A model generated the notes under the pieces. The model was given only the letters and a program-made list of their open reading frames with translations. It had not been told where the DNA came from and made no database searches. Made by a program: the position numbers and the translations under genes. A stretch of 64,000 nucleotides of DNA from Methanoregulaceae archaeon (GTDB taxonomy: Bacteria > Armatimonadota > Fimbriimonadia > Fimbriimonadales > Fimbriimonadaceae). This document shows positions 1-64,000 of the stretch, in pieces (the first letter of the stretch is position 1; each line of letters starts with the position of its first letter). The stretch spans positions 310,001 to 374,000 of the forward strand of contig JADZEW010000001.1 in the NCBI GenBank assembly GCA_020850325.1. The letters run 5' to 3'.

Positions 1-2
1 CT

Positions 3-149
3 CCCGGCGAGGCCCTCTCTGATCCCGATTACCTCCGCGCGCATGCCGCGCTCGTGGGTCTGGGCGCCATTTCCCTGTGCCACCCCGAACTCCTGCTCGC
101 GGCGCCGGCCCGCAATCCCGCCCAGCCTGCGCTTGCGCTGGGGGCTTAG
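3..149 (+). CDS. C-terminal fragment of an unidentified protein
   Basis: An open frame enters from the left edge and ends at TAG 147-149. It encodes about 48 residues rich in Ala and Leu, with a Pro/Ala-rich tail. The fragment is too short to assign a family; a TetR-type C-terminal helix is one weak possibility. Its stop overlaps the stop of the convergent L,D-transpeptidase gene (TTA at 146-148), an arrangement seen at several convergent pairs in this window, which supports it as a real gene end. Confidence 0.45.
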   Translation, partial: PGEALSDPDYLRAHAALVGLGAISLCHPELLLAAPARNPAQPALALGA

Positions 150-877
150 GGCACGCGCTCGACGGAGTACCGGCCGCTTCGGTCGACCGTGATCTTCGGC
201 GGCTTCCGCGTCTCCTCGAACGCCGCAAAGGCGGGGGCGAGTTCCGCCCAGAACTCGGCGTGGCTCGGGTGGGATCGACCCAACGAGGCGATCCGCTCCG
301 ACGTCATCCGAGTCGGAAACAGGTGGAGTTCGACCCGCTTCGGCCAGCCATGGGCGACGAGCACGTAGAGTTCCTCGATGAGCGGGTCGGTCATCGCTAG
401 GCAGCCGATGCTTGCCCGACCCCCGTGAATGTAGATGTCGCTCCCCGGCGACTTCGGATCGGAGCGCTTCCGGTCCGAGGCATTGGGGTAATCTACCCGC
501 AGGCTCAGGTGAAACTGGCTTTTCGGGTTCAGCCCCTCGATCCGGTAGAACCCTTCCGGCACCTGCCGGTCGCCTTCCTTCCGTTTGGGACCGGGCCCAC
601 CCGACTGCGCGGCGATCGGATACGTATTGAACAGCGCGTAAGGCCCACCACGGCGAAAGCGAGCCCAGACTTCGAGTTCGGCTTCTGCCTTGAAGGCGCG
701 GAGGAACACGTCCTTGGGCAATCCCGTGCCACCCATTTGCTTGGATCGGGCCAACAAGTCGTCGGTCACCCGGGCTCGGGCGGGGCCGACCCGATCCTGC
801 TCCCCGGCGAAGTAGGCACCGGCGCCCAGCATCACGACTAGCGCCCCGGCGTACATGAGAAGTCGAGCAGTCGCCAT
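146..877 (-). CDS. L,D-transpeptidase (YkuD/YafK-like) with N-terminal membrane anchor
   Basis: Predicted 243-residue enzyme that would form or edit peptidoglycan cross-links in the envelope. Residues 5-24 form a hydrophobic signal or anchor segment. The catalytic signature HGGRASIGCLAM lies at about 151-162, with His151 and nucleophile Cys159, as in YkuD-fold L,D-transpeptidases; the form with HGG and GC close together resembles the YafK/ErfK group. The frame could be extended to 979, but that extension overlaps the upstream gene and lacks protein-like composition. The ATG at 877 has GGGAG just upstream and is followed by the signal segment, so I chose it. It overlaps the end of the upstream secreted-protein gene by 40 bases, suggesting translational coupling. 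The substrate (cross-link or lipoprotein attachment) cannot be told. Confidence 0.85.
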   Translation of the reverse strand: MATARLLMYAGALVVMLGAGAYFAGEQDRVGPARARVTDDLLARSKQMGGTGLPKDVFLRAFKAEAELEVWARFRRGGPYALFNTYPIAAQSGGPGPKRKEGDRQVPEGFYRIEGLNPKSQFHLSLRVDYPNASDRKRSDPKSPGSDIYIHGGRASIGCLAMTDPLIEELYVLVAHGWPKRVELHLFPTRMTSERIASLGRSHPSHAEFWAELAPAFAAFEETRKPPKITVDRSGRYSVERVP

Positions 878-3300
878 CCCTGAGCTCCCGGATGAACCAC
901 GATGCGAACGTAGCGCGCCCGCATCGGCATGCCGTAATACTTGAGTCGGCCCGCTTGGCCCCGGGTCGTGATTGACCACGGGAGATCACCTTCCCGGGCA
1001 AACAGCCGACCGGTCTCCGGTTTCTCCCCCGCCCGGTAGGCGAGCAGGTCGTACCCCCCACTTGCCCCGGCTTCCGCTGCCACGGAGATCGTGATTTCCC
1101 CGAGCGCGACCTCGCGTCCGAGGTCGATGTCGATGGTCCCACCCGCGGGCACCGCGATCCCGGTAGCGGGATCGTTGTCGGTGATCTCATCGACCGTCCC
1201 GCCCGTAGACTGCTTGGCCGAACCCGCGGCGAGAGCGATCGCCTCGGCGGCCAGCGGCGTCGAGGGTACGGGAAGAACCAAGGTAACCATCGCCAGCGGC
1301 TGCCGCGAGCGTGCGACCGCGTCGAGTACCTGCCACAGCTTCAGCACCGCAACCGCCTCGACGCCGTTCACGACCCCACGGATGGCGATCGCGCCGTTCG
1401 CGCCGGTGGCGTCCACTCTGCCAAACGGATTGGCGAGCAGCTGGTGGCCGGAAGGGGTGTAGCTGCCGGGAGGCACCCCCGGGTCGCGCTTCGGCAGCAG
1501 GATGGTGCCGCTCTCGCCCGTGCGTACCGTCTCCAACTTGCCTGCTCCGGCAAAGGACCCAGCGCGCAAAGCATACAGCGTCAGTTCCTGATTGCCTAGG
1601 CGCTTGCCGCCCGGATCGGTTAGGGTGACCAGCACCGAGCCGGGGACATCGTACAAATAATCCCCACTGAACCCGCGGCGGCGGCCGAGATTGCGGTTGA
1701 GCGCATAAACGTCGGTCGCACTCAGTCCCGCGCCCACATCCATGCGGTTCGGATCGACGTACAGATCGCTGAACCGTTCGTGCGGGAACGCGAAGGTCGG
1801 GGCGAGCAGCGCATCGGAGCGGGTTTCGCCACCCCCCAGGACTCCCGGAAAACGATCGGGCATCGGCGGTACGGACGACGTATCGCCGAGCAGGGAGCCT
1901 TGGCGAACTCCGGCAGACGTAATCTCGACCAAGCCGCACGCCCGCGCGATCTCGGCCATGAGGTCGGTATCGGGCCCTACGAGAATCTCCCCATCAAGCC
2001 GCAAGTCGATCGCGGTCGCCTCGCCGATCGCCATCCGCTGCACGCGCACCCGCTCCAGCGCACCTGCCGGCGCAAAGGAGAATCGCGAGAACCGGCAGAG
2101 CACCTCGTTCCAACGGTGGACGGCGCGCTGAATGGCGTCCTCCCAAGCCAGCCCCTGCTCGGCGAACTTCTTCGCCGCCGCTTCGGTCACCGTGAACCCG
2201 AGAGCCAGCCCCGCCTGCTGGACGACCAGTTCGTCGTTGCCGCGGTCGATGTCTTCAGCCTTGGTGAAGAGCCGCAGAGCTACCGGCTGGATCCGGTGGT
2301 CGGTGTGCGAGGAGCGAAACGGCGTCTTGAGTTCTAGCGTCGTGCTCTCACCTGGGGCGAGCTTGCGTTCCACCGCGACGATCGCGTCCGGAAGCTCGCG
2401 CAGGAACCACTGCGCCTCAAATCCCTCGGCGGGGGCGGTGCCGACATTCTTCACCGTCGCCCGATACGTCACTTCTTCGCCGTCGTCGGGCCAGCGCTTG
2501 CCCTCGCCGTTCGCCGCGCGCAGGGTTACCGGCACGGCGACGCCATCTTGCTGCCCAGCATCGGCTTGCCCCCGCGTGTCGTAGCGCTCATACTCCGGGG
2601 TGCGCTCGATCAGAACCACGCTGAGGTCTGGCCCTGTGAGGCGCGGAGCGTCCTCCAACTCGAGCACGAGCCGGGGACGGCCCTCGGTTGAATCAGAACT
2701 CAGGAACTCCACGCGGTCGTCAAACTCCAAACGGAAACCGTGATTCAGCGTTGGGCGATCAAACTGGGCCTGAACGGCGGACGCCAGTCCTTCGATGATG
2801 TAGGTCTCGCCGTCCTGACGCCCGGTGGCTCCCGGAACTGCTTCGGCATCGAGGTCACCCCGCGCGCCGGGTGTCTGCCAGGCGATCGGCTCGGCCCCGG
2901 ATCGGCGGTTGCGCTGGGTCGCCGCCCACCGGCCGCCGGTCACATCGCCGCGAATCTGGCCGGCAATGCTGTTGATCGAGCCTTCGGTCCACGGTACGAG
3001 CATTCGCCGAACGGAGGACAGCGTGGGCTTGCCGCGCGTTACCGTGAACTCGAGCCGCGCTGCCGTCACGCGCTTGCGGCCGAGGGTCGCGCGGAGCTCG
3101 CGGAACTGAATGAGAATCGCCTTGCCGCCCCCACTTTCGAGGATCGAGTTTCCACCTTGCGGTTCGTCGGGGCGCTCCAGATCGAGGGTGGTGTCCTCGA
3201 TCGCCACGTAGCGCTGCCCACTCACCATCGCCCCCCGCTCGAGCGAGATGGGGGTGGCGGGTAGGGCCAGTCCGGCAAGGGTAATCCAGGCAAGGAGCAT
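838..3300 (-). CDS. large secreted protein with DNRLRE-like, CARDB-like and discoidin-like domains
   Basis: An 820-residue exported protein of unknown role. A short signal peptide (about 1-15) is followed by a beta-rich region (about 25-215) resembling the DNRLRE/CBM96-type module of extracellular proteins. Next is a CARDB-like adhesive domain (about 245-345, with KNVGTAP and LAPGEST). A long central part of no recognised family follows. The C-terminal 140 residues look like an F5/8 type C (discoidin) fold: an N-terminal DIDLGREVALGEI strand, then RARYVRIVV near the end. Such modules normally bind sugars or surfaces. It is the first gene of a two-gene unit with the L,D-transpeptidase, so a role at the cell surface is likely. 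A TAAACT -10 element 8 bases upstream suggests a leaderless start. Confidence 0.75.
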   Translation of the reverse strand: MLLAWITLAGLALPATPISLERGAMVSGQRYVAIEDTTLDLERPDEPQGGNSILESGGGKAILIQFRELRATLGRKRVTAARLEFTVTRGKPTLSSVRRMLVPWTEGSINSIAGQIRGDVTGGRWAATQRNRRSGAEPIAWQTPGARGDLDAEAVPGATGRQDGETYIIEGLASAVQAQFDRPTLNHGFRLEFDDRVEFLSSDSTEGRPRLVLELEDAPRLTGPDLSVVLIERTPEYERYDTRGQADAGQQDGVAVPVTLRAANGEGKRWPDDGEEVTYRATVKNVGTAPAEGFEAQWFLRELPDAIVAVERKLAPGESTTLELKTPFRSSHTDHRIQPVALRLFTKAEDIDRGNDELVVQQAGLALGFTVTEAAAKKFAEQGLAWEDAIQRAVHRWNEVLCRFSRFSFAPAGALERVRVQRMAIGEATAIDLRLDGEILVGPDTDLMAEIARACGLVEITSAGVRQGSLLGDTSSVPPMPDRFPGVLGGGETRSDALLAPTFAFPHERFSDLYVDPNRMDVGAGLSATDVYALNRNLGRRRGFSGDYLYDVPGSVLVTLTDPGGKRLGNQELTLYALRAGSFAGAGKLETVRTGESGTILLPKRDPGVPPGSYTPSGHQLLANPFGRVDATGANGAIAIRGVVNGVEAVAVLKLWQVLDAVARSRQPLAMVTLVLPVPSTPLAAEAIALAAGSAKQSTGGTVDEITDNDPATGIAVPAGGTIDIDLGREVALGEITISVAAEAGASGGYDLLAYRAGEKPETGRLFAREGDLPWSITTRGQAGRLKYYGMPMRARYVRIVVHPGAQGWRLLDFSCTPGR

Positions 3301-3308
3301 AAGCTGCT

Positions 3309-3314
3309 AGTTTA
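3309..3314 (-). promoter_or_regulatory. -10 element TAAACT for the 820-residue secreted protein
   Basis: TAAACT on the minus strand lies 8 bases before the ATG at 3300. No Shine-Dalgarno sequence and no clear -35 box are seen. The position predicts transcription starting at or next to the start codon. Confidence 0.5.
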
Positions 3315-3378
3315 CATGGGGACGTCTGCCCTTCAGGTTCGTTTTGCCAAATGCCGATACTAACTTGGGAAACGCTCG

Positions 3379-4392
3379 ATGCACGAACCCGAACATCACG
3401 AGGAACTTGAGAACTGGCGCCTCGCGGCCCGCCGGTTTGAGACGCTGTTTCAGCGTCTCCCGGTTCCCTGCATCGGCTACGACCTCACCGGCACGATCTT
3501 CGAATGGAACCGGGCGACCGAGGACTGCCTAGGCCAAGCGGCCGCGCTCCTGTTCATGCGCTCGATCCAGAATCTGTTTTGCTTTGAGGATGAGCAGCGA
3601 GAGACTATGGACGTTATGCTCGATCGCATCGCGGGGGGCGAGTCCATCGAAAACTGTCCTTGGACGCTGATGACGACCGACGGGACGCTGCGCCACGTGT
3701 TGCTCAGCATGATCCCGACGATGGGACCGAGGGGCACTATCGGCGGCGGAATCCTCGCGTGGACCGATATCACGGCCCTACGCGAGTACGAGCAACAGAT
3801 CGAAGCCCAGCTCACCCAGATTCATGAGTACAGCGCGCAGATCGAGCTTCGAACCCAAGAACTCGAGGACGCCAATGCCCGCCTCTCGACCCTCGCCTCG
3901 ACCGACGGCCTCACCGGGCTCGCCAATCACCGCTCGTTCCAAGAGGCACTCCGACGGGCCATCGCGCTTACCACGCCGGGGCGGCTCTCCCTCATTCTGC
4001 TCGACGTCGATCACTTCAAGGCTTACAACGACACCTACGGACATCCCCAAGGAGATCTGGTCCTCAAGGGCGTTGGGGATTGCCTGCGTGAGTGCACCGA
4101 GTGCTCCGAGGGCATGCCGGCTCGGTATGGGGGCGAAGAGTTCGTCGTCCTCCTCCCTACGTCGGGAACGAAGGAGGCAATGCGGGTCGCTGAGTCACTC
4201 CGCCGAAGGATCGCCGAACGATCTTTCCCTTGCGCCCCGGTGACGGCAAGCTTCGGAGTTGCGACGTTCGGGCACGGATGTGGCGACGCCGAGTCGCTCA
4301 TCGAACTTGCCGACCAAGCCCTCTACGAAAGCAAGAGTCGTGGGCGAAACCGCGTGACCCATGCCAATACCCTCGAGCGCCGCGCGGCCTAG
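3379..4392 (+). CDS. PAS-GGDEF diguanylate cyclase
   Basis: A 337-residue cytosolic sensor predicted to make cyclic di-GMP from two GTP. Residues about 17-135 form a PAS domain (CIGYDLTGTIFEWNRATED and the FCFEDE region). A coiled-coil linker follows at about 135-172 (EYEQQIEAQL, IELRTQELEDANARL). The GGDEF domain spans about 173-330, with the DVDHFKAYNDTYGH metal/substrate motif at 209-222 and the active-site loop GGEEF at 251-255. The active site is intact, so it should be catalytically competent. No RxxD inhibitory site is visible ahead of GGEEF, so product inhibition may be absent. There is no membrane segment. It seems to be a single-gene unit. Confidence 0.93.
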   Translation: MHEPEHHEELENWRLAARRFETLFQRLPVPCIGYDLTGTIFEWNRATEDCLGQAAALLFMRSIQNLFCFEDEQRETMDVMLDRIAGGESIENCPWTLMTTDGTLRHVLLSMIPTMGPRGTIGGGILAWTDITALREYEQQIEAQLTQIHEYSAQIELRTQELEDANARLSTLASTDGLTGLANHRSFQEALRRAIALTTPGRLSLILLDVDHFKAYNDTYGHPQGDLVLKGVGDCLRECTECSEGMPARYGGEEFVVLLPTSGTKEAMRVAESLRRRIAERSFPCAPVTASFGVATFGHGCGDAESLIELADQALYESKSRGRNRVTHANTLERRAA

Positions 4393-4423
4393 GTCCTGGC
4401 GACACTTTACGGCAGGCTCGGCG

Positions 4424-4429
4424 TAAGAT
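4424..4429 (+). promoter_or_regulatory. -10 element TAAGAT for the HtrA-type protease gene
   Basis: TAAGAT ends 8 bases before the ATG at 4438. No Shine-Dalgarno sequence lies in between, so a leaderless message is predicted. Confidence 0.5.
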
Positions 4430-4437
4430 GAATCGGC

Positions 4438-5574
4438 ATGAAGAAGTTTGCGACGTTTGCGTTGCTGATGACCGCGGCATTCCTTGGCGTCCTTGCGGCC
4501 CTTCGCCTCGATCGATGGGTCGAGCGACGCGATAACTCGGTGATTCCGGGCATCACGACGCCCTTACCAGCGGCCCCCGCCGAGTTCACCCCCGCCGCCG
4601 CGTTTGACTTCCGCGCCGCCGCTAAGAAAATCATGCCCGCCGTGGTCTCCATCGACAAGAGCGAGGCCTGGCGCGACATGTGGTCCGATCGCGTTTCCCT
4701 CGTGAACACCGGGACGGGCTCGGGCGTCATCATCAGCCCCGAGGGCCATATCCTCACCAACAACCACGTCATCGAAGGGGCGGCGACCATCACGGTTCGC
4801 CTCGCCGACGGACGCAGCTTCGAAGCCAAGCTAATCGGCACTGATCCGCGCACCGACTTGGCGGTCGTCAAGGTCGAAGGAAACAACTTATCGGTGGCCG
4901 AACTCGCCGACAGTTCTAAGTTAGAGGTGGGTTCGTGGGTCATGGCGGCGGGCAATCCGCTCGGCTACGCCAACACCCTCAGCGTGGGCATCGTCAGCAG
5001 CCTCAACCGCAGCCTTCAAGCGGGACGGGAAGGCACGTTGCTTGTGGATGCGATCCAGACCGATGCGTCAATCAATAGCGGCAACTCTGGCGGACCGCTC
5101 ACCAACGACCGCGGCCAAGTCGTCGGCGTCAATACTGCGATTGCGTCGCCCACCGGAGGAAGCGTCGGAATCGGCTTTGCCGTGCCGATCAACCGCGCCA
5201 AGTTGGTCGTTGCCGAGCTGATCAAGTTTGGCCGCGTCCGCTACGGCTACTCGGGATTCATCGTTGTGAACTCACCCGAAGTGCTCCGCGATCCGCGGGC
5301 CCGGAGATACATCCAGCAGCAAGTCGGCACCGCGCCGCCGGAGACCGGGCTTGTCGTGTCGCGCCTCGATCCCGCCGGGCCGTCCGCTCGAGCGGGCCTG
5401 AAGACGCTCGACGTGATCCAGAAGGCGGATGGACGATCGATGTCCGATCCCTCCGACCTGCTCAAGTTGCTGCTCGAAAAGAAGGTGGGCGACTCCTTGA
5501 AGCTTGATGTATGGAGCGCGGGCGAGAGTCGGACGGTGAACATCTCGCTGGCCGACACCCCGACGGGCGCGTAG
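4438..5574 (+). CDS. HtrA/DegP-type serine protease with one PDZ domain
   Basis: A 378-residue envelope quality-control protease. An N-terminal hydrophobic segment (about 5-22) acts as signal or anchor. The trypsin-like domain (about 55-250) carries the triad His110 (LTNNHVIEG), Asp140 (TDPRTDLAVVK) and Ser217 (NSGNSGGPLTN). A single PDZ domain follows (about 270-370; GLVVSRLDPAGPSARAGL). One PDZ and a membrane anchor make it closer to the DegS/HtrA form than to two-PDZ DegP. It likely degrades or senses misfolded exported proteins. It converges with a small lipoprotein gene, and a short hairpin spans both stop codons. Confidence 0.93.
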   Translation: MKKFATFALLMTAAFLGVLAALRLDRWVERRDNSVIPGITTPLPAAPAEFTPAAAFDFRAAAKKIMPAVVSIDKSEAWRDMWSDRVSLVNTGTGSGVIISPEGHILTNNHVIEGAATITVRLADGRSFEAKLIGTDPRTDLAVVKVEGNNLSVAELADSSKLEVGSWVMAAGNPLGYANTLSVGIVSSLNRSLQAGREGTLLVDAIQTDASINSGNSGGPLTNDRGQVVGVNTAIASPTGGSVGIGFAVPINRAKLVVAELIKFGRVRYGYSGFIVVNSPEVLRDPRARRYIQQQVGTAPPETGLVVSRLDPAGPSARAGLKTLDVIQKADGRSMSDPSDLLKLLLEKKVGDSLKLDVWSAGESRTVNISLADTPTGA

Positions 5575-5579
5575 CGCCC
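5565..5579. terminator. short hairpin between convergent stop codons
   Basis: GGGCGC (5565-5570) and GCGCCC (5574-5579) pair around a 3-base loop that contains part of the protease stop codon. There is no T-tract on either side, so terminator function is only plausible. Confidence 0.35.
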
Positions 5580-6100
5580 TAAGGAGTCGTCAGCGACTCG
5601 AGCTTCTTCGCGGCCGCGTCGTAGCTCTCGCGGGCGGCGGCGATCTCCTGCTCGAGCAGCTTGAGGCGTTCGTTGCCCGCCTCAAGTTGCTTGCGCAGGT
5701 CCTGAGCTCCATCCGCCGCCCGATCCGCCTTGTTCTTCGCGTCCGCACCAAGGGCGGCCGCCTGCTCTTGCAGCGACCTCAGCTTTTCGGCGGCATCGAT
5801 CTTGGCGATCGCGGCCCGCGCCGCTTCCAGTTGGGCGAGCACCTCGGGGGTCGGGTTGGGGATCGCCTTGGCCTTTTCTTGGACATCGACAACCGCTTGG
5901 CGCGCCCGGCTCAACGCTTCCTCCGACGACTCGGGGGAAATCTCCCGAACTTTGGCGGCAACCGAGTTCCAGGCCGTCGAGATCGCCTTCCCAGCGTGCT
6001 CCAGCGCCTTCCCGCCGTCACGAGCGATCGACTCGCGATCCTTGGGTTCGCATGCGATCGCGAACACCACCACCAACGAGAGCCACCAAAGTCGTTTCAT
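5579..6100 (-). CDS. small coiled-coil lipoprotein
   Basis: A 173-residue predicted lipoprotein of unknown function. The signal peptide ends in a lipobox (FAIAC, Cys17). The mature part is almost entirely charged, Ala-rich helix predicted to form coiled coils, ending in EIAAARESYDAAAKKLESL. The ATG at 6100 is preferred to a GTG one codon earlier. GGAG lies 12-15 bases upstream, which is distant for a Shine-Dalgarno site. It is 34 bases downstream of the VanW gene on the same strand and may belong to that operon. Helical lipoproteins of this kind often bridge membrane and peptidoglycan, but nothing here proves it. Confidence 0.75.
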   Translation of the reverse strand: MKRLWWLSLVVVFAIACEPKDRESIARDGGKALEHAGKAISTAWNSVAAKVREISPESSEEALSRARQAVVDVQEKAKAIPNPTPEVLAQLEAARAAIAKIDAAEKLRSLQEQAAALGADAKNKADRAADGAQDLRKQLEAGNERLKLLEQEIAAARESYDAAAKKLESLTTP

Positions 6101-6134
6101 CACCCTAACTAACTCCTTCGCCGCGGTGCAGGTT

Positions 6135-6875
6135 TCACCGATACTCGACGATGCGGTGCATCGCGGGATAGAAATCGTGCGAAACCAGTTCGCGACGATC
6201 GGCCCAAACTCGGAACGTCATCACATTCCACCCCGCCTTGCCTTGGTTGCGGATGCGGCGCTGGTCGCCGCCGCGGTCTAGGATGAACTCCCGAGGGAGG
6301 TCGGTTTGCTCGACTCGGCTCTGGACGTCGGCTCCGGTCAGCGCCCGATCCGCCACCAACGATACGACCAAACGCTCGCCCTCGATCCGACCGCGAATCC
6401 GCAGCTTGGAGCCGTGAACATTGCGCACGCGAAGGTCGATGCCCGAGAATGCCACCGCCGCATCTCGCCCGGGCGGGCAGTACGACGGTGCGAAATGATG
6501 CGGATGCCGCTCGTTGACTTCGAGCCCAGCCAGCAGCGCAGCGTTGTACAGCGTGGTCGAGGTCTGGCAGACCCCGCCGCCCCACGCATCGATCAGCGTG
6601 CCGTTGTAGCTCACCGGGGCGCGGCGGTATCCGGTATCGCGGCTCCACGTGCCCACGCGCTGGTTGAACGAGAACTCGGCCCCTGGAGCGATCTCCGCAC
6701 CATTGAGCTTCGAGAGTGCCAACCGGGCGTTGTGGCGTTGATTCGGCGTGCGACCCACGAGCGTCGTCGCGTACTGGGCCACCACCACCTCGCCGGCCGG
6801 CTGCGCGGCAAGCACCGCGCCAAGCCCGGCCGCAAAGCCGACGATGCCAAACGTCACCCACCCCGAGGCTCTCAC
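6135..6875 (-). CDS. VanW family protein
   Basis: A 246-residue protein of the VanW family, exported or membrane-anchored by its first 25 residues. The family signature is present: FSFNQRVGTW, a GYRRAP segment, then WGGGVCQTSTTLYNAAL with its conserved Cys. VanW proteins occur with vancomycin-resistance and sporulation/cell-wall genes, but their reaction is not established. The start is GTG 6873-6875, overlapping the alpha-2-macroglobulin stop (GTGA) with GGAGG 10 bases upstream. Upstream extension to 7076 would run inside the preceding gene and has no protein-like character. Translational coupling to the macroglobulin gene suggests joint function at the envelope. Confidence 0.85.
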   Translation of the reverse strand: MRASGWVTFGIVGFAAGLGAVLAAQPAGEVVVAQYATTLVGRTPNQRHNARLALSKLNGAEIAPGAEFSFNQRVGTWSRDTGYRRAPVSYNGTLIDAWGGGVCQTSTTLYNAALLAGLEVNERHPHHFAPSYCPPGRDAAVAFSGIDLRVRNVHGSKLRIRGRIEGERLVVSLVADRALTGADVQSRVEQTDLPREFILDRGGDQRRIRNQGKAGWNVMTFRVWADRRELVSHDFYPAMHRIVEYR

Positions 6876-9800
6876 CGCGATCGGACCTCCAGCTTGGCCG
6901 CGCTTGAGGAGGCAACGGCTTCGGGATCGTACATGTTGGAGACCGACGTCGGCAGCGCTTGGCTTCGGCCCGGATTCTCTACGCGAACGGTGTACGTGAA
7001 CACGTTGTCGCCCGCCTGGATGCGCCGTGCGAAAAGCGCGACCCGGTCGTCGAAGATCTGCAGCTTGTCCCACCACCAGATCCAGTCCCCGGGCGACTCG
7101 ACGTCCTCACGCTCCGTCACCCGAACACCGGCGGGGATCGGATCCTCAACCATCATGAACTCACGCGGTCGGTCGCTCTTGACGGTCAATCGGACCTGAA
7201 TGAGCTCACCCGGGCTGGCTTCGCTGATCGGAGTCTCCACGGGCGCGAACTTGCGAGTGCCGTCCTCGAACTGCCGCACCTGGAGTTTGTGATACGAGCG
7301 GGTGACCGAGAGGCCGCTGGCGTCGATGGGCTTATCCAGCCCCTCAGTGACCACCTGGCGGAGTTCGACCGTGTAATACACCTTGCCCACGCCCCGTCCC
7401 ACGAGTTCGACCGTGTTCGCGCCGGGCCGCAGGGCCACGCCGTTCTCGCCGAGCCGCACGTCGATCGTCGTCTCGCCGGAGTTGGGGGTCGCCTGTGCGG
7501 TCCCGACCACGATGCCGTTAAGACTAACGCCGATCTCTCCCGACTGAGTCAGTTCACCCGACTTGCCGAGCAATCTGGCCAATGCGACCAGAGCGTGCGA
7601 AGTGTCTCGGGTGGCGTACCACATCGAGCCACGGCGCTTCTCCAACAAGTAGCGGGTCGCCTTCGGCACGAGCGGATGGTCGGGTTTGGCTTCGACCAGC
7701 GCGAGCAGGGCCCGGCCCGTGGTCTCCACGCCCCAGTATCCTTCGTTCCAACTCGCGATCGCACCTGAAACCGTTGCCTGCTGAGCGAGCTTCGTGATGG
7801 CCGCGCTCGTGTCGGCACCCATGGCCTTCATCGCCCGCACCGCGGCAACCGCGACGATGGGTGATGCATCGTTGGCGTGCTCCTTGAAGAACGCCTTGGC
7901 CGGTTCGGGGCGGCCCCAGAGCGCGAGCGCGAGCGCGACGTAAGCTCGGTCCGCGATCTCGCGGCGGCGTGCCTCTTCTCTCCAGGCCTTCTCATTGGCG
8001 GACGTCACCGGCTCGATCGGGGCCAGCGGCTTCTTCAGGTAGTCCTGACTCCACTTAAGGGCGCGCTCGATGCGGTTCATCGGCGGAACGAAGCCCGCCT
8101 GCCGGGCGCGATGCATTCCATCGAGCACGTAGGCCGTCATGTACGGATCCGAGCTGCCGTACTCCCACCAACCCCAACCGCCATCGCCTTGTTGCATCGC
8201 CCCCAAGCGGACGAACCCATCGCGCACGATTTGGGGAATCTGGGCGGCACGACTTGGGGCGGGGAATCCTCCCTGCTGCATGGCTTGAGCCACCACCACC
8301 GACGGCAGGAACCGGCTCATCGTCTGCTCGACGCATCCGTAGGGGAAGTCGACCAGCGCGTCCAGGGCGGGCACGAGGCTGCTCGCAAGCGTTGAAGCCA
8401 CCGTCACCCGAAGGCGCATCGAACCCGGATCGGCACCCGAACGCACATTCAGGGACACGTTGCCGCTGCCTGCCGCCACGCCCGCAAATCGCTCGTGAAT
8501 GAGCCGTCCGGGAGCAAGGATGGGAACGGTCGACTCGACCCCGTCATTCGCGCCGCCTTCGATCCAGGCCTTCGCGATCATCGTCGCATTCCCCGCTCGT
8601 TTGGGCGAAACAAACAGCTCGACCGACTTCGTGCCGTCCTGCGGCACTTCGACCGACTGGTTTAAACCGCCCTCGACGTCGTAGTCCGCAGTCTCAAACT
8701 GGAGCTTGACCGTAGCATTCTGCCCGGTGCGGTTGCTCACCACCGCGGCCACTCGCTGCCGGTCTCCGGCAACCATGAACGTAGGCGCTTCGAGCCTCAC
8801 CATAAGCGGCTTGCTGGAAACGACCTTGGAGACGGCTTTGCCGACTTCGGTTCGAGCCGTGATGCCAAACACCGTCGCCCGCCAGGTGGTGAGGTTGTCG
8901 GGCAGGGTCACGGGCACATCGGCGGTTCCTGTCGCGTCGGTGGTCACCACCGGGGTCCAGAACGCGGTGTCCTTGAAGGTTCGGCGGACCTGAATCGAGG
9001 TGGGGGCCTTGTCGCCGCCATCCAAGTACAGATCGGGGAACGAGTACGCCGTTTGGACGGCGTTGTAACGCATCGGATAGAACTCGCGGCCAAGGTCCAG
9101 TTGGTCCTCCGCAAGCGCGAAGATCGACTCATCAACCACCGCGAGTGAGACTTCAGCGGGCGTCGGTTGGCCGTCAGCGGTCGTGGTGCGCACGCGGTAC
9201 GTCACGGTCTGGCCAGGTTCGGTCTGCTGGGTACTCGGCTCGATGCTGATTTTCAGTTCGCGGCGCGGGTTGGTGACGGTCAGCATATCCGCCCCGGTCC
9301 GGAACGACTTTTCGCGGATATAGGATGCCGTGACCTGCACGTTCGGGCTGTACGCCTCGCTCACCGGCCACTCGACGGTGACCGACGGACTCGTCATCGG
9401 CACCACGCGGGTGTCGTAAAGTCGCTCACCTTCCATCGCGAGCAACACCGACCCGCCCGGTTTGTCAGTCTGGATCAAGATTTTCGCGCGATCGCCCGGC
9501 GCATACTTGCTGCGATCCAACTCGAGCTTGAGAGGCCTCGGGGCCAACGATCCGGCATCGATTCGCCCGTCGATCCACACGTACTCGGAGGCCTCGATCA
9601 CGTTTCCGCGCCGGTCTTGGGCACGCACGCGGATGACGTACGATCCCGGACGCGAGGATTTCAGCGACAGCTTGGCAATCCCCGTTGAATCCAGCGTGAG
9701 TTTCTGCGCCTCGGTGTGATAGAGCGAATATTGCTTGCCATCCCACCGCTCGATGCCCGTTGTGATGTCTAGGGTCTGCCCCTCCGCGGGCTTACCGTCA

Positions 9801-11566
9801 ATCGAAGCGCCACGGACTTCGACGTCAAACGACTGATCCGTATCGACTACATACCGGTCGGCACGAGCGGCGAGGAAGAACTCGCCCCGCATCACGGTCG
9901 CGCGGCCCTGGCCGTCGTAATACTTGCCGGCGTCATCGGCCACCACCACGTCCGCGGTGTAGACCGCATCGAACTCGGCGGGCTCGGCGCCGCTCTTCGG
10001 ACGCGTTTCAAACTCGATGATCGCTTCGCCGTTCTCGTCGGTCTTGGTGGCCTTTATCTCGCCGACGTACGCTCCTCCGTAGTCCTCATCCTCGCCCCAA
10101 TACTCGTCGGAGAAGCTGTCGGGGCCGTAGTACGTCGATCGGTAGACCGAACCGCCAACGTTTGCATCGGGGACCGGGCCGCCATAGTAGTAGCTGACTT
10201 TGACCTTCATCCGGACGCGTTCGCCACGGATGTAGCTCGGCTTCTCCGGGGTGACCGTGATCGAATACGTCGGCTTGCGGTAGGCGGCGACTGAGACCGC
10301 GGTGCGCTCCTCACCCGAGGGTGTTCTCGTGACGATCCAATACATCCCCGGCGGGGCTTCGCGGCTCAGTTCGAACTTCCCGGAGTAGGTTCCCATCGGG
10401 CTCACCACGGCAGTCGACTTGGTGAGGACGTTCTCCTCGGGGTCTTCAAACTGCAGCGCGACCGACTCCAACGACGGAAGTTGATATTGGTCGCCAGCAT
10501 GCACTCTGGCCATGCCCTTGAAGTGCACGGTGTCGCCCGGTCGGTAGATGGTGCGGTCGGTGTAACCGACCAGCTTCAGCGGCTCGGCTTCGGGATCGGA
10601 ACGGTAGAGATCGACGAACGCTCGGGAGTCGCCCACCGTGGCTACGATCGGGCCCGGGGTCTCTCGAGAAAAGCGGAGAGTTCCCTCGCCCGAAGTCACC
10701 CCAACCGGCTTCATGCCTTCCTTCGTGGCGACGGAAATCGCGGCACCCGGAATCGGCTCGCCGGTCTGCAAGTCCGTCACAAAGGCCAGCGTGTCGTTGC
10801 CAACCGCCTTGCCGACCAAGCCCACCTTGGAGACCGCAAGCCAGGTCCCGGCGACTTGGCCGCCGCCCTTGGCTTGGAACCAATAGAAGCCCTCTGGAAG
10901 CGCTTTCAGGTCGAGGCTCTCGACGAATACGCCTTCAATGTCGCGGGTTGCTGGCTCTTGCCCCCAGGTTTCTACTTGAGTTCCCACGGTAGCCGGATCC
11001 GTGAGCTTTTTCGTCTGGTAGTTCGGATAGGCGAGTGGACTGAGGGCGGTGTAGAGATCACCCTTGGCGACCATTTTGTCGAAGTCCAGCCGGTAGACCG
11101 AGAAATTCAGCTCACCCTTGCCGACAAACCCCTTGAGCTGCATCTTCGGCGCTTCTTGGGGGCTGAAGATGTGCTGGCTGGCATAGAGCTCGAGGTAAGG
11201 AGGAATCGGCGGCAGAGCCACAGTCCCGTCGATGCGCTTTCCTTCGACAATCCGAATCGGTTTGCGCGTCAGCGAGTGCGCTTTGCCGGTAACCGTCATC
11301 AGGTAGTCGCCCTCGACAATGCCCGACAGGCGGAACTTGCCCTGGGTGTCGGTCTCCACGTAACGAATCCGGATGGGCGACTCTTCGTCGTGATACACCG
11401 GTTCGAGCGTAACCAGCGCCTTGGGTAACGCCTGGCCGTTCTCCTTCATGGTGATCGTGCCTTCAATGCCGCCGATCGCGACCTCTTCGGTGATGCCGTA
11501 AGCGAGCAACGCCCCGCATGCGATCAAACCGCCAACCAACCCAAGCCAACGCATCACGCTATTCAT
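6872..11566 (-). CDS. bacterial alpha-2-macroglobulin with thioester motif
   Basis: A 1564-residue envelope protein, the largest gene in the window. Bacterial alpha-2-macroglobulins trap attacking proteases: cleavage of a bait region exposes a reactive thioester. An N-terminal membrane segment (about 5-25) is followed by a carboxypeptidase-regulatory-like beta domain (about 30-110). The macroglobulin-like MG domains come next (GYTDRTIYRPGDTVHFKG near 340). The thioester motif GCVEQ is at about 1077-1081, followed by the alpha-toroid helices (GDGGWGWWE, YMTAYVLDGMHRARQAG). Keeping the Cys and Gln marks it as the trapping type rather than the thioester-less kind. A typical penicillin-binding protein 1C partner is not beside it; instead it is coupled to a polytopic membrane protein (ATGA) and VanW (GTGA). 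Confidence 0.93.
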   Translation of the reverse strand: MNSVMRWLGLVGGLIACGALLAYGITEEVAIGGIEGTITMKENGQALPKALVTLEPVYHDEESPIRIRYVETDTQGKFRLSGIVEGDYLMTVTGKAHSLTRKPIRIVEGKRIDGTVALPPIPPYLELYASQHIFSPQEAPKMQLKGFVGKGELNFSVYRLDFDKMVAKGDLYTALSPLAYPNYQTKKLTDPATVGTQVETWGQEPATRDIEGVFVESLDLKALPEGFYWFQAKGGGQVAGTWLAVSKVGLVGKAVGNDTLAFVTDLQTGEPIPGAAISVATKEGMKPVGVTSGEGTLRFSRETPGPIVATVGDSRAFVDLYRSDPEAEPLKLVGYTDRTIYRPGDTVHFKGMARVHAGDQYQLPSLESVALQFEDPEENVLTKSTAVVSPMGTYSGKFELSREAPPGMYWIVTRTPSGEERTAVSVAAYRKPTYSITVTPEKPSYIRGERVRMKVKVSYYYGGPVPDANVGGSVYRSTYYGPDSFSDEYWGEDEDYGGAYVGEIKATKTDENGEAIIEFETRPKSGAEPAEFDAVYTADVVVADDAGKYYDGQGRATVMRGEFFLAARADRYVVDTDQSFDVEVRGASIDGKPAEGQTLDITTGIERWDGKQYSLYHTEAQKLTLDSTGIAKLSLKSSRPGSYVIRVRAQDRRGNVIEASEYVWIDGRIDAGSLAPRPLKLELDRSKYAPGDRAKILIQTDKPGGSVLLAMEGERLYDTRVVPMTSPSVTVEWPVSEAYSPNVQVTASYIREKSFRTGADMLTVTNPRRELKISIEPSTQQTEPGQTVTYRVRTTTADGQPTPAEVSLAVVDESIFALAEDQLDLGREFYPMRYNAVQTAYSFPDLYLDGGDKAPTSIQVRRTFKDTAFWTPVVTTDATGTADVPVTLPDNLTTWRATVFGITARTEVGKAVSKVVSSKPLMVRLEAPTFMVAGDRQRVAAVVSNRTGQNATVKLQFETADYDVEGGLNQSVEVPQDGTKSVELFVSPKRAGNATMIAKAWIEGGANDGVESTVPILAPGRLIHERFAGVAAGSGNVSLNVRSGADPGSMRLRVTVASTLASSLVPALDALVDFPYGCVEQTMSRFLPSVVVAQAMQQGGFPAPSRAAQIPQIVRDGFVRLGAMQQGDGGWGWWEYGSSDPYMTAYVLDGMHRARQAGFVPPMNRIERALKWSQDYLKKPLAPIEPVTSANEKAWREEARRREIADRAYVALALALWGRPEPAKAFFKEHANDASPIVAVAAVRAMKAMGADTSAAITKLAQQATVSGAIASWNEGYWGVETTGRALLALVEAKPDHPLVPKATRYLLEKRRGSMWYATRDTSHALVALARLLGKSGELTQSGEIGVSLNGIVVGTAQATPNSGETTIDVRLGENGVALRPGANTVELVGRGVGKVYYTVELRQVVTEGLDKPIDASGLSVTRSYHKLQVRQFEDGTRKFAPVETPISEASPGELIQVRLTVKSDRPREFMMVEDPIPAGVRVTEREDVESPGDWIWWWDKLQIFDDRVALFARRIQAGDNVFTYTVRVENPGRSQALPTSVSNMYDPEAVASSSAAKLEVRSR

Positions 11567-12990
11567 GCTCCTTGCTGTTCCTTGGAACGCTTGAACTCAC
11601 CCGACAGTACGGCGATCGCGAGCGCCAACACGAGTACGCCTCCGCCCAGCCAGGCGAGCCGGACGAGCTTCTCGTCACGCGCCAAATCGAGGTGAGGTAA
11701 GAGAACGCCGAACGTGGCCGTCATCGCCGCCGACAATCCCATGCCCAGCGTGTACGCGTGCGCCGAACGCTCGCCGCGCACCGCTTCGATCAGCGCCGCC
11801 ATGCCCAGGCCGAAGACATAGCCGACCGCGCCCTTCGCTCCCAGAAGCACGGCCGCCGCGACGGGACCGACGATCAGCACGGCGATCCACAAACCACCCG
11901 CAACCAGCGTGAGGAATCCGCCCCGCTTCGATACCGCCCGCAGCCATTCCTGCGCCATCACTGGCAGCGTCGCGCCGAGCACCAGACCGATCATTGCGTA
12001 GTGCTGCGCCAAGTCGAGTGCACGCGGAGCTTCGGCGTGGGTTTCACGGAAGACCCGGAAGAAGGTCAACGCGGCAAGCGGGCCCAGCGTGAGAAGCGCG
12101 CGACGATTCCCGGCCGCCAACAGGACGCCGGTCGCCACGAGCAGCACGACCGCGACTCCAAAACCCTTCGCATAGCCGAATGCCGCCGATCCCGCCGCGA
12201 TCCAGATCACGCTGCCGACGGTCAGGCGGAGGGTCGAAGCGTCGTCTTCTTCGGGGCAAAGCCCGTGCACGATCAACGCCAGAAGCGATCCGCCGAAACC
12301 GAGAACAAGCAACTCGCTCACCTGCAGCAGGCGATCGCCGATCAGCCACAAGCTGACCGTAGTCAGGATCACCATCGCGCCCAAGCGGGCGATGGCTGTG
12401 CCCTTGAGCAAGCTCCCGAACACCCCGGCCAGAACGGCGGCGAGGGCGATTGCCAGCCCCAGCAGAGTGCCGGCGTGTGAACCGTACTCGCCCACTTGGC
12501 CCGCCTTGCCGAGCAGATTGACAGCGACGATGGGTCCGACGAAGGCTGCGGCTCGCATGCCCCAGGGGTTCGGATCGTCTTGGGTTCCGATGCTTAGGAA
12601 CCACGCTCCAACCGCCGCGCCAAAGACGAGCGCCAATGGCATGCTCGGGTAAGGCAAGAGGGCGATCGACCCTACGGCCAAGACCGCCATGCCCATCGGA
12701 GCCGATCGCCCCGCGCTTTGCTGGCCGGGCATCAGGCCGAGGGCGTAGGCAACTGCCGCCAGCAACGCACCGATCGCCGCGGAGAGCGTCAGCGGCAACG
12801 CATCTTCCAGACCGCCGTATCCGCTGAACGCCCCAAAAACAAGCGCTCCGACCACGATGGCCAGCACAAGAAATGCCCCCGCTGGGGCCTCACGTTTCTT
12901 TGCCGTTTCGGCGGGAAGGTGGTCTCGAAGGAACACGGCCGCGACGGCGATGACGACGGCCAAGATGGGAAGGAGTTGATCGAGTTTCAA
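11563..12990 (-). CDS. polytopic membrane protein of unknown function
   Basis: A 475-residue protein of about a dozen hydrophobic segments with short polar loops, so it sits in the cytoplasmic membrane. The first segment is at about 7-22 (LPILAVVIAVAAVFLRD). I recognise no family and no catalytic motif. The start appears to be TTG at 12990, because an in-frame stop lies shortly upstream and no ATG follows for a long way. Its stop overlaps the alpha-2-macroglobulin ATG (ATGA), so it is the first gene of the membrane protein, macroglobulin, VanW operon. A candidate TAAACT -10 is at 13010-13015. A role in anchoring or exporting the macroglobulin is a guess from position. Confidence 0.7.
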   Translation of the reverse strand: MKLDQLLPILAVVIAVAAVFLRDHLPAETAKKREAPAGAFLVLAIVVGALVFGAFSGYGGLEDALPLTLSAAIGALLAAVAYALGLMPGQQSAGRSAPMGMAVLAVGSIALLPYPSMPLALVFGAAVGAWFLSIGTQDDPNPWGMRAAAFVGPIVAVNLLGKAGQVGEYGSHAGTLLGLAIALAAVLAGVFGSLLKGTAIARLGAMVILTTVSLWLIGDRLLQVSELLVLGFGGSLLALIVHGLCPEEDDASTLRLTVGSVIWIAAGSAAFGYAKGFGVAVVLLVATGVLLAAGNRRALLTLGPLAALTFFRVFRETHAEAPRALDLAQHYAMIGLVLGATLPVMAQEWLRAVSKRGGFLTLVAGGLWIAVLIVGPVAAAVLLGAKGAVGYVFGLGMAALIEAVRGERSAHAYTLGMGLSAAMTATFGVLLPHLDLARDEKLVRLAWLGGGVLVLALAIAVLSGEFKRSKEQQGA

Positions 12991-13036
12991 GGGTGGTGTC
13001 CTGCTTCACAGTTTAGGACGAACCGACCCCTCAGAG

Positions 13037-14722
13037 TTACGCGCCGCGGCGATTTCTTTGCTCTTGCTCCAAGTTCTCGATGGACCGATCGAGCAAACGG
13101 TCCAACTCTCCCGTGCCGATCCGGCGTTCGAGTTCGCCGTAAGCACGCCTCAGTTGTCGTCGCTCGGTGACCGAAGGGAGATGCCCCATCGAACGCCGCC
13201 GAACATAGGCCCGAGCCAGTGCATCGATGGCAACCTCGGTCTGGCCGGCAGAGGCCGCGGCAAGCCCCAAGGCTTCGCAGAGCAAAATGTGGAGCCTCCC
13301 GAAGTCGCTCCTTGGGTCGGAGATCAGGGGCCTCAGTTGCTCAACGGCCTCCTCGTACCTCCGCTGCAAGATCAGTTCCGCCCCCATGATGTAGTCAAAG
13401 GCGTAACTCAGATAGCGATCGCCGAACGCATCGGCGGCCTGAATGCCGATCGTACGAAACTCCTGCATCGCTTCAAGGGCCCCCATCTCCCACGAGACAA
13501 TGCTCATGTTCGCAAGATTCCAGCGAGCCATCCGGTTGAAACCCTCGCCATTTGCCCGCCGCACCGCCTCGCGGACAAACTGCCAACCGCGCTCGATATC
13601 GCCGCCGTGCCACCGGTGCGCCCCCTCGATGGTGTACCCGTAGGCACCTGCGCTTTCGCGGGGAGCTCTCTCGTTTAGATCCCACAATCGGCCAATCGTC
13701 GGGTGGTTCGGCGTAATGTTGCCCTGTTCCAGGCCGATCAGGCCGAGAGCGATCAGCGCTTGCGCCTCGGTGGCAGTCTGCCCTCGAATCCGAGACCACT
13801 CGACCACGTCAAGCAGGATCTCTGACGAGCGGCGATAGGCACCCAACCGGTGATAGATGTGGCCCAGGGTCCCCTGGAGGCGCCCGAAGTGCTCGGAATC
13901 TCGCGGCGTAAGTTGGGTCGCTTGCCGGTAGAGCGGCAGAATCCGGCGAAATCCCAAGTTGGACAGTACTTCACCGCTGACACTCAGCATCTCGATCGCC
14001 TGATCCCGGTCATGGTCTAGATACAGTTGGATGACCCTTTCGAGTTCGGCAGCTCCGGGCGGCACCGTTGCGTGTAATGCAAGCGAAGGCCAGGGCTGGC
14101 GCCGAATCTGGATCGCGTCTTCCGGAGATTCTTCCAACTCGCGAAGCAGCTCGAGAGCTTCCTCGTCTTCGGGGTCGATCTCCAGCGCCTTCCGCACCCA
14201 GTTCGTTGCACTCGCACGATCGGAGGGCGCCAGCAGCACGGCGAGCTGAATGGAAAGGTCGAGGGCTTCGACCGCAAGTTCTGCGCGCAGGTCAGCCACC
14301 CAGGGATCATCCCAACCTGGGAGGGGTTCAGCGTAGGAGTCAAGCGCTCCCGCAAGGGCCTCCGAGCGTCGCTCTTTGGGAGCCGCGTTGGCAAGACCCG
14401 TTCGCTGGCGAAACTCAGCGACATCCGTCTCCACGCCCCGGAGCTCGACGATCATTTCGTCGGCGACCAGCAGAGACGGGTCGGGCAGAACCCGCCGAAT
14501 CATGCTCAAGGCTTGGCGAAGGCTCACACGTGCCCGATCGGGCTGATCCGTGGGCCAGTACTCAACGATAAGCGCCTCACGCGAATGCGGGCGAGGATCA
14601 AGCGCCAGCTGCGCGAGGATAGCGGTGGCCTTCCGAGTAGGCAAACGCTCAACGACCTCAGTCGGCGTTTCCAACCGAAAGGTGCCCATCGCGCGGACTC
14701 GGAGAAGAGGAGCTGAACTCAT
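13037..14722 (-). CDS. SARP-like transcriptional regulator with BTAD and TPR repeats
   Basis: A 561-residue protein. Residues about 7-100 resemble the OmpR-type winged-helix DNA-binding domain of SARP regulators (RVRAMGTFRLET, then LPTRKATAILAQLAL and SREALIVEYWP). The bacterial transcriptional activator domain (about 105-215; ALEIDPEDEEALELLRELEE) follows. The rest is a helical array of degenerate TPR-like units to the C terminus. SARPs usually activate nearby biosynthetic genes, but no such cluster is present here, so the target is unknown. Unlike AfsR there is no NB-ARC ATPase domain. It is divergent from lipA with only 36 bases between start codons. Confidence 0.78.
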   Translation of the reverse strand: MSSAPLLRVRAMGTFRLETPTEVVERLPTRKATAILAQLALDPRPHSREALIVEYWPTDQPDRARVSLRQALSMIRRVLPDPSLLVADEMIVELRGVETDVAEFRQRTGLANAAPKERRSEALAGALDSYAEPLPGWDDPWVADLRAELAVEALDLSIQLAVLLAPSDRASATNWVRKALEIDPEDEEALELLRELEESPEDAIQIRRQPWPSLALHATVPPGAAELERVIQLYLDHDRDQAIEMLSVSGEVLSNLGFRRILPLYRQATQLTPRDSEHFGRLQGTLGHIYHRLGAYRRSSEILLDVVEWSRIRGQTATEAQALIALGLIGLEQGNITPNHPTIGRLWDLNERAPRESAGAYGYTIEGAHRWHGGDIERGWQFVREAVRRANGEGFNRMARWNLANMSIVSWEMGALEAMQEFRTIGIQAADAFGDRYLSYAFDYIMGAELILQRRYEEAVEQLRPLISDPRSDFGRLHILLCEALGLAAASAGQTEVAIDALARAYVRRRSMGHLPSVTERRQLRRAYGELERRIGTGELDRLLDRSIENLEQEQRNRRGA

Positions 14723-14743
14723 GAAAGGGGGACTTGGGCTCGG

Positions 14744-14749
14744 TATACT
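14744..14749 (+). promoter_or_regulatory. -10 element TATACT for lipA
   Basis: TATACT ends 9 bases before the lipA ATG in a 36-base divergent gap. No Shine-Dalgarno sequence is visible, so lipA is predicted to be leaderless. Confidence 0.55.
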
Positions 14750-14758
14750 CCTGTATTA

Positions 14759-15643
14759 ATGACGCAACGTCTCCCGGAGTGGTTGACGATCCGGCTTCCC
14801 CGCCCCGACACCATCAAAGAAGTCGAGGGCATGATGCGGGCCAAAAACCTTCATACGGTCTGCGAAAGCGCCCGGTGTCCGAATCTGGCTGAATGCTGGA
14901 GCAAGAAGACCGCGACGTTCATGATCCTCGGCGACACCTGCACTCGCAGCTGTGGGTTCTGCGCTATCAAAGTAGGACGTGGGCAGGAACTCGACCCGTT
15001 CGAACCCGCCAACGTCGCCAAAGTCACCAAAGACCTCGGCCTACAGCACGTCGTCGTCACCAGCGTCGCCCGCGACGATCTCGCCGATGAAGGCGCTGAG
15101 CAGTTCGCCCGCACCATTCGCGCCCTGCATCACCAGAACCCGCACACGATCGTCGAGGTTCTGACCCCCGACTTTAAGGCGAAGCCCGATCTGGTGAAGA
15201 TCGTGACCGACGCCCAACCTGAAATCTACAACCACAATATCGAGACCATCGAGCGGTTGCACACCGTAGTCCGCCCCCAAGCGAAGTACGACCGCACCCT
15301 GCGCGTTCTCGAAATGGTCAAAGAGTTCGATCCGACGATCTACACCAAGTCGGGCATCATGCTCGGCCTTGGCGAGACTCGTGACGAAGTGTTGACCACG
15401 CTTCGCGATCTACGCGCCGTCGGCGTGGACGCGGTGACGATCGGCCAGTATCTGCGCCCGACCATGAAGCACCTCCCCGTGGTGAGCTTCATCCACCCCA
15501 CCGAGTTCAAGGAATACGAGCAGATCGGCGAAGAAATGGGCTTTGCGTTTGTCGCCTCGGGCCCGTTCATCCGAAGCTCGTACAACGCGGCCGAGTTCTC
15601 GAAGAAGGTCATGGCCGAGCGGTTCGCCGCCGCGGCCGTTTAG
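14759..15643 (+). CDS. lipA: lipoyl synthase
   Basis: A 294-residue radical-SAM enzyme that inserts two sulfur atoms into protein-bound octanoyl groups to make lipoate for 2-oxoacid dehydrogenases and the glycine cleavage system. Both iron-sulfur clusters are visible: the auxiliary-cluster cysteines 35, 40 and 46 (CESARCPNLAEC) and the radical-SAM CxxxCxxC at 61-68 (CTRSCGFC). The conserved C-terminal RSSYNA, whose Ser ligates the auxiliary cluster, is also present. Length is normal. No lipB is adjacent. A cysteine-cluster protein gene follows 9 bases later and may be co-transcribed. Confidence 0.98.
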   Translation: MTQRLPEWLTIRLPRPDTIKEVEGMMRAKNLHTVCESARCPNLAECWSKKTATFMILGDTCTRSCGFCAIKVGRGQELDPFEPANVAKVTKDLGLQHVVVTSVARDDLADEGAEQFARTIRALHHQNPHTIVEVLTPDFKAKPDLVKIVTDAQPEIYNHNIETIERLHTVVRPQAKYDRTLRVLEMVKEFDPTIYTKSGIMLGLGETRDEVLTTLRDLRAVGVDAVTIGQYLRPTMKHLPVVSFIHPTEFKEYEQIGEEMGFAFVASGPFIRSSYNAAEFSKKVMAERFAAAAV

Positions 15644-15652
15644 GTCAGGTCC

Positions 15653-16528
15653 ATGGGCAAGAACCAGCAGGCTAAGGATCTGCGGCGAGAGATGTCTCGC
15701 ATCATCGACCTGATGGCAAAGTATCAGGTCCAACTGCCGGTCGAGCTGATCAAGTCGCCGCACTTCGAGCAGCTTCGGATGCCTTTTGCGGAGAAGGTCG
15801 CGCTGTTCCTGGCCCCGATGGATCGCGAACGCAGCGAAGCGTCGCTTCGCGAAGGCACGCGCATGCTTCACGAGAGTCTGAACCAACTGCTGGACCGGGC
15901 TCCGGAGAAGATTAGCTTTGAAGATCGACCCGAGCCCATCAAGCTGGCTTGCCAGTTGGGGTGTAACCATTGCTGCACGCTTCGGGTCGCGCTCAAAGCC
16001 CCCGAGGTCATCTTGCTTGCAAACGCCTTGCGTAAACGCCTGTCCCCCGAGGAGATGGCGGCGTTGAAGGATCGAATCGAGAAGTTCGAGCTCGACCTTT
16101 CGACCAAGAGCCTGATCGAGCGCGCTTACCGGTCGGTCCTGTGCCCCCTCAACGTGGACTCCCTCTGCATCGCTTACCTGCACCGGCCGATCAACTGCAG
16201 TTCGTACCACTCCTTCAGCCTGCAGGCTTGTCTCGACGACATGGCCGATCCCGCCGCCGGAAACGTCGTGCCGACCGACCCCTACCGGCGGATGTTGCAG
16301 GCGATGCACGGCCAGGCCCTCGAGTGCGGCCTGATGGCCCTAGGTCTGGACCACGACGATCTCGAACTCGTTCCGGCGTTGCGCATCGCGCTGGCCGACC
16401 CGGACGCCGGCGCGAAGTACCTGCGCGGCGAGCCGGTGTTCGCCGAAGCCAACCAGCCCGAACTGCGCGAAGCCCTCGACCGGGAGTTTGAATCGCGCCC
16501 GATGACCCAGATTCCTGTCAAGGGATGA
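15653..16528 (+). CDS. YkgJ-type cysteine cluster protein
   Basis: A 291-residue cytosolic protein. The central region carries the CxxxCxxCC-like cluster (LACQLGCNHCC, about 100-110), then a second pair of Cys in CPLNVDSLCIAYLHRP and CSSYHSFSLQAC. This matches the YkgJ family, thought to bind zinc or an iron-sulfur cluster; its reaction is unknown. The N-terminal 90 residues are helical and family-unspecific. It starts 9 bases after lipA, so a shared transcript is likely, and iron-sulfur handling would fit with LipA, though that link is inference. Confidence 0.8.
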   Translation: MGKNQQAKDLRREMSRIIDLMAKYQVQLPVELIKSPHFEQLRMPFAEKVALFLAPMDRERSEASLREGTRMLHESLNQLLDRAPEKISFEDRPEPIKLACQLGCNHCCTLRVALKAPEVILLANALRKRLSPEEMAALKDRIEKFELDLSTKSLIERAYRSVLCPLNVDSLCIAYLHRPINCSSYHSFSLQACLDDMADPAAGNVVPTDPYRRMLQAMHGQALECGLMALGLDHDDLELVPALRIALADPDAGAKYLRGEPVFAEANQPELREALDREFESRPMTQIPVKG

Positions 16529-16550
16529 GGGGTACGGCCCCAGCGTAGGG

Positions 16551-16558
16551 TATAAAAT
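16551..16558 (+). promoter_or_regulatory. -10 element TATAAAAT for tRNA-Trp
   Basis: TATAAAAT lies 12 bases before the first base of the tRNA, correctly placed for transcription to start near the mature 5' end. A -35 box is not obvious. Confidence 0.55.
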
Positions 16559-16570
16559 GAGAGCACCTGC

Positions 16571-16646
<76 letters not shown>

Positions 16647-16651
16647 TGAAT

Positions 16652-17644
16652 CTAGCCACCCGGAAGTCGACCAACGACTTCGATGAGGAACCCTCTCCCT
16701 CGCGCCGATGAAAAGACCGTCAAGGTCACCATCGTCTCAACCTTCACCTCGGACGATTCTAAGTGAACCCGAGCTTCATCCGCTGAGGCAAATCCGTAAG
16801 CGCGAAACCCCGCTATGAACTGCTCTCTCGCGCTCTTCTTGAGATCTTCGGGGAGCTGACTAAAGGGCACTGGTGCGGCCAAACCGCCCCTTATTTCTCT
16901 CATGCTCTGAACCAGGTTCAGCAAGACCTCGTCGCGCTGCTTCTTCAGATCAGTCATCTCCGCCTCCACGAGCTTGCTTAGGTGTTGTAGTCCATCCGAC
17001 ATTCGGCCCGTGAAGTAGGACAACAAGTGAACACCAAACTCGCCCCGAGTTAGCGTGCTGTTCACCTGATTATTCTCGCTGCTCGTGCCACCTGCTTCTG
17101 AACCACTTCGCTTCGGAGCGGACTTCTCTAACTCAGCGTGAATCTTCCTGCGCTCTTCAATATCACCGAATAGGCTCACTTCAAAAGACTTGCCCGACGG
17201 ACCCGTCAGGGTCAGCTGACTCATGTGGCCAGCAGCGGCTTTGTAATCGCCCTCGATTGAGCCAAGTCGCGCTCTCACTCGCTTTTCCACGGCATCGCGA
17301 TCCGATCCCGCCATCTTCGCGAGATCGAGTATTCCCTGGCTGTCCGCGTGCTTGAGCATGGATGAATAGAGCTCACGTTCTTCGACAATTTCCGTCAACA
17401 TCGGCAACTGGCGATCCAACAGGATCAGCCCGCTCTTGCCCCACTCCGCCACGCGAAAGCGCTTCTCGTCTACTTGCTCGCGATAGGCAGACAGTGTTGT
17501 GTTGCGCCGCGTCACTTTCTCAATCGTGGCGATCAGCTTCTTGTCATTTGATGCGACAAGCACATCAATGACGGGTTCGACCTGATCAGACGCAGCAAAG
17601 GCGCTTAGCAACGGGAGCCAGATCATGAGCGGGCCGTAAGTCAT
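16652..17644 (-). CDS. predicted exported protein of unknown function
   Basis: A 330-residue protein with a signal peptide (LMIWLPLLSAFAASD) and a mostly helical, charged mature region; a Ser/Gly/Asn-rich linker lies near the middle. No family is recognised. The ATG at 17644 is one base past the stop of the upstream gene, so the two form an operon; a longer start at 17668 would overlap that gene without benefit. Base composition is less GC-rich than the neighbours. It sits immediately 3' of tRNA-Trp, a common landing site for acquired DNA, but no integrase or repeat of the tRNA end was seen. Confidence 0.65.
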   Translation of the reverse strand: MTYGPLMIWLPLLSAFAASDQVEPVIDVLVASNDKKLIATIEKVTRRNTTLSAYREQVDEKRFRVAEWGKSGLILLDRQLPMLTEIVEERELYSSMLKHADSQGILDLAKMAGSDRDAVEKRVRARLGSIEGDYKAAAGHMSQLTLTGPSGKSFEVSLFGDIEERRKIHAELEKSAPKRSGSEAGGTSSENNQVNSTLTRGEFGVHLLSYFTGRMSDGLQHLSKLVEAEMTDLKKQRDEVLLNLVQSMREIRGGLAAPVPFSQLPEDLKKSAREQFIAGFRAYGFASADEARVHLESSEVKVETMVTLTVFSSARGRGFLIEVVGRLPGG

Positions 17645-17645
17645 G

Positions 17646-18152
17646 CTAGTTGCCGCCCCCGCTTCCACCGCTACCCATCGGCGTTACTACGATCCACATG
17701 GATTCAGTAGTATGCATGCCTGGATTATTGGTGGTATCGTGTTGGAATGCACCGTAGTAGCGAAGAAAGCGGGAAGCAGTGGTTGGCGACCCGCTTGACC
17801 TCGAAAAGACCTCATGACCCCAACGGATAGTGTAGTCTTCGAAGTGACTGACTCGATCCCCGTCCTCAAGTTCCATTTCCCACGCGGAATCAAACTCCCA
17901 CTCGTTCTCAGCCAAGTTTGCAAAGTAGTTGCTCCATGTCGGGTTGGGGTCCAAAGGGGGAGGAGTCCCCGTCACCCAGAACCAGTTCAGGACCGACTCC
18001 TCCCACTCGTATTCACCATTTTCTTCGATGTCGAAGTACGACACGAGTCGAGTGTTAGAACTGGAACCCAGGTCCGCATCGGTCAAGACCCATTGACATG
18101 CCCCAAACGCGCTCGAAAGGAGCGATACGGTTAAAACGAAAATCAGTTTCAT
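17646..18152 (-). CDS. small secreted protein of unknown function behind a homopolymer promoter
   Basis: A 168-residue secreted protein. The signal peptide is clear (MKLIFVLTVSLLSSAFGA). The mature part is rich in acidic and aromatic residues (Trp, Tyr, Glu) and ends in a Gly/Ser tail (GSGGSGGGN). No family is recognised. Unlike most unit-leading genes here, it has a strong Shine-Dalgarno sequence (AGGAGG, 8 bases before ATG). Its promoter has a T8G9 tract between -35 and -10, which could make expression switchable. It is followed one base later by the 330-residue exported protein. Confidence 0.7.
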   Translation of the reverse strand: MKLIFVLTVSLLSSAFGACQWVLTDADLGSSSNTRLVSYFDIEENGEYEWEESVLNWFWVTGTPPPLDPNPTWSNYFANLAENEWEFDSAWEMELEDGDRVSHFEDYTIRWGHEVFSRSSGSPTTASRFLRYYGAFQHDTTNNPGMHTTESMWIVVTPMGSGGSGGGN

Positions 18153-18160
18153 TCGATTTT

Positions 18161-18203
18161 CCTCCTATTGCGACCATACCCCCCCCCAAAAAAAAGAAAT
18201 CAA
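18161..18203 (-). promoter_or_regulatory. promoter with T8G9 spacer, plus Shine-Dalgarno site
   Basis: On the minus strand, -35 TTGATT (18198-18203) and -10 TATGGT (18173-18178) are separated by 19 bases made of TC, eight T and nine G. AGGAGG at 18161-18166 is the ribosome site. The predicted transcript begins close to the AGGAGG. Slippage in the tract would change the spacer length towards or away from 17. Confidence 0.55.
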
Positions 18204-18220
18204 CCCCTGGTACAGAGATG

Positions 18221-18248
18221 TTAACGACCGGTCAACGTACGGTAGGAT
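18221..18248 (+). promoter_or_regulatory. promoter TTAACG-N16-TAGGAT for the metallophosphatase gene
   Basis: TTAACG (18221-18226) and TAGGAT (18243-18248) are 16 bases apart; the -10 ends 6 bases before ATG 18255. No Shine-Dalgarno sequence is present, so a leaderless message is predicted. Confidence 0.6.
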
Positions 18249-18254
18249 GCGCGC

Positions 18255-19793
18255 ATGGTTGCCACCGCGCTTTTTCTCTCCGTACTCGTCGGACCGAGTC
18301 CGGCCCTCGCCCGTGGAGTCGTCTTCGAAGACGTCAACCGCAACGGGCGGCGAGACACCAACGAGCGAGGAATCCCCGGGGTCTCGGTTTCGAACCAAGA
18401 TGAGTTCACCGTCACCAACGGACGCGGCGAGTGGCAGCTCAGCTACGGCGACGACACCATCTTCTTCGTCGTGAAGCCCCAAGGCTACATGACTCCGGTC
18501 GATGACCGGCAGTTGCCGAAGTTCTACTACGTCCACAAGCCCGCCGGTTCGCCCGAACTGCGGTACGGCGGGGTCAAGCCAACCGGTCCGTTGCCGAGTT
18601 CGATCGACTTTCCCCTCCACAAGTCGAATGAGCCCGAGAAGTTCAAGGCCCTGTTCTTCGGCGACACTCAGTCGCGGAACCTGCGCGAGCTGAAGTACCT
18701 CACCGACGACTTGATCACCAAGCTAGACCCCGAAGGAGCGCTGTTCGGCGTCACGCTGGGCGACATCCTCTTCGACGATCTCAGCTTCTTCGACGAGCAC
18801 AACCAGGCGATCGCCCTCATCGGCATCCCTTGGTACAACGTTCTCGGCAACCACGACATCAACTTCGACGCCAAGCACGACCACCACTCGGACGAGACCT
18901 TCGAGCGGTTTTACGGCCCCAGCTACTACTCGTTCGACTACGGCCTTGCCCACTTCGTCGTGCTGGACAACGTCATGTGGCATCACCCGGACACCCAGGA
19001 AGACAAGAAGGGCAGGTACACAGCGGCCCTCGGCGAGCGGCAGATGGAGTGGCTCCGACGCGACCTCGAGCGAACGGACGACGACAAGCTGGTCGTCGTG
19101 ATGATGCACATCCCGCTCGATTCGCTCGCCGAGAAGAAGGATCTGTTGGGGCTGCTCAGCAAGCGCCCCTACTCGCTCTCGGTCTCGGCTCACACCCACT
19201 TCCTCGAGCACCGGTTCTTCACCGACAAGGATGGTTTCACGCGGCCGAAGCCTCACCATCACTTGGTAAACGTGACCACCTGCGGCAGTTGGTGGGGAGG
19301 CGATCCCGACCAATACGGCATCCCGCACAGCACGATGTCGGATGGCGGGCCACGCGGCTATTCGGTGTTCAGCTTCGACGGCAACCAATACTCGATCGAA
19401 TTCCGCGCTTCCAACCGGCCGTCCAGCTACCAGATGAACATCTACGCTCCCGAAGTGGTGCGCGTGGATGAGATCGAAACGACGCAGATCATGGCGAATG
19501 TGTTTGGCGGGTCCGACCTGTCGACGGTCGAGTTCCGGGTGGGTGACTTTGGCGACTGGAAACCGATGACCCAGTCCCGCGAGAAGGACCCCGTTTACGA
19601 AGCCATGGTGAAGCGAGCGGATGCCCTAACCGCCCCGTTCCGCAAACTCCCCGCCCCGATCAACTCGCCTCACCTTTGGAAGGCGACGCTGCCCGCAACC
19701 CGCCAGCGCGGCGTGGTACCGATTCACGTCCGCACGAAGGACATGTTTGGGCAGGTGTACATCTCGACGAAGGCGATTCGGATCGAGTACTAG
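18255..19793 (+). CDS. exported calcineurin-like metallophosphoesterase
   Basis: A 512-residue secreted phosphoesterase. A signal peptide (about 1-20) precedes an N-terminal beta domain of the metallophosphatase-N type (about 21-125, FEDVNRNGRRDTNERGIPGV). The catalytic domain keeps the two-metal motifs GDTQ (136-139), GD (169-170), GNHD (198-201), the MMHIPL His and SAHTHFLEH. The C-terminal part (about 380-512) matches the metallophosphatase-C beta domain. The substrate is unknown; relatives are often annotated as phosphodiesterases. It is a single-gene unit, and a run of TTGGCAG repeats follows its stop. Confidence 0.9.
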   Translation: MVATALFLSVLVGPSPALARGVVFEDVNRNGRRDTNERGIPGVSVSNQDEFTVTNGRGEWQLSYGDDTIFFVVKPQGYMTPVDDRQLPKFYYVHKPAGSPELRYGGVKPTGPLPSSIDFPLHKSNEPEKFKALFFGDTQSRNLRELKYLTDDLITKLDPEGALFGVTLGDILFDDLSFFDEHNQAIALIGIPWYNVLGNHDINFDAKHDHHSDETFERFYGPSYYSFDYGLAHFVVLDNVMWHHPDTQEDKKGRYTAALGERQMEWLRRDLERTDDDKLVVVMMHIPLDSLAEKKDLLGLLSKRPYSLSVSAHTHFLEHRFFTDKDGFTRPKPHHHLVNVTTCGSWWGGDPDQYGIPHSTMSDGGPRGYSVFSFDGNQYSIEFRASNRPSSYQMNIYAPEVVRVDEIETTQIMANVFGGSDLSTVEFRVGDFGDWKPMTQSREKDPVYEAMVKRADALTAPFRKLPAPINSPHLWKATLPATRQRGVVPIHVRTKDMFGQVYISTKAIRIEY

Positions 19794-19800
19794 GCAGTAA

Positions 19801-19822
19801 GCAGTTGGCAGTTGGCAGTTGG
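19801..19822 (+). repeat. short tandem repeat of TTGGCAG
   Basis: Three imperfect copies of the 7-base unit TTGGCAG lie just after the metallophosphatase stop. No function is apparent. Confidence 0.6.
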
Positions 19823-19890
19823 GGAGGGCCGCGCTATTGCGAGGAGGGATGCGTCGTGCCCTCCCAATCCTAACCAAGAAACGCAAAAAT

Positions 19891-19915
19891 GGGCAGGGGC
19901 TTTAACCCCCTGCCC
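19891..19915 (-). terminator. rho-independent terminator for the DUF2089-DUF4097 operon
   Basis: A perfect 9-bp stem GGGCAGGGG/CCCCTGCCC around a 7-base loop. On the minus strand it is followed by ATTTTT, the expected U-tract, just after the DUF4097 stop at 19928. Confidence 0.8.
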
Positions 19916-19927
19916 AAACTCTGCCGC

Positions 19928-21160
19928 CTACGCCTGCTCGGCAGTTGCCGCGGCGATCACGCGCGGACGCAGCGTGATGTCCCCATTGATCCCCGACACG
20001 TCGAGCGAGCCCGAGCCTTCGCCCAGCCGCCCGGTGATCCGCTGCTCGCTACGCGCCTCATCATCGAGCGGAAGCGTGCAGTGCACGTCGCCGCGCAGCG
20101 TCGAGAGCGAAACTCGGCAATCGGATCCGTCGGGCATCGCGATGACCGTGTCGCCGTTGACCGTACGGACGTTCACCGAACCCGAGACCGGCACGTCGAA
20201 CTCGACGTGGACATCGCCCGAGACGGACTCAACCGACAGCGTCTTGCCCGAAAGGCCTTGAACGTCGATGTCGCCCGAAGCGGCCCTTGCGTTCACATTG
20301 CCGTCGATCTTTCGCAGCTTGATGTCGCCGGCCTTGTTCTCTAGCGACGCCATCGGCGTGATGATGTCCTCCAGCGTCAGATCGCCACTCTGCATCGTGA
20401 CCTCGATCGGCCCGTTCAATCCGCGGAGCGAGACATTGCCCGCCGAAGAGTGGATACGAGCGCCCCGACCGGTGTCGGCAATCGCGACTTCACCTGCGTC
20501 GGTGCGGACCTCGACTTCAGCGCCGTGGCTCAACTGCAACACGAGATCGACCACCAGCGCCGCGATTTTCGGCTGACGGATGATGATTGCGTGCTCGCTC
20601 TCTTCGACAATAAGCGTGTACTCCTCGGCCTTGGTTTTGGCATCCTCGGCGTTGGTGCCGCGCACTTTCGCCCGGGCGGCGACGGTTCCCTCGGAATGGC
20701 CACACGTGACCTTGACCGAACCGCAGGGATTCTCGATCTTGATCGTCTTGCTGCCATCGACGTTCAACGGCAGCGTAAGGTCTCGGGTCTCGACCACCCC
20801 AAACAAGGGAAAGTTGATGCCCCCGGCCTTGACCTCGTCAGCTGCGCGCTTGATTGCGTCCATCCCCTTTTGGGCACCTTGGCGGGCTTGGTTGGCGACT
20901 TCCTTCCAATCCACCGACTCGCGCACTTCCTTGTCGAGATTGTTCATGAAGTCGACAAACCCCTTGAAGAAATCTCCCTTTTCGCTGGGCGACTTGGGGG
21001 GCGGGGGCGGAGCGGCTTCGCCGCCCGGGGTATCCGGTTGGGGTGCGGGCTCCTCGGCCGAGCTATCACCCTGGAAGGCATCGATCAACTCCGCCGCATC
21101 CTCAGGCGAGATCTTTCCTTCCTGAACCATTTTGAGAATTCGTGTCACTTCTTCTTTCAC
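19928..21160 (-). CDS. DUF4097 beta-repeat protein with YvlB-type N-terminal domain
   Basis: A 410-residue protein. Residues 1-30 form a short helical hairpin typical of YvlB-like proteins (ILKMVQEGKISPEDAAELI). A Pro-rich linker (about 35-58) and a helical stretch follow. From about 125 to the end is a DUF4097 right-handed beta-repeat region (GDLTLEDI, GDIKLRKI, GDIDVQGL and similar units). Family function is unknown; relatives occur with PspC/LiaI-type envelope stress genes. The start is GTG at 21160, overlapping the DUF2089 stop (GTGA) with AGAGGTGA just upstream. A good terminator follows. Confidence 0.88.
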   Translation of the reverse strand: MKEEVTRILKMVQEGKISPEDAAELIDAFQGDSSAEEPAPQPDTPGGEAAPPPPPKSPSEKGDFFKGFVDFMNNLDKEVRESVDWKEVANQARQGAQKGMDAIKRAADEVKAGGINFPLFGVVETRDLTLPLNVDGSKTIKIENPCGSVKVTCGHSEGTVAARAKVRGTNAEDAKTKAEEYTLIVEESEHAIIIRQPKIAALVVDLVLQLSHGAEVEVRTDAGEVAIADTGRGARIHSSAGNVSLRGLNGPIEVTMQSGDLTLEDIITPMASLENKAGDIKLRKIDGNVNARAASGDIDVQGLSGKTLSVESVSGDVHVEFDVPVSGSVNVRTVNGDTVIAMPDGSDCRVSLSTLRGDVHCTLPLDDEARSEQRITGRLGEGSGSLDVSGINGDITLRPRVIAAATAEQA

Positions 21161-21567
21161 GCGGTCACCTCTTTCAGCTTGGCCTTGGCCTCGTCAGCCG
21201 TAATTTCGCCCCGTTCGAGCATTTCCAGAATAGAGCGTCGCTGCTCGGTCGCCTTCTTAACTTCCTTCTTCGAGGGCTCGGTGCTGATGGGCTTTAGGTT
21301 CAGCGTGTCGAGCAGTGCGTCCAAGCGGGAGCGGAGCGTCGGATAGCTGAGCCCGACTTCCTTCTCCATCGCGGTCAGATTGCCGCGGGTCCTCAAGAAC
21401 ACCTCTAAGAACTGGGCCTGCTCGCCGTCGAGCTGGGCCAGGCGTGGAACTTGAAACTTGCCCCGAATCACGATGCCGGTGTCTTCGGCGGTCAGTTCGC
21501 TCACATAAAGCGGACCTCCGCCGACCGGATCGCGGGTGGGTAGCGGATGTAACGTTTTTTCACCCAT
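21157..21567 (-). CDS. DUF2089 domain protein lacking the zinc ribbon
   Basis: A 136-residue predicted DNA-binding regulator. The DUF2089 core is present (LDGEQAQFLEVFLRTRGN, then EKEVGLSYPTLRSRLDALL, a helix-turn-helix-like segment at about 60-90). The CPxC zinc ribbon that starts many DUF2089 proteins is missing. The C terminus (ILEMLERGEITADEAKAKLKEV) repeats the same helical motif found at the N terminus of the coupled DUF4097 protein. Together the two look like a regulator and effector made from one message. A leaderless start is predicted from TAATCT 6 bases upstream. Confidence 0.85.
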   Translation of the reverse strand: MGEKTLHPLPTRDPVGGGPLYVSELTAEDTGIVIRGKFQVPRLAQLDGEQAQFLEVFLRTRGNLTAMEKEVGLSYPTLRSRLDALLDTLNLKPISTEPSKKEVKKATEQRRSILEMLERGEITADEAKAKLKEVTA

Positions 21568-21573
21568 GATGGG

Positions 21574-21579
21574 AGATTA
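21574..21579 (-). promoter_or_regulatory. -10 element TAATCT for the DUF2089 operon
   Basis: TAATCT on the minus strand ends 6 bases before the ATG at 21567, with no Shine-Dalgarno site between. Confidence 0.5.
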
Positions 21580-21690
21580 CTCAGGATCTCTAAAATGCGT
21601 TTCAGAAAAAGCGAAGAGATGGGGCCTTTGGCGGGCGGATGCGGGATGTCGACCGGGGATGGGGCAGGATAAGATCTCGGCCCCGCCCGG

Positions 21691-21696
21691 TATCTT
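21691..21696 (+). promoter_or_regulatory. -10 element TATCTT for the M20 peptidase gene
   Basis: TATCTT ends 6 bases before ATG 21703; no Shine-Dalgarno sequence is seen. Confidence 0.45.
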
Positions 21697-21702
21697 CGAT
21701 CC

Positions 21703-22719
21703 ATGGCCCTCGATCCCGTCGCTCTAACCCGCCGTTTGGTGGATATTCCGTCCGTGTCGGGCGAAGAACGCGAATGCGGCGAGTTTCTCGACGGCTTCCT
21801 TGCCGGGCTCGCCCACACCTACGGCGGCAACGTCGAGCGCATGCCCGTCGAGGGCGACCGATTCAACGTGCTGGCGACCTTCGGCGATCCGGTGATCACG
21901 TACAGCACCCATTTCGACACCGTGCCTCCCTTCTTCGCCTCAACGGAAGACGAGGAATGGGTGCATGGGCGAGGCAGCTGCGACGCCAAGGGCATCCTCG
22001 CCGCGATGATCTGCGCGGTTGAGAGGTTGCTGTCCGAAGATCGACGCGGACTTGCCCTGTTGTTTGTCGTCGGCGAAGAGCAAGGCAGCGCGGGGGCGAA
22101 GATCGCCTCGCAGCACGGCATCGGCAGCCGCTACCTGATTAACGGCGAACCGACCGAGAATCGGCTCGCAGTCGGAACCAAGGGGGCGCTCCGCCTAGAG
22201 TTGCACGCCCACGGGCGGATGGCGCACTCCGCCTATCCCGAACTCGGTGAATCCGCGATCGACAAGCTGATTGCGGTTCTTGGGGACTTGCGGGGAGTTG
22301 CGTGGCCGGTGGACGAGCTCCTCGGCCCAACCACGGTGAATGTGGGCACCCTCCGGGGCGGACGGGCGCCCAACGTGATCGCCGACGAGGCGGTAGCGGA
22401 ACTGCTGATCCGGCTGGTGGGTGATCCCGATGTCGTGCGGTCTCAGGTTGAGTCGGTCGTAGCCGGGCGTCTCGACGTGCGCGAGGTGTTGTGCATCCCG
22501 GCGGTGCATCTGGGCACGGTGCCGGGGATCGAGACCTGCGCGGTCAAGTACACGACGGATATCCCGCTATTCGGCCCAACCTGGGGCGAGCCGTTCCTCC
22601 TTGGTCCCGGCACGATCCACGTCGCGCACACCGAGCACGAGCGGATCTCCAAGCGCGACCTCAGCGACGCGGTGGACTTGTACGCCCGGCTAGGGCGCGA
22701 GTTGCTGTCGCGGAGCTAG
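21703..22719 (+). CDS. M20 family deacylase (ArgE/DapE/LysK group)
   Basis: A 338-residue cytosolic two-zinc amidohydrolase. Metal-site residues are visible: His70 and catalytic Asp72 (THFDTVPPF), Asp94 (GRGSCDAKG), the Glu125-Glu126 base/ligand pair (GEEQGSAGA) and a C-terminal His in HVAHTEHE. The lid/dimerisation domain lies at about 155-265 (HGRMAHSAYPELGESAID). Substrate is likely an N-acylated amino acid: succinyl-diaminopimelate (DapE) is attractive because dapA, dapB and dapD are in the same window, but acetylornithine or another acyl amino acid is equally possible from sequence. Single-gene unit. Confidence 0.85.
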   Translation: MALDPVALTRRLVDIPSVSGEERECGEFLDGFLAGLAHTYGGNVERMPVEGDRFNVLATFGDPVITYSTHFDTVPPFFASTEDEEWVHGRGSCDAKGILAAMICAVERLLSEDRRGLALLFVVGEEQGSAGAKIASQHGIGSRYLINGEPTENRLAVGTKGALRLELHAHGRMAHSAYPELGESAIDKLIAVLGDLRGVAWPVDELLGPTTVNVGTLRGGRAPNVIADEAVAELLIRLVGDPDVVRSQVESVVAGRLDVREVLCIPAVHLGTVPGIETCAVKYTTDIPLFGPTWGEPFLLGPGTIHVAHTEHERISKRDLSDAVDLYARLGRELLSRS

Positions 22720-22727
22720 ACGCTACG

Positions 22728-24338
22728 CTACATCCGGAACACGCCGAACCGCATCGGCTCGATCGGGGCGTTGCGCGCGGCGGTGATTCCCAGCCCGATC
22801 ACGCGGCGGGTGTCCATCGGGTCGATGATGCCGTCGTCCCACAGTCGCGCGGTCGAGTAGTACGCCGAACCCTCGGTCGTGTACTTGTCCAGCGTCGGCT
22901 GGCGGAACGCCGCCTGCTCTTCCGGCGACATCGACTCGCCCTTGGCCGCCAACTGATCCATCTTCACCGTCAGCAGCACGTTCGCGGCCTGCTCGCCGCC
23001 CATCACCGAGATACGCGCGTTCGGCCACATCCACAGCTGCCGAGGCTGGAACGCCCGGCCGCACATGCCGTAGTTCCCAGCCCCATAAGAGCCGCCCACG
23101 ATGACCGTGAACTTCGGCACGTTTGCCGCCGAAACCGCGGTCACGAGCTTTGCGCCGTGCTTGGCGATGCCCTCGTTCTCGTATCGCTTGCCCACCATGA
23201 AGCCGGTGATGTTCTGCACGAACACGAGCGGAATGCCCCGCTGACAGCAGAGTTCGATGAAGTGAGCACCCTTCTGAGCCGACTCGCTGAACAAGATGCC
23301 GTCGTTCGCGATGACGCCGGCAAGCTCGCCATAGAACCGCGCGAAGCCGCAAATGAGCGTGGTGCCGTAGTTGTGCTTGAACTCCTGGAACTTACTGCCA
23401 TCCACGATGCGGGCGAGCACTTCGCGCATCGCCATCGGCACCTTGGGATCGGCGGGGACCAGCGAATAGAGGTCCTCCACCGGATAGATCGGATCCTCGG
23501 GGGCCACTCGGTCTCCCCACTGCGCATCCGTTCGGGGGCCGAGGCTCTCCACGATATTGCGCACAATCTCCAGCGCGTGGGCGTCGTCGTCGGCCAGATG
23601 GTCGGCCACGCCGCTCAGCCGGGTGTGCACATCCGCACCACCAAGCTCCTCGGCCGTCACTTCTTCACCGGTCGCCGCCTTTACGAGCGGGGGACCACCT
23701 AGGAAAATCGTGCCCTGATTCTTGACGATGATCGCTTCGTCGCTCATGGCGGGGACATAAGCGCCGCCGGCGGTACACGACCCCATCACGGCCGCGATTT
23801 GGGGAATGCCCAATGCGCTCATTTGCGCTTGGTTGTAAAAAATCCGTCCGAAGTGGTCGCGGTCGGGGAACACCTCGCTCTGCAGGGGCAAGAATGCGCC
23901 GCCTGAGTCGACCAAGTAGATGCAGGGCAGACGATTCTCGCGGGCGATTTCCTGGGCGCGAAGGTGCTTCTTCACCGTCATCGGGAAGTAGGTGCCGCCC
24001 TTCACCGTCGCGTCGTTGGCGACGATCATGCACTCGCGGCCGTGAATGCGTCCGATGCCGGTCACGACTCCCGCGCCGGGCGCTTCGTCGCCATACATGC
24101 CGGTCGCAGCGAGCGTCGAGAACTCGAGGAACGGAGCCCCGTCGTCGAGCAGCGCTTCGATGCGCTCGCGGGCGAGCAGTTTGCCCCGCTTTTTGTGCTT
24201 GGCGACGACATCGGCGCCGCCACCCGCCATGGCAACCGCGGTCTTCGCTCGCCACTCGGCAAGGATGGCGTCCATCGCCTCGCGGTTCTTCACGTGCTCG
24301 GCGTCGTGGGAGTGCACTGCGCTGGGAATGACTTCCAT
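22728..24338 (-). CDS. acyl-CoA carboxylase carboxyltransferase (beta) subunit
   Basis: A 536-residue crotonase-fold carboxyltransferase that moves CO2 from carboxybiotin to an acyl-CoA. Length and motifs fit the methylcrotonoyl-CoA/propionyl-CoA carboxylase beta family: an N-terminal [15 protein letters not shown], the VDSGGAFLP segment and [19 protein letters not shown] in the first half, and [16 protein letters not shown] in the second. The [20 protein letters not shown] stretch resembles methylcrotonoyl-CoA carboxylase most, pointing to leucine breakdown. The biotin-carrying alpha subunit is not in the window. It is divergent from the next gene, with overlapping promoters. Confidence 0.92.
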
Positions 24339-24346
24339 ATGCTGGC

Positions 24347-24375
24347 TTGGATTGTGGCAGGTTCTCCGCTACAAT
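24347..24375 (+). promoter_or_regulatory. promoter TTGGAT-N17-TACAAT
   Basis: TTGGAT (24347-24352) and TACAAT (24370-24375) with the ideal 17-base spacer; the -10 ends 7 bases before ATG 24383. It is one of the best promoters in the window, and its position leaves no room for a 5' leader. Confidence 0.7.
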
Positions 24376-24382
24376 AGGCACT

Positions 24383-25789
24383 ATGCTGGCCACGTTGCTT
24401 CTGACCACCATCTTTGCGCCGCTCGCAACCTACGCCGATCCGGGCGGCGCGTTCGCGCTCGATCTGCCGTCCGGCTGGACCGCCCGGAAACAGGATCTCG
24501 GGGACGGCGTCACGTTCACGGAGACCTTCAAGCAGGGCGACGAGGAGGGCGCGCACATCGACGTCCTGGTGCAGAAGTCGGCGGCCGAAATCGCCACCAA
24601 AGACCACCCCGAGGTCAATAAAGGCGTGCTGGATATCGTGGTGCAACTGCTCGGGGCGGAAGGCACGATCACCCGCCAGTCCCGCAACGAAGTCACCTTC
24701 GACAACCGCAAGGCGATACGTATGGAAATCGACTTCCGCGACGACGAAGATGTGATGTGGAAGGGCTGGGTGGTCGCGGTGTGCGGCAAGAACCATGCGC
24801 TCGCGCTTATCGCTTACGCGAAGGCCAGTGACACCGCGACGTACAAGCTCGTCGATCAACACGCGAACTCACTCGCGGTGGAATCCAAGACTCCGGGCAA
24901 GGGTGGGGCATCCGCCGGGGGCGGGTTGCTCTCTAAGACCGCACTCACCAACATCGCCGGGAAGATCAAAAGCAATATGAAGCGCGAGCCAATGGACAAG
25001 GTGCTCGTGGCCGGAACGCCGCCGCTCACCTATGGCTCGGTCGCCAACTTCGTCACCGTCATCGAGCTGCTGTTCGACGTCCAGCTGACCGAAGCCGAGT
25101 TTGACGCCACCCGCGAGCGGTTCCTCGAGTACTACGAAAAGGCCGACGCCGAGGGTAGGAAGATCCTCGCTGAACAGGGGGCTTCGCTCTTGAAGACCCT
25201 CACGACCGGTACTCCGCAAGAGATTGCACAGAGCAAGGCCGAGGGCAAGCAGGTCTTTGAGACGGCCTTCCAGCGCGGTTCGCAGATGGGTATCGGCTAC
25301 GCCACGGTGATGTGGGACGCGATCTCGCGCCGCGCCGCCAAGGTGGGTACCGCCAAGCAATCGCCCAAGAAGGAAGACTGGGACACCGACATTTCCGAAG
25401 GCGATCTCGACGCCACGATGGAGATGCTCTACTTCATGTGGGTCGCGGCTGGTCGGGATGCCAGCGACGTCACGATGGACGACATCATCAAGATTCGCAA
25501 CCAAATCATCGGGTGGCTGCCAGAGATGGATCCGCAGCTTCAGATGCTCATCGCCAACGCGCCCAAGGTGTACGCGGGCATCCGCCAGCAGTGGTCCGCG
25601 GCCTCGGCGGCGCAGCGGATCGCGATGTCACAGCAGTTCGGGGCAGCTCTTGATGAGTGGGGCATCGGCGCGCAGTCGAGCTTCGAGTCGTCCGGTGGAG
25701 GAGGCGGAGGCGGGGGGTATTCGATGAACGCTCAGATCGCCCAGAACACCGCATGGAACGCAGCGAAGACCTGGTCATCGAGCAACTGA
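24383..25789 (+). CDS. exported protein of unknown function with Gly-rich C terminus
   Basis: A 468-residue protein with signal peptide (MLATLLLTTIFAPLATYA). The first 160 residues resemble a PsbP/DUF-type alpha-beta domain (FALDLPSGWTARKQDLGDG). The middle and C-terminal parts are helical, and the protein ends after a Gly run (SSGGGGGGGGYS) and a short polar tail. No family assignment is secure. The ATG at 24383 was chosen because it follows the promoter directly and starts the signal peptide; a start 36 bases earlier would lie inside the promoter. It ends before a strong hairpin shared with the convergent gltX gene. Confidence 0.7.
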   Translation: MLATLLLTTIFAPLATYADPGGAFALDLPSGWTARKQDLGDGVTFTETFKQGDEEGAHIDVLVQKSAAEIATKDHPEVNKGVLDIVVQLLGAEGTITRQSRNEVTFDNRKAIRMEIDFRDDEDVMWKGWVVAVCGKNHALALIAYAKASDTATYKLVDQHANSLAVESKTPGKGGASAGGGLLSKTALTNIAGKIKSNMKREPMDKVLVAGTPPLTYGSVANFVTVIELLFDVQLTEAEFDATRERFLEYYEKADAEGRKILAEQGASLLKTLTTGTPQEIAQSKAEGKQVFETAFQRGSQMGIGYATVMWDAISRRAAKVGTAKQSPKKEDWDTDISEGDLDATMEMLYFMWVAAGRDASDVTMDDIIKIRNQIIGWLPEMDPQLQMLIANAPKVYAGIRQQWSAASAAQRIAMSQQFGAALDEWGIGAQSSFESSGGGGGGGGYSMNAQIAQNTAWNAAKTWSSSN

Positions 25790-25803
25790 ACTGAAGAGCG
25801 ATG

Positions 25804-25834
25804 GTTGAAGGAGTCGCTTGGCGACTCCTTCAAC
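25804..25834. terminator. 14-bp perfect hairpin between convergent genes
   Basis: Arms at 25804-25817 and 25821-25834 pair perfectly over 14 bp with loop TTG, between the stops of the Gly-rich protein gene and gltX. No long T-tract follows on either strand; it could still stop transcription both ways or protect 3' ends. Confidence 0.6.
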
Positions 25835-25836
25835 GG

Positions 25837-27384
25837 TTAACCGATCCAGCGTGAGAACCGCTTGTACAGCCGTTGCGGGCCCAGCACAGCCATCAGCTCG
25901 AATAGCCCAGGACCGACGGTCTTGCCCGTGAGCGCCACCCGCGTGGGGTGCACCACCGGGCCAAGCTTCTCAAACCCGTTCGCCGCCGCGTAAGCCCGAA
26001 CCGCGGCCTCGCACTCCTGTACCGTCAGTTCCTCTTGCCCGCCCAAGCGGTCGCGCAGCGTCATCAGCAAGCCCGGCACGTGCTCTTGGCTCATCCACTT
26101 CTCAACTGCCTTCGGATCAGCGACCGGCTCCTCCACCAAGAAGAACTCGCACGCCTCGCCAAAGTCCACCAGCGTCGTAACCCGCTCGCGCTCCAGTTCG
26201 ATGCACTGCAGCACATAAGCGCGATCGGACTCCGCGTACTCAAGCAGTCGCTCGAGCGACGCCCAGCGGGCCATTCGCTTGGTTTGCTCAGCCGCGCCGC
26301 CTTCGTCTTCAGGCACTTCCGCGAAGTGGTAGATCTTCGCATGCGCGAGTTGGGAGAGTGTCTGGATGGCGGCGAGCAGCTCCTCCGGCGACATGGAGCG
26401 GATCACATGGCCGTTGATCCACTTCAGCTTCTCAAAATCAAATCGGCCGGGTGAAGGCTGGAGCCCTTCGAGGGCAAATGCCTGCACAAGCTCATCCTCG
26501 GCCATGACTTCCCGGTCGTCGCCCGGCGACCACCCGATCAGCGCGATGAAGTTCTTAAGCGGCCCCGGCATGAAGCCTTGGGCGGCGTAGTCGAGCACAC
26601 GCGTCGCGCCGTGGCGCTTAGAGAGCTTCTTGCCATCCGCCCCCACAATGACAGGACAGTGGACGAAGATGGGTGGCTTCCAACCAAACGCATCGAAGAG
26701 CGCGACATGCTTCGGCGCGGAGGATATCCATTCCTCGCCGCGCAGCACATGGGTGATCTCCATCAAATGGTCGTCGACCATCGCCGCAAAGTGGTAGGTC
26801 GGCATGCCGTCCGCCTTGATTAGGACCGGATCATCGATCGTGTTACTGTCCCATTCGATGCGCCCGCGGATGACGTCGTCCATCACCAGCGTCTTGTCTC
26901 GCGGAATCCGCAGGCGGATCACCGACGGTTTGCCCTCCGCCGCGGCCGTTTCGACCTCTTCAGGGGTTGCATCCCGCCACTTGCCGCCGAAGTAACCCGT
27001 CGGCAGCTTGTTGATCTGCTGATACTCGCGCATCTCGGTGAGTTCGTCCGGCGTCTCGAAGGCCCGATACGCGTGACCCGTGGCCAGCAGCTGCTCGACC
27101 CAGGGCGTGTAAATGCCGGCTTCCTTACGCTCGCTCTGACGATAAGGGGCGTGCGGGCCGCCGACGTGGGGCCCTTCGTCGAACTCGATACCCGCCCAAG
27201 CGAGCGTTTCGACAAACTCGGATTCGCTATCTGGGTTGTAGCGGGTGCGGTCGGTATCTTCGATCCGCAAGATGTTCTGGCCGCCGTGTTTGCGCGCAAA
27301 CAAGTCATCGAAAACGACGGTGCGAAGAGCTCCGACGTGGAGCAATCCGGTGGGACTGGGAGCGAAGCGAACGCGAACCGACAT
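25837..27384 (-). CDS. gltX: glutamyl-tRNA synthetase
   Basis: A 515-residue class I aminoacyl-tRNA synthetase charging tRNA-Glu (possibly also tRNA-Gln if non-discriminating). The N terminus has FAPSPTGLLHVGALRT, whose HVGA is the HIGH-box equivalent, and the KMSKS loop is KKLSKRHGA. The anticodon-binding helical C-terminal half follows. The start is ATG 27384, where homology begins; an open frame continues upstream but is arginine- and proline-rich non-protein sequence and overlaps the preceding gene. TACCCT at 27393-27398 could give a leaderless message, or it may be read through from the upstream gene 23 bases away. Confidence 0.97.
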   Translation of the reverse strand: MSVRVRFAPSPTGLLHVGALRTVVFDDLFARKHGGQNILRIEDTDRTRYNPDSESEFVETLAWAGIEFDEGPHVGGPHAPYRQSERKEAGIYTPWVEQLLATGHAYRAFETPDELTEMREYQQINKLPTGYFGGKWRDATPEEVETAAAEGKPSVIRLRIPRDKTLVMDDVIRGRIEWDSNTIDDPVLIKADGMPTYHFAAMVDDHLMEITHVLRGEEWISSAPKHVALFDAFGWKPPIFVHCPVIVGADGKKLSKRHGATRVLDYAAQGFMPGPLKNFIALIGWSPGDDREVMAEDELVQAFALEGLQPSPGRFDFEKLKWINGHVIRSMSPEELLAAIQTLSQLAHAKIYHFAEVPEDEGGAAEQTKRMARWASLERLLEYAESDRAYVLQCIELERERVTTLVDFGEACEFFLVEEPVADPKAVEKWMSQEHVPGLLMTLRDRLGGQEELTVQECEAAVRAYAAANGFEKLGPVVHPTRVALTGKTVGPGLFELMAVLGPQRLYKRFSRWIG

Positions 27385-27407
27385 CGCCCCACAGGGTACC
27401 CGCGGGC

Positions 27408-29093
27408 CTAGGGCGTGGAAATCGAGGCGAGGACCGCGTCGCGGGCGATACCGCTGGCAGGCTGATCGGGCGTCCACGCCACCTGAACCTTTGCCACCCG
27501 GCTCCCCACAATGAGCACCAGGGTGTCTTGAAGCCGGTAGGGCCCATCGTTGACCGGGATCTGATGCACCCACCCAAACCCGCGCTCGAGGTGGGTACGC
27601 GCTCGGTGTCCACCGGTCGGAACAAGACCGACGGCGTCGCCCGAGGCGGGCAAATCCGAGAGTTCGACCGTGACCCGCACGCCGTTCTTCTCCGCCCTCC
27701 ACCGTACGTTGCTGCCCTCACCTTGGCGCTGGGTGCCATCGGGCAGGCCGACCGCAACCGGACCCAAGCCCATGCGGCTCCAGCCTTCGGGAAGTGGGAA
27801 GTCGAATCTCGCCGAGTCGGCGACGTGGGCCATCACGTCGAAGCTCACGGTCTCCGTCATGTAAACCCAGAGGTACCCGCGCTGACTCGAGAAGGTGCTA
27901 CCCGCGGCGGTGAACACGGTTCCGCGTTGCCCTTGTCCTTGCCCAGTCGCGAGAACCCCCATAAAGGCACCGAACCCTGCGAGCCGATCCTGTCCGCCTT
28001 GCCAGCGGCCTCCCGCATTGGTCACGATCTGGCCGACGATCGCGTTAAGGTCCTTGCCTTCTTGCGGCCAGTTCGGAACCGCACCTTTCGAGTTGAGGCT
28101 GTAAAGCAGCCAGCCAGCCGCCCCGTAAAGGCGCAGCGACTCGTTCTCCATGCTTGAAGTAAGGGTCGCTGAACCCTCGAACGTCACTTTCTCCTCGATC
28201 ACCGCTTGCGGCTCGAAATCGTCGAAGGTCGTCCACCCGACGCGGAGTGTCTCAAGGAACCGCTTTTCGATGGCGAGATGCCGAGCCTCCCCACCGTTCA
28301 AGTGCAACGAAGCAAGCGCCACCCGCGTGCCGACGCTCGCGAGGATGCGGTGAATCCGGTCTTGACGGCCGTCGATGGTGATCGTCGTGGTCAGGCGCAC
28401 GCCCTTGCCGGTCAGGTAACCGGCTTTGAAATCCGTGCGTTCGATCGTCGCCGCGCCCTGAGCCTTAAGGTCGTTGGATTGAAGCTCGACCGTCTTGTCG
28501 AAGTCGACGCTGCCGCGGAACTCGGTGGCCAAGAGGCGAATACCGTCCCAAGCCACTTCCTGTGTGTTCGAGTCGGACTTGAACTCCAGCATGGGCGCGG
28601 TCCGGAAGGGGAGCGACGCCTGCAGCGAGGTCGTGCCGAGGTTTCGATCTTGCCAGCGGGCGTGGTCTACACGGTCGAGCATCGCAGTCTCGATCGTTTT
28701 GGCGACATCTTCGGCCTTGCCCTTGGCGGCGATCACCCACACGCGTCGAGGGGTCGATACGAGCAGCGCTTGCGAGCCGCCACTGCCCCACCGTGCAGCC
28801 GGGTAGCCTGACACCTTCACCTGCGAGGCCGAACCGCCCGTTCGCTCGCCCAGCGTCTTGGTCAGCGTCTCAAGTTGCCCAGCGTCGGTCGCCAGGACTT
28901 CGATCTTGGTTTCACCCGCCTCGGCGACCCATGAGGAGCCCGCTCCCCAATCGATGGGGGCCGCCTTCAGCGACTTCGGAGCCGTCAGATACAGCCCCGG
29001 ATTGCCGATCCGCCACAACGTCGCTCCAGCCGGCTTGATCTCGTCTTGGGGAGCGGCCAAGGTAAGCAGTGCGATCAGCGGAAGGACCTGCAT
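27408..29093 (-). CDS. predicted exported protein of unknown function
   Basis: A 561-residue protein with a short signal peptide (MQVLPLIALLTLAAPQ). The mature region appears to consist of two or three similar alpha-beta units of PsbP/Mog1-like pattern, each opening with a strand of the LTAPKSLKAAP or FDFPLPEGWSRMG type. I recognise no established family or active site. It reads towards gltX with 23 bases between, so the two may share a transcript. It is divergent from cdd; its own -10 (TACACT) ends 6 bases before the ATG, so a leaderless start is expected. Confidence 0.7.
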   Translation of the reverse strand: MQVLPLIALLTLAAPQDEIKPAGATLWRIGNPGLYLTAPKSLKAAPIDWGAGSSWVAEAGETKIEVLATDAGQLETLTKTLGERTGGSASQVKVSGYPAARWGSGGSQALLVSTPRRVWVIAAKGKAEDVAKTIETAMLDRVDHARWQDRNLGTTSLQASLPFRTAPMLEFKSDSNTQEVAWDGIRLLATEFRGSVDFDKTVELQSNDLKAQGAATIERTDFKAGYLTGKGVRLTTTITIDGRQDRIHRILASVGTRVALASLHLNGGEARHLAIEKRFLETLRVGWTTFDDFEPQAVIEEKVTFEGSATLTSSMENESLRLYGAAGWLLYSLNSKGAVPNWPQEGKDLNAIVGQIVTNAGGRWQGGQDRLAGFGAFMGVLATGQGQGQRGTVFTAAGSTFSSQRGYLWVYMTETVSFDVMAHVADSARFDFPLPEGWSRMGLGPVAVGLPDGTQRQGEGSNVRWRAEKNGVRVTVELSDLPASGDAVGLVPTGGHRARTHLERGFGWVHQIPVNDGPYRLQDTLVLIVGSRVAKVQVAWTPDQPASGIARDAVLASISTP

Positions 29094-29099
29094 ATCGGT

Positions 29100-29124
29100 A
29101 GTGTACGCGCCAAACGCGTAAAAT
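29100..29124. promoter_or_regulatory. divergent -10 elements for the exported protein and cdd
   Basis: On the minus strand TACACT (29100-29105) ends 6 bases before ATG 29093. On the plus strand TAAAAT (29119-29124) ends 7 bases before ATG 29132. The 38-base gap leaves no space for leaders in either direction. Confidence 0.55.
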
Positions 29125-29131
29125 CGGCGTC

Positions 29132-29527
29132 ATGACGCTCATCGAAGCCGCTGTCCACGTACGAAGGCGCGCCTATGCCCCTTACTCCGGCTACGCCGTA
29201 GGTTCGGCGATCCTCGACGACCGCGGGCTCGTCCACGTGGGTTGCAACGTGGAGAACATCAGCTACGGTGGGTGCATTTGCGCCGAGCGCTCTGCGGCGG
29301 TCCGAATGGTTGCTGAAGGCGGGAGGCGGATCTGCGAAGTGGCGGTGGCGACGGTCGACGGCGGGGCGCCCTGCGGCATTTGCCTGCAGTTTTTGGCCGA
29401 GTTCACCGATGGCGATGTCCTCGTACACTTGGTGGATGAATCTGGAACCGTCGAGTCACTCCGGTTCGATGAACTGCTTCCCCACGGCTTCTCCTCCGAA
29501 GCGGTATCCCGAACGGATCGTCCTTAA
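29132..29527 (+). CDS. cdd: cytidine deaminase
   Basis: A 131-residue homotetrameric-type cytidine deaminase converting cytidine or deoxycytidine to the uridine form in pyrimidine salvage. The zinc site is complete: Cys50-Ala-Glu52 (CICAERSAA) with Glu as proton shuttle, and PCGIC with Cys81 and Cys84. The NVEN substrate motif is at 39-42. Length is standard for the short form. A leaderless start is predicted from TAAAAT. Confidence 0.97.
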   Translation: MTLIEAAVHVRRRAYAPYSGYAVGSAILDDRGLVHVGCNVENISYGGCICAERSAAVRMVAEGGRRICEVAVATVDGGAPCGICLQFLAEFTDGDVLVHLVDESGTVESLRFDELLPHGFSSEAVSRTDRP

Positions 29528-29575
29528 GGAGGAGTCATACTGATTACTCGACGCCCTCGCGGCGGTAGGCACACT

Positions 29576-30550
29576 ATGCGAAACGGATTCTGGATTCGAC
29601 TTGTTGCAGTCGTAATCGCCATCGCGATCATCTTCGGATGTGGCGGTGGCGGAGGCGGCGGAACTTCGGGCGGTGGCGGCGGCGGAACCGACAACGGCGT
29701 CAGCCTGACCCCAAAATCGGCCGCGCTCTCTTTCGGGCAGGTTCTTAGCCTTACCGGCGTCGTACCTGGACAAGCGAATCAGGTCATCCGCTGGTCAGCG
29801 ACGGGCGGCTCGATTGCCGCGACCGGTGCATCGAGTGCGCAGTACACCGCACCCGGCGTCGCCGGAACCTTTGTGATCACTGGCCGCGCCGACGCCAACC
29901 AGAACCTGTTCGGCACATGTGTGGTCACGGTGTCTCAGGTCGGCGTCTCGATCGACCCGGTCTCAACGACGGTCGCCCCGGGCGGCAGCGTGTCGTTCAC
30001 CGCGACCGTTACCGGAGCCACCAACCAGAATGTTAACTTCACCGCGACCGGCGGCACAATCACGAAGGTCGGCAACATTGGAACCTACACCGCGGGCACG
30101 ACGGCAGGCAACTTCTCGGTAACGGCAAGTTCGGTCGCCGATCCCGCCAAACGCGCAACCGCAAGTGTGACCATCGCCAACACGGGCGCGAATGCGACGG
30201 TCACCGGACGGGTGGTGCAAGATGGCACCCAGAGCGGAATCGCTGGCATCGTCGTGGCTTTCTATAACAGCACGGGCAGCGAAGTCGCCCGGGTCACCAC
30301 CGGAGCGGACGGCCGATTCTCGCGACTCGTTCCCACGTCGGCACGCCGATTCCACCTGATCCCGACGTCGATTCCGAACGCGTACTACAAGCAATACAGC
30401 TACGCAGGCACCCGATACACCCCGCTGGTGTCCTCGTGCAGCGTGCCGCTGCCGACGCTGAACGCGGGCCAGACTTACGCAATGCCGGTCTCCGTGATGA
30501 TTCCAAGCGCGGCCGAGCCTCCTCCTCCTCCCCCCAACGGCTGCAGTTAA
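29576..30550 (+). CDS. lipoprotein with Ig-like domains and Gly-rich linker
   Basis: A 324-residue predicted lipoprotein. The lipobox IIFGC (Cys22) is followed by a Gly-rich flexible linker to about residue 37. Two bacterial Ig-like repeats follow (about 40-122 and 125-198), each ending in a sequence like TVSQVGVSI or SVTIANTG. A carboxypeptidase-regulatory-like beta domain (about 204-290, VTGRVVQDGTQSGIAGIVV) comes next, and the C terminus is Pro-rich (PPPPPP) before a final Cys. It is probably anchored in a membrane and displayed outside. Function unknown; it is likely a structural or adhesive surface protein. Confidence 0.82.
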   Translation: MRNGFWIRLVAVVIAIAIIFGCGGGGGGGTSGGGGGGTDNGVSLTPKSAALSFGQVLSLTGVVPGQANQVIRWSATGGSIAATGASSAQYTAPGVAGTFVITGRADANQNLFGTCVVTVSQVGVSIDPVSTTVAPGGSVSFTATVTGATNQNVNFTATGGTITKVGNIGTYTAGTTAGNFSVTASSVADPAKRATASVTIANTGANATVTGRVVQDGTQSGIAGIVVAFYNSTGSEVARVTTGADGRFSRLVPTSARRFHLIPTSIPNAYYKQYSYAGTRYTPLVSSCSVPLPTLNAGQTYAMPVSVMIPSAAEPPPPPPNGCS

Positions 30551-30575
30551 GGGTTCCACCTACTTACCCGTGGAA

Positions 30576-30608
30576 ATGGGGTTGCCGGTAAACTACCGAC
30601 AACCCCAT
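30576..30608. promoter_or_regulatory. near-perfect palindrome covering the gap -10 and start codon
   Basis: Arms ATGGGGTTG (30576-30584) and CAACCCCAT (30600-30608) enclose an inner repeat CGGTA/TACCG around AAC; only one internal pair is mismatched. The TAAACT -10 (30589-30594) is at the centre, and the right arm enters the gap ATG. It could be an operator or, in RNA, a hairpin hiding the start. Confidence 0.5.
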
Positions 30609-31617
30609 GGCTATTCGCGTAGGCATCAACGGATTCGGGCGCATCGGCCGCCTTTCCCTTCGCACCATGCTCGCTCACTATCCCGGTGAGTTCGACGTGG
30701 TCGCGATCAACGACCTCACCGACACGAAGACGAACGCGTACTTGTTCAAGTACGACACCACGTACGGGCCCTTTGCCGGCACGGTCGGGCACGATGAGTC
30801 GTCGATCACCGTCAACGGCGACCGCATGAAGGTTTTCGCCGAGACTGATCCCGCGAAGATCCCGTGGGGAGACCTTGGCGTCGATATCGTCATCGAGGCC
30901 ACCGGTCGGTTCACCGACGCCACCAAGGCCGTCGCCCACCGCCAGGCCGGCGCCAAGAAGGTGCTCATCTCCGCTCCCGCGAAGAACGAAGACGTCACCA
31001 TCGTGCTCGGCGTGAACGACGGGATGTACGACCCGGCCAATCACCACATCGTCTCGAACGCTTCCTGCACCACGAACGGCCTCGCCCCGGTTGCCAAGAT
31101 CATGCACGAGACGTTTGGCATCGAGCGCGGCCTGCTAACCACCGTGCACGCCTACACGAACTCGCAGAGCACGGTCGACACCGCCCGGAAGGACCTGCGC
31201 GACAGCCGCGCCGCCGCCGAGAACATCGTGCCCAGCAGCACCGGCGCCGCGAAGGCGGTCGGCTTAGTCATTCCTGAGCTGAAGGGCAAGTTCACCGGCA
31301 TGGCGTTCCGCGTGCCGACTCGCACGGTTTCGGTCGTCGACTTCACTGCGCTCCTGGCCCGCGATGCCTCGCCGGAAGAGATCAACAACGCGATGCGCGC
31401 CGCCGCCGAAGGGCCACTGAAGGGCATTCTCCGGTACAGCGATGAGGAACTCGTTTCGAGTGACCTCGTCGGCGATCCGCACTCGTCGATCTTCTCGGCG
31501 GTCGACACGATCGGCCTCGGCAACTTTGTGAAGGTCGTCGCTTGGTACGACAACGAGTGGGGCTACTCGTGCCGCATCGCGGACATGTGCAAGTTCATGT
31601 CCGAGAAGGGTCTCTAA
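30607..31617 (+). CDS. gap: glyceraldehyde-3-phosphate dehydrogenase
   Basis: A 336-residue glycolytic enzyme oxidising glyceraldehyde 3-phosphate to 1,3-bisphosphoglycerate with NAD. The Rossmann motif [10 protein letters not shown] is at 7-16. The catalytic Cys154 lies in [12 protein letters not shown], and the WYDNEWGYS motif is near the C terminus. Asp at position 36 (AINDLTD) favours NAD over NADP. No pgk or tpiA follows, so it is a separate unit here. The unusual feature is the palindrome over its promoter and start codon. Confidence 0.98.
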
Positions 31618-31650
31618 CCACTCTCTTAGTTACGTGGACCTTGATTTACC

Positions 31651-31791
31651 TCCCCTCTCGAGGGGATCGAACTGCAAGGAGCGTCGCGGTGGGTTTGTCC
31701 CGCGACAAGAGGGGGGTCGCTTGCCCAAGGTACGGCTACCCCTCAGTCTCGCTGCGCTCGACAGCTCCCCTCAAGAGGGGAGCGTTTCTGC
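31651..31791. repeat. three hairpins between gap and dapB
   Basis: A 7-bp hairpin (TCCCCTC/GAGGGGA, 31651-31666), then a stem GTCGCGG/CCGCGAC (31683-31706) with a loop that reads GACAAACCCA on the minus strand, then an 8-bp hairpin (CTCCCCTC/GAGGGGAG, 31774-31791). The middle one belongs to the conserved-loop family seen at 35.3 and 36.6 kb. Some may terminate the convergent gap and dapB transcripts. Confidence 0.6.
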
Positions 31792-31809
31792 CCATGTGAG
31801 CGCAGATCG

Positions 31810-32469
31810 CTAGAGCAGATCCGAGAACTTATGGAGTCCTGGCTTGCCGTGAACGCGCTTCGCGGCCAGCAACGCCCCCCGCGCAAAGCCCTCGCGATTC
31901 CGCGCCGTATGCGTGAGCGTGATCGTATCCGCCGCCGAATCGAACCCGATGATGTGCGTTCCTGGGACGCGTCCCGCGCGGTTTGAAGCCACATCGACCG
32001 AAGCACCGTAGCCCGCGTCTCGCATCACATCCACGAGGTGCAGCAGCGTGCCCGAGGGCGCGTCTTTCTTCGCCGAGTGGTGCATCTCGTACGCCCAAGC
32101 CTCGTACTCCGCGTGGTCGGCGAACTGGCGAGAAGCTTCGCGCACGATCCGCTCGAAGAGGTTCACTCCGACCGAGAAGTTTGCGGCATACACGATGCCG
32201 ATGCCCGTTTCTTCAGCGATCTGCTTCACCTGATCGAGTTCGGAGGCCCAACCGGTGGTGCCGATGACGAGGTCTGCGCCCACTTGGGCCACACGCCGAA
32301 CATTGCCCAGCACCGCCGACGGCTCGGTGAACTCGATCGCGACGTCGAACTCATCGGGCAACGCGCTGGTAGGGTCGTCGATCGCCGCAACGATCTCGAT
32401 GCCCGCTTCGGGAGCGAGCGATTCGATCATCCGCCCCATCTTGCCGTAGCCGATCAGCACAACCCGCAT
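31810..32469 (-). CDS. dapB: 4-hydroxy-tetrahydrodipicolinate reductase
   Basis: A 219-residue enzyme that reduces the DapA product in the diaminopimelate/lysine route. The NAD(P) motif GYGKMGRM is at the N terminus. The substrate and catalytic segment EMHHSAKKDAPSGT (about 128-141), with its paired His and Lys, is intact. It is shorter than the usual 240-270 residues, matching the compact DapB form. Its -10 (TAGAAT) begins inside the stop codon of the upstream esterase gene, so it can be transcribed separately as a leaderless message. Confidence 0.93.
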   Translation of the reverse strand: MRVVLIGYGKMGRMIESLAPEAGIEIVAAIDDPTSALPDEFDVAIEFTEPSAVLGNVRRVAQVGADLVIGTTGWASELDQVKQIAEETGIGIVYAANFSVGVNLFERIVREASRQFADHAEYEAWAYEMHHSAKKDAPSGTLLHLVDVMRDAGYGASVDVASNRAGRVPGTHIIGFDSAADTITLTHTARNREGFARGALLAAKRVHGKPGLHKFSDLL

Positions 32470-32475
32470 AGGCCG

Positions 32476-32481
32476 ATTCTA
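32476..32481 (-). promoter_or_regulatory. -10 element TAGAAT for dapB, sharing bases with an upstream stop codon
   Basis: TAGAAT on the minus strand ends 6 bases before the dapB ATG. Its first three bases are the TAG stop of the esterase gene (32479-32481). Confidence 0.55.
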
Positions 32482-33237
32482 CGAGACGCCGAACACTTCG
32501 CGCAGGAAGGACACATAGCCGCGCTCGATCATTGGGAAGGAGCCGCGGGAAAAGCTGTGGTCCTCGCCGGGAATCCGCAGATACTCTACCGGCACTTCCA
32601 GCCGCCGCAGGGCCGCGACGAACGTGTCGTTTTGCTGGACGGGCACCACATCGTCCGCCTCGCCGTGGACCACATAGAACGGCGGCAGCCCCGACCGAAG
32701 CTGCCACAGCGGGCTCGCGGCCTGATACGCCGCTTCGTGGCCGTCGTAAGGCACGCCCATGAACTGCTCCAGGAAACCCCAGGCGATCATGTAGTGTTGC
32801 TCGCGAGGCCGGGTCAAATCGGCAAGCCCACACAAGTCGACGACCGCATTGGCCAACTGCCGAGGCTCTTCGGACACCCCGGCCATGGCCGCGAGATGCC
32901 CGCCCGCGCTGTTGCCCAATGCGGCGATTCGCGCAGGATCGACACCCCAGTCGGCAGCATGGTCTCGCGCGAACTCGATGAATCCGCGCACGTCCTCGAC
33001 CGCCGCCGGATACGGATGCAATGGAGCGAGGCGGTAGCCCGGGCATGCTGCCGCGAATCCTTGGTGCGCCAGACTGATCGCCAGATCGCGGCTATCCTCT
33101 TTGCTACCGGAAATCCAGCCGCCGCCGTGGAGCACCACGACTAGCGGAAGGATGTCGTCCGAGTCCGGGCGGAACAGGTCGAACCTCAGCTCGACGCCAT
33201 CGGCGATCGCATACGTCTGATCGGTGAGAACACGCAC
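32479..33237 (-). CDS. alpha/beta hydrolase of the hormone-sensitive-lipase type
   Basis: A 252-residue cytosolic esterase. The oxyanion-hole motif HGGGW is at about 37-41, and the nucleophile motif GNSAGG at about 108-113 carries the catalytic Ser. The family's remaining triad members fit the late Asp (GEADDVVP) and His (GEDHSFS). It probably cleaves carboxylic esters or similar; the substrate is unknown. The start is GTG 33237; CACAAT at 33246-33251 lies 8 bases upstream within a small palindrome. It reads into dapB 9 bases downstream. Confidence 0.88.
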   Translation of the reverse strand: MRVLTDQTYAIADGVELRFDLFRPDSDDILPLVVVLHGGGWISGSKEDSRDLAISLAHQGFAAACPGYRLAPLHPYPAAVEDVRGFIEFARDHAADWGVDPARIAALGNSAGGHLAAMAGVSEEPRQLANAVVDLCGLADLTRPREQHYMIAWGFLEQFMGVPYDGHEAAYQAASPLWQLRSGLPPFYVVHGEADDVVPVQQNDTFVAALRRLEVPVEYLRIPGEDHSFSRGSFPMIERGYVSFLREVFGVS

Positions 33238-33238
33238 A

Positions 33239-33254
33239 GGCCACTATTGTGGCC
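33239..33254. promoter_or_regulatory. palindrome over the esterase promoter
   Basis: GGCCAC (33239-33244) and GTGGCC (33249-33254) flank TATT; the minus-strand -10 CACAAT (33246-33251) lies within it. It could be an operator or a terminator hairpin of the upstream aminotransferase gene. Confidence 0.35.
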
Positions 33255-33262
33255 GATCCTGG

Positions 33263-34531
33263 CTACGCCAGCATCGCCAGCAGTTCGCTTGTCTCGGTCA
33301 GCGCGCCATCGAGAATCTCGACCGCCTTTCGCACTTCCTCCTCGCTGATGATCAGCGGCGGCTCAAGGCGAATCACGCGGGGGTTGTTCAGCGTGTACGC
33401 CGCGCACATGCCGCGCTTCAGCATCTGAGCAACCGTCAACTCGCCGACTTCGTCCATCGCAAACTCAACGCCGATCATCAGCCCCTTACCGCGCACGTCG
33501 GACACGAGGTCGGTATGCCGCGTCTGCGTCTCGCGCAGTAGCTCGAGCATCAGGGCACCACGATCCCTTGAGCGGGCGACGAGGTCTTCGTCTTGCACCA
33601 CACGGACTGCCGCCAAACCCGCTGAGCAGGCCAGCGGATTCCCGCCGAACGTCGAGGTATGCATCAGCGGATTCTCGCTGAACACCTTCTGCCAAACGTC
33701 CGCGGTGCCCATGGTTGCGCCGATCGGCATCACGCCGCCGCCGAGTTGCTTAGCCAGCGTCATGATGTCGGGGGCGACGCCCTCGTGGTCGCAGCCGAAC
33801 ATCGCGCCGGTGCGGCCGATGCAGGTTTGCACTTCGTCGGCGATCATCAGCGCGCCGGTGCGGTCACACGCCTCGCGGATCGCTCGCAGATAGCCGTCGG
33901 GAGGAACATGGATGCCGCCCTCGCCCTGGATCGGCTCGACGATAAACGCGGCGGTCTGGTCGTCGATGGCGGCGACGGCGGCCGCGGTGTCGCCGAACGG
34001 AATGAACTCGACGCCCGGCATCAGCGGCTCGACGCGCTTGCGATACTTCTCGCGGCCGGTCGTGGCGAGGGCGCCGAGGGTTTTGCCGTGGTAGCCGCCG
34101 ATCGTCGAGATGATCCGGCTGCGTCCGGTCGCGACCTTGGCGAACTTGAGCGCGGCCTCGACGGCCTCGGTGCCGGAGTTGCTGAAGAAGGTGTATTGCA
34201 GCCCGGCGGGCGCGATTCTGGCAAGCTCGGCGGCCAGGTCGGCAGCGGGTTTGCTGAAGAATGCCTTACCGCTCATTCCGAGCGAGTCGAGTTGGTGCTT
34301 GACGGCCTCGACGACCTTGGGATGTCGATGGCCGAGCGCGAAGGTGCCGTACCCGCCCAGGCAGTCGAGGTAGCGGCGCCCTTCGTGGTCTTCGATGTAG
34401 CAACCCTCGCCATACACCTCGACGCCGAATCCGGCGAAGGCGAGGAGCTTGGCCAGGTAGGGGTTGACGTGCTCGCTGTACTTGTCGACAACCTCGGCGA
34501 AATAGGCATCGGGATCAGGGATCCGGGACAT
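33263..34531 (-). CDS. class III aminotransferase (PLP-dependent)
   Basis: A 422-residue enzyme of the acetylornithine/ornithine/putrescine aminotransferase group. PLP-binding features are the SNSGTEAVEAALKFA segment at 117-131, Asp232 in ADEVQTCIGRTG and Schiff-base Lys261 in TLAKQLGGG. It transfers an amino group from an omega-amino substrate to 2-oxoglutarate. Putrescine aminotransferase or an ornithine-type enzyme fits best by the N-terminal KYSEHVNPYLAKLL pattern; service as the DapC-type succinyl-diaminopimelate aminotransferase is possible given dapB nearby, but unproven. Its promoter has an exact TATAAT 6 bases before the ATG. Confidence 0.88.
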   Translation of the reverse strand: MSRIPDPDAYFAEVVDKYSEHVNPYLAKLLAFAGFGVEVYGEGCYIEDHEGRRYLDCLGGYGTFALGHRHPKVVEAVKHQLDSLGMSGKAFFSKPAADLAAELARIAPAGLQYTFFSNSGTEAVEAALKFAKVATGRSRIISTIGGYHGKTLGALATTGREKYRKRVEPLMPGVEFIPFGDTAAAVAAIDDQTAAFIVEPIQGEGGIHVPPDGYLRAIREACDRTGALMIADEVQTCIGRTGAMFGCDHEGVAPDIMTLAKQLGGGVMPIGATMGTADVWQKVFSENPLMHTSTFGGNPLACSAGLAAVRVVQDEDLVARSRDRGALMLELLRETQTRHTDLVSDVRGKGLMIGVEFAMDEVGELTVAQMLKRGMCAAYTLNNPRVIRLEPPLIISEEEVRKAVEILDGALTETSELLAMLA

Positions 34532-34537
34532 GGGGCG

Positions 34538-34543
34538 ATTATA
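34538..34543 (-). promoter_or_regulatory. consensus -10 TATAAT for the aminotransferase gene
   Basis: Exact TATAAT on the minus strand, followed by CGCCCC and then ATG 34531. The six-base gap allows only a leaderless or nearly leaderless transcript. Confidence 0.65.
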
Positions 34544-34580
34544 TCGGGTTCCGCTGGAGGCTCGGGTTCCCTGGGGGTGG

Positions 34581-34615
34581 TTCGGGTTGGCTCGGGTTGG
34601 CTCGGGTTGGCTCGG
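34581..34615 (+). repeat. 10-base tandem repeat of CTCGGGTTGG
   Basis: Three and a half copies of a 10-base unit. A degenerate version of the same GGCTCGGGT pattern occurs on the opposite strand at about 38090-38150. Both stand next to a copy of the CCCTCCC repeat. Confidence 0.7.
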
Positions 34616-34617
34616 TT

Positions 34618-34665
34618 CCCTCCCTTTCGCTCCGGCGAGAGGGAGGGTCAGGGAGGGAGAGCGGC
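34618..34665 (+). repeat. intergenic repeat, family A copy 1
   Basis: A 30-base core (34618-34647) beginning CCCTCCCTTTCGCTCCGG and ending GAGAGGGAGGG forms an imperfect hairpin, followed by a GGGAGGGAGAG tail. A copy with 29 of 30 core bases identical is at 35469-35498, and a more divergent inverted copy is at 38041-38090. Confidence 0.7.
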
Positions 34666-34748
34666 GAAGGACCGTCGCTAAGGGCAGGTTACTTTCGTGC
34701 CCCGCTCAAGAGCGCCAGGAGCTCGGTTGTCGCGCCCCGTGGCTCACC

Positions 34749-34777
34749 TTGACATGTCCCTGAAGACGCTGTATGAT
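34749..34777 (+). promoter_or_regulatory. consensus promoter TTGACA-N17-TATGAT
   Basis: TTGACA (34749-34754) and TATGAT (34772-34777) with a 17-base spacer, the clearest sigma-70-type promoter in the window. The -10 ends 6 bases before ATG 34784, so transcription should begin at or very near the start codon. Confidence 0.75.
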
Positions 34778-34783
34778 GGACGG

Positions 34784-35203
34784 ATGAGGATGCAACCGAT
34801 GGGAGGCCATAGAGCGACGATGGCGGAAAGGGCGGCGAGCCGCCCGAGAAGACATCCTAAGAAGCCGGTATCACTGCTGCTGCTACTCTTATGCTCGTTC
34901 TGGGGTGCGGGTTGCGAAAAGCTGGTTCACGTCATCATTGTGAATCGGTATCCGACTGAAGTCGTGTATGTGGAAGAGCAGATGCCGAGCTTGCGCATTG
35001 TAGCGGGTGGCACCGGGGTCTTGTTGAGGAGCATACGTGATCAGAAGAAGTTTGTCTTTGAGCTGCAAGGCGGGAAACGAGTTACGCATGTAGTTAGTGA
35101 TATCGAGAAGCGAAAGGGCGCGGGCACTGATGCTTACATCATTGATCTTGACCCGGCCAGTAAGGACGGAGCAGGAAATGACAAGTTTCCCGCGATGCAT
35201 TGA
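34784..35203 (+). CDS. small lipoprotein of unknown function
   Basis: A 139-residue predicted lipoprotein. An unusually long, basic n-region (about 29 residues with many Arg) precedes a Leu-rich core and lipobox WGAGC (Cys44). The mature part is about 95 residues, beta-rich, with a VVSDIEKRKGAG segment; no family is recognised. The ATG at 34784 was chosen because a consensus promoter ends 6 bases before it; earlier in-frame starts lie within or upstream of that promoter. A hairpin follows the stop. Confidence 0.65.
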   Translation: MRMQPMGGHRATMAERAASRPRRHPKKPVSLLLLLLCSFWGAGCEKLVHVIIVNRYPTEVVYVEEQMPSLRIVAGGTGVLLRSIRDQKKFVFELQGGKRVTHVVSDIEKRKGAGTDAYIIDLDPASKDGAGNDKFPAMH

Positions 35204-35225
35204 CGTGTGAGCTCGCCTGTTTCCG

Positions 35226-35551
35226 GGAGACTCCGTCTCCATTCCCGCCATCCTCGCAGTATGGCGGCCCGGTCCGACAATCAAGGCCCGTTCAGATGCG
35301 AGGTGCGAACCACCCCTCGCGCCTCGTGGTTGGGTGAGGGCGATGACCTACCCTGAGGTCGTCGGTGGGCTCGTCCCGACGCGCCTTCCCGCAGGGCCTC
35401 GTTCTCGCTTGCTCGAACTCGAAACCTGCGGCTACCCGGTCAACGGATGCAAAGCAGGGGATGCGAGCCCCTCCCTTTCGCTCCGGTGAGAGGGAGGGGT
35501 TGGGGAGGGAGAGGCGTCACGAATCTTGTCTGGGGACGAACCCACCCAGAC
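35226..35551 (+). repeat. 388-base gene-free gap filled with stem-loops
   Basis: The gap 35204-35591 holds no convincing gene but a chain of hairpins: GGAGAC/GTCTCC (35226-35240), CCGCCAT/ATGGCGG (35245-35267), GCGAGG/CCTCGC (35298-35320), CGTCGG/CCGACG (35360-35381), a longer-looped CCGCAGG/CCTGCGG pair (about 35389-35437), family A copy 2 (35469-35498), and GTCTGGG/CCCAGAC (35528-35551). The fourth and last share the conserved loop GACGARCCCA (on opposite strands) on different stems. Confidence 0.7.
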
Positions 35552-35579
35552 GCTACGTCGTCGAGTTTGCGACCCGGGC

Positions 35580-35585
35580 TAACAT
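35580..35585 (+). promoter_or_regulatory. -10 element TAACAT for the Gfo/Idh/MocA gene
   Basis: TAACAT ends 6 bases before ATG 35592; no Shine-Dalgarno sequence is visible. Confidence 0.45.
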
Positions 35586-35591
35586 AGCCTC

Positions 35592-36560
35592 ATGCCACTG
35601 AACTGGGGAATCATCACCGCCGGGCGGATCTCGGGTGCATTCGCGTCAGGCTTGCAAGCCTCAAAGACCGGTCGACTCGTCGCCACCGGAGCGCGCGACC
35701 TTGACCGCGCGGAGGCGTTCGCCGCCCAATGGGGCGGGCGCGGGTACGGCAGCTACCAGGCCGTGCTCGACGACCCGGAGGTCGAAGCGGTTTACATCGC
35801 CACCCCGCACCATCTCCACGCCGAGTGGACCATCGCCGCCGCCCGAGCCGGCAAGGCCGTCCTTTGCGAGAAGCCGTTCACCCTCGATGCGGCCGAGGCC
35901 GAAGCCGCCATCGCCGCACTACGCGAGGCGGGCGTATTCTTCATGGAGGCGTTCATGTATCGCTGCTCGCCCCAAACGCGAAAGCTCGCCTCGCTGCTGA
36001 GCGAGGGCGCGATCGGCACCGTGCGCGCGGTGACCGCCGAGTTCAGCTACGGCTCGAATCCCGACGCTGGCAACTTCCGAAACGAGCCCACCCAGGGCGG
36101 GGGCGGCATCATGGACGTGGGCACCTACTGCGTCTCGTTCGCGCGGATGGTGGCTGGCGAAGAGCCGAACCGCGTCGAATACGTCGCCAATCTCGACCGC
36201 GGCTACGACTCCTATGGCGCGGGCATGCTCGGCTTCCCGGGCGGGATGGTCGCCACCATCGCCAGCGGAATGCACCTGCCGATGCGAAACGACGCCACCG
36301 TCTACGGCGACGATGGGTTCATCCACGTGCAGGACCCGTGGAAGTCGCCGCCGGGAACGCTGATGACGCTTCATCGGCATGGCGGGGACGTCGAGACGTT
36401 CTCGCTGGAATGTACGACGGCCGAGCTTTACGCTCATGAGGCGGACGCGGTGGCTTCGTTCTTGGCGGACGGGGAGTGTCCGTACATGTCGATCGAAGAC
36501 ACGCTGGGGAACATGCGCTGCCTCGACGCGATTCGCGCCAGCTGCGGGCTCGAGTTCTAG
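35592..36560 (+). CDS. Gfo/Idh/MocA family oxidoreductase
   Basis: A 322-residue NAD(P)-dependent dehydrogenase acting on a sugar or cyclitol. The N-terminal Rossmann domain (1-120) opens with NWGIITAGRISGAFA and includes the VEAVYIATPHHLHAEW and GKAVLCEKPFTLDAAEAE segments; EKP carries the conserved catalytic Lys. The C-terminal alpha/beta domain contains GGGGIMDVGTYCV. The trans-1,2-dihydrobenzene-1,2-diol dehydrogenase-like subgroup fits best. The natural substrate is unknown. It is flanked on both sides by stem-loop repeats. Confidence 0.9.
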   Translation: MPLNWGIITAGRISGAFASGLQASKTGRLVATGARDLDRAEAFAAQWGGRGYGSYQAVLDDPEVEAVYIATPHHLHAEWTIAAARAGKAVLCEKPFTLDAAEAEAAIAALREAGVFFMEAFMYRCSPQTRKLASLLSEGAIGTVRAVTAEFSYGSNPDAGNFRNEPTQGGGGIMDVGTYCVSFARMVAGEEPNRVEYVANLDRGYDSYGAGMLGFPGGMVATIASGMHLPMRNDATVYGDDGFIHVQDPWKSPPGTLMTLHRHGGDVETFSLECTTAELYAHEADAVASFLADGECPYMSIEDTLGNMRCLDAIRASCGLEF

Positions 36561-36574
36561 GCGGTTCTACCTAT

Positions 36575-36695
36575 CCCTGAGGCTGGCGGTTGTATTGTCC
36601 CGCCAGTTGGTCCCGACCGACTGCGGGGACGAATCAACCCGCAGCCTCAGGGTCTGCGCGCTCGGGCGTCTGTCTGGGGACGAACCCACTCAGAC
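36575..36695 (+). repeat. nested inverted repeats with conserved-loop hairpins
   Basis: An outer repeat CCCTGAGGCTG (36575-36585) and CAGCCTCAGGG (36642-36652) encloses two hairpins: CTGGCGG/CCGCCAG (36583-36606), whose loop reads GACAATACAA on the minus strand, and CTGCGGG/CCCGCAG (36621-36644) with loop GACGAATCAA. A third, GTCTGGG/CTCAGAC (36672-36695), has loop GACGAACCCA and one G-T wobble. The rest of the gap (36561-36817) holds only a promoter. Confidence 0.7.
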
Positions 36696-36780
36696 GGTCC
36701 ATGATTCCGGAAGCATTTCACCATGTAGGCGCGGGTTTCGAGTCTCGCGAGAGCGGGACGAGGCCCCGCGCTCCAGATGC

Positions 36781-36809
36781 TTGCAATTCTTGCGAGAGTG
36801 ACGTATCCT
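36781..36809 (+). promoter_or_regulatory. promoter TTGCAA-N17-TATCCT
   Basis: TTGCAA (36781-36786) and TATCCT (36804-36809) with a 17-base spacer; the -10 ends 8 bases before ATG 36818. Confidence 0.65.
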
Positions 36810-36817
36810 AAACCAGC

Positions 36818-37900
36818 ATGAACGCCGCGATTGCTTTGATCACTCTTGTCGCTGCCGGGCCCAGCGCGGAAGTGCAGTGGCGGGTTCCGCTGCCCCCGGA
36901 AGCGACTCAGCCGCGGGTGGTAGGGAACGCGAGATCCTGTGCGTTCTATGATCCGAAATCTGGAGCGGTTATGTGGAACTCACAGCAGCGCATCTTCCGG
37001 TTCGATCCTCGCAGCAAGAAGGTTGTGCCCATGGGCGCAGGCAGCTTCGACGAGCCCCAAATCGACTGCGGACTCGGCCTCGCGACCGTCCACCGACACA
37101 ACCCGACAACCAAGACATCGACCGGAGACACCTATGATGTCGCAACTGGGAAGCATCTTTCCACGGTGACGGGTTGGCCCACGCGAGTCGGACGGCTCGT
37201 GATGACCCGCGATGAGAAACTTCAACGCAAGACCTTCACCGACGCGGTAACCGGCGAGGTTATGTGGCAAGAAAGCCTGCGCAGCGAAGCCACTGAGACG
37301 CTGAGAGCGCCAGTGGGGGAGCCAATCTGGGCCACGCCGAAGCGCTGGCTGTTCATCATCGGCGAAGAAGGCCGGCACCCCAATGACAAGAAGGGCGTGG
37401 TCGATGTCGCGATTCGCACGCTTCAGGAACTCAAGCGAGTTCACCTCTCCGACTATGCGTTTGGTTTCGACGGCATCGTCGGCAACCCAGACGCGGGGCC
37501 GTTCGCAGTCTTTGAAGGCTCGAATCGTGGCAGTTTTTGCACCGGGGTGTTCCGCTCCGATCTCACCCGCGTGCCGGGGAAGTACTTCTACGTCACCGAC
37601 ATTTCCAAGCACGGCATCCTTGACCGGGATGCGACGGTGAGGGAGAATCGAGACCCAGAGTTCCACACGATCATCTGTGCCGACTCGCAGACCGGAAAGG
37701 TTCGGTGGCGAGCCGCCACGACGCAGCCGGGCAAGTGGGTCGGGGGCAAGGTCCTCGCCGGCGATCAGCTTCTGGATGGGAAGACGGGAAAGAGCTTGGG
37801 CAAGCTGAAGCTTCCCGAACTGCTCGGGCTCAGCCAGGACGGTAAGTTCGTGGGAGTCGACGGGCGGACGCTGGTGGGTGGACGGATCCGGGCTCGCTGA
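36818..37900 (+). CDS. PQQ-like beta-propeller protein, probably exported
   Basis: A 360-residue protein with a weak signal peptide (MNAAIALITLVAAGPSAE). Repeated strand patterns with D-x-x-T/S-G-K or -G-E turns (DPKSGAVMW, DAVTGEVMWQE, DSQTGKVRWRA, DGKTGKSLGK) are those of PQQ-type propeller blades. About half a dozen blades can be counted, but no cofactor-binding residues stand out, so an enzyme is unlikely; a scaffold or binding role is more probable. Genomic neighbours give no hint. The promoter is well defined. Confidence 0.7.
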   Translation: MNAAIALITLVAAGPSAEVQWRVPLPPEATQPRVVGNARSCAFYDPKSGAVMWNSQQRIFRFDPRSKKVVPMGAGSFDEPQIDCGLGLATVHRHNPTTKTSTGDTYDVATGKHLSTVTGWPTRVGRLVMTRDEKLQRKTFTDAVTGEVMWQESLRSEATETLRAPVGEPIWATPKRWLFIIGEEGRHPNDKKGVVDVAIRTLQELKRVHLSDYAFGFDGIVGNPDAGPFAVFEGSNRGSFCTGVFRSDLTRVPGKYFYVTDISKHGILDRDATVRENRDPEFHTIICADSQTGKVRWRAATTQPGKWVGGKVLAGDQLLDGKTGKSLGKLKLPELLGLSQDGKFVGVDGRTLVGGRIRAR

Positions 37901-38023
37901 TCGTTGGCAATGCCGGTACGAGTCCGGCCGCTGATCTCTTGGTTTCACGGGATCCGCGATAGCTTGATTTGCGAGGGCTGCGCTCAGGTCGCACCCTAGG
38001 AGTTGGCGATCGCGAGCCCCCAG

Positions 38024-38090
38024 CTCGTGGGCCGCACGAGTTCCCCTCACCCCCAACCCCCTCTCCCCCCAAGCGAGGCGAGGGGGACCC
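38024..38090. repeat. hairpin and inverted family A copy before ilvE
   Basis: CTCGTG/CACGAG (38024-38040) forms a 6-bp hairpin. At 38041-38090 lies a divergent family A copy on the minus strand, and then a degenerate GGCTCGGGT-type repeat up to about 38150. The rest of the gap from 37901 shows nothing coding. Confidence 0.55.
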
Positions 38091-38152
38091 TCGAGCCAAC
38101 CGAGCACCCCGCGCCAACCCGAACCGACCCGAGCCACCCCGAGCCAAGCCGG

Positions 38153-38158
38153 TAGAAT
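38153..38158 (+). promoter_or_regulatory. -10 element TAGAAT for ilvE
   Basis: TAGAAT ends 5 bases before ATG 38164; no Shine-Dalgarno sequence. Confidence 0.5.
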
Positions 38159-38163
38159 GAGCC

Positions 38164-39033
38164 ATGCCTAAGCTCGCCTGGATCAATGGGACGGTCATGC
38201 CGCTCGAGTCAGCCGTGGTTAGCGCGGCGGACCACGCGCACCTCTACGGAGACGGACTTTTCGAGGGAATCCGGATGTACCACCGCAAGGTGTTCAAGCT
38301 GGACGAGCACCTGAAGCGACTCTATCACGGCATCGGCTATCTCGGATTCGACATGCCGCATAGCTACGACGAGCTTCGAGCGATTGTTCTCGACACCTGC
38401 CGCCAGGCCGACATGAGCGAGGGTTATATCCGGCTCAATGTCACCCGCGGAACCGGCCTGGGTCTCGACCCGAAGGGCATCACCCCCGCGAACGTGATGG
38501 TGATGATCTCCTCGCTGGCGCTTTACGGGCCGGAGAAGTACGAGATCGGACTTAGCTGCAACCTCTCGCCCATCCGCACGATTCCCGCGGACTCGCTCGA
38601 CCCACGAGTGAAGTGCATCGGCCGCTACGCCTCGAACATCATGGCCAAGCAGATCGCCAACCGCCAAGGCACCGGCGACGGTCTCATGTTGAACCACGAG
38701 GGCTATGTCGCCGAAGGCACCGGCAACAACCTGTTCCTCGTACAGGACAAAGTCATCCGCACGCCGCATCCTTCGTGCGGCATCTTGAAAGGCATCACCC
38801 GCGACACCGTGATCGATCTCGCCCGCGAGGCCGGCTACGAAGTCCGCGAAGACTTCTTGACCGTGTTCGATGTGCGCAGCGCGGATGAAGCGTTCTTCAC
38901 CGGCACGGCGACCGAGGTCATTCCTTTCGTCTCGCTCGATGGCACGGCGATCGGTTGCGGCAAGCCGGGTCAGGTCACGCTCGATTTGATGGAGCGGTTC
39001 AAGGCCGCGACCCACAGCGGCGTTCCGTTCTAG
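38164..39033 (+). CDS. ilvE: branched-chain amino acid aminotransferase
   Basis: A 289-residue class IV PLP enzyme making or degrading leucine, isoleucine and valine by transfer with glutamate. The N terminus has AWINGTVMPLESAVVS and the HLYGDGLFEGIRMY motif. Schiff-base Lys150 lies in DPRVKCIGRYASN. The GYVAEGTGNNLFLV and SADEAFFTGTATEV segments match IlvE rather than D-amino-acid aminotransferase. The methylcrotonoyl-type carboxylase gene at 22.7 kb would act later on the same leucine pathway. A small zinc protein gene follows 3 bases after its stop. Confidence 0.94.
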   Translation: MPKLAWINGTVMPLESAVVSAADHAHLYGDGLFEGIRMYHRKVFKLDEHLKRLYHGIGYLGFDMPHSYDELRAIVLDTCRQADMSEGYIRLNVTRGTGLGLDPKGITPANVMVMISSLALYGPEKYEIGLSCNLSPIRTIPADSLDPRVKCIGRYASNIMAKQIANRQGTGDGLMLNHEGYVAEGTGNNLFLVQDKVIRTPHPSCGILKGITRDTVIDLAREAGYEVREDFLTVFDVRSADEAFFTGTATEVIPFVSLDGTAIGCGKPGQVTLDLMERFKAATHSGVPF

Positions 39034-39036
39034 ACC

Positions 39037-39315
39037 ATGGAGCGCTGCCGGCGGTGCGGAGGCATCGCCACCTTACGAATTGAAAGCCGTCGCGAACGCG
39101 GCGGCTTTCTTTGCTCCGGGTGCGCGGATCGACTGCTCGCCGAGGTTCGTCCCAGCTCTTTCCTAAACGGCTTTCAACGCCATCGGCGACAAGACGGCGT
39201 GTGCCCCCATTGCGGCTGGACGAACGAGCAATACGTGCAGACATCGCTGCTCGGATGCCCCCTCTGCTACGAGGCGCTGGACCTCCATCTGCTGGCCCGA
39301 ACGCCGAACGAGTGA
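39037..39315 (+). CDS. small four-CxxC zinc protein, McsA-like
   Basis: A 92-residue protein with two treble-clef-like zinc pairs: CRRCGG (4-9) with CSGCAD (27-32), and CPHCGWTNEQYV (56-67) with CPLCYEAL (74-81). The second half closely resembles the zinc-binding region of McsA/UVR-domain proteins (CPxCG then GCxxCY), but the UVR helix is absent. No mcsB or clpC is near. It follows ilvE by 3 bases and is likely co-transcribed. Its role is unknown; protein-protein contact in a stress complex is conceivable. Confidence 0.7.
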   Translation: MERCRRCGGIATLRIESRRERGGFLCSGCADRLLAEVRPSSFLNGFQRHRRQDGVCPHCGWTNEQYVQTSLLGCPLCYEALDLHLLARTPNE

Positions 39316-39364
39316 GTCAGAATCGCCCCCCAAGACGTCTTAAGTGGGTATGGTTAGGACTCCT

Positions 39365-40105
39365 ATGAGCAAGATTCGGATTATCTCAGGTCTGGTGGCG
39401 ATAGCCGTCGTGTTCGGATGTGGAGGCGCTAACACCAACTCGCTGGAGGCTCCGGATCCCGTGGTCGCCTTCATCAATGCGTCTCCTGATGGAACCGCGC
39501 TCGACGCGTTCCTCAACAACATTCAACTCGGCAACAACGTGCCCTACCTGAGTTCTTCGCCTCGCTCGGGCGCTGTAACGACGTTCAGCTCTGTGGAGCC
39601 TGGAGACTACGATGTGCGCATCGAGCCCGACGGTGCCCCGGAAAACGGCGACGTTACCACACAGAACCTCACGCGGGACACCGGCACGCTCGTCACCGCC
39701 GTGGGCCTCGTTGATCCCGCGGGCGACCTTAACAAGCGGCTCCAGACGTTCACCTTCCAAGTCGACCGCAGCAAGCCAAACGGGGACAAGGCGCGCCTCG
39801 TGATCCTCCACGCTTGGATCGCGAGTGCTGGCTTTGACACTCCAGCCATCGACTTCCGGAATCCCGACGATAACCCTCTGACAAATGTCCAGGATCTGGC
39901 CTTTGGCGGCAACAACACGGCACTCATCGACGCCGGTAATCAAACGTTCGTTGCGCGCCTCAGCGGAACCGAGTTCGAGGTTACGCCGCAGGCCACCTTC
40001 AACTTCGGCGCGGGCAAGATCTATGCGGCGGTTGTCTGCGGTATCGAGGACGGGGTGGGAGCACGATCTCCGCGAATCGTGTTCATGGAACTTCAGACGA
40101 AGTAG
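39365..40105 (+). CDS. DUF4397 domain lipoprotein
   Basis: A 246-residue predicted lipoprotein with lipobox VVFGC (Cys19). The mature part is a DUF4397-type double beta domain: VAFINASPDGTALDAFLNN (about 33-51) begins the first half and RLVILHAWIASAGFDTPAID the second. Function of DUF4397 is unknown; members are extracytoplasmic. The ATG at 39365 was preferred to one 21 bases earlier because it starts directly at the signal peptide and has TATGGT (39349-39354) upstream. Confidence 0.82.
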   Translation: MSKIRIISGLVAIAVVFGCGGANTNSLEAPDPVVAFINASPDGTALDAFLNNIQLGNNVPYLSSSPRSGAVTTFSSVEPGDYDVRIEPDGAPENGDVTTQNLTRDTGTLVTAVGLVDPAGDLNKRLQTFTFQVDRSKPNGDKARLVILHAWIASAGFDTPAIDFRNPDDNPLTNVQDLAFGGNNTALIDAGNQTFVARLSGTEFEVTPQATFNFGAGKIYAAVVCGIEDGVGARSPRIVFMELQTK

Positions 40106-40108
40106 CGG

Positions 40109-40624
40109 CTACTTCGCCAGGGCGGCTTCGATCGCCTTTCGCAGTTCGGGGTCGTCCGGTTTGGTCTGCGGAGTGAACCGGGCGATGACCTTTCCATCCT
40201 TGCCCACCAGGAACTTGGCGAAGTTCCATTCGATGTCGTCCTTGCGGGGACCCGTTTCCAGCAACCACTGATACAGCGGGTGGATGCCCTCGCCCTTCAC
40301 CACGATCTTGGAGAACATCGGGAACGTGACGCCGTAGGTGGCTGTGCAGAACTCTTTGATTTCGGCGTTGCTGCCGGGCTCCTGCCCACGGAACTCGTTG
40401 GCCGGGAAGCCGAGGACGGCAAGGCCCTTCGCCTTGTGCTCGGTGTACAGCTTCTGCAACCCTTCGTATTGGGGAGTCATGCCACATTTGCTGGCCACAT
40501 TGACCACCAGAACGACCTGGCCCTTGAACTTGGATAGCTTTACGTCTTTGCCCTCGATGTCGGGCAAGGTGAAATCGTGAAGCGTGTTGGCAGACATGGT
40601 GAGAGCAAGGAGTGCGGCGATCAT
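40109..40624 (-). CDS. glutathione peroxidase family protein, exported
   Basis: A 171-residue thiol peroxidase of the GPx family. A short signal peptide (MIAALLALTMSANT) suggests an extracytoplasmic location. The catalytic set is present: peroxidatic Cys47 (NVASKCGMT), Gln81 (NEFRGQEPG), Trp133 and Asn134 (IEWNFAKFLV). It has Cys rather than selenocysteine. It reduces peroxides, probably with thioredoxin-like partners. The gene has its own -10 (TAGGAT) overlapping the stop codon of the small upstream gene. Confidence 0.93.
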   Translation of the reverse strand: MIAALLALTMSANTLHDFTLPDIEGKDVKLSKFKGQVVLVVNVASKCGMTPQYEGLQKLYTEHKAKGLAVLGFPANEFRGQEPGSNAEIKEFCTATYGVTFPMFSKIVVKGEGIHPLYQWLLETGPRKDDIEWNFAKFLVGKDGKVIARFTPQTKPDDPELRKAIEAALAK

Positions 40625-40630
40625 CTTTCA

Positions 40631-40636
40631 ATCCTA
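40631..40636 (-). promoter_or_regulatory. -10 element TAGGAT sharing an upstream stop codon
   Basis: TAGGAT on the minus strand ends 6 bases before ATG 40624; its TAG is the stop codon of the 81-residue gene (40634-40636). Confidence 0.55.
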
Positions 40637-40879
40637 CGATCGATAGCGGACATCAATCACCACGTCTCGAATTTCTGGCTTTTGACGCAGCAGGCGGGCG
40701 CAGTGCTCGATCTCGGTCTTGATATCGAGGACGCCACTTCCTTTGACCGCCGAAACGGTGCCCCGGATGTAGCAAACCCCGTGCATGACCCGGAGGTCAC
40801 ACAGCGTGAGATCGACGCCGCGACGGCCCAGCATGGAGCGGGCGGCTTTAGTTCCGCTGACATCATTCGGATCTGCCAT
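40634..40879 (-). CDS. small BON-like protein of unknown function
   Basis: An 81-residue protein. From about residue 20 the alternation of strands and a helix (VDLTLCDLRVMHGVCYIRG, then LLRQKPEIRDVVIDVRYR) resembles a BON domain, which binds phospholipids or acts as a contact module. There is no signal peptide. It lies between dapD and the peroxidase gene on the same strand. A leaderless start is likely, with -10 TAAGAT whose TAA is the dapD stop. Confidence 0.65.
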   Translation of the reverse strand: MADPNDVSGTKAARSMLGRRGVDLTLCDLRVMHGVCYIRGTVSAVKGSGVLDIKTEIEHCARLLRQKPEIRDVVIDVRYRS

Positions 40880-40885
40880 GGCTAC

Positions 40886-40891
40886 ATCTTA
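40886..40891 (-). promoter_or_regulatory. -10 element TAAGAT sharing the dapD stop codon
   Basis: TAAGAT on the minus strand ends 6 bases before ATG 40879; its first three bases are the TAA stop of dapD (40889-40891). Confidence 0.55.
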
Positions 40892-41710
40892 TCGCAAGAA
40901 GTCCTCAAGTTGGACCTTGGCGTCAGTCTTCTCGTCGCGAATCTTCACGATGACGGGCGTATAAAGCGACAATCCCCACTCCTGCCCTGGGCCCGAACTG
41001 ATCGCCCGGCTACCCGCAACCACGACCGCTCCCTCGGGAATGATCAGCGGCAGTTCGTCGGTCGCCCGGTGAACCTCACCCGTGACTACGTTGTAAACCG
41101 GCGTCGATCGGGTGAGGATCACCCCGCTCCCGAGCACGGCGCGGCGCTTGACGATCGTTCCCTCGTAGACGCCGCAGTTCCCACCGACCATAACGTCGTC
41201 TTCGATGATGACCGGCATCGCACCGATCGGCTCCAGGACACCGCCGATCTGCGCCGCCGCGCTGAGATGGACCCGAGCGCCGATCTGCGCACAGCTGCCG
41301 ACCAGTGCATGCGAGTCGACCATGGTTCCCTCGCCGACGTAAGCGCCGACGTTGATGTACATCGGCGGCATGCACACCACTCCCGGCGCGAGATACGCGC
41401 CGGTTCGGACGCTGCTGCCTCCCGGGACGACGCGCACCCGGTCCTCGAGGGTCATTGGCTTCACGGGGTAGGTGTGCTTGTCGAAGAACTGCCCACCGAA
41501 CGACTCGATCGCACCGATACGGAAGCCGAGGAGGATGCCTTTCTTCACCCACTCATTCACCCGCCACCCGGTGGGGGCCGTCGCGTCGGGCTCCGCAGAG
41601 CGAATCTCACCCGCGTTGAGCTTGTCGAGGAAGAGGCTAAAGGTGGTCTCCGCGTCTTCCGTGAGTTCCGCCGCGGGGAGGTTGAACAGGGCTTCGATCG
41701 TGTCCTTCAT
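40889..41710 (-). CDS. dapD: tetrahydrodipicolinate N-succinyltransferase
   Basis: A 273-residue trimeric acyltransferase using succinyl-CoA, committing tetrahydrodipicolinate to the succinylase branch. The N-terminal helical domain (1-100) includes the family's [17 protein letters not shown] left-handed beta-helix follows (about 105-235) with hexapeptide-type turns ([39 protein letters not shown]). Length and motifs match DapD rather than the acetyl-type DapH. CACAAT at 41721-41726 is a possible -10, 10 bases upstream. Confidence 0.96.
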
Positions 41711-41781
41711 CGGTCAGACAATTGTGGCAGAGTCCGTACGGTGGAACCGGGGACGATCACCCTTGATCCACCCGCACGATA

Positions 41782-42318
41782 TCAAACACCGAGCCAGGCG
41801 CGAAGCTCAGCCGACGCCACTGCGCCCACGGCGCTAGCGCATAGCTCGAGAGTCTCTCTGAGTGAGGCCTCAACGGCATCGAGCACGATCGCGTCGAAGT
41901 GCTGCCGATCGCCCAGCTTCTGCACACGTTCGAGCGAAGCGATGTACTCCGCGCGCCGCTCGACGGGGATCACGGCGATCGGGTAGCCGTGCCGTAGCAA
42001 GGCGAGGTTCAACAAGAGCCGACCGACCCGGCCGTTCCCGTCTTGGAAGGGGTGGATGGTCACAAACCGGACGTGCGCTTCAGCCGCCCAAAGAACAGGG
42101 TGGATCGATGAAGGCGTCTCCCACCAAGCCACAAATCCGGCCATCAGTTCAGCCCAGTGAAGGTGGTCGGGATACCGAAACTCGGTGCCCGCAGCCATGA
42201 CGTTCGGCCCCCGGTAGGCTTCAGCCGATCCGCTTTCTTGGCCCTTCATCACCAGACTGTGAACTTTCCGCACGGTGCGCTCGGTCAACGGTGCTTCGTC
42301 CCGAACAAGTTCAAGCAC
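41782..42318 (-). CDS. Fic domain protein, C-terminal catalytic part of a split gene
   Basis: 178 residues holding the Fic core. The motif HPFQDGNGRVGR (about 89-100) is intact: His for catalysis, Asp for magnesium, GNGR for nucleotide phosphates. Fic enzymes usually attach AMP to target hydroxyls. The reading frame begins at GTG 42316-42318, which overlaps the TAG of the upstream half in the string TAGTG. Homology runs straight across the join: adding one base to restore a Tyr codon gives HREALHYVLELVRDEAPLT, the expected Fic sequence. So this is either a decayed gene or a two-piece system with translational coupling. Confidence 0.75.
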   Translation of the reverse strand: MLELVRDEAPLTERTVRKVHSLVMKGQESGSAEAYRGPNVMAAGTEFRYPDHLHWAELMAGFVAWWETPSSIHPVLWAAEAHVRFVTIHPFQDGNGRVGRLLLNLALLRHGYPIAVIPVERRAEYIASLERVQKLGDRQHFDAIVLDAVEASLRETLELCASAVGAVASAELRAWLGV

Positions 42319-42566
42319 TAGTGCAGCGCCTCACGGTGGCCGATGACCTCGAAGTGCTCCTGAAGCGACTTGCCCCCGATGGTCACTCCCTTTTCGAGAA
42401 CGATTTGCGTTTCGCTTTGGGTGAGCGTATTTCCCTCAATCGCGGTCGAGTGGTAGGTCAGCCGCACTTCGAAACGCTGTTGAAGTTCCGCAAGGACATT
42501 GCTGGGCAACGGGCGAAACCCGTCCAGCCAGGCCTTCGCCTGGGTGACTTCTTCGAGGCGGTTCAT
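42318..42566 (-). CDS. Fic N-terminal part with inhibitory-helix motif
   Basis: 82 residues corresponding to the Fic_N region. TYHSTAIEGNTLT (about 37-49) contains the [S/T]xxxE[G/N] motif of the inhibitory helix, whose Glu normally blocks ATP binding in the Fic site. A good Shine-Dalgarno (AAAGGGGGAG) precedes ATG 42566. The frame stops at TAG 42318-42320, exactly where a one-base deletion would separate it from the catalytic half. If both pieces are made, the arrangement mimics class I Fic systems, where the inhibitor is a separate small protein. Confidence 0.7.
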   Translation of the reverse strand: MNRLEEVTQAKAWLDGFRPLPSNVLAELQQRFEVRLTYHSTAIEGNTLTQSETQIVLEKGVTIGGKSLQEHFEVIGHREALH

Positions 42567-42587
42567 GCGCTTCTCCCCCTTTGCGCT

Positions 42588-43157
42588 TCATTCATGTGGT
42601 TTTGCAACTGTGGCAGAGTCAGCTCTCACTGTTGAGACGACGCACGAACTGCAGAAACAGGGCGGACTGGCCCTCTTCTTCGGCCCAGCGTGCGATTCGA
42701 TCGAGGTCGATCGGGTGAGCAGAGGCCACCGCCACAGCCTGACGTAGGCGCTGTGGTCTCGACCATAGAAGAACCAGGCGAGGCGGTCACGTACGCAGTC
42801 GGTTGGAGAGATGATGTGTAGGCGATTTCCACCTTCCTCCAACGTGTCCCACGTGTCAATGGAGTCGTCGCCCACGGCAAGGGGTCCCGCAGGGAACTCG
42901 ACGGTGTAGGGGCACGCGGGATGGCCGTACGTGCCGCCCCGTTCAGCAAACCCAAGAGCTCTCATTGGGCCGTCCGAGACCTGCCCGTCTACGGACCATA
43001 GCGCGAAAATGAAGTCGAGATCCCGCGACTGGTGGGCTTCGGGAGCATAGATCGTCGCAGCTCCACCGCCCGAGAGGACCACCGTCTCGCCAGCGTCGTC
43101 AAAAGCGGTACATACGAGGAACGCGAGCTCGCGCAGTGTCGTGCTCGCCCCGATCAT
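42588..43157 (-). CDS. nucleotidyltransferase-fold protein, frameshifted near its C terminus
   Basis: A nucleotidyltransferase resembling AbiEii/MenT or MNT-type toxins. The signature VVLSGGGAATIYAPEAHQSR, then DLDFIFAL (about 26-53), has the Gly-rich and DxD parts. The frame reads to 42588 (189 residues), but after about residue 138 (RDHSAY) it becomes Arg/Ser/Cys-rich nonsense. Shifting one base at about 42741 gives QAVAVASAHPIDLDRIARWA and a natural end at 42619, so one base is probably missing from a Val codon. The active-site half is unaffected. The start overlaps the winged-helix gene stop (ATGA), making a two-gene operon. Confidence 0.72.
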   Translation of the reverse strand: MIGASTTLRELAFLVCTAFDDAGETVVLSGGGAATIYAPEAHQSRDLDFIFALWSVDGQVSDGPMRALGFAERGGTYGHPACPYTVEFPAGPLAVGDDSIDTWDTLEEGGNRLHIISPTDCVRDRLAWFFYGRDHSAYVRLWRWPLLTRSTSIESHAGPKKRASPPCFCSSCVVSTVRADSATVAKPHE

Positions 43158-43498
43158 AGCGCCTTACCCGCCCGCCTCGGGCGCCGCCGGAGCTCTTCGA
43201 GCTTAGACTGAAGTGACGCATCTTGGGCACCAAGCCGATCAAGGAGGGCGACGAGTTCGCCGAGCGCCGGGAAGCGGGGGTTCAGACGCAGACGCCTTGC
43301 GCGCCCTTCCTCGATGCCGATAATCAGTCCGGCTCGCTCTAAGCTGTCAACCGCCGATTGAACACGGCTTAGGCTTCTCTCGAGCACGCGAGAGAGTTCA
43401 GATGCATGGGTCTCACCCATCATGTTGATAGCGAGCAAGGCACTTGTTCTCAAAGGTGAACCAAACACTCCGACCGACGGAACAACCATATCACTCAT
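43154..43498 (-). CDS. winged-helix transcriptional regulator, likely autorepressor/antitoxin
   Basis: A 114-residue DNA-binding protein. Residues about 15-80 form a winged helix of MarR/ArsR-like type: RTSALLAINMMGETHASELS, the recognition-helix segment RSLSRVQSAVDSLERAGLI, then the wing IEEGRARRLRLNP. The C-terminal 30 residues are a charged helix (LQSKLEELRRRPRR) that may dimerise. A perfect 36-bp palindrome ends 2 bases before its ATG, so autorepression is expected. Translational coupling to a nucleotidyltransferase resembles AbiE-type toxin-antitoxin operons, where the antitoxin is a winged-helix repressor. Confidence 0.75.
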   Translation of the reverse strand: MSDMVVPSVGVFGSPLRTSALLAINMMGETHASELSRVLERSLSRVQSAVDSLERAGLIIGIEEGRARRLRLNPRFPALGELVALLDRLGAQDASLQSKLEELRRRPRRAGKAL

Positions 43499-43500
43499 AT

Positions 43501-43536
43501 ACCCGAAAATCGGGTGATATCACCCGATTTTCGGGT
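43501..43536. promoter_or_regulatory. perfect 36-bp palindromic operator
   Basis: The two 18-base halves are exact reverse complements. Each half contains its own small inverted repeat CCCGA-N3-TCGGG, so there are two operator-like half-sites around a GATATC centre. It sits between the divergent winged-helix gene (ATG 2 bases away) and dCMP deaminase gene (52 bases away). Confidence 0.8.
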
Positions 43537-43575
43537 TGATAACTAAGGTGACGAACGGTCCTTAACGGAACGCGT

Positions 43576-43581
43576 CATAAT
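43576..43581 (+). promoter_or_regulatory. -10 element CATAAT for the dCMP deaminase gene
   Basis: CATAAT ends 7 bases before ATG 43589; no Shine-Dalgarno sequence. Confidence 0.45.
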
Positions 43582-43588
43582 CGCCCCC

Positions 43589-44065
43589 ATGAGCGAGCGC
43601 CCGAGTTGGGATGCCTACTTCATGCAGATCGCGCATCTCGTTGCCACCCGCGCCACGTGTCCGCGACGCCATGTCGGAGCCGTCATCGTCCGCGATCGAC
43701 GCATTCTCGCCACCGGCTACAATGGCGCACCTCGCGGAGTCTCCCACTGCCCCCACGAGGGAGATCAACACGATTGGCCGCTGGGCTGTATGCGCGCTGG
43801 GCATTGCATCCGCGCTCTCCATGCCGAGCAAAATGCCCTCCTTCAGGCCGCCCTCATCGGCGTGCCCTGCGAAGGCGCGGGCATGTACGTCACCTGCCAA
43901 CCCTGCAACACCTGCGCCAAGATGATCATCAATGGCGGCATCTCCCGCGTCATTTATGAAGGGGACTACCCGGACGCGTTTTCGCTGGAACTGTTTCGTG
44001 AGGCCAACATGGAGGTCTTGCGGTATCGAGACGGAGCCATCGAGCCGGTAGACCTGGGCACTTGA
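43589..44065 (+). CDS. deoxycytidylate deaminase
   Basis: A 158-residue zinc enzyme converting dCMP to dUMP for thymidylate synthesis. The active-site HAE is at 78-80 (RALHAEQNA), and PCNTC gives the zinc ligands Cys106 and Cys109. An extra Cys/His-rich insert (CPHEGDQHDWPLGCMRAGHC, about 54-73) is the second structural zinc region typical of the ComEB/phage T4 dCMP deaminase group. With cdd elsewhere in the window the cell has both nucleoside and nucleotide deamination. Its stop overlaps the next gene (TGATG). Confidence 0.93.
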   Translation: MSERPSWDAYFMQIAHLVATRATCPRRHVGAVIVRDRRILATGYNGAPRGVSHCPHEGDQHDWPLGCMRAGHCIRALHAEQNALLQAALIGVPCEGAGMYVTCQPCNTCAKMIINGGISRVIYEGDYPDAFSLELFREANMEVLRYRDGAIEPVDLGT

Positions 44066-45096
44066 TGCAGACCCTCGCAGAATCGCAGCTGCTGGAAGGA
44101 TATCGATTTCCGCTTCTCGCGGGAGCGGTGGCCTGCATCATCAGCATGCTGCTCACGCCGCTCATCAAGACGCTCGCGTTCAAGTTTGGCGCGGTGGACG
44201 ATCCGAAGCGGGACGACCGCCGGGTCCACAAGGAGCCGCTACCTCGCTGGGGCGGCATCGCCATCTACGGCGGTTTCGTGGCCGCCGTCCTCGGGGTGTT
44301 GCCTTTCGCCTATCCGATTCAGCCCTTCCCGCTGTACGTCTGGGGCATGCTCGGCATTGGCGGATTAGTGGTGATTGTGGGCGCGTTGGACGACCTGCAC
44401 CAGTTCTCCGCCAAGATCCAGTTGCTCTTCCTCATCCTCGCCGGATTCGGAATCCAGTTCTTTGCGTCCGAGGGCAAGGTCATCCAGATTCAGGGGCTCT
44501 CGTGGCCGCCTCTCGGCGGTAACGGAGAGTGGATTGACTTTGGCATGTGGGCGCTACCGATCACGGCGCTCTACATCTTCATCGTGTCGAAAACGATGGA
44601 CACGATCGACGGGATCGACGGACTTGCAAGCGGGATCGCCGCCATCGCCGGCGGCGCGCTCTCGATCATCGCTACTTACGAGGGCCAGCCGCGGGTGGCG
44701 CTCTTGGCCGCCGCTTTGGCGGGAGCCTCACTCGGCTTCATCCGCCACAACTACAACCCGGCGAAGATCATCATGGGGACAGGCGGAGCGCAGTTGCTCG
44801 GCTTTACGCTCGCGGCGCTCAGCATCGTGGGTGCGATGAAAACGGCGGCCGCGATGGCAATCCTCGTACCTCTGCTAGTGTTCGGAGTGCCGCTGTTCGA
44901 TGCCGTACAAGTTGTGATCCGCCGCAAGATGAGCGGCGTACCGATCACTCAAGCCGACAAGAGGCACATCCACCATCAACTGCTCGCGCGGGGCCTCTCG
45001 CAACGTCAGGCGGTATGGGTGTTGTACGGGATCGCGATCGTGCTATGCGCCCTGCTGGTGCTCGCGGTACGGAGTAATTCGACCGGTTCGGGTTAG
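44065..45096 (+). CDS. WecA/TagO-type undecaprenyl-phosphate sugar-1-phosphate transferase
   Basis: A 343-residue polytopic membrane enzyme that loads a UDP-sugar phosphate (commonly GlcNAc-1-P) onto undecaprenyl phosphate for teichoic acid, O-antigen or capsule assembly. The Asp-rich motif VDDPKRDDRRVHKEPLPRWG follows the first segment. The second motif, MDTIDGIDGLASG, and the cytosolic loop ADKRHIHHQLLARGLS are diagnostic. About ten or eleven hydrophobic segments are visible. A TTG lies one codon earlier, but ATG 44065, overlapping the dCMP deaminase stop, is preferred. It is not MraY, judging by the HIHHQLL loop. Confidence 0.9.
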   Translation: MQTLAESQLLEGYRFPLLAGAVACIISMLLTPLIKTLAFKFGAVDDPKRDDRRVHKEPLPRWGGIAIYGGFVAAVLGVLPFAYPIQPFPLYVWGMLGIGGLVVIVGALDDLHQFSAKIQLLFLILAGFGIQFFASEGKVIQIQGLSWPPLGGNGEWIDFGMWALPITALYIFIVSKTMDTIDGIDGLASGIAAIAGGALSIIATYEGQPRVALLAAALAGASLGFIRHNYNPAKIIMGTGGAQLLGFTLAALSIVGAMKTAAAMAILVPLLVFGVPLFDAVQVVIRRKMSGVPITQADKRHIHHQLLARGLSQRQAVWVLYGIAIVLCALLVLAVRSNSTGSG

Positions 45097-45194
45097 CGCA
45101 GAGTGCCTTCAGAGCCAACCCGAGCTAACAGCCGCGCCAAACCCTCCGCGAATCCTTCGTCCTCCCCAAATCGTCTCGGAAGAACAGACTTCCC

Positions 45195-46139
45195 ATGTCG
45201 CTTAGGTTCCTCGTCGAGTCCCACTACGCATCGGTTCGCACGGATGCCGAGTTCTGGCGTCCCCACGTCGCCGAGATCGCTCGTCGCCACGCGCTCGCAA
45301 TGGAAACCTACGAAACCATGCGCGGCGACGCAACCAACCCGGTGTTCCTCGTCGGTGACAGCGTCGTGAAGATCTACACGCCTTACTTTCACGGGCGAGA
45401 AACGAAGGGGATGGAGGTCGCCGCCCTTGAGGCGCTCCGGAACGACTCGGGCATTCCCGTTCCCAAGGTGCTCGCCCGCGGAGAGTTGCTCTTCGACTCT
45501 TCGGACTGGAACTGGCCTTACGTGGTGATGTCTCGAATGGACGGTCGGGTGCTGCAGGAAGACTGGGCCACGCTCGACGACGCAACCAAGGAGAAGCTGC
45601 TGGGTGAACTCGGAGCGAAGCTGCGCCGAATCCACGGGATCACGCCGACGCCCGACTTGGCCGCCGCGTGGAAGTCTCACTGGCCCCGCGGATTCGACGA
45701 GTTTCTCACTCGCCAACTTGACGCGTTGCTCGGCCATGCGGACATCGCCCTTCTCTCGATCGCCGACGAACTGAGATCCATTTCGGTCACCGGGATGGGG
45801 CCGTCATGGCCCGTCCTCCTGCACGGCGATATCGAACCGGACCACTTGTTTGTGTCTGACGACAGGATCGTTGGCATCATCGACTTCGGCGATGCCAAGA
45901 TCGGCGATCCGCTTTACGACTTTTTCACCATCCGGCAAGATCTGGCTCCGACCCCTGAGTTGAGGGCCGCCTTTCTCCAGGGCTATGGGCTCGACCCCAG
46001 TCGTGAGAACGACCTGCTGAAGCGGCTCACCGTATATGCGATGTTGCACGAGTGGACGACCCTGCGCGACGTCATCGGCTGGACAACAAAGTCCAGGGCA
46101 AAGTCGATTCGTGAACTCGGCGAATGGCTTTGGGCGTAG
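45195..46139 (+). CDS. aminoglycoside-phosphotransferase-like kinase
   Basis: A 314-residue protein-kinase-fold phosphotransferase. The N-lobe strand NPVFLVGDSVVKIYTP (about 51-66) includes the ATP-site Lys. The catalytic loop LLHGDIEPDHLFV (about 211-223) and metal motif IIDFGDAKIGDP follow. This is the APH family, which phosphorylates antibiotics, choline, homoserine, sugars or unknown metabolites. It does not closely match any resistance enzyme I know, so it is not evidence of resistance. There is no Shine-Dalgarno or clear -10 element ahead of the ATG. Confidence 0.85.
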   Translation: MSLRFLVESHYASVRTDAEFWRPHVAEIARRHALAMETYETMRGDATNPVFLVGDSVVKIYTPYFHGRETKGMEVAALEALRNDSGIPVPKVLARGELLFDSSDWNWPYVVMSRMDGRVLQEDWATLDDATKEKLLGELGAKLRRIHGITPTPDLAAAWKSHWPRGFDEFLTRQLDALLGHADIALLSIADELRSISVTGMGPSWPVLLHGDIEPDHLFVSDDRIVGIIDFGDAKIGDPLYDFFTIRQDLAPTPELRAAFLQGYGLDPSRENDLLKRLTVYAMLHEWTTLRDVIGWTTKSRAKSIRELGEWLWA

Positions 46140-46208
46140 GAACGTTGTCGTGGGCGGCGCAAGCAACATGTCGCCCGCACCATACACTTTGAGTCCGACA
46201 AAGCCATA

Positions 46209-47009
46209 ATGAGCAACGTGGTCTTCGATTCCGTCAGGCGCATTTACTTCGATCTCGATGACACGCTCTGCGGTTATTGGGACGCCTCCAAGGCGGCGTT
46301 GCGCAAGACTTTTGCCGAAGTAAGTCCGAATGGACATGACGCCCAGCATATGGTTCAGGAGTGGGCAGCGGCGTTCCGCGAATTTGCGCCGACGCTCAAG
46401 AAGACTGGCTGGTACCAAACCTACTTGAAAGAGGGTGAGCCCACCCGTACCGAGCAGATGCGCCTCACGCTACGCCGCATCGGCATCGAAGACGAGGCCC
46501 TCGCGATTCGCCTGAGCGAAGCCTACGGGCGGCACCGAAACGATGGCCTGCAACTGTTCGATGACGCTTGGGAAGTGTTGCAGACGCTCCACGAGCGGTA
46601 CCCGATGGGCCTCATCACCAACGGCCCGGCCGATATCCAGCGGCAGGAGATTGCCGCGCTGGGCATCGGAGAGTTCTTCGATCAGGTTTACATCGAAGGG
46701 GAAATGGGCCGGGGCAAACCTCTCCCCGACGTCTTCGCAATGATCACCGAGAACTCCGGAGTCGCCCCGCATGAGATTTTGATGGTGGGCAATAGCTATG
46801 CCCACGACATCCGACCGGCGATCGAGTCGGGTTGGCGATCGGTCTGGATTCGACGCCCTAGTGACGTTCCCCCCAGCGCCCCCGGCCACGTCACCCAACC
46901 CGAGGAACGTCCTGATGATGCTCCTAAACCGGATGCGGTCATCCGCCATCTGGAGGAGTTGCTCACCCTGCTGGGATTACGAGAGTCGGCATCGGTCTCC
47001 GACCGGTAA
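46209..47009 (+). CDS. HAD-family hydrolase
   Basis: A 266-residue phosphatase of the haloacid dehalogenase superfamily. Motif I DLDDT (Asp15 nucleophile, Asp17 acid/base) lies at 15-19. Motif II is LITNGP and motif IV is MVGNSYAHDIRPAIESGW. The helical cap between motifs I and II makes it a C1-type enzyme, as in the N-acetylneuraminate-9-phosphatase/YjjG group. The substrate is unknown. Its TAA stop is also the start of the next gene's -10 element. Confidence 0.9.
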   Translation: MSNVVFDSVRRIYFDLDDTLCGYWDASKAALRKTFAEVSPNGHDAQHMVQEWAAAFREFAPTLKKTGWYQTYLKEGEPTRTEQMRLTLRRIGIEDEALAIRLSEAYGRHRNDGLQLFDDAWEVLQTLHERYPMGLITNGPADIQRQEIAALGIGEFFDQVYIEGEMGRGKPLPDVFAMITENSGVAPHEILMVGNSYAHDIRPAIESGWRSVWIRRPSDVPPSAPGHVTQPEERPDDAPKPDAVIRHLEELLTLLGLRESASVSDR

Positions 47010-47012
47010 ACT
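47007..47012 (+). promoter_or_regulatory. -10 element TAAACT sharing the HAD gene stop codon
   Basis: TAAACT ends 7 bases before ATG 47020, and its TAA (47007-47009) is the stop codon of the HAD hydrolase gene. Confidence 0.5.
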
Positions 47013-47019
47013 CTAGCTT

Positions 47020-48909
47020 ATGAGAATTGCCGTCCTCCCGTTCAACGCGGGCCCCGGAGCCAAGCCTGCGTTCGGGCGCCAACTTGCGAACTTCCTGGTA
47101 GACACGGTCCGCTCGGCCACCGACGCCGAACTGAATGCGGTGAACTACCTGGCGCAGATCGAGCAGGACGGCCACCCGAAGGCCGCGTTCGTCAATGTGG
47201 CCGATACGCTCGTCGAGTACGACTTCATCCAGCCGCTCTTCGAGCAGGCCGAGGCGCAGAAGGTCATGGACGGTGTGGTCCGCCAAGATGGCGACAACTA
47301 CGAAGTCATCGTGCGGTTCCACGAAGCCGGTAACCCGCTGCCAACCTCTGAGAAAACCTTCCACTTCAAACCCGCCGAGGTCTTTGGTCCCCTCAATGAG
47401 ATGATCCGCGACCTCGCGGAGCAATCCGGTAAGACGCTGCCCGAAGCGATGCAGGGCGGACTGGACTTCGGCACCGATAGCGGCCTCGCGTTCATCGACT
47501 TCCTCGAGGGCTACGACGGCTTCCAGTACATGCAGGCCGCCAATGGCCAGGTCGCCAACGAGTTTGATCCCGAACTCGCCTTCACCGCCCTTCGCAAGTC
47601 GATGCAGGCTGACCCCGACTTCTTGGCGCCCTACGAGGTCAGTGTCGCTTTCGCTCGCATGTGCGGCCAGTTCCGGATCGGAACGTTCGAGAAGGTCGAG
47701 CATGCTTTGCTGAAGGCAGCCGAAGTTGCACCCGACGATTTTCGCGCCCACTACGGCCTCGGTGAGTTGTATCAGCAAGGCAACCTTGGCAATAAGGCAG
47801 CGGACTCCTACGAGAAGGCGCTGGAGCTTCACGAGAAGAAGAAGGCCGAATACGAGACCGACGGCCGAGTAGAAGAGTGGCAGCTCGAGCAAGCGTCCAT
47901 CATCTCGCGAATCGGCGTGGCGCAGATGTCCTTGGGCATGCCGGTCAACGCTGAGCGTAACTTCCGCCGCGCTATCGAGCTGGAGGCCAACGACAAGCCG
48001 AGCCTCAACCTGCTTGCTGGTGTCTTGCAGTCCACCAACCGCGGGCACGAGATTCCCGGCCTCTGGAAGGAGCAGCTCGACCGCGATCCTCAGAACGGCG
48101 AGACCCACGCCAAGTACGCCATCGCTCTGTACCAGGCGGAACAACTCCCCGAAGCGGAGAAGGCGTTTGAGTCCGCATTGTCGACCCTTGAGGCCGAAGA
48201 CCAGAAGTTGGTCGTCAAGCGATACTATGCGCCCATGCTTGTGCAGCGGGAAGAGTTCGACCGCGCGATGGACTTCTACGAGGATGTGATCGACGAGCAT
48301 CCTGCCGATGTCCAGGTGCTGTACGAATACGCCCAGACCTTGCGTCAGGCGAACCGCGAGTTCGAAGTGCCCACCGTTCTCGATCAGATCCTCGCCCAGA
48401 ACCCCGACCCCAACATGCGCGCCGAAGTGCTGGCGTGGAAGACCGAGATCAACGAGCCGAAGCGAGCCGAAGCCGTGGCTCGCGCCGACGAGAAGCTCAC
48501 TAATGGCGACTTCGCGGGCGCGATCAAGGAGCTCAAGCCGCTCCGAAACTGGCTGGCCGATTACTGGAAGCTGTGGGCAGTTCTCGCCTCCGCCCACAAC
48601 CGTATTGGCGAGCACGAAGAAGCCCGCGAATGCGCCGAGCGACTGATCAACATCTTCCCCGGCTGTGAACCGGCATATGTCGAACTGATGGCCGCGCTGA
48701 ATGCGCTGGGCCGCAATGATGACGCCTACAACGTGATGCGCTTCGCCGCGGGTCAGATGCCGCAGTCGCTCGGCATTCACGTGAACCTCGTGCTGGCCGC
48801 AAATCGCGCCGGACACAAGGACGAGGCCAAGAACCTCGCCCAGCAGATCCGCGACGCGGTCGGGCCCAACGAAGAACTCGACAAGGTTTTCGCCGAACTG
48901 GACGCATAG
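47020..48909 (+). CDS. large TPR-repeat protein
   Basis: A 629-residue cytosolic protein without signal peptide. The first 130 residues form an alpha/beta domain (MRIAVLPFNAGPGAKPAFGR, FLVDTVRSATDA) of unknown type. From about residue 180 it is a long array of TPR units (for example ALEKVEHALLKAAEVAPDDF, HYGLGELYQQGNLGNKAADS, YEKALELHEKKKAE). A protein scaffold role is expected. It starts a likely operon with the HTTM pair, 3 bases before the next gene. The long opposite-strand frame over this gene is a codon-usage shadow. Confidence 0.8.
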   Translation: MRIAVLPFNAGPGAKPAFGRQLANFLVDTVRSATDAELNAVNYLAQIEQDGHPKAAFVNVADTLVEYDFIQPLFEQAEAQKVMDGVVRQDGDNYEVIVRFHEAGNPLPTSEKTFHFKPAEVFGPLNEMIRDLAEQSGKTLPEAMQGGLDFGTDSGLAFIDFLEGYDGFQYMQAANGQVANEFDPELAFTALRKSMQADPDFLAPYEVSVAFARMCGQFRIGTFEKVEHALLKAAEVAPDDFRAHYGLGELYQQGNLGNKAADSYEKALELHEKKKAEYETDGRVEEWQLEQASIISRIGVAQMSLGMPVNAERNFRRAIELEANDKPSLNLLAGVLQSTNRGHEIPGLWKEQLDRDPQNGETHAKYAIALYQAEQLPEAEKAFESALSTLEAEDQKLVVKRYYAPMLVQREEFDRAMDFYEDVIDEHPADVQVLYEYAQTLRQANREFEVPTVLDQILAQNPDPNMRAEVLAWKTEINEPKRAEAVARADEKLTNGDFAGAIKELKPLRNWLADYWKLWAVLASAHNRIGEHEEARECAERLINIFPGCEPAYVELMAALNALGRNDDAYNVMRFAAGQMPQSLGIHVNLVLAANRAGHKDEAKNLAQQIRDAVGPNEELDKVFAELDA

Positions 48910-48912
48910 ACC

Positions 48913-49587
48913 ATGGACAGCAAACGGAACGCCCCCAGATGGCTCAAGCTTCTGGTGGGCTTCCATGTGCTGGCGATTACCTCGTGGTCGCTTCCCAAGT
49001 CTTCACCGGGCGTGCTCAACAACATGCTCGAGCCCAAGGGTTTGGATTGGGTGCTGTACGCGAACGATCGCTATGTGCGGATATCGCCGGTTCAGCAGTA
49101 CATCCTCTCGTTGGGTCTGTTCCAGTCGTGGGATATGTTTGCGCCCAACCCCACGAACAAGGACATCTGGTGCGACGCGATCGTCCGCTACCGTGATGGC
49201 TCGGAGAAGTTGTACACCTATCCGCGCGTGGCAGATGCCAACTACTTCGAGAAGTACGTCATCGAACGCTACCGGAAGTTCTATGAGCGGGTCAATCACG
49301 ACCTGTTCCAGTGGATGTGGCCGGACTTTGCCCAGCGCGTCGCGGTCAAAATGGATGACCCTGCCAACCCTCCCGTTCAGGTCGTGCTCCGACGGAACTT
49401 CATCGTCACCCCCCGAACGGTCACCTTTCCGGACTATTGCCAGAATCTGATCGACGCGATCCGCGAGGGTCGTGTTGATGGGCAGACCCTGTCGCCCACC
49501 AACCCGGTGATCCCTCCCTTCGAGCAGTCCGTCTTCTTGATTTACGACGTTGATCAGGAGCGCCTAGCTTTGGCACGCACGCGATGA
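48913..49587 (+). CDS. HTTM-associated membrane protein
   Basis: A 224-residue protein with one N-terminal transmembrane segment (about 10-27, LKLLVGFHVLAITSWSLP) and a large Trp/Tyr-rich outer domain (SPVQQYILSLGLFQSWDMFAPNP, then a beta-rich region). Proteins of this size commonly precede HTTM-domain proteins and are likely their partner. Function is not established. It overlaps the HTTM gene (ATGA) and follows the TPR gene closely, so all three are probably made together. Confidence 0.75.
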   Translation: MDSKRNAPRWLKLLVGFHVLAITSWSLPKSSPGVLNNMLEPKGLDWVLYANDRYVRISPVQQYILSLGLFQSWDMFAPNPTNKDIWCDAIVRYRDGSEKLYTYPRVADANYFEKYVIERYRKFYERVNHDLFQWMWPDFAQRVAVKMDDPANPPVQVVLRRNFIVTPRTVTFPDYCQNLIDAIREGRVDGQTLSPTNPVIPPFEQSVFLIYDVDQERLALARTR

Positions 49588-50594
49588 AGAAGCGCCTTGC
49601 CGGCTTCGATGATTGGTGGTTTGGGTACCGGTCTCCGGTCGCGCTCGGCTTGCTGCGGATTCTCCTAGGATTCGCCGCCGTGATGAGTCTGGTCATGACG
49701 CTGTTCATGTTCGGCGATTGGTACACGCCCGACGGGTTTGTTCCGCGGACGCTCACTGAGCAGTTCCTCCGTTGGGACTCGCACCGCGTCTGGGCCAACA
49801 CCCCGTGGGAGTTCCATCTGCCGTTTGGCCCGCCTAGGTTAAACCTGCTCGCGTTCACGGACAACGCGGCCCTGACGCTCGGCCTCTATTTGCTCACGAT
49901 AGCCGCGGGCGTCGGATTTACGCTCGGCTGGCGGACGCGCTGGTGTGGATTCGTGCTGGTGCTGGGAATGATCTCGATCCACACGCGCAACCCGCTGATC
50001 ATTCACTCCGGCGACACCCTGTTGCGGTTGTGCTTGATCTACCTGGTGCTTTCGCCGAGTGGCGCTGCTCTTTCGTTCGACCGGCGGCGAGAACTCCGCC
50101 AGAAGGGACTCCCCCCCGATACGCCTTTCGAATACGTTCGAGTCACGGGCCAACGGCTGATCCAGTATCAAACCGCCCTCGTGTACCTGACGACGGTTTG
50201 GTGGAAAGTCTTCGGCACGTTCTGGATGGATGGCACCGCCACGTTCTATCCGGCGATGATGCACGAGTTCCGCCGGTTCCCCGTCCCCGGATTCCTCGAG
50301 CGCCAACCCTTCATCGGCCTCACGACCTACGGAACGCTAATCGTCGAGGTGGCGCTGGGCACGCTGATCTTCTGGAAGCCCGCCCGCAAGTGGGTGGTGA
50401 TCTTGGGGCTTCTGCTCCACGCGTACATCGAGTACCGCTTCAATATCCCGATGTTTGCGCTGATCATCACGACGACGTACATCGCGTTCTATGAGGGAGA
50501 TGAGGTCGAGCGGTGGCTCGCTCGACGGCGTTGGGGTCGTCGGCTGCTGGGGTGGCCCGAACCGGTGGAGTCTGCCCAGCCGGTTCCCGCCTAG
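49584..50594 (+). CDS. HTTM domain protein (vitamin K-dependent gamma-carboxylase-like)
   Basis: A 336-residue integral membrane protein of the HTTM family, which shares its fold with vitamin K-dependent gamma-carboxylase. Seven or eight hydrophobic segments are visible, with the typical SPVALGLLRILLGFAAV opening, the VLGMISIHTRNPLIIHSGDTLLRL stretch divided by loops, and a YQTALVYLTTVWWKVFG segment. The lumenal beta domain of true gamma-carboxylase is missing, so carboxylase activity is doubtful. The start overlaps the partner gene's stop (ATGA); the stop overlaps the convergent oxidase gene by 4 bases. Confidence 0.87.
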   Translation: MKKRLAGFDDWWFGYRSPVALGLLRILLGFAAVMSLVMTLFMFGDWYTPDGFVPRTLTEQFLRWDSHRVWANTPWEFHLPFGPPRLNLLAFTDNAALTLGLYLLTIAAGVGFTLGWRTRWCGFVLVLGMISIHTRNPLIIHSGDTLLRLCLIYLVLSPSGAALSFDRRRELRQKGLPPDTPFEYVRVTGQRLIQYQTALVYLTTVWWKVFGTFWMDGTATFYPAMMHEFRRFPVPGFLERQPFIGLTTYGTLIVEVALGTLIFWKPARKWVVILGLLLHAYIEYRFNIPMFALIITTTYIAFYEGDEVERWLARRRWGRRLLGWPEPVESAQPVPA

Positions 50595-51631
50595 CGACGA
50601 TTGAATCTCGGCCAATCCGCCGGGGAGCGCTTCCCTTCCGCAAAGTCGGCGAGCCGCGCGCCGATCCAAGGACCGAACTTGAACCCATGCCCGCTACACG
50701 GAGAGGCCCAGATCACTCCGTCGTCCTCGCCCCAGCGAAAGTCCTCGTCGGCAGTATTCGTGTAGAGGCAGGTCACGACCTCGTCGATCTCCGGATTCTC
50801 AACGCCAAATCGCTCGCGGGCGAATTGCAGGATACGCTCGATCATCGCGTCGTTCTGCGGTCTGGTCTCCTTGTGTGGGTCAATCAGAAGGCCGGGCGTG
50901 TGGACCCCGACCTTGACCGTTGTGCTACCGCGCTCGCCGGGAAAGCCATACACGAAGTCGGGTGAGTCCTCGATGTACACCGGCCCTCGCCACGACCGGC
51001 CCAGATCGACATAGGCCACGGTCTGGCAGGTCACCGTGGCGTCAACGCCGAACATCTCGCGGGCCCACGCGCCGACGCAGGCGACAACGCGATCGAACTG
51101 GCCGATGAGTGCTCTCGGATCGGCGGCCTCTTGGATGAAGATCGCCCCCTGCTGCATGGCGAGGTCGATCGTTCCGGCCACCGCGTTTGCCGCATGGACC
51201 CAGCCTGCCTCCGGCGTCAGCACCGCCACCTCCTCGGAACGAATCTCGAGCCCCCACTGATCACGAGCCCGGTCGCCGGGCACGACCTCATGCGGCACGT
51301 CCAGGTCCCTCAGACTGCGGATGGTATCTGCGACCATCGCCGAATCGGGCCGCCCGAACAAAATGAGCCCGACCTCGTGCAAAAGCCCCCCCTCGATCTG
51401 GTGGCCGATGCGATCCTGCAAATCCCGCCACATCGGATGCCCCTCCACCATGATTTCGGTGAAGAACGGATCGGGGTACGCCGCCCGCACGATGCGTGAC
51501 CGTCCGTGCGAGCTACCCCGATCGTGGCCGGGCGGATGGCGGTCATAGATTGTGACCTGATGGCCGCGGTCCGCCAGGGCGAGCGCGGCACTTGCGCCCA
51601 TGATCCCCGCCCCGACGACCGCGACCCGCAT
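50591..51631 (-). CDS. sarcosine oxidase-like FAD enzyme
   Basis: A 346-residue flavoprotein of the monomeric sarcosine oxidase/N-methyltryptophan oxidase family, oxidising N-methyl amino acids with release of formaldehyde and peroxide. The N-terminal dinucleotide motif GAGIMG is at 7-12. Near the C terminus, TCLYTNTADEDF contains the Cys that covalently binds FAD in this family, and CSGHGFKFGP is the substrate-side loop. Substrate is not determined. It lies 3 bases downstream of the sugar isomerase-like gene in one operon. Confidence 0.9.
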   Translation of the reverse strand: MRVAVVGAGIMGASAALALADRGHQVTIYDRHPPGHDRGSSHGRSRIVRAAYPDPFFTEIMVEGHPMWRDLQDRIGHQIEGGLLHEVGLILFGRPDSAMVADTIRSLRDLDVPHEVVPGDRARDQWGLEIRSEEVAVLTPEAGWVHAANAVAGTIDLAMQQGAIFIQEAADPRALIGQFDRVVACVGAWAREMFGVDATVTCQTVAYVDLGRSWRGPVYIEDSPDFVYGFPGERGSTTVKVGVHTPGLLIDPHKETRPQNDAMIERILQFARERFGVENPEIDEVVTCLYTNTADEDFRWGEDDGVIWASPCSGHGFKFGPWIGARLADFAEGKRSPADWPRFNRR

Positions 51632-51634
51632 CGT

Positions 51635-52624
51635 TTAGTCCTTGGCCCAGAACATCTCGCCCGCGGGCTGCGAGATGACGGACTGCTTGAGCACATCGAC
51701 CGCCTTGCGCAGCCCTTCGATCGGCGACATGAGGCCATCCTCGTGCTCGATCGACAGCACGTAGTCGTAGCCGACCATGCGCAGGTTCGAAACGAAGTCC
51801 TTCCACCACTCGATGCCGTGGCCGTAGCCCACCGAGCGGAACACCCACGAGCGCTGCAGGATGTCGCCGTAGCTCTTCGTGTCCAAGTTGCCGTTGCGTC
51901 CCGCGTTGTACGGGTCGATGCTGGTGTCCTTGGCGTGCACGTGGAACAGCGCTCCTTCGGCGGCAAGCTCGCGAACCGCGGCGATCGGATCGATTCCCTG
52001 CCACCACAGGTGCGAGGGGTCAAAGTTGCAACCGATCCGCGGGCCGACGGCGTTGCGAAGTCTGAGCAAGTTGTCGTTGGCGTAGCAGATGAAGCCGGGG
52101 TGCATTTCGATCGCGAAGTTCACGTTGTGGGATTCGAGAAGCTTGTGTTGCTCCTGCCAATACGGAATCGCCACTTCCTTCCACTGCCATTCCAGGATGT
52201 CTCGATACTCGTCGGGCCATGCGCAGGTCACCCAGTTCGGGTTCACCGCGTTGGGGCCATCGCCGGGACAGCCGCTGAAGCCGTTCACGCACGGCACACC
52301 CAGCGCCGAAGCCAGCTTGACCGAGTTCACAAAGGCACGATGGTGGTCGTCGGCGACGCTGCGGACGGGGTGCAAGGCGTTGCCATGGCAGGAGATCGCG
52401 GAGATGCTGAGCCCTCGCTTTTCCACTTCGCGCACCAACTCGGCGCGCTTCCCCGCGTCGGCGATCAAAGCCTCGACCGCCTCGTGGTTGCCGCCCAAGT
52501 GCGATGAACCGGGGTACGCCCCCGCGCCAAACTCGACCGCCTCGATCCCCTCGGCCTGAATGATATCGAGCGCCTCACCGAGGGGGCGGTCGCCGAACAA
52601 CGCAGTAAAGATGCCGATCTTCAT
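51635..52624 (-). CDS. sugar phosphate isomerase/epimerase family protein
   Basis: A 329-residue TIM-barrel protein of the AP endonuclease 2/xylose isomerase-like family. Metal-site segments are present: NFAIEMHPGF, GCNFDPSHLWWQGID and LFHVHAKDT. Members isomerise or epimerise sugars and cyclitols, so this one may act with a sugar dehydrogenase such as the Gfo/Idh/MocA enzyme elsewhere in the window. The ATG at 52624 was chosen over an upstream frame because homology starts there; TAAAAC lies 7 bases upstream. It forms an operon with the sarcosine oxidase-like gene and is divergent from dapA. Confidence 0.88.
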   Translation of the reverse strand: MKIGIFTALFGDRPLGEALDIIQAEGIEAVEFGAGAYPGSSHLGGNHEAVEALIADAGKRAELVREVEKRGLSISAISCHGNALHPVRSVADDHHRAFVNSVKLASALGVPCVNGFSGCPGDGPNAVNPNWVTCAWPDEYRDILEWQWKEVAIPYWQEQHKLLESHNVNFAIEMHPGFICYANDNLLRLRNAVGPRIGCNFDPSHLWWQGIDPIAAVRELAAEGALFHVHAKDTSIDPYNAGRNGNLDTKSYGDILQRSWVFRSVGYGHGIEWWKDFVSNLRMVGYDYVLSIEHEDGLMSPIEGLRKAVDVLKQSVISQPAGEMFWAKD

Positions 52625-52659
52625 CGCAAGCGTTTTACCGCGCAAGACACAATAGAGAC

Positions 52660-53547
52660 ATGGACACACGCTTCATCGGATGCGGCACCGCCTTGGTCAC
52701 CCCCTTCACGGCCGAGGGCAAACTGGACGAAACGACCTTCCGCCGTCTGGTGAAGCGCCAAATCGACCGCGGCATCACCTTCTTGGTGCCTTGCGGAACG
52801 ACGGGCGAGAGCCCCACCCTCTCGCACGACGAGAAGCTCCGTGTCGTGAAGATCACCGTCGAAGAATCCGCGGGTCGGGTTCCGGTTGTGGCCGGCGCGG
52901 GTGGCTACGATACGGCGGAGGTCATCGGCATGGTTCAGGAGTTCACCGCGCTCGGTGCCGACGCGATCCTCAGCGTCACCCCCTACTACAACAAGCCCAG
53001 CCAGGCCGGCCTGATCGCTCACTACCATGCCGTCGCCGCAGCGACGAAGCTGCCGATCATCCTGTACAGCGTCATGCCGCGCACCAACGTGAACATCGAA
53101 GTGCCGACCGTGCTTGAGCTGGCGCAGATCCCCAACATCATCGGCGTGAAGGAAGCGAGCGGAAACATCGGCCAGATCGCCTCGCTCATCCACCGCGCAC
53201 CGAGAGACTTCCTCGTGCTCAGCGGCGACGACGCGATCACCCTGCCCTTGGTCGCGCTGGGCGGGCACGGCGTGATTTCCGTGGCCTCGAACGAGATTCC
53301 CGGCGAGATGACCCAACTGGCGCGCTCCGCCTATGAGGGCGACTGGACCACCGCCCGCGAACTTCACAACCGCTATCTGCCGCTGATGGAGATCAACTTC
53401 TGCGAGCCCAACCCGCAGCCGGTGAAGACGGCGATGGAACTGATGGGCCTGTTGGAAGCGCATGTCCGCCTGCCCCTGATCCCGGTCGCAGCCGCGAATC
53501 GGCAACGGATCGAGGCGGTGCTGGAAGCGTGTGGCGTTGAGGGCTAG
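52660..53547 (+). CDS. dapA: 4-hydroxy-tetrahydrodipicolinate synthase
   Basis: A 295-residue class I aldolase condensing pyruvate and aspartate semialdehyde, the first step of diaminopimelate/lysine synthesis. Schiff-base Lys164 lies in IGVKEASGN. The GTTGESPTLS loop (46-55) carries the catalytic Thr pair, and Tyr136 is in LYSVMPRTNV. That last segment differs from the common YNVPGRT, but the Tyr and Arg remain. A weak -10 (CACAAT) is 6 bases before ATG. Its stop overlaps the toxin gene by 4 bases. Confidence 0.95.
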   Translation: MDTRFIGCGTALVTPFTAEGKLDETTFRRLVKRQIDRGITFLVPCGTTGESPTLSHDEKLRVVKITVEESAGRVPVVAGAGGYDTAEVIGMVQEFTALGADAILSVTPYYNKPSQAGLIAHYHAVAAATKLPIILYSVMPRTNVNIEVPTVLELAQIPNIIGVKEASGNIGQIASLIHRAPRDFLVLSGDDAITLPLVALGGHGVISVASNEIPGEMTQLARSAYEGDWTTARELHNRYLPLMEINFCEPNPQPVKTAMELMGLLEAHVRLPLIPVAAANRQRIEAVLEACGVEG

Positions 53548-53906
53548 AGGCTCAGAATGTCGCGAACGTTCTGCTCGATGACCGCCAGCAGTCGCGGCTC
53601 GATTTGGCCGATGTAGCCATCGAGCCGCGCCTTAGAAATCGTTAGGATCTGCTCGCATCGCACGACTCCGCGTTGCGAGAGCCCGTTGAGCTTGGAGGGC
53701 TCGACCGCGACGTGCAGGAGGTTGTCCTGATGCCCACCGGTGGACATCGCGAGCACGATGGTCAGCCCGTAAGCTTCGACCTCGTTCGCGGCATTGGATT
53801 GGATAACCAGGGCCGGCCGCCGGCCATGCTGCTCGGAGCCACGCCCGGGCTCCCAACTCACCCACCAAATCTGGCCCCTACGAACTAGCCGATTCGGGCT
53901 CGCCAA
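53544..53906 (-). CDS. MazF/PemK-type endoribonuclease toxin
   Basis: About 120 residues of the MazF family, which cleave mRNA at short motifs and stop growth. The RRGQIWWVSWEPGRGSEQHG opening and RPALVIQSNAANE strand are typical, followed by VVRCEQILTISKARLDG. I chose TTG 53906 because GGAGG lies 6 bases upstream; ATG 53927 or longer starts are possible. It overlaps the end of the antitoxin gene, as usual for such operons. It ends against dapA with 4 shared bases. Confidence 0.85.
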   Translation of the reverse strand: MASPNRLVRRGQIWWVSWEPGRGSEQHGRRPALVIQSNAANEVEAYGLTIVLAMSTGGHQDNLLHVAVEPSKLNGLSQRGVVRCEQILTISKARLDGYIGQIEPRLLAVIEQNVRDILSL

Positions 53907-54135
53907 GAGCAACCTCCGCCTGGGCATGGTGGGCGAACTCGAGATCCGCTGGCTCACGGGCAAGCTGTGCGAAGGCGCCCCGTAGCCTAGCCTGCCGTTC
54001 TTCCTCGGCCATGTGGGTCAACGAGGACTCGACAAACTCGTTGAAGCTCTGCCGCCGCTCCTTGGCTAGAGCCTTGCACACCGCCCAGAGCTGCTCGTCA
54101 ATCCGCAGGCTTACCGTCTTTGTTGCCTTTGCCAC
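53878..54135 (-). CDS. ribbon-helix-helix antitoxin
   Basis: An 85-residue protein. Residues 1-45 form a ribbon-helix-helix DNA-binding domain (TKTVSLRIDEQLWAVCKALA, then RRQSFNEFVESSL). The C-terminal 40 residues are acidic and would wrap the MazF toxin. The start is GTG 54135. A 12-bp-armed palindrome directly upstream overlaps the promoter, giving the expected autorepression. It is the first gene of the toxin-antitoxin operon. Confidence 0.85.
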   Translation of the reverse strand: MAKATKTVSLRIDEQLWAVCKALAKERRQSFNEFVESSLTHMAEEERQARLRGAFAQLAREPADLEFAHHAQAEVALGEPESASS

Positions 54136-54138
54136 ACT

Positions 54139-54166
54139 CTTATGATGCCATATTTGGCATCATAAG
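54139..54166. promoter_or_regulatory. palindromic operator of the toxin-antitoxin operon
   Basis: Perfect 12-base arms CTTATGATGCCA (54139-54150) and TGGCATCATAAG (54155-54166) around TATT. The minus-strand CATAAG at the proximal end would serve as the -10, placing the start codon at the transcript end. Confidence 0.7.
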
Positions 54167-54234
54167 TTCCCATCATTGGCTCGACAGCACCGACGGGATA
54201 TCATGGCGAGCATGAAGGTCACTGAGATGCTGAC

Positions 54235-54753
54235 GTGCTGATCATCTTCTCGGGGTTGCCCGGAGTGGGCAAGACTTCACTGGGCCGCGCGCTCGCCACA
54301 CGGTTGCGCGCGACGATGGTGCGCGTAGACGGTATCGAGCATGCCCTCGCCCAAGGGGGGGTGTCGCCCATCGACGGTCTGGGCTATGAGATCGCCTACG
54401 CGGTCGCCCTGGAGAACCTGAAGCTGGGGCGCACGGTCATCGCCGACACCGTCAATCCGTGGGAGCTCACCCGCCAGGCGTGGCGCGACGTGGCGGTGCA
54501 GGCGGGAGTTCCGTCGCTCGATGTCGAAGTGTGCTGTTCGGATGTGGAAGAGCATCGCCGCCGGGTGGAGTCGCGCGTCGCTGATCTGGCGGGTTTCAAG
54601 TTGCCGACTTGGGACGAGGTTGTGGGCCGTGATTATCACGCGTGGACAACCCCTCGGCTGGTGGTCGACCTGGCGTCCCTGAGCCTCGATGAAGCGGTTG
54701 AAGCCGTGGTCAGCGGTATGCTCGGCGGCAATGGAACGGCGAAAACTTACTGA
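54235..54753 (+). CDS. P-loop kinase of unknown substrate
   Basis: A 172-residue AAA/zeta-like kinase. Walker A is GLPGVGKTS at about 7-15, and the substrate-binding MVRVDGIEHAL and later RRRVESRVADL segments resemble small-molecule kinases such as the adenylylsulfate kinase-like or chloramphenicol phosphotransferase-like group. The start is GTG 54235. It overlaps the next gene by 23 bases. Nearby toxin-antitoxin genes raise the thought of a zeta toxin, but there is no epsilon-like partner, so a metabolic or resistance-type kinase is more likely. Confidence 0.78.
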   Translation: MLIIFSGLPGVGKTSLGRALATRLRATMVRVDGIEHALAQGGVSPIDGLGYEIAYAVALENLKLGRTVIADTVNPWELTRQAWRDVAVQAGVPSLDVEVCCSDVEEHRRRVESRVADLAGFKLPTWDEVVGRDYHAWTTPRLVVDLASLSLDEAVEAVVSGMLGGNGTAKTY

Positions 54754-55015
54754 GGGCGAGATTGAAACGACGCTTGCCGAGGCGACCGGTTGGTCCCTAG
54801 AAGCTGGGCAAATCACGAAGACTTACGAGTTCCCGAGCTACCTCGCGGGGGTCACGTTCGTGAGCGCGATCGCCCACCTTGCCGAGGCGATGGACCATCA
54901 TCCCGACCTCGACCTGCGTTATCGCAAGCTCCGCGTCGCCCTCAACACCCACGATGTGGGGGGCATCTCGCCCCTCGATTTCGAGCTTGCGCGTCGGATC
55001 GAGGCGATCCGGTGA
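54731..55015 (+). CDS. 4a-hydroxytetrahydrobiopterin dehydratase
   Basis: A 94-residue pterin-4a-carbinolamine dehydratase (PhhB/PCD family), recycling the pterin cofactor after aromatic hydroxylation; some members act elsewhere. The signature DHHPDLDLRYRKLRVALNTHD (two halves, about 57-77) contains the three catalytic His residues. No phenylalanine hydroxylase is nearby. The ATG at 54731 sits inside the end of the kinase gene, and the stop overlaps the next start (GTGA), so three genes form one operon. Confidence 0.9.
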   Translation: MERRKLTEGEIETTLAEATGWSLEAGQITKTYEFPSYLAGVTFVSAIAHLAEAMDHHPDLDLRYRKLRVALNTHDVGGISPLDFELARRIEAIR

Positions 55016-55821
55016 GTCTAGACGTCCGCGAGCTTTGGGACTTCAACGACCCCGCCGGCTCTGAGGCGCGTTTCCGCGAGGCTCTAGCCAGCGCAGAGGG
55101 GGATTGGCACCGAGAACTCTCTGCTCAACTGGCTCGGTCGCTGGGTTTGCAGAAGCGATTTGATGAGGGCCACCGGGTGCTGGATGCCCTGAACGACGTC
55201 ATTGGCAAGCCGAAGACGCGCGGCGACGTGTGCTACCTCCTTGAGCGGGGCCGGCTCTACAACTCGGCCGGGAAGCGTGATGGCGCGCTGGCGCTGTTCG
55301 AACGCGCGGCGGAGACGGACATCGCCGATTTGCGGATCGATGCACTGCACATGATCGCCATCGCCGACCCTTCACGGTCTTTGGAGGCGAACGAGCAGGC
55401 GCTGGCGGAGGCGAAATCCAGCGACGACCCTCGTGCCCAGCGCTGGCGGGCTTCGTTGCTGAACAACCTCGGCTGGAGCTATCACGAGGGCGGCGAGTTT
55501 CAGCGGGCGCTGGAGTGTTTCCTCGAGGCGGTGGACTTGCGCGAAGAAATGGGCGCGCCCGGGCCGCTGCTCATCGCTCGGTGGTGTGTCGCGCGGGCGT
55601 TGCGTTCACTGGGTGAGCACGAGTCGGCGATGGTGATCCTGGCGGAGCTATCTTCAGGCGAACCGGATGGCTACGTTGCGGAGGAGATCGCCGAGAACCT
55701 GTTGGCTCTCGGTAAGAAGGACGACGCGCGGCCGTGGTTCAAACTCGCAGCGGAGCTTCTGGCCGAGGATCTGGCACGCGACCCAGAGCGACTCGCTAGG
55801 CTGGTCGAACTCGGAGCCTAG
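55012..55821 (+). CDS. TPR-repeat protein of unknown function
   Basis: A 269-residue helical protein with tetratricopeptide-like units (RGRLYNSAGKRDGALALFERA, NLGWSYHEGGEFQRALECFLEAVD in two parts, AENLLALGKKDDARPWFKLAAEL). There is no signal peptide. The start is GTG 55012, coupled to the dehydratase stop; the longer open frame before it is the dehydratase gene read in another frame. Likely a scaffold protein; partners unknown. Confidence 0.75.
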   Translation: MSLDVRELWDFNDPAGSEARFREALASAEGDWHRELSAQLARSLGLQKRFDEGHRVLDALNDVIGKPKTRGDVCYLLERGRLYNSAGKRDGALALFERAAETDIADLRIDALHMIAIADPSRSLEANEQALAEAKSSDDPRAQRWRASLLNNLGWSYHEGGEFQRALECFLEAVDLREEMGAPGPLLIARWCVARALRSLGEHESAMVILAELSSGEPDGYVAEEIAENLLALGKKDDARPWFKLAAELLAEDLARDPERLARLVELGA

Positions 55822-55842
55822 GTCGAATAGGACCTATCGGTC

Positions 55843-56235
55843 TTATCCCGACAGCGCAGCGATGGCGCGCTCGAGGCGGGGTCTCGCATCCGCCGCGACT
55901 TCGAGAATCGCCTCGTTCGCGGGGGCAGCGGCGAGCATCGCGTCCGGATTCACGGCCGTCACCTTGAACCCGCCTTCGACTTCCTCGACCGTCACGTTGC
56001 ACGGCAGCAGCAAGCCAATCTCGGGATCGGCCTCAATCGCCTTCTTGGCGAGACCGGGGTTGCACGCACCGAGAATCAGATACGGCCGGAAATCGACATC
56101 GAGCTTCTTGCGAAGCGTCGCCTGGACGTCGATCTCGCTGACGATGCCGAATCCCTCGGCGGCCAGTGCCTCCCGAACCCGCTCGACGGCGGATTCGAAA
56201 GGCCCATCGATGACGCAGCTAAATCCCAGGCTCAT
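55843..56235 (-). CDS. DUF302 protein
   Basis: A 130-residue protein of the DUF302 family (VIDGPFESAVERVREALAAE, VDVQATLRKKL-like segment, DFRPYLILGACNPGLAKKAI with the conserved CNP). Structures of the family show a two-layer alpha/beta fold; function unknown. The ATG at 56235 overlaps the stop of the GlmL-like gene (ATGA), so it depends on that gene for translation. Longer starts reach back into the upstream gene and are not supported. Confidence 0.88.
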   Translation of the reverse strand: MSLGFSCVIDGPFESAVERVREALAAEGFGIVSEIDVQATLRKKLDVDFRPYLILGACNPGLAKKAIEADPEIGLLLPCNVTVEEVEGGFKVTAVNPDAMLAAAPANEAILEVAADARPRLERAIAALSG

Positions 56236-58097
56236 GGTAGGGGCAGTCCCATCGCGCCGAGCCACTCGCGGTGCTTGGCGACTCGCGTGGCGACATCTGC
56301 GGCAAGATTGAACGGACGGCCGCGGGCGTCGACCATGATGCCAACCATGCCGCCCTCGACGCGCTTCGTGATCGGCTTGCCCTTGCCGGCGCCGAGATCG
56401 AAACCCTTGCCCGGCTCCAGAGTCAAGTCCTTGTATTCGCCCTTGCCGCACGGGATCACCTTGATCGAGCCGTACGGGATCGCTTCGTTAATACCCGAGC
56501 CCGACAGCGTGACTGCAATGTCGCCCGGTTTGCCGTTGCCGATCGGCGAGATGCAATCACCGATCTTGACGATGCAGTCGTACTCGAACACCTGCTTGGC
56601 CGCCTCATAGAAGTGCTGCGAAAGCACGCCGAGGTGCGGGGTCATGAAGATCGAGTCGACGGTGAGCATGGTGACGCCTTCCGGTTGGTAGGCATCCATC
56701 ATCATGAGAGCCGACTGGGCACGCTGCGGGGCGTGCGAGAGCACGCCACCCGACCCGATGATGAGATCGAGCTCCAACATCTTGATCAGCGATGCGCTGG
56801 CCGAGGTCTGGTCGAAGATCTGGCCCACGTCGCGCTGCTGCTGAACTCCCGAGAGACCACGCGCCAAGGTCTTGTGGTGCTCGAACGCAAGCCTCAGCGC
56901 TTCGCGCGCCACGGCATGCTCAATGAGCAGGTCCTCGTACGTGTGCGGAATCGTGGTCGGGCGGATCATCTTGTTCCGCAAGCGGTTGCGCACTTCGCTG
57001 GGATCGATCTCGAAGGGCAACCAGCGCACGATGTTCTCGATGCCGGCTTCTTTCAGCACGTTGCAGATCGAGTAGCTCATGCCGAGGTTCGCCGAAACCG
57101 TTCGGTTGTAGATGCGCTCGTCGCCGCTCTTGAACACCGAGAACACGTCGGTGGTCGCGCCGCCGATGTCCACACCGAGCAGGTTAATCTTCTCGTTCTC
57201 GGCGTACTCCTTCAGCAGCTTGCCCACCGCATTCGGGGTCGCCATGATCTCTTCGCTCGTCCATTCGAGGAGCTTCGAGTAGCCGGGCGCCTGCTGCATA
57301 ACGTGCTCGAGGAACATCTCGTGGATTTCCTCGCGGGCCGGGCCGAGGACTTCGCGGTCGAGTGTGGGACGGAGGTTGTCAACGGGCTTGAACTCGATCG
57401 TCTCACCCAGCACTTGGTCCACCTTGCTGCGAGCGTCCTTGTTTCCTGCATAGATGACCGGCAGCTTCATGTCGCCGAAGCGCGGCTTGGGGTCGGCGCG
57501 GCGAACAACTTCCGCCATCTCGACGAGATGCGACTCGGTGCCGCCGTCGGTACCGCCCGACATGAGAATGATGTCCGGGCGAAGCTGGCGAAGCCGCTCT
57601 ACTTTCTGATAATCCTTACGACCGTCATCGACGGCGAGCGTGTCCATGAGAATCGCGCCCGCGCCCAAGGCGGCACGCTCGGCGCTTTCCGCCGACATGG
57701 CCTTGACAACACCCGCGACCATCATCTGCAGACCGCCACCCGCGGAACTGGTGGAAACATAGATGTCCGAGCCCTCGCTGGGTGACGACCGCTCGTCGGT
57801 CTTCTTCCCTTCCTTTTCGAGCCGCCAAACTCGGCCATCTTTGATGAGGTTTCGACGACCTGACTCAAAGCCTTCCTTGACCACATTAGGATCAAGTGCC
57901 TCGGTGACGTCCTCGAGTTCCGTGATGGAGTTGAGGACGCCGATGGTCACGTCTTCAAACGGTCGCTCGACGGTGGTCGGAGCTTCGCCGCGGGCAACCA
58001 AACGGTACTGCCCTTGCGGATTCCGCTCGATGAGAATGGCCTTGGTGGTGGTCGAACCGCAGTCGGTAGCGACGATGCGCAAATAGTCTTTCGACAT
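56232..58097 (-). CDS. GlmL/MutL-type actin-fold ATPase without its mutase
   Basis: A 621-residue protein of the MutL/GlmL family (not the DNA-repair MutL), an ASKHA ATPase. The N terminus has VATDCGSTTTKAILIE, the phosphate-1 motif; later blocks include VSTSSAGGGLQMMVAGVVK, MSGGTDGGTESHL and GVDIGGATTDVFSVF. GlmL normally accompanies glutamate mutase or related B12-dependent aminomutases and is thought to reactivate them. No mutase subunit is present in the window. The ATG at 58097 was chosen from homology; CATAAT is 6 bases upstream. A DUF302 gene is coupled downstream. Confidence 0.88.
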   Translation of the reverse strand: MSKDYLRIVATDCGSTTTKAILIERNPQGQYRLVARGEAPTTVERPFEDVTIGVLNSITELEDVTEALDPNVVKEGFESGRRNLIKDGRVWRLEKEGKKTDERSSPSEGSDIYVSTSSAGGGLQMMVAGVVKAMSAESAERAALGAGAILMDTLAVDDGRKDYQKVERLRQLRPDIILMSGGTDGGTESHLVEMAEVVRRADPKPRFGDMKLPVIYAGNKDARSKVDQVLGETIEFKPVDNLRPTLDREVLGPAREEIHEMFLEHVMQQAPGYSKLLEWTSEEIMATPNAVGKLLKEYAENEKINLLGVDIGGATTDVFSVFKSGDERIYNRTVSANLGMSYSICNVLKEAGIENIVRWLPFEIDPSEVRNRLRNKMIRPTTIPHTYEDLLIEHAVAREALRLAFEHHKTLARGLSGVQQQRDVGQIFDQTSASASLIKMLELDLIIGSGGVLSHAPQRAQSALMMMDAYQPEGVTMLTVDSIFMTPHLGVLSQHFYEAAKQVFEYDCIVKIGDCISPIGNGKPGDIAVTLSGSGINEAIPYGSIKVIPCGKGEYKDLTLEPGKGFDLGAGKGKPITKRVEGGMVGIMVDARGRPFNLAADVATRVAKHREWLGAMGLPLP

Positions 58098-58100
58098 CCC

Positions 58101-58128
58101 TTGATTATGGTCCAATCCGGGGTAAGTT
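58101..58128. promoter_or_regulatory. overlapping divergent promoters
   Basis: Plus strand: TTGATT (58101-58106), 16 bases, TAAGTT (58123-58128), 6 bases before ATG 58135. Minus strand: CATAAT (58104-58109), 6 bases before ATG 58097. The two elements overlap, so the genes may compete for polymerase. Confidence 0.55.
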
Positions 58129-58134
58129 CGACGT

Positions 58135-59565
58135 ATGGCCGACGAAGCCCCAAAACCCGTTGAGATCCCCGCCGAGTTCACCGCCCCGCCGGTTGTTACC
58201 GAACATCGGAGCGGAGACCTCGAATACACCGTCACGACCGGAATGCTGCCGATCAAGAACAAGGCTGGCGAAGTCGAGGCCGGAATGTTCTTCATGGCTT
58301 ACACCAAGAAGGGCACCGAGCCCGGTTCCCGCCCGCTCATGTTCTCATTCAACGGTGGGCCCGGGTCGTCCTCAGTTTGGTTACACCTGGGTGCGCTGGG
58401 CCCCAAGCGGGTGCCGATGATGCCCGAAGGTCACTTGCCACCGCCGCCGTATCGCCTTGAGGACAATCCTCACACGTGGCTTCACGACACCGACCTCGTG
58501 TTCATCGATCCGGTGGGCACCGGCTACAGCCGCCCCGCGAAACCGGAGTTGGGCGAGAAGTTCTGGAGCCTCAAGGGCGACATCGAATCGGTCGGCGAGT
58601 TCATTCGGCTGTATCTTTCGCGCTACCAGCGGTGGTCATCGCCGCTCTATCTGGTCGGTGAAAGCTACGGCACCACCCGCGCCGCGGGTCTTTCTGGGCA
58701 CCTGATCGAGCATGGCATCGCCTTCAACGGCGTGCTGCTGGTGTCGAGCATTCTCAACTTCCAGACCGCCGACTTCACGCCCGGCAACGACTCGCCCTAC
58801 ATCCTCTTCTTGCCCACGTACGCGGCAACGGCGCATTACCACGGCATGGCGGGGCGACGACGAACGCTGCGTCCGTTTCTCACCGAAGTCGAGAAGTTCG
58901 CGGCGACGGAGTACACCCTCGCGCTGCAGAAGGGCGATTCGCTTTCCGCGGCGGAGCGCAAACGAATCATCCAGAAGCTCGCTCAGTACACCGGCTTGCG
59001 ACCCGAGTACATCGACCACGCCGATCTGCGGATTCACATCCACCAGTTCTGCAAAGAACTGCTGCGGACCAAGAAGCAGACGGTTGGGCGGCTCGACTCC
59101 CGGTTCACCGGCGTTGATCGGCTGGCCACCGGCCACACACCCGATTACGATCCCAGCATGACTGCGATTCGGCCGCCGTACACGGCGATGCTGAACGACT
59201 ACGTCCGTCGCGAGCTGGGCTACGAAACCGACTCGCCTTACTTCATTTTGGGTGGCGAGGAGAAACTGTGGGAGAAGTGGGATTGGGGGTCTGCGCGAAA
59301 GGGCCACCCGGACACCAGCGAGTCGCTTCGTTCCGCCATGGCCAAGAACCCCTATCTCAAGGTGTTCGTTGCGTCGGGTTACTACGACCTCGCCACACCT
59401 TATGCCGCGACGTACTACACCCTCGACCATATGGGGCTCACTCCCGAACAGCGAGCGAACTTCACGTGTGAAGAGTACAGCGCGGGCCACATGATGTACA
59501 TCCACGAGGAGATGCTAGTGAAGCTGCATCGCGACGTGACCGCGTTCCTCGCCACGACGCGATGA
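58135..59565 (+). CDS. serine carboxypeptidase-like peptidase (family S10)
   Basis: A 476-residue alpha/beta-hydrolase peptidase. NGGPGSSSVW (73-82) forms the oxyanion hole, the nucleophile is Ser177 in VGESYGTTRA, and the late Asp418 (SGYYDLATP) and His452 (SAGHMMYIHE) complete the triad. No clear signal peptide is present: the N terminus is polar, which is unusual for S10 enzymes and suggests a cytosolic location or atypical export. It probably removes C-terminal residues from peptides. Its stop overlaps the pxpB start (ATGA). Confidence 0.92.
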   Translation: MADEAPKPVEIPAEFTAPPVVTEHRSGDLEYTVTTGMLPIKNKAGEVEAGMFFMAYTKKGTEPGSRPLMFSFNGGPGSSSVWLHLGALGPKRVPMMPEGHLPPPPYRLEDNPHTWLHDTDLVFIDPVGTGYSRPAKPELGEKFWSLKGDIESVGEFIRLYLSRYQRWSSPLYLVGESYGTTRAAGLSGHLIEHGIAFNGVLLVSSILNFQTADFTPGNDSPYILFLPTYAATAHYHGMAGRRRTLRPFLTEVEKFAATEYTLALQKGDSLSAAERKRIIQKLAQYTGLRPEYIDHADLRIHIHQFCKELLRTKKQTVGRLDSRFTGVDRLATGHTPDYDPSMTAIRPPYTAMLNDYVRRELGYETDSPYFILGGEEKLWEKWDWGSARKGHPDTSESLRSAMAKNPYLKVFVASGYYDLATPYAATYYTLDHMGLTPEQRANFTCEEYSAGHMMYIHEEMLVKLHRDVTAFLATTR

Positions 59566-60149
59566 CCGTCGAGCCGCTGGGCGATCGCGCGTACATCGCC
59601 CGGCAGCTTTCGGCCCCGGCGTGGTTCATCGCCGACACCTGGCGCAAGGCTCGGCTGCCCGGGGTGCGGGAGATCGTTGCCGCGTACGAATCGGTGGCGG
59701 TTATGGTCGATCCCGGGGTCTTTGACGTCGCTTCGCTGGTCGAACCGCCCACGGAGGGCTGGCCCGTGCGTCCGGTCATCGAAGTCCCGGTTCGATACGA
59801 CGGGGCCGACTTGCAGGAAGTAGCGTCGCGCCTGGGTTGGACGGTGGACGAGGTGATCGGGGCCCACACCACGCCCGTCTACGCTTGCTACGCGATCGGT
59901 TTCTGTCCGGGATTCCCCTATCTGGGTTACGTGGAGGGTGAGCTAGCCACGCTGGGAAGACGGCAGGAGCCCCGCATTCGGGTTCCTGCTGGCTCCGTCG
60001 CCATCGCGGGGAGGCAAACCGGCATCTATCCGTTGGAGCGGCCGGGAGGCTGGTGGCTCTTGGGCACCACCGACTTTCGCGTGGTGGACTTGGCCGAGGG
60101 GTTCTTCGCGTTCAGCCCCGGTGATCGAATCAAGTTCTGCGCGATCTGA
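59562..60149 (+). CDS. pxpB: 5-oxoprolinase subunit PxpB (KipI-like)
   Basis: A 195-residue protein of the allophanate hydrolase subunit 1 family. Diagnostic features are MTVEPLGDRAYIARQLS at the start, AIGFCPGFPYLG (about 106-117), RVPAGSVAIAGRQTGIYPL and the closing FSPGDRIKFCAI. PxpB works with PxpA and PxpC in ATP-dependent opening of 5-oxoproline; KipI forms inhibit a sporulation kinase. Neither PxpA nor PxpC is adjacent. Coupling to a peptidase gene fits removal of 5-oxoproline released from peptide N termini, but that is inference. Confidence 0.87.
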   Translation: MTVEPLGDRAYIARQLSAPAWFIADTWRKARLPGVREIVAAYESVAVMVDPGVFDVASLVEPPTEGWPVRPVIEVPVRYDGADLQEVASRLGWTVDEVIGAHTTPVYACYAIGFCPGFPYLGYVEGELATLGRRQEPRIRVPAGSVAIAGRQTGIYPLERPGGWWLLGTTDFRVVDLAEGFFAFSPGDRIKFCAI

Positions 60150-60158
60150 GAAAGGAGC

Positions 60159-60180
60159 TGGCCCCGACAGACCGGGGCCA
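60159..60180 (+). terminator. hairpin terminator after pxpB
   Basis: TGGCCCCG (60159-60166) pairs with CGGGGCCA (60173-60180) around ACAGAC, 10 bases after the pxpB stop. The T-tract is weak (TTGCATT). Confidence 0.6.
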
Positions 60181-60509
60181 TTGCATTGCATCCTCTGGAG
60201 ATCTGGTGCGCCACGTTGCGCCGCCCACACTGTTGTACCGCTCCCCATTTGAGCTTAACGCCTGCTTAACGGCCCCTTACCCTTAACATAACGTCATCGG
60301 GCCAATAGACCCATGAGCGAACCGCAGCGCACGGACATTCGTCTTATGAACGCGCCCTTCTCCAACGGGCCGCAAAGCCCCCCTTGACTCGCTGCTTCAC
60401 TTGTGAATGTGAAGAAGAAAATATAGCGATATGGGAACTTCCTGTTAAATGGGCTTGTTTCAATGATTGAATCGCAATGGCGCGTAGACATCTCTTTATG
60501 GGAGGGAAT
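60181..60509 (+). promoter_or_regulatory. AT-richer regulatory gap with ECF-type -35 before the sigma factor gene
   Basis: The 360-base gap between pxpB and the sigma factor holds no convincing gene. It is clearly richer in A and T than its surroundings. GGAACTT at 60434-60440 equals the -35 heptamer recognised by RpoE-type sigma factors; TCAAT at 60460-60464 is a possible but distant -10 (19-base spacer). The transcript would have a leader of about 40 bases. GGGAGG ahead of ATG 60510 is the ribosome site that decides the start. Confidence 0.4.
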
Positions 60510-61139
60510 ATGAGCACACTCGAACTTAGAACTGACGGACAGCAGGAGCGCTTTAATGCTCTCATGCAAAGCACCTACCGAAAGGTCTACAACATGGCCT
60601 TCCGGCTGGCTGGCAACCGTTCCGACGCCGAAGACTTGACGCAAGAAGCCTACTATCGCGCCTTTCGTTCATTCCAGGATTACGAGGGTGACAAGCCCTT
60701 CGAGAACTGGATCTTTAGGATCGTCACCCGATTGTTCTTGGACTTGCTCCGCAACCGACGCCGACGCGTTCAGACCGTCAGCTACGATGCGCCGCTCAAC
60801 GCGGGCAATGACGACGTCGTGCACTTCGAAGTCGCCGATACTGCCCCGATCGCCGATCAGATTCTCGTCAATCAGACGCTGAGCGAAGACATGCAGACGG
60901 TGATGCAGTCACTGACCGAGGAGCAGCGCACCCTGATCATCCTCGCCGATGTCGAGGGTATGCCCTACAAGGACATCTCCGAGATCATGGGCAAGCCGGT
61001 CGGCACGATCCGCTCGCGACTCCACCGAACCCACAAGCTGATGAAGCAACGCCTCGAGGCCCTCCGGAGCATCAAGGAAGGCAAGACAGCTCCGCCAACT
61101 CGCAAGTTCGGCAAGATCGGGCTGTGCCCCACGTCGTAA
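60510..61139 (+). CDS. ECF-type RNA polymerase sigma factor
   Basis: A 209-residue sigma-70 family protein of RpoE type. Region 2 (about 20-95) includes DAEDLTQEAYYRAFRSF and the helix ENWIFRIVTRLFLDLLRNRR. Region 4 (about 130-190) has LTEEQRTLIILADVEGMPY and the helix-turn-helix ISEIMGKPVGTIRSRLHRT. Two earlier in-frame ATGs exist, but only ATG 60510 has a proper Shine-Dalgarno (GGGAGG, 6 bases upstream). No anti-sigma gene is adjacent, unusual for this family. The acidic spacer between regions is slightly long. Confidence 0.93.
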   Translation: MSTLELRTDGQQERFNALMQSTYRKVYNMAFRLAGNRSDAEDLTQEAYYRAFRSFQDYEGDKPFENWIFRIVTRLFLDLLRNRRRRVQTVSYDAPLNAGNDDVVHFEVADTAPIADQILVNQTLSEDMQTVMQSLTEEQRTLIILADVEGMPYKDISEIMGKPVGTIRSRLHRTHKLMKQRLEALRSIKEGKTAPPTRKFGKIGLCPTS

Positions 61140-61165
61140 CCTGCCGGCCCCAACACGGCCCGGAG

Positions 61166-61171
61166 TAGAAT
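61166..61171 (+). promoter_or_regulatory. -10 element TAGAAT for hrcA
   Basis: TAGAAT ends 6 bases before ATG 61178; no Shine-Dalgarno sequence and no CIRCE repeat nearby. Confidence 0.55.
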
Positions 61172-61177
61172 CCACCC

Positions 61178-62209
61178 ATGGACCTCGATCCGAGGAAGCA
61201 GACGATTCTCCGGGCCGTCGTGGTCGAATATGTGCGTGGCGCCGAACCGGTCGGCAGCGAGATGATCGCCACGCGCTACGAGATGGGCGTGAAGTCGGCC
61301 ACGATCCGGAATGAACTCGCGGACCTCTCCGACCTCGGCTTTCTCGAACAACCCCACACGAGCGCGGGCCGCATCCCGAGCGACCAAGGTTACCGCTACT
61401 ATGTCGACCGCTTCATCGTCGAGCCGCAACTCAGCCCGGAACTCCGGCGGCAGGTCAAAAGCACGACCGAGGATGGCGATGCGCTTCAAGAGCTTCTGAG
61501 CGAGACCACTCGCGCGCTCAGCCGCCTTACCCACCTGCTCAGTGCCGCCACGGTCGTCCGTAATCCAAATCTGATCGTCCGGTCGATCGTCGTCTCGGCC
61601 CTTGGGCCTAAGCAGGCCCTTTTGGTTGTCGTCCTGAGCAACGGAGCCGTGGTCAATCGCATGCTCGAAGTCCCGGCCGAGCTCACGCTTACCGATTTAG
61701 GGCGGGTGAATGAATCGCTCACCAGCCAGGTTGTTGGGCAAGGACTTCGGAACGTTGCCAAAACGAAAGCGCAGGCCGTGGCCCCTAACGCCTCGGCCGG
61801 CGACCAGCTCTTATCCGGCATTCAAACCGCTCTCAAGTCGATCGCGAAGGAAGTAAACAAGGTCAGCGTGACGACCGAAGGCGAGGAGTTCTTGTTTGGC
61901 CAGCCCGAGTTTCAACGGGACGCCGGCGCCCTTGCCGAATTGATCGACTCGCTCAAGGAATCGGATGTCTTGGTCGAGGCTCTCCAAGCTCCGAGCGATC
62001 AGCCGCAGACCGTCACGATCGGCCGAGAGCACCGCAGCTCAAAGATGCACCAGCTTTCGGTGGTCCGGCAGTCGTTCTACGTCGGGGAACACGAGGCCGG
62101 GATGATCGCCTTGGTCGGCCCGACGCGGATGGCTTACGACGTGAGTATTCCGCTCGTGAACTTCACCGCCCGGGCACTCACCCACTCCCTCACCAAGTTC
62201 CTAGGTTAA
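61178..62209 (+). CDS. hrcA: heat-inducible transcription repressor HrcA
   Basis: A 343-residue repressor of groEL/dnaK operons that normally binds the CIRCE inverted repeat. The N-terminal winged helix is classic: RKQTILRAVVVEYVRGAEPV, then SATIRNELADLSDLGFLEQP and HTSAGRIPSDQGYRYYVD. The GAF-like and dimerisation regions follow, ending with VGPTRMAYDVSIPLVNF. No grpE, dnaK or dnaJ follows and no CIRCE element was seen upstream, so autoregulation through CIRCE is not evident here. Confidence 0.96.
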   Translation: MDLDPRKQTILRAVVVEYVRGAEPVGSEMIATRYEMGVKSATIRNELADLSDLGFLEQPHTSAGRIPSDQGYRYYVDRFIVEPQLSPELRRQVKSTTEDGDALQELLSETTRALSRLTHLLSAATVVRNPNLIVRSIVVSALGPKQALLVVVLSNGAVVNRMLEVPAELTLTDLGRVNESLTSQVVGQGLRNVAKTKAQAVAPNASAGDQLLSGIQTALKSIAKEVNKVSVTTEGEEFLFGQPEFQRDAGALAELIDSLKESDVLVEALQAPSDQPQTVTIGREHRSSKMHQLSVVRQSFYVGEHEAGMIALVGPTRMAYDVSIPLVNFTARALTHSLTKFLG

Positions 62210-62217
62210 GGCCCTGG

Positions 62218-62223
62218 TAAACT
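62218..62223 (+). promoter_or_regulatory. -10 element TAAACT for the yceD-plsX-fabH operon
   Basis: TAAACT ends 9 bases before ATG 62233; no Shine-Dalgarno sequence. Confidence 0.5.
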
Positions 62224-62232
62224 CCCCTTCCC

Positions 62233-62769
62233 ATGCGAAGGGACGACTTGCTCGATCTGAACGACGTCCTACAGCACCCAGGGCGGAAGATTGCGGTGGA
62301 AATCTCCACCGAACTGCCTGAAGAAGCCGACCTTGACCTTGTCGCCCCCCTCGAGGGCGAGATGGAAGTCGTCAGCACTGGCAATCTTTTGCTCGTCACC
62401 GGGACCTTTAAGACCCGGCTGGTGCTGGAATGCTCGCGCTGTACCAACCCCATCGAGGTCGATGTCGAGTTCGACATGGATGAGCAGTTCCCGGTCGAGG
62501 GCACGCCCAGCAGTTTCAGCAGCCAGGATATGGCGAAGGTCGTCGATGAGGAGCCTTACCCGCTCTTCGAGGGCAATCTATTGAAGGTAGAGGATCTGCT
62601 CCGGCAGAACTTGTTGTTGGCAATCCCGCTCACGGCGGACTGCCTTGAGGCTACGGGAAAGCCGTGTCCGGATGATGCCGCAAGCCGGCTCAAGGACGCG
62701 TCCAACGAGGGCCGGTTGGAGTTCCAGAGGCTGGCCAAACTGCTCGAGCCGGAGGACCCGAAAGCTTGA
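62233..62769 (+). CDS. YceD/DUF177 family protein
   Basis: A 178-residue protein of the DUF177 family. The core LLVTGTFKTRLVLECSRCTN (about 54-73), with its CxxC, and the C-terminal VEDLLRQNLLLAIPL and CPDD segments fit. Family members are linked to 23S rRNA accumulation and normally precede rpmF and plsX. Here rpmF is absent and the gene overlaps plsX directly (TTGA). It starts the lipid-synthesis operon yceD-plsX-fabH. Confidence 0.9.
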   Translation: MRRDDLLDLNDVLQHPGRKIAVEISTELPEEADLDLVAPLEGEMEVVSTGNLLLVTGTFKTRLVLECSRCTNPIEVDVEFDMDEQFPVEGTPSSFSSQDMAKVVDEEPYPLFEGNLLKVEDLLRQNLLLAIPLTADCLEATGKPCPDDAASRLKDASNEGRLEFQRLAKLLEPEDPKA

Positions 62770-63761
62770 AGATTGCTCTGGATGCGATGGGGGGCGACCA
62801 CGCGCCAGACGAGATTGTCAAAGGCGCCATCGAAGCCGCGCCGCATCTCCACCACTCGGTTCTACTCGTTGGTGACCCTGACCGCATCGCTACCCTTCTG
62901 CCTACTCCTTGCCCTTCGAATCTTTCCATTCACCCCGCATCTCAAGTCGTCGAGATGCACGAGAAGCCGCTCGAAGCCCTGCGAAAGAAGAAAGACTCGT
63001 CGATGGCGGTGGGGGTCGATCTCGTCAAGCGGGGCGAAGCTCACGTGTTCGTCTCGGCGGGCAACACCGGCGCGGCGTCGGCGGCATCGTTGCTCAGTTG
63101 GCGGCAGATGCACGGATTCCACCGGCCCGCCATCGCGAGCGAAATCCCGAACTACCACGGCAAGTTCCTGTTGTTGGATGCAGGGGCCAGCCCCGACGTG
63201 GATCCCGAACACTTGGTCGAGTTCGCGCTCATGGGCCGTGCCTACGCCACCCAAGTCATGGGCAAAGTCGAGCCCAAGGTTCATCTTCTCAACATCGGTG
63301 AAGAAGAGGGCAAGGGCAGTTCCTTCGCGAAGCAAGCCTATGCGCTCCTTGCCCGACACGCTTGGTTTGCCGGAAACATCGAAGGCAAGGACATGTTCGC
63401 CAAGCCTTGCGACATCGTGGTTTGCGACGCTTTCGTAGGCAACATCGTCCTCAAGACGAGCGAGGGGGTCGCGGAACTCATCATGAAGCTCGTGAAGGAG
63501 CAAGTGCCCTCCAATCCGTTGGCTAAGTTGCCGTACCTGCCCCTGAAGAAAGTGTTCGCGCCCCTAAGAAAGAGAATGGACTACGCAGAAATCGGCGGTT
63601 CGCCCCTGCTGGGGCTGAACCACTTGTGCATCATCTGCCATGGAAGGAGCAGCAGCCGAGCCATCATGAACGCGCTGCTCCTCGCCCAGCGAACCCTCGA
63701 CCATGAGTTGCTAGAATCTTTGCGGACCAGTGTGGAACAGGAGTTGAACTTCATCTCATGA
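62766..63761 (+). CDS. plsX: phosphate acyltransferase PlsX
   Basis: A 331-residue enzyme making acyl-phosphate from acyl-ACP for phospholipid synthesis with PlsY. The N terminus KIALDAMGGDHAPDEIVKGA is diagnostic, as are VSAGNTGAASAASLL and CDAFVGNIVLKTSEGVAE. The start is TTG 62766, overlapping the yceD stop, with GGAGG (62752-62756) upstream. The stop overlaps fabH (ATGA), so translation of the three genes is coupled. Confidence 0.97.
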   Translation: MKIALDAMGGDHAPDEIVKGAIEAAPHLHHSVLLVGDPDRIATLLPTPCPSNLSIHPASQVVEMHEKPLEALRKKKDSSMAVGVDLVKRGEAHVFVSAGNTGAASAASLLSWRQMHGFHRPAIASEIPNYHGKFLLLDAGASPDVDPEHLVEFALMGRAYATQVMGKVEPKVHLLNIGEEEGKGSSFAKQAYALLARHAWFAGNIEGKDMFAKPCDIVVCDAFVGNIVLKTSEGVAELIMKLVKEQVPSNPLAKLPYLPLKKVFAPLRKRMDYAEIGGSPLLGLNHLCIICHGRSSSRAIMNALLLAQRTLDHELLESLRTSVEQELNFIS

Positions 63762-64000
63762 CGAGAGCCGTAGTTGCCGGTATTGGGCATGCCGTGCCCC
63801 CGAAGATTGTCACCAACGACGACCTCAGCAAGTTGGTCGACACCAACGATGCCTGGATCGTCCAACGAACGGGAATCAAAGAGCGTCGAGTCTGCGCCGC
63901 CGATGAGACCAGCAGCACGCTCTCCATCGAAGCGGCCAACGAGGCCCTCCAAGATGCCGGATGGGACCCCGACAGTTTGGACTTGGTGATCGTTGGCACC
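63758..64000 (+). CDS. fabH: 3-oxoacyl-ACP synthase III, N-terminal part (runs off the window)
   Basis: The first 81 residues of the condensing enzyme that starts fatty acid synthesis from acetyl-CoA and malonyl-ACP. AVVAGIGHAVPPKIVTNDDL and TNDAWIVQRTGIKERRV are typical FabH openings, followed by SIEAANEALQDAG. The catalytic Cys lies beyond the edge. The ATG overlaps the plsX stop. The plsX-fabH order is common in bacteria. Confidence 0.95.
   Translation, partial: MTRAVVAGIGHAVPPKIVTNDDLSKLVDTNDAWIVQRTGIKERRVCAADETSSTLSIEAANEALQDAGWDPDSLDLVIVGT

Follow-up and report, generated by a model that had tools for sequence, protein, structure and literature searches.

Only a few toxins act by adding nucleotides to RNA, among them the nucleotidyltransferase (NTase) toxins AbiEii and MenT. 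In HEPN-MNT systems, the MNT protein is the antitoxin. AbiE systems combine a winged-helix autorepressor, inverted repeats in the promoter and a partner with the NTase fold, and they are carried on mobile elements (PMC3985639, PMC7319586). AbiE motifs I-IV are hG[G/S], Arg plus DhD, KLxAaxxR and +DxxD (PMC3985639). The substrate of MenT toxins is given as tRNA (PMC10435456, PMC11541572), and a Ser or Thr residue of these toxins is phosphorylated when they are restrained by their antitoxins (PMC11375011). PDC-M05 is a candidate pair of a nucleotidyltransferase and a HEPN protein (PMC12988326). Here we describe a winged-helix/NTase gene pair in a 64-kb stretch of DNA (the window, that is, the whole stretch analyzed). 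On balance, we consider it probable that the pair belongs to a widespread, mobile, toxin-antitoxin-like family and that the copy in the window has decayed.

The gene pair in the window and its surroundings

The features of the locus are collected in Table 1. An earlier note on this DNA had described a 114-residue winged-helix gene and an NTase gene that overlap by ATGA and lie under a palindrome. Both the overlap and the palindrome, a perfect 36-bp inverted repeat, were confirmed. The same note gave the NTase about 180 residues and an end at 42619. The end holds, since a stop codon is present there, but the gene is not one open frame. When the frame is read mechanically, it covers 42588-43157 and encodes 189 aa, of which only residues 1-137 match the family, and homologues from plasmids can be aligned to it only up to residue ~137. 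Similarity to the family spans 43148-42747 in one frame and 42771-42628 in a second one. The frameshift deprives the NTase of its C-terminal helices, including Q138, W156 and E160, each of which is 99-100% conserved in the family. The neighboring Fic gene is also frame-broken, at ~42318, where TAG and GTG overlap (TAGTG); its FIC and inhibitory motifs are recognizable. Other long genes of the window appear uninterrupted, which favors decay at this locus over a poor assembly. Judged from these frame breaks in the NTase and in the adjacent Fic gene, the copy of the pair in the window is probably dead.

That the window copy is now a functionless relic is thus a fairly probable explanation, and it is compatible with our main explanation of the family. 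The two frameshifts among uninterrupted long genes and the removal of three conserved residues support it. However, the winged-helix gene and its predicted operator are intact, the NTase retains its conserved active-site part, and a sequencing or assembly error is a possible source of the frameshifts. Moreover, a relic accounts for the window copy and not for the family.

In a sister species (G001), the 87% identity of the flanks reaches the positions corresponding to 41734 and 43566 of the window. The winged-helix/NTase pair is absent from this genome, the one genome of the same genus that was searched. On the dapD side of the site, the translated open frames of the sister species resemble HsdM, HsdS and a TIR-domain protein, and on the deaminase side it has an HsdR-like frame (L122 3159-7141 and L123 2-1705); these identities were read by eye from translations, without a profile search, and the two sides lie on different contigs. 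With a type I restriction system at this place in the sister species, the dapD-deaminase site is an insertion spot used by defense genes. The earlier note saw a small defense or growth-control islet, with the Fic gene beside the pair. The defense-type insertion site bears this out, but the Fic gene is an incidental neighbor outside the module: a functional partnership was rejected, with a Fic motif in only one of 109 other stretches searched. Of the two copies of the 12-mer GACTCTGCCACA, copy 1 lies upstream of dapD, where the sister species has it too, and copy 2 overlaps the NTase stop codon. Their position on both sides of the Fic gene suggests that this gene may have entered with a short duplication. 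We rejected the 12-mer as an insertion site because the second copy in the sister species sits in an unrelated gene; at most, the 12-mer marks a local duplication. A sigma-70 promoter scan and an Rfam scan of the islet gave no relevant match.

The palindrome lies between divergent genes and ends 2 bp before the winged-helix start codon. Its motif CCCGAWWWTCGGG (a 13-bp core with an A/T center) has no other occurrence in the 3.5-Mb genome. We compared the 80 bp upstream of 100 homologous loci with dinucleotide shuffles. A palindrome that beat 95% of the shuffles was found in 46 of the 100 regions (about 5 expected), and 32 regions reached the floor of p ~0.01 (about 1 expected). The palindrome of the window is among the strongest of the set. 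The palindrome sequences vary between groups (for example, AGGTCATATGACCT and GACGTGATATCACGTC), a pattern that resembles that of dedicated autorepressors. A terminator was rejected, given the position between divergent genes and the palindromes that also precede homologues. The palindromes argue for regulation, not for antitoxicity.

Table 1. Positions of the features of the islet, numbered from the first letter of the window.
Feature	Position	Strand	Remarks
Whole islet between dapD and dCMP deaminase gene	41735-43565	.	flanks 87% identical to sister species
12-mer GACTCTGCCACA	41723-41734 and 42609-42620		flanks Fic gene; exactly two genome copies
Fic-domain gene, class II	41782-42566	-	inhibitory STAIEGN near N-terminus; intact FIC motif HPFQDGNGRVGR; two frames
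NTase-fold gene (predicted toxin)	42619-43157	-	frame-broken between ~42747 and 42771
NTase, first frame	42747-43157	-	family residues 1-137, with GG...SxDxD...E and PTDCVRDRL
NTase, second frame	42628-42771	-	C-terminal helices, ~48 family residues; TGA at 42619-42621
ATGA stop/start overlap of winged-helix and NTase genes	43154-43157	-	4 bp
Winged-helix repressor (predicted antitoxin) gene	43154-43498	-	114 aa, intact; basic C-terminal tail RRRPRRAGKAL = residues 104-114
Perfect 36-bp palindrome, predicted operator of winged-helix protein	43501-43536	.	two 15-bp ACCCGAWWWTCGGGT units spaced 21 bp

Pairing, spread and mobility of the family

An alignment query retrieved 357 relatives from genomes, and the best 80 of these were used; it also retrieved 10 loci on viral contigs. 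When the broken window NTase (P0002) was the single-protein query, the viral scan gave no match, and tblastn of phage records also gave none. However, the window winged-helix protein (P0001) and P0002 do have counterparts in PHROG, in families 18520 and 13263 of unknown function.

For the analysis of pairing, 101 loci were chosen by NTase similarity alone, and the winged helix was sought by profile in the 900 bp upstream. A winged-helix gene lies upstream in 99 of the 101 loci, which exceeds chance: 97 were detected by the profile and two more (L009 and L013) once the loci were oriented. The remaining two fall into a sister group of DUF6036-like NTases. The genes overlap by exactly 4 bp in 67 of 97 homologous loci; a few loci show wider gaps between the genes, perhaps because of start-codon errors. 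The winged-helix protein and the NTase diverge together (Mantel r 0.81; 0 of 2000 permutations).

The named loci come from at least 21 NCBI phyla. Starting from the window NTase, we detected plasmid copies in Bdellovibrio, Sulfurospirillum, Sulfurimonas and Leptospira, and prophage-like occurrence was also seen. Intact pairs are present, for example, on the Bdellovibrio HAGR004 plasmid (BFD69056/BFD69057) and in Sulfurospirillum SP. Nearly all plasmid homologues of the NTase have a winged-helix gene of 109-120 aa directly upstream. In Leptospira noguchii plasmids, the winged-helix gene is frame-broken in L006 (2605-2932) and the NTase gene in L007 (2989-3560). In the phylum of the window, the distribution is patchy, with the NTase in 34 of 291 genomes. 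The neighbors are not shared: 139 neighbor genes fall into 122 Pfam families, none of which occurs more than four times. Only a few of them encode restriction or candidate-defense proteins, and no clear enrichment beside known defense genes was seen. Because the immediate neighbors have nothing in common, the pair is a discrete two-gene module that moves on its own, outside metabolic operons. The earlier note had named homologous pairs always embedded in metabolic operons as evidence against its reading, and this is not what the neighbors show. As a small two-gene unit that is mobile, patchy and independent of its neighbors, the pair has the layout and distribution expected of a toxin-antitoxin system.

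The NTase has no name in Pfam, NCBIfam or PADLOC. In the open-access literature, we found no description that names the winged-helix/NTase pair, although an earlier one may exist elsewhere; the accessible part of the study of MNT modules by Makarova et al. 2009 (PMC2701414) does not list it. The pair is widespread and not a local oddity.

The two proteins and their proposed functions

The winged-helix proteins of the family have a median length of 110 aa. Beyond the winged helix, they possess just two helices and a basic tail, without a second domain, in agreement with the minimal regulator described previously. The structural model is ArsR/MarR-like. A metal-sensing ArsR protein was rejected, with no conserved Cys or His (highest column 13%). 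The C-terminal tail, R-x-RPRR-x-GKPL, is nearly invariant: R104, R106, P107, R108 and K112 are 99-100% conserved across phyla, and the conservation exceeds that of most of the winged helix itself. Because this segment is so conserved although it lies outside the folded domain (low pLDDT), it probably binds something, and the partner NTase would be the obvious candidate.

For the NTase, we used the intact homologue L024. Its predicted structure (pLDDT 96.8) consists of the NTase fold with four helices after it. Among solved structures, the nearest are 5uvd, ANT(2'')-Ia, TM1012, MenT1 in complex, Mimivirus poly(A) polymerase, MenT3 and CCA enzymes, all of them remote (TM about 0.5; MenT1 complex 8an5, TM 0.56). 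Thus the predicted fold is that of a nucleotidyltransferase, as had been claimed; no other fold was seen, and it is equally near aminoglycoside nucleotidyltransferases and MenT toxins. The GG...SxDxD...E motif is almost invariant in the family: G31, D47 and D49 are invariant, S45 is conserved in 97% and E85 in 91% (Asp otherwise). G32, P116-T117, D122-R123-L124 and D132 are also invariant or nearly so. The family therefore possesses the GG/GS, the DxD and the third carboxylate of the polymerase-beta NTase fold, that is, a full set of catalytic residues. From the model and these residues, the second gene encodes a predicted DUF6036-like, polymerase-beta-fold nucleotidyltransferase.

A regulator and an enzyme in one operon might also be a repressor-controlled antibiotic nucleotidyltransferase, with the winged helix acting as a sensor and derepressing an enzyme akin to aminoglycoside adenylyltransferases. 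The ArsR/MarR-like model and the presence of ANT(2'')-Ia among the closest folds fit this explanation, and Makarova et al. 2009 (PMC2701414) raise the same alternative for MNT modules. Nevertheless, we regard it as unlikely. The winged helix has neither a ligand-binding domain nor conserved Cys or His, its most conserved part is the basic tail, which is unexpected in a sensor, the similarity to the ANT fold is only TM about 0.5, and a resistance-gene context is not repeated among the neighbors.

We propose the following mechanism for the toxin-antitoxin-like module. A dimer of the winged-helix protein would bind the palindrome beside its own start codon and repress the operon. The same protein would double as the antitoxin by docking its flexible tail on the NTase. 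If the winged-helix protein were lost, by plasmid loss or phage shut-off, the NTase would be set free and would add nucleotides to RNA, most likely to tRNA 3' ends as MenT does, and growth would stop. The toxicity of the NTase and its neutralization through the tail are inferred, and an RNA (probably tRNA) substrate is suggested by MenT. In the window, where the C-terminal helices of the NTase are lost by the frameshift, only repression may persist. By position, S45 is probably the counterpart of the Ser or Thr that is phosphorylated in restrained MenT toxins, so antitoxin-induced autophosphorylation is possible. We therefore offer a more specific idea, as a tentative one that we hold to be doubtful at present: the pair may be a new toxin-antitoxin family with a single-domain repressor, whose tail docks in the active site of the NTase or next to it and either masks this site or triggers phosphorylation of S45. 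If the toxin-antitoxin reading holds, the family would be a separate branch of NTase toxin-antitoxin systems with the simplest architecture, with repressor and antitoxin within about 110 residues. The short conserved tail peptide would then be a candidate inhibitor, which bears on how diverse antitoxins restrain NTase toxins. The annotation of many "hypothetical proteins" would also change, because this unnamed NTase is found on plasmids and across at least 21 phyla.

Comparison with known systems

The winged helix is shared with a PADLOC model: all 82 of the 82 winged-helix proteins match PDC-M05A (best 1.6e-12). P0001 is colinear with the first ~106 residues of this 201-residue model. Because the match covers the first half, PDC-M05A may be a winged-helix-NTase fusion, as judged from the alignment. 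PDC-M05 and HEPN-MNT systems are likewise two-gene modules that contain an NTase. In contrast, our pair has no HEPN protein, and its NTase is separate, larger and encoded in the second position. No HEPN family is among the 25 most frequent families of the 139 neighbors, and PDC-M05B was matched in one of the 139 neighbors and in none of 61 relatives (in the latter search, the model matched nowhere). Thus, the pair may share its regulator with PDC-M05 but use a different enzyme arrangement. The PDC-M05A matches, which link the winged helix to MNT-HEPN systems, also speak for a protein-modifying function: the NTase would nucleotidylate its partner or a further toxin, like type VII HEPN-MNT systems, and would itself be the antitoxic or regulatory part. 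We consider this quite improbable. The conserved module lacks a HEPN gene, the conserved R-x5-H of the NTase (R123, H129) resembles HEPN only superficially, with H129 conserved in 80% and replaced by Tyr in the window, and no Tyr, Ser or Thr that could accept AMP is conserved in the tail.

The NTase is nearest to DUF6036-like proteins: its profile matches that of such proteins from the same phylum over nearly the full length (99.8%, E 5e-29, 157 columns). Weak matches to DUF2204 were found in 22 of 79 members, and the paired NTases are below both Pfam cut-offs in the cases shown. Five DUF6036-like proteins (L019, L020, L180, L181 and L182) form a sister group without a winged-helix partner. 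L181 is preceded by an overlapping gene for a 75-aa basic protein, which could be another kind of antitoxin. The genome of the window also has a separate gene (L143; G000:C38:3194-3640), distinct from the pair, that passes the Pfam cut-offs for DUF6036 and AbiEii.

MenAT1 (Rv0078B-Rv0078A) and the other MenAT systems resemble the pair in having a compact NTase of ~180-190 aa and a small antitoxin. Two residues before its DxD, the NTase of the pair has the conserved S45, probably at the position of the MenT phosphoacceptor (T39 in MenT1). However, MenA1 (7.4 kDa) has no winged helix (PMC11375011), whereas the candidate antitoxin is a winged-helix protein. MenT toxins belong to DUF1814, to which our family has only a 42-column profile match.

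AbiE (AbiEi/AbiEii, COG5340-DUF1814, type IV) was the system proposed in the earlier note. The gene order and the operator logic agree: both are two-gene operons with the regulator first and inverted repeats over the promoter, and both share a winged-helix (predicted) autorepressor, an NTase-fold partner and spread on mobile elements. A further trait of AbiE is that the partner neutralizes the toxic NTase without a stable complex. However, the regulator of ~110 aa lacks the C-terminal antitoxicity domain of AbiEi, and the NTase has ~180 aa, compared with roughly 290-320 aa for AbiEii proteins of relatives. None of the 79 NTase members matches AbiEii/DUF1814 (PF08843) at E<=0.01, and profile-profile comparison with six AbiEii proteins gave 51% over only 42 columns. 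The NTase possesses GG and DhD, but the position of the motif II Arg is Tyr in 97%, the motif III Lys is replaced by the invariant Arg123, and there is no clear motif IV +DxxD. Direct membership in AbiE was therefore rejected on profile, motifs and the absence of the AbiEi C-terminal domain. By analogy, the best reading is that the pair works like AbiE and MenAT without being a member of AbiE.
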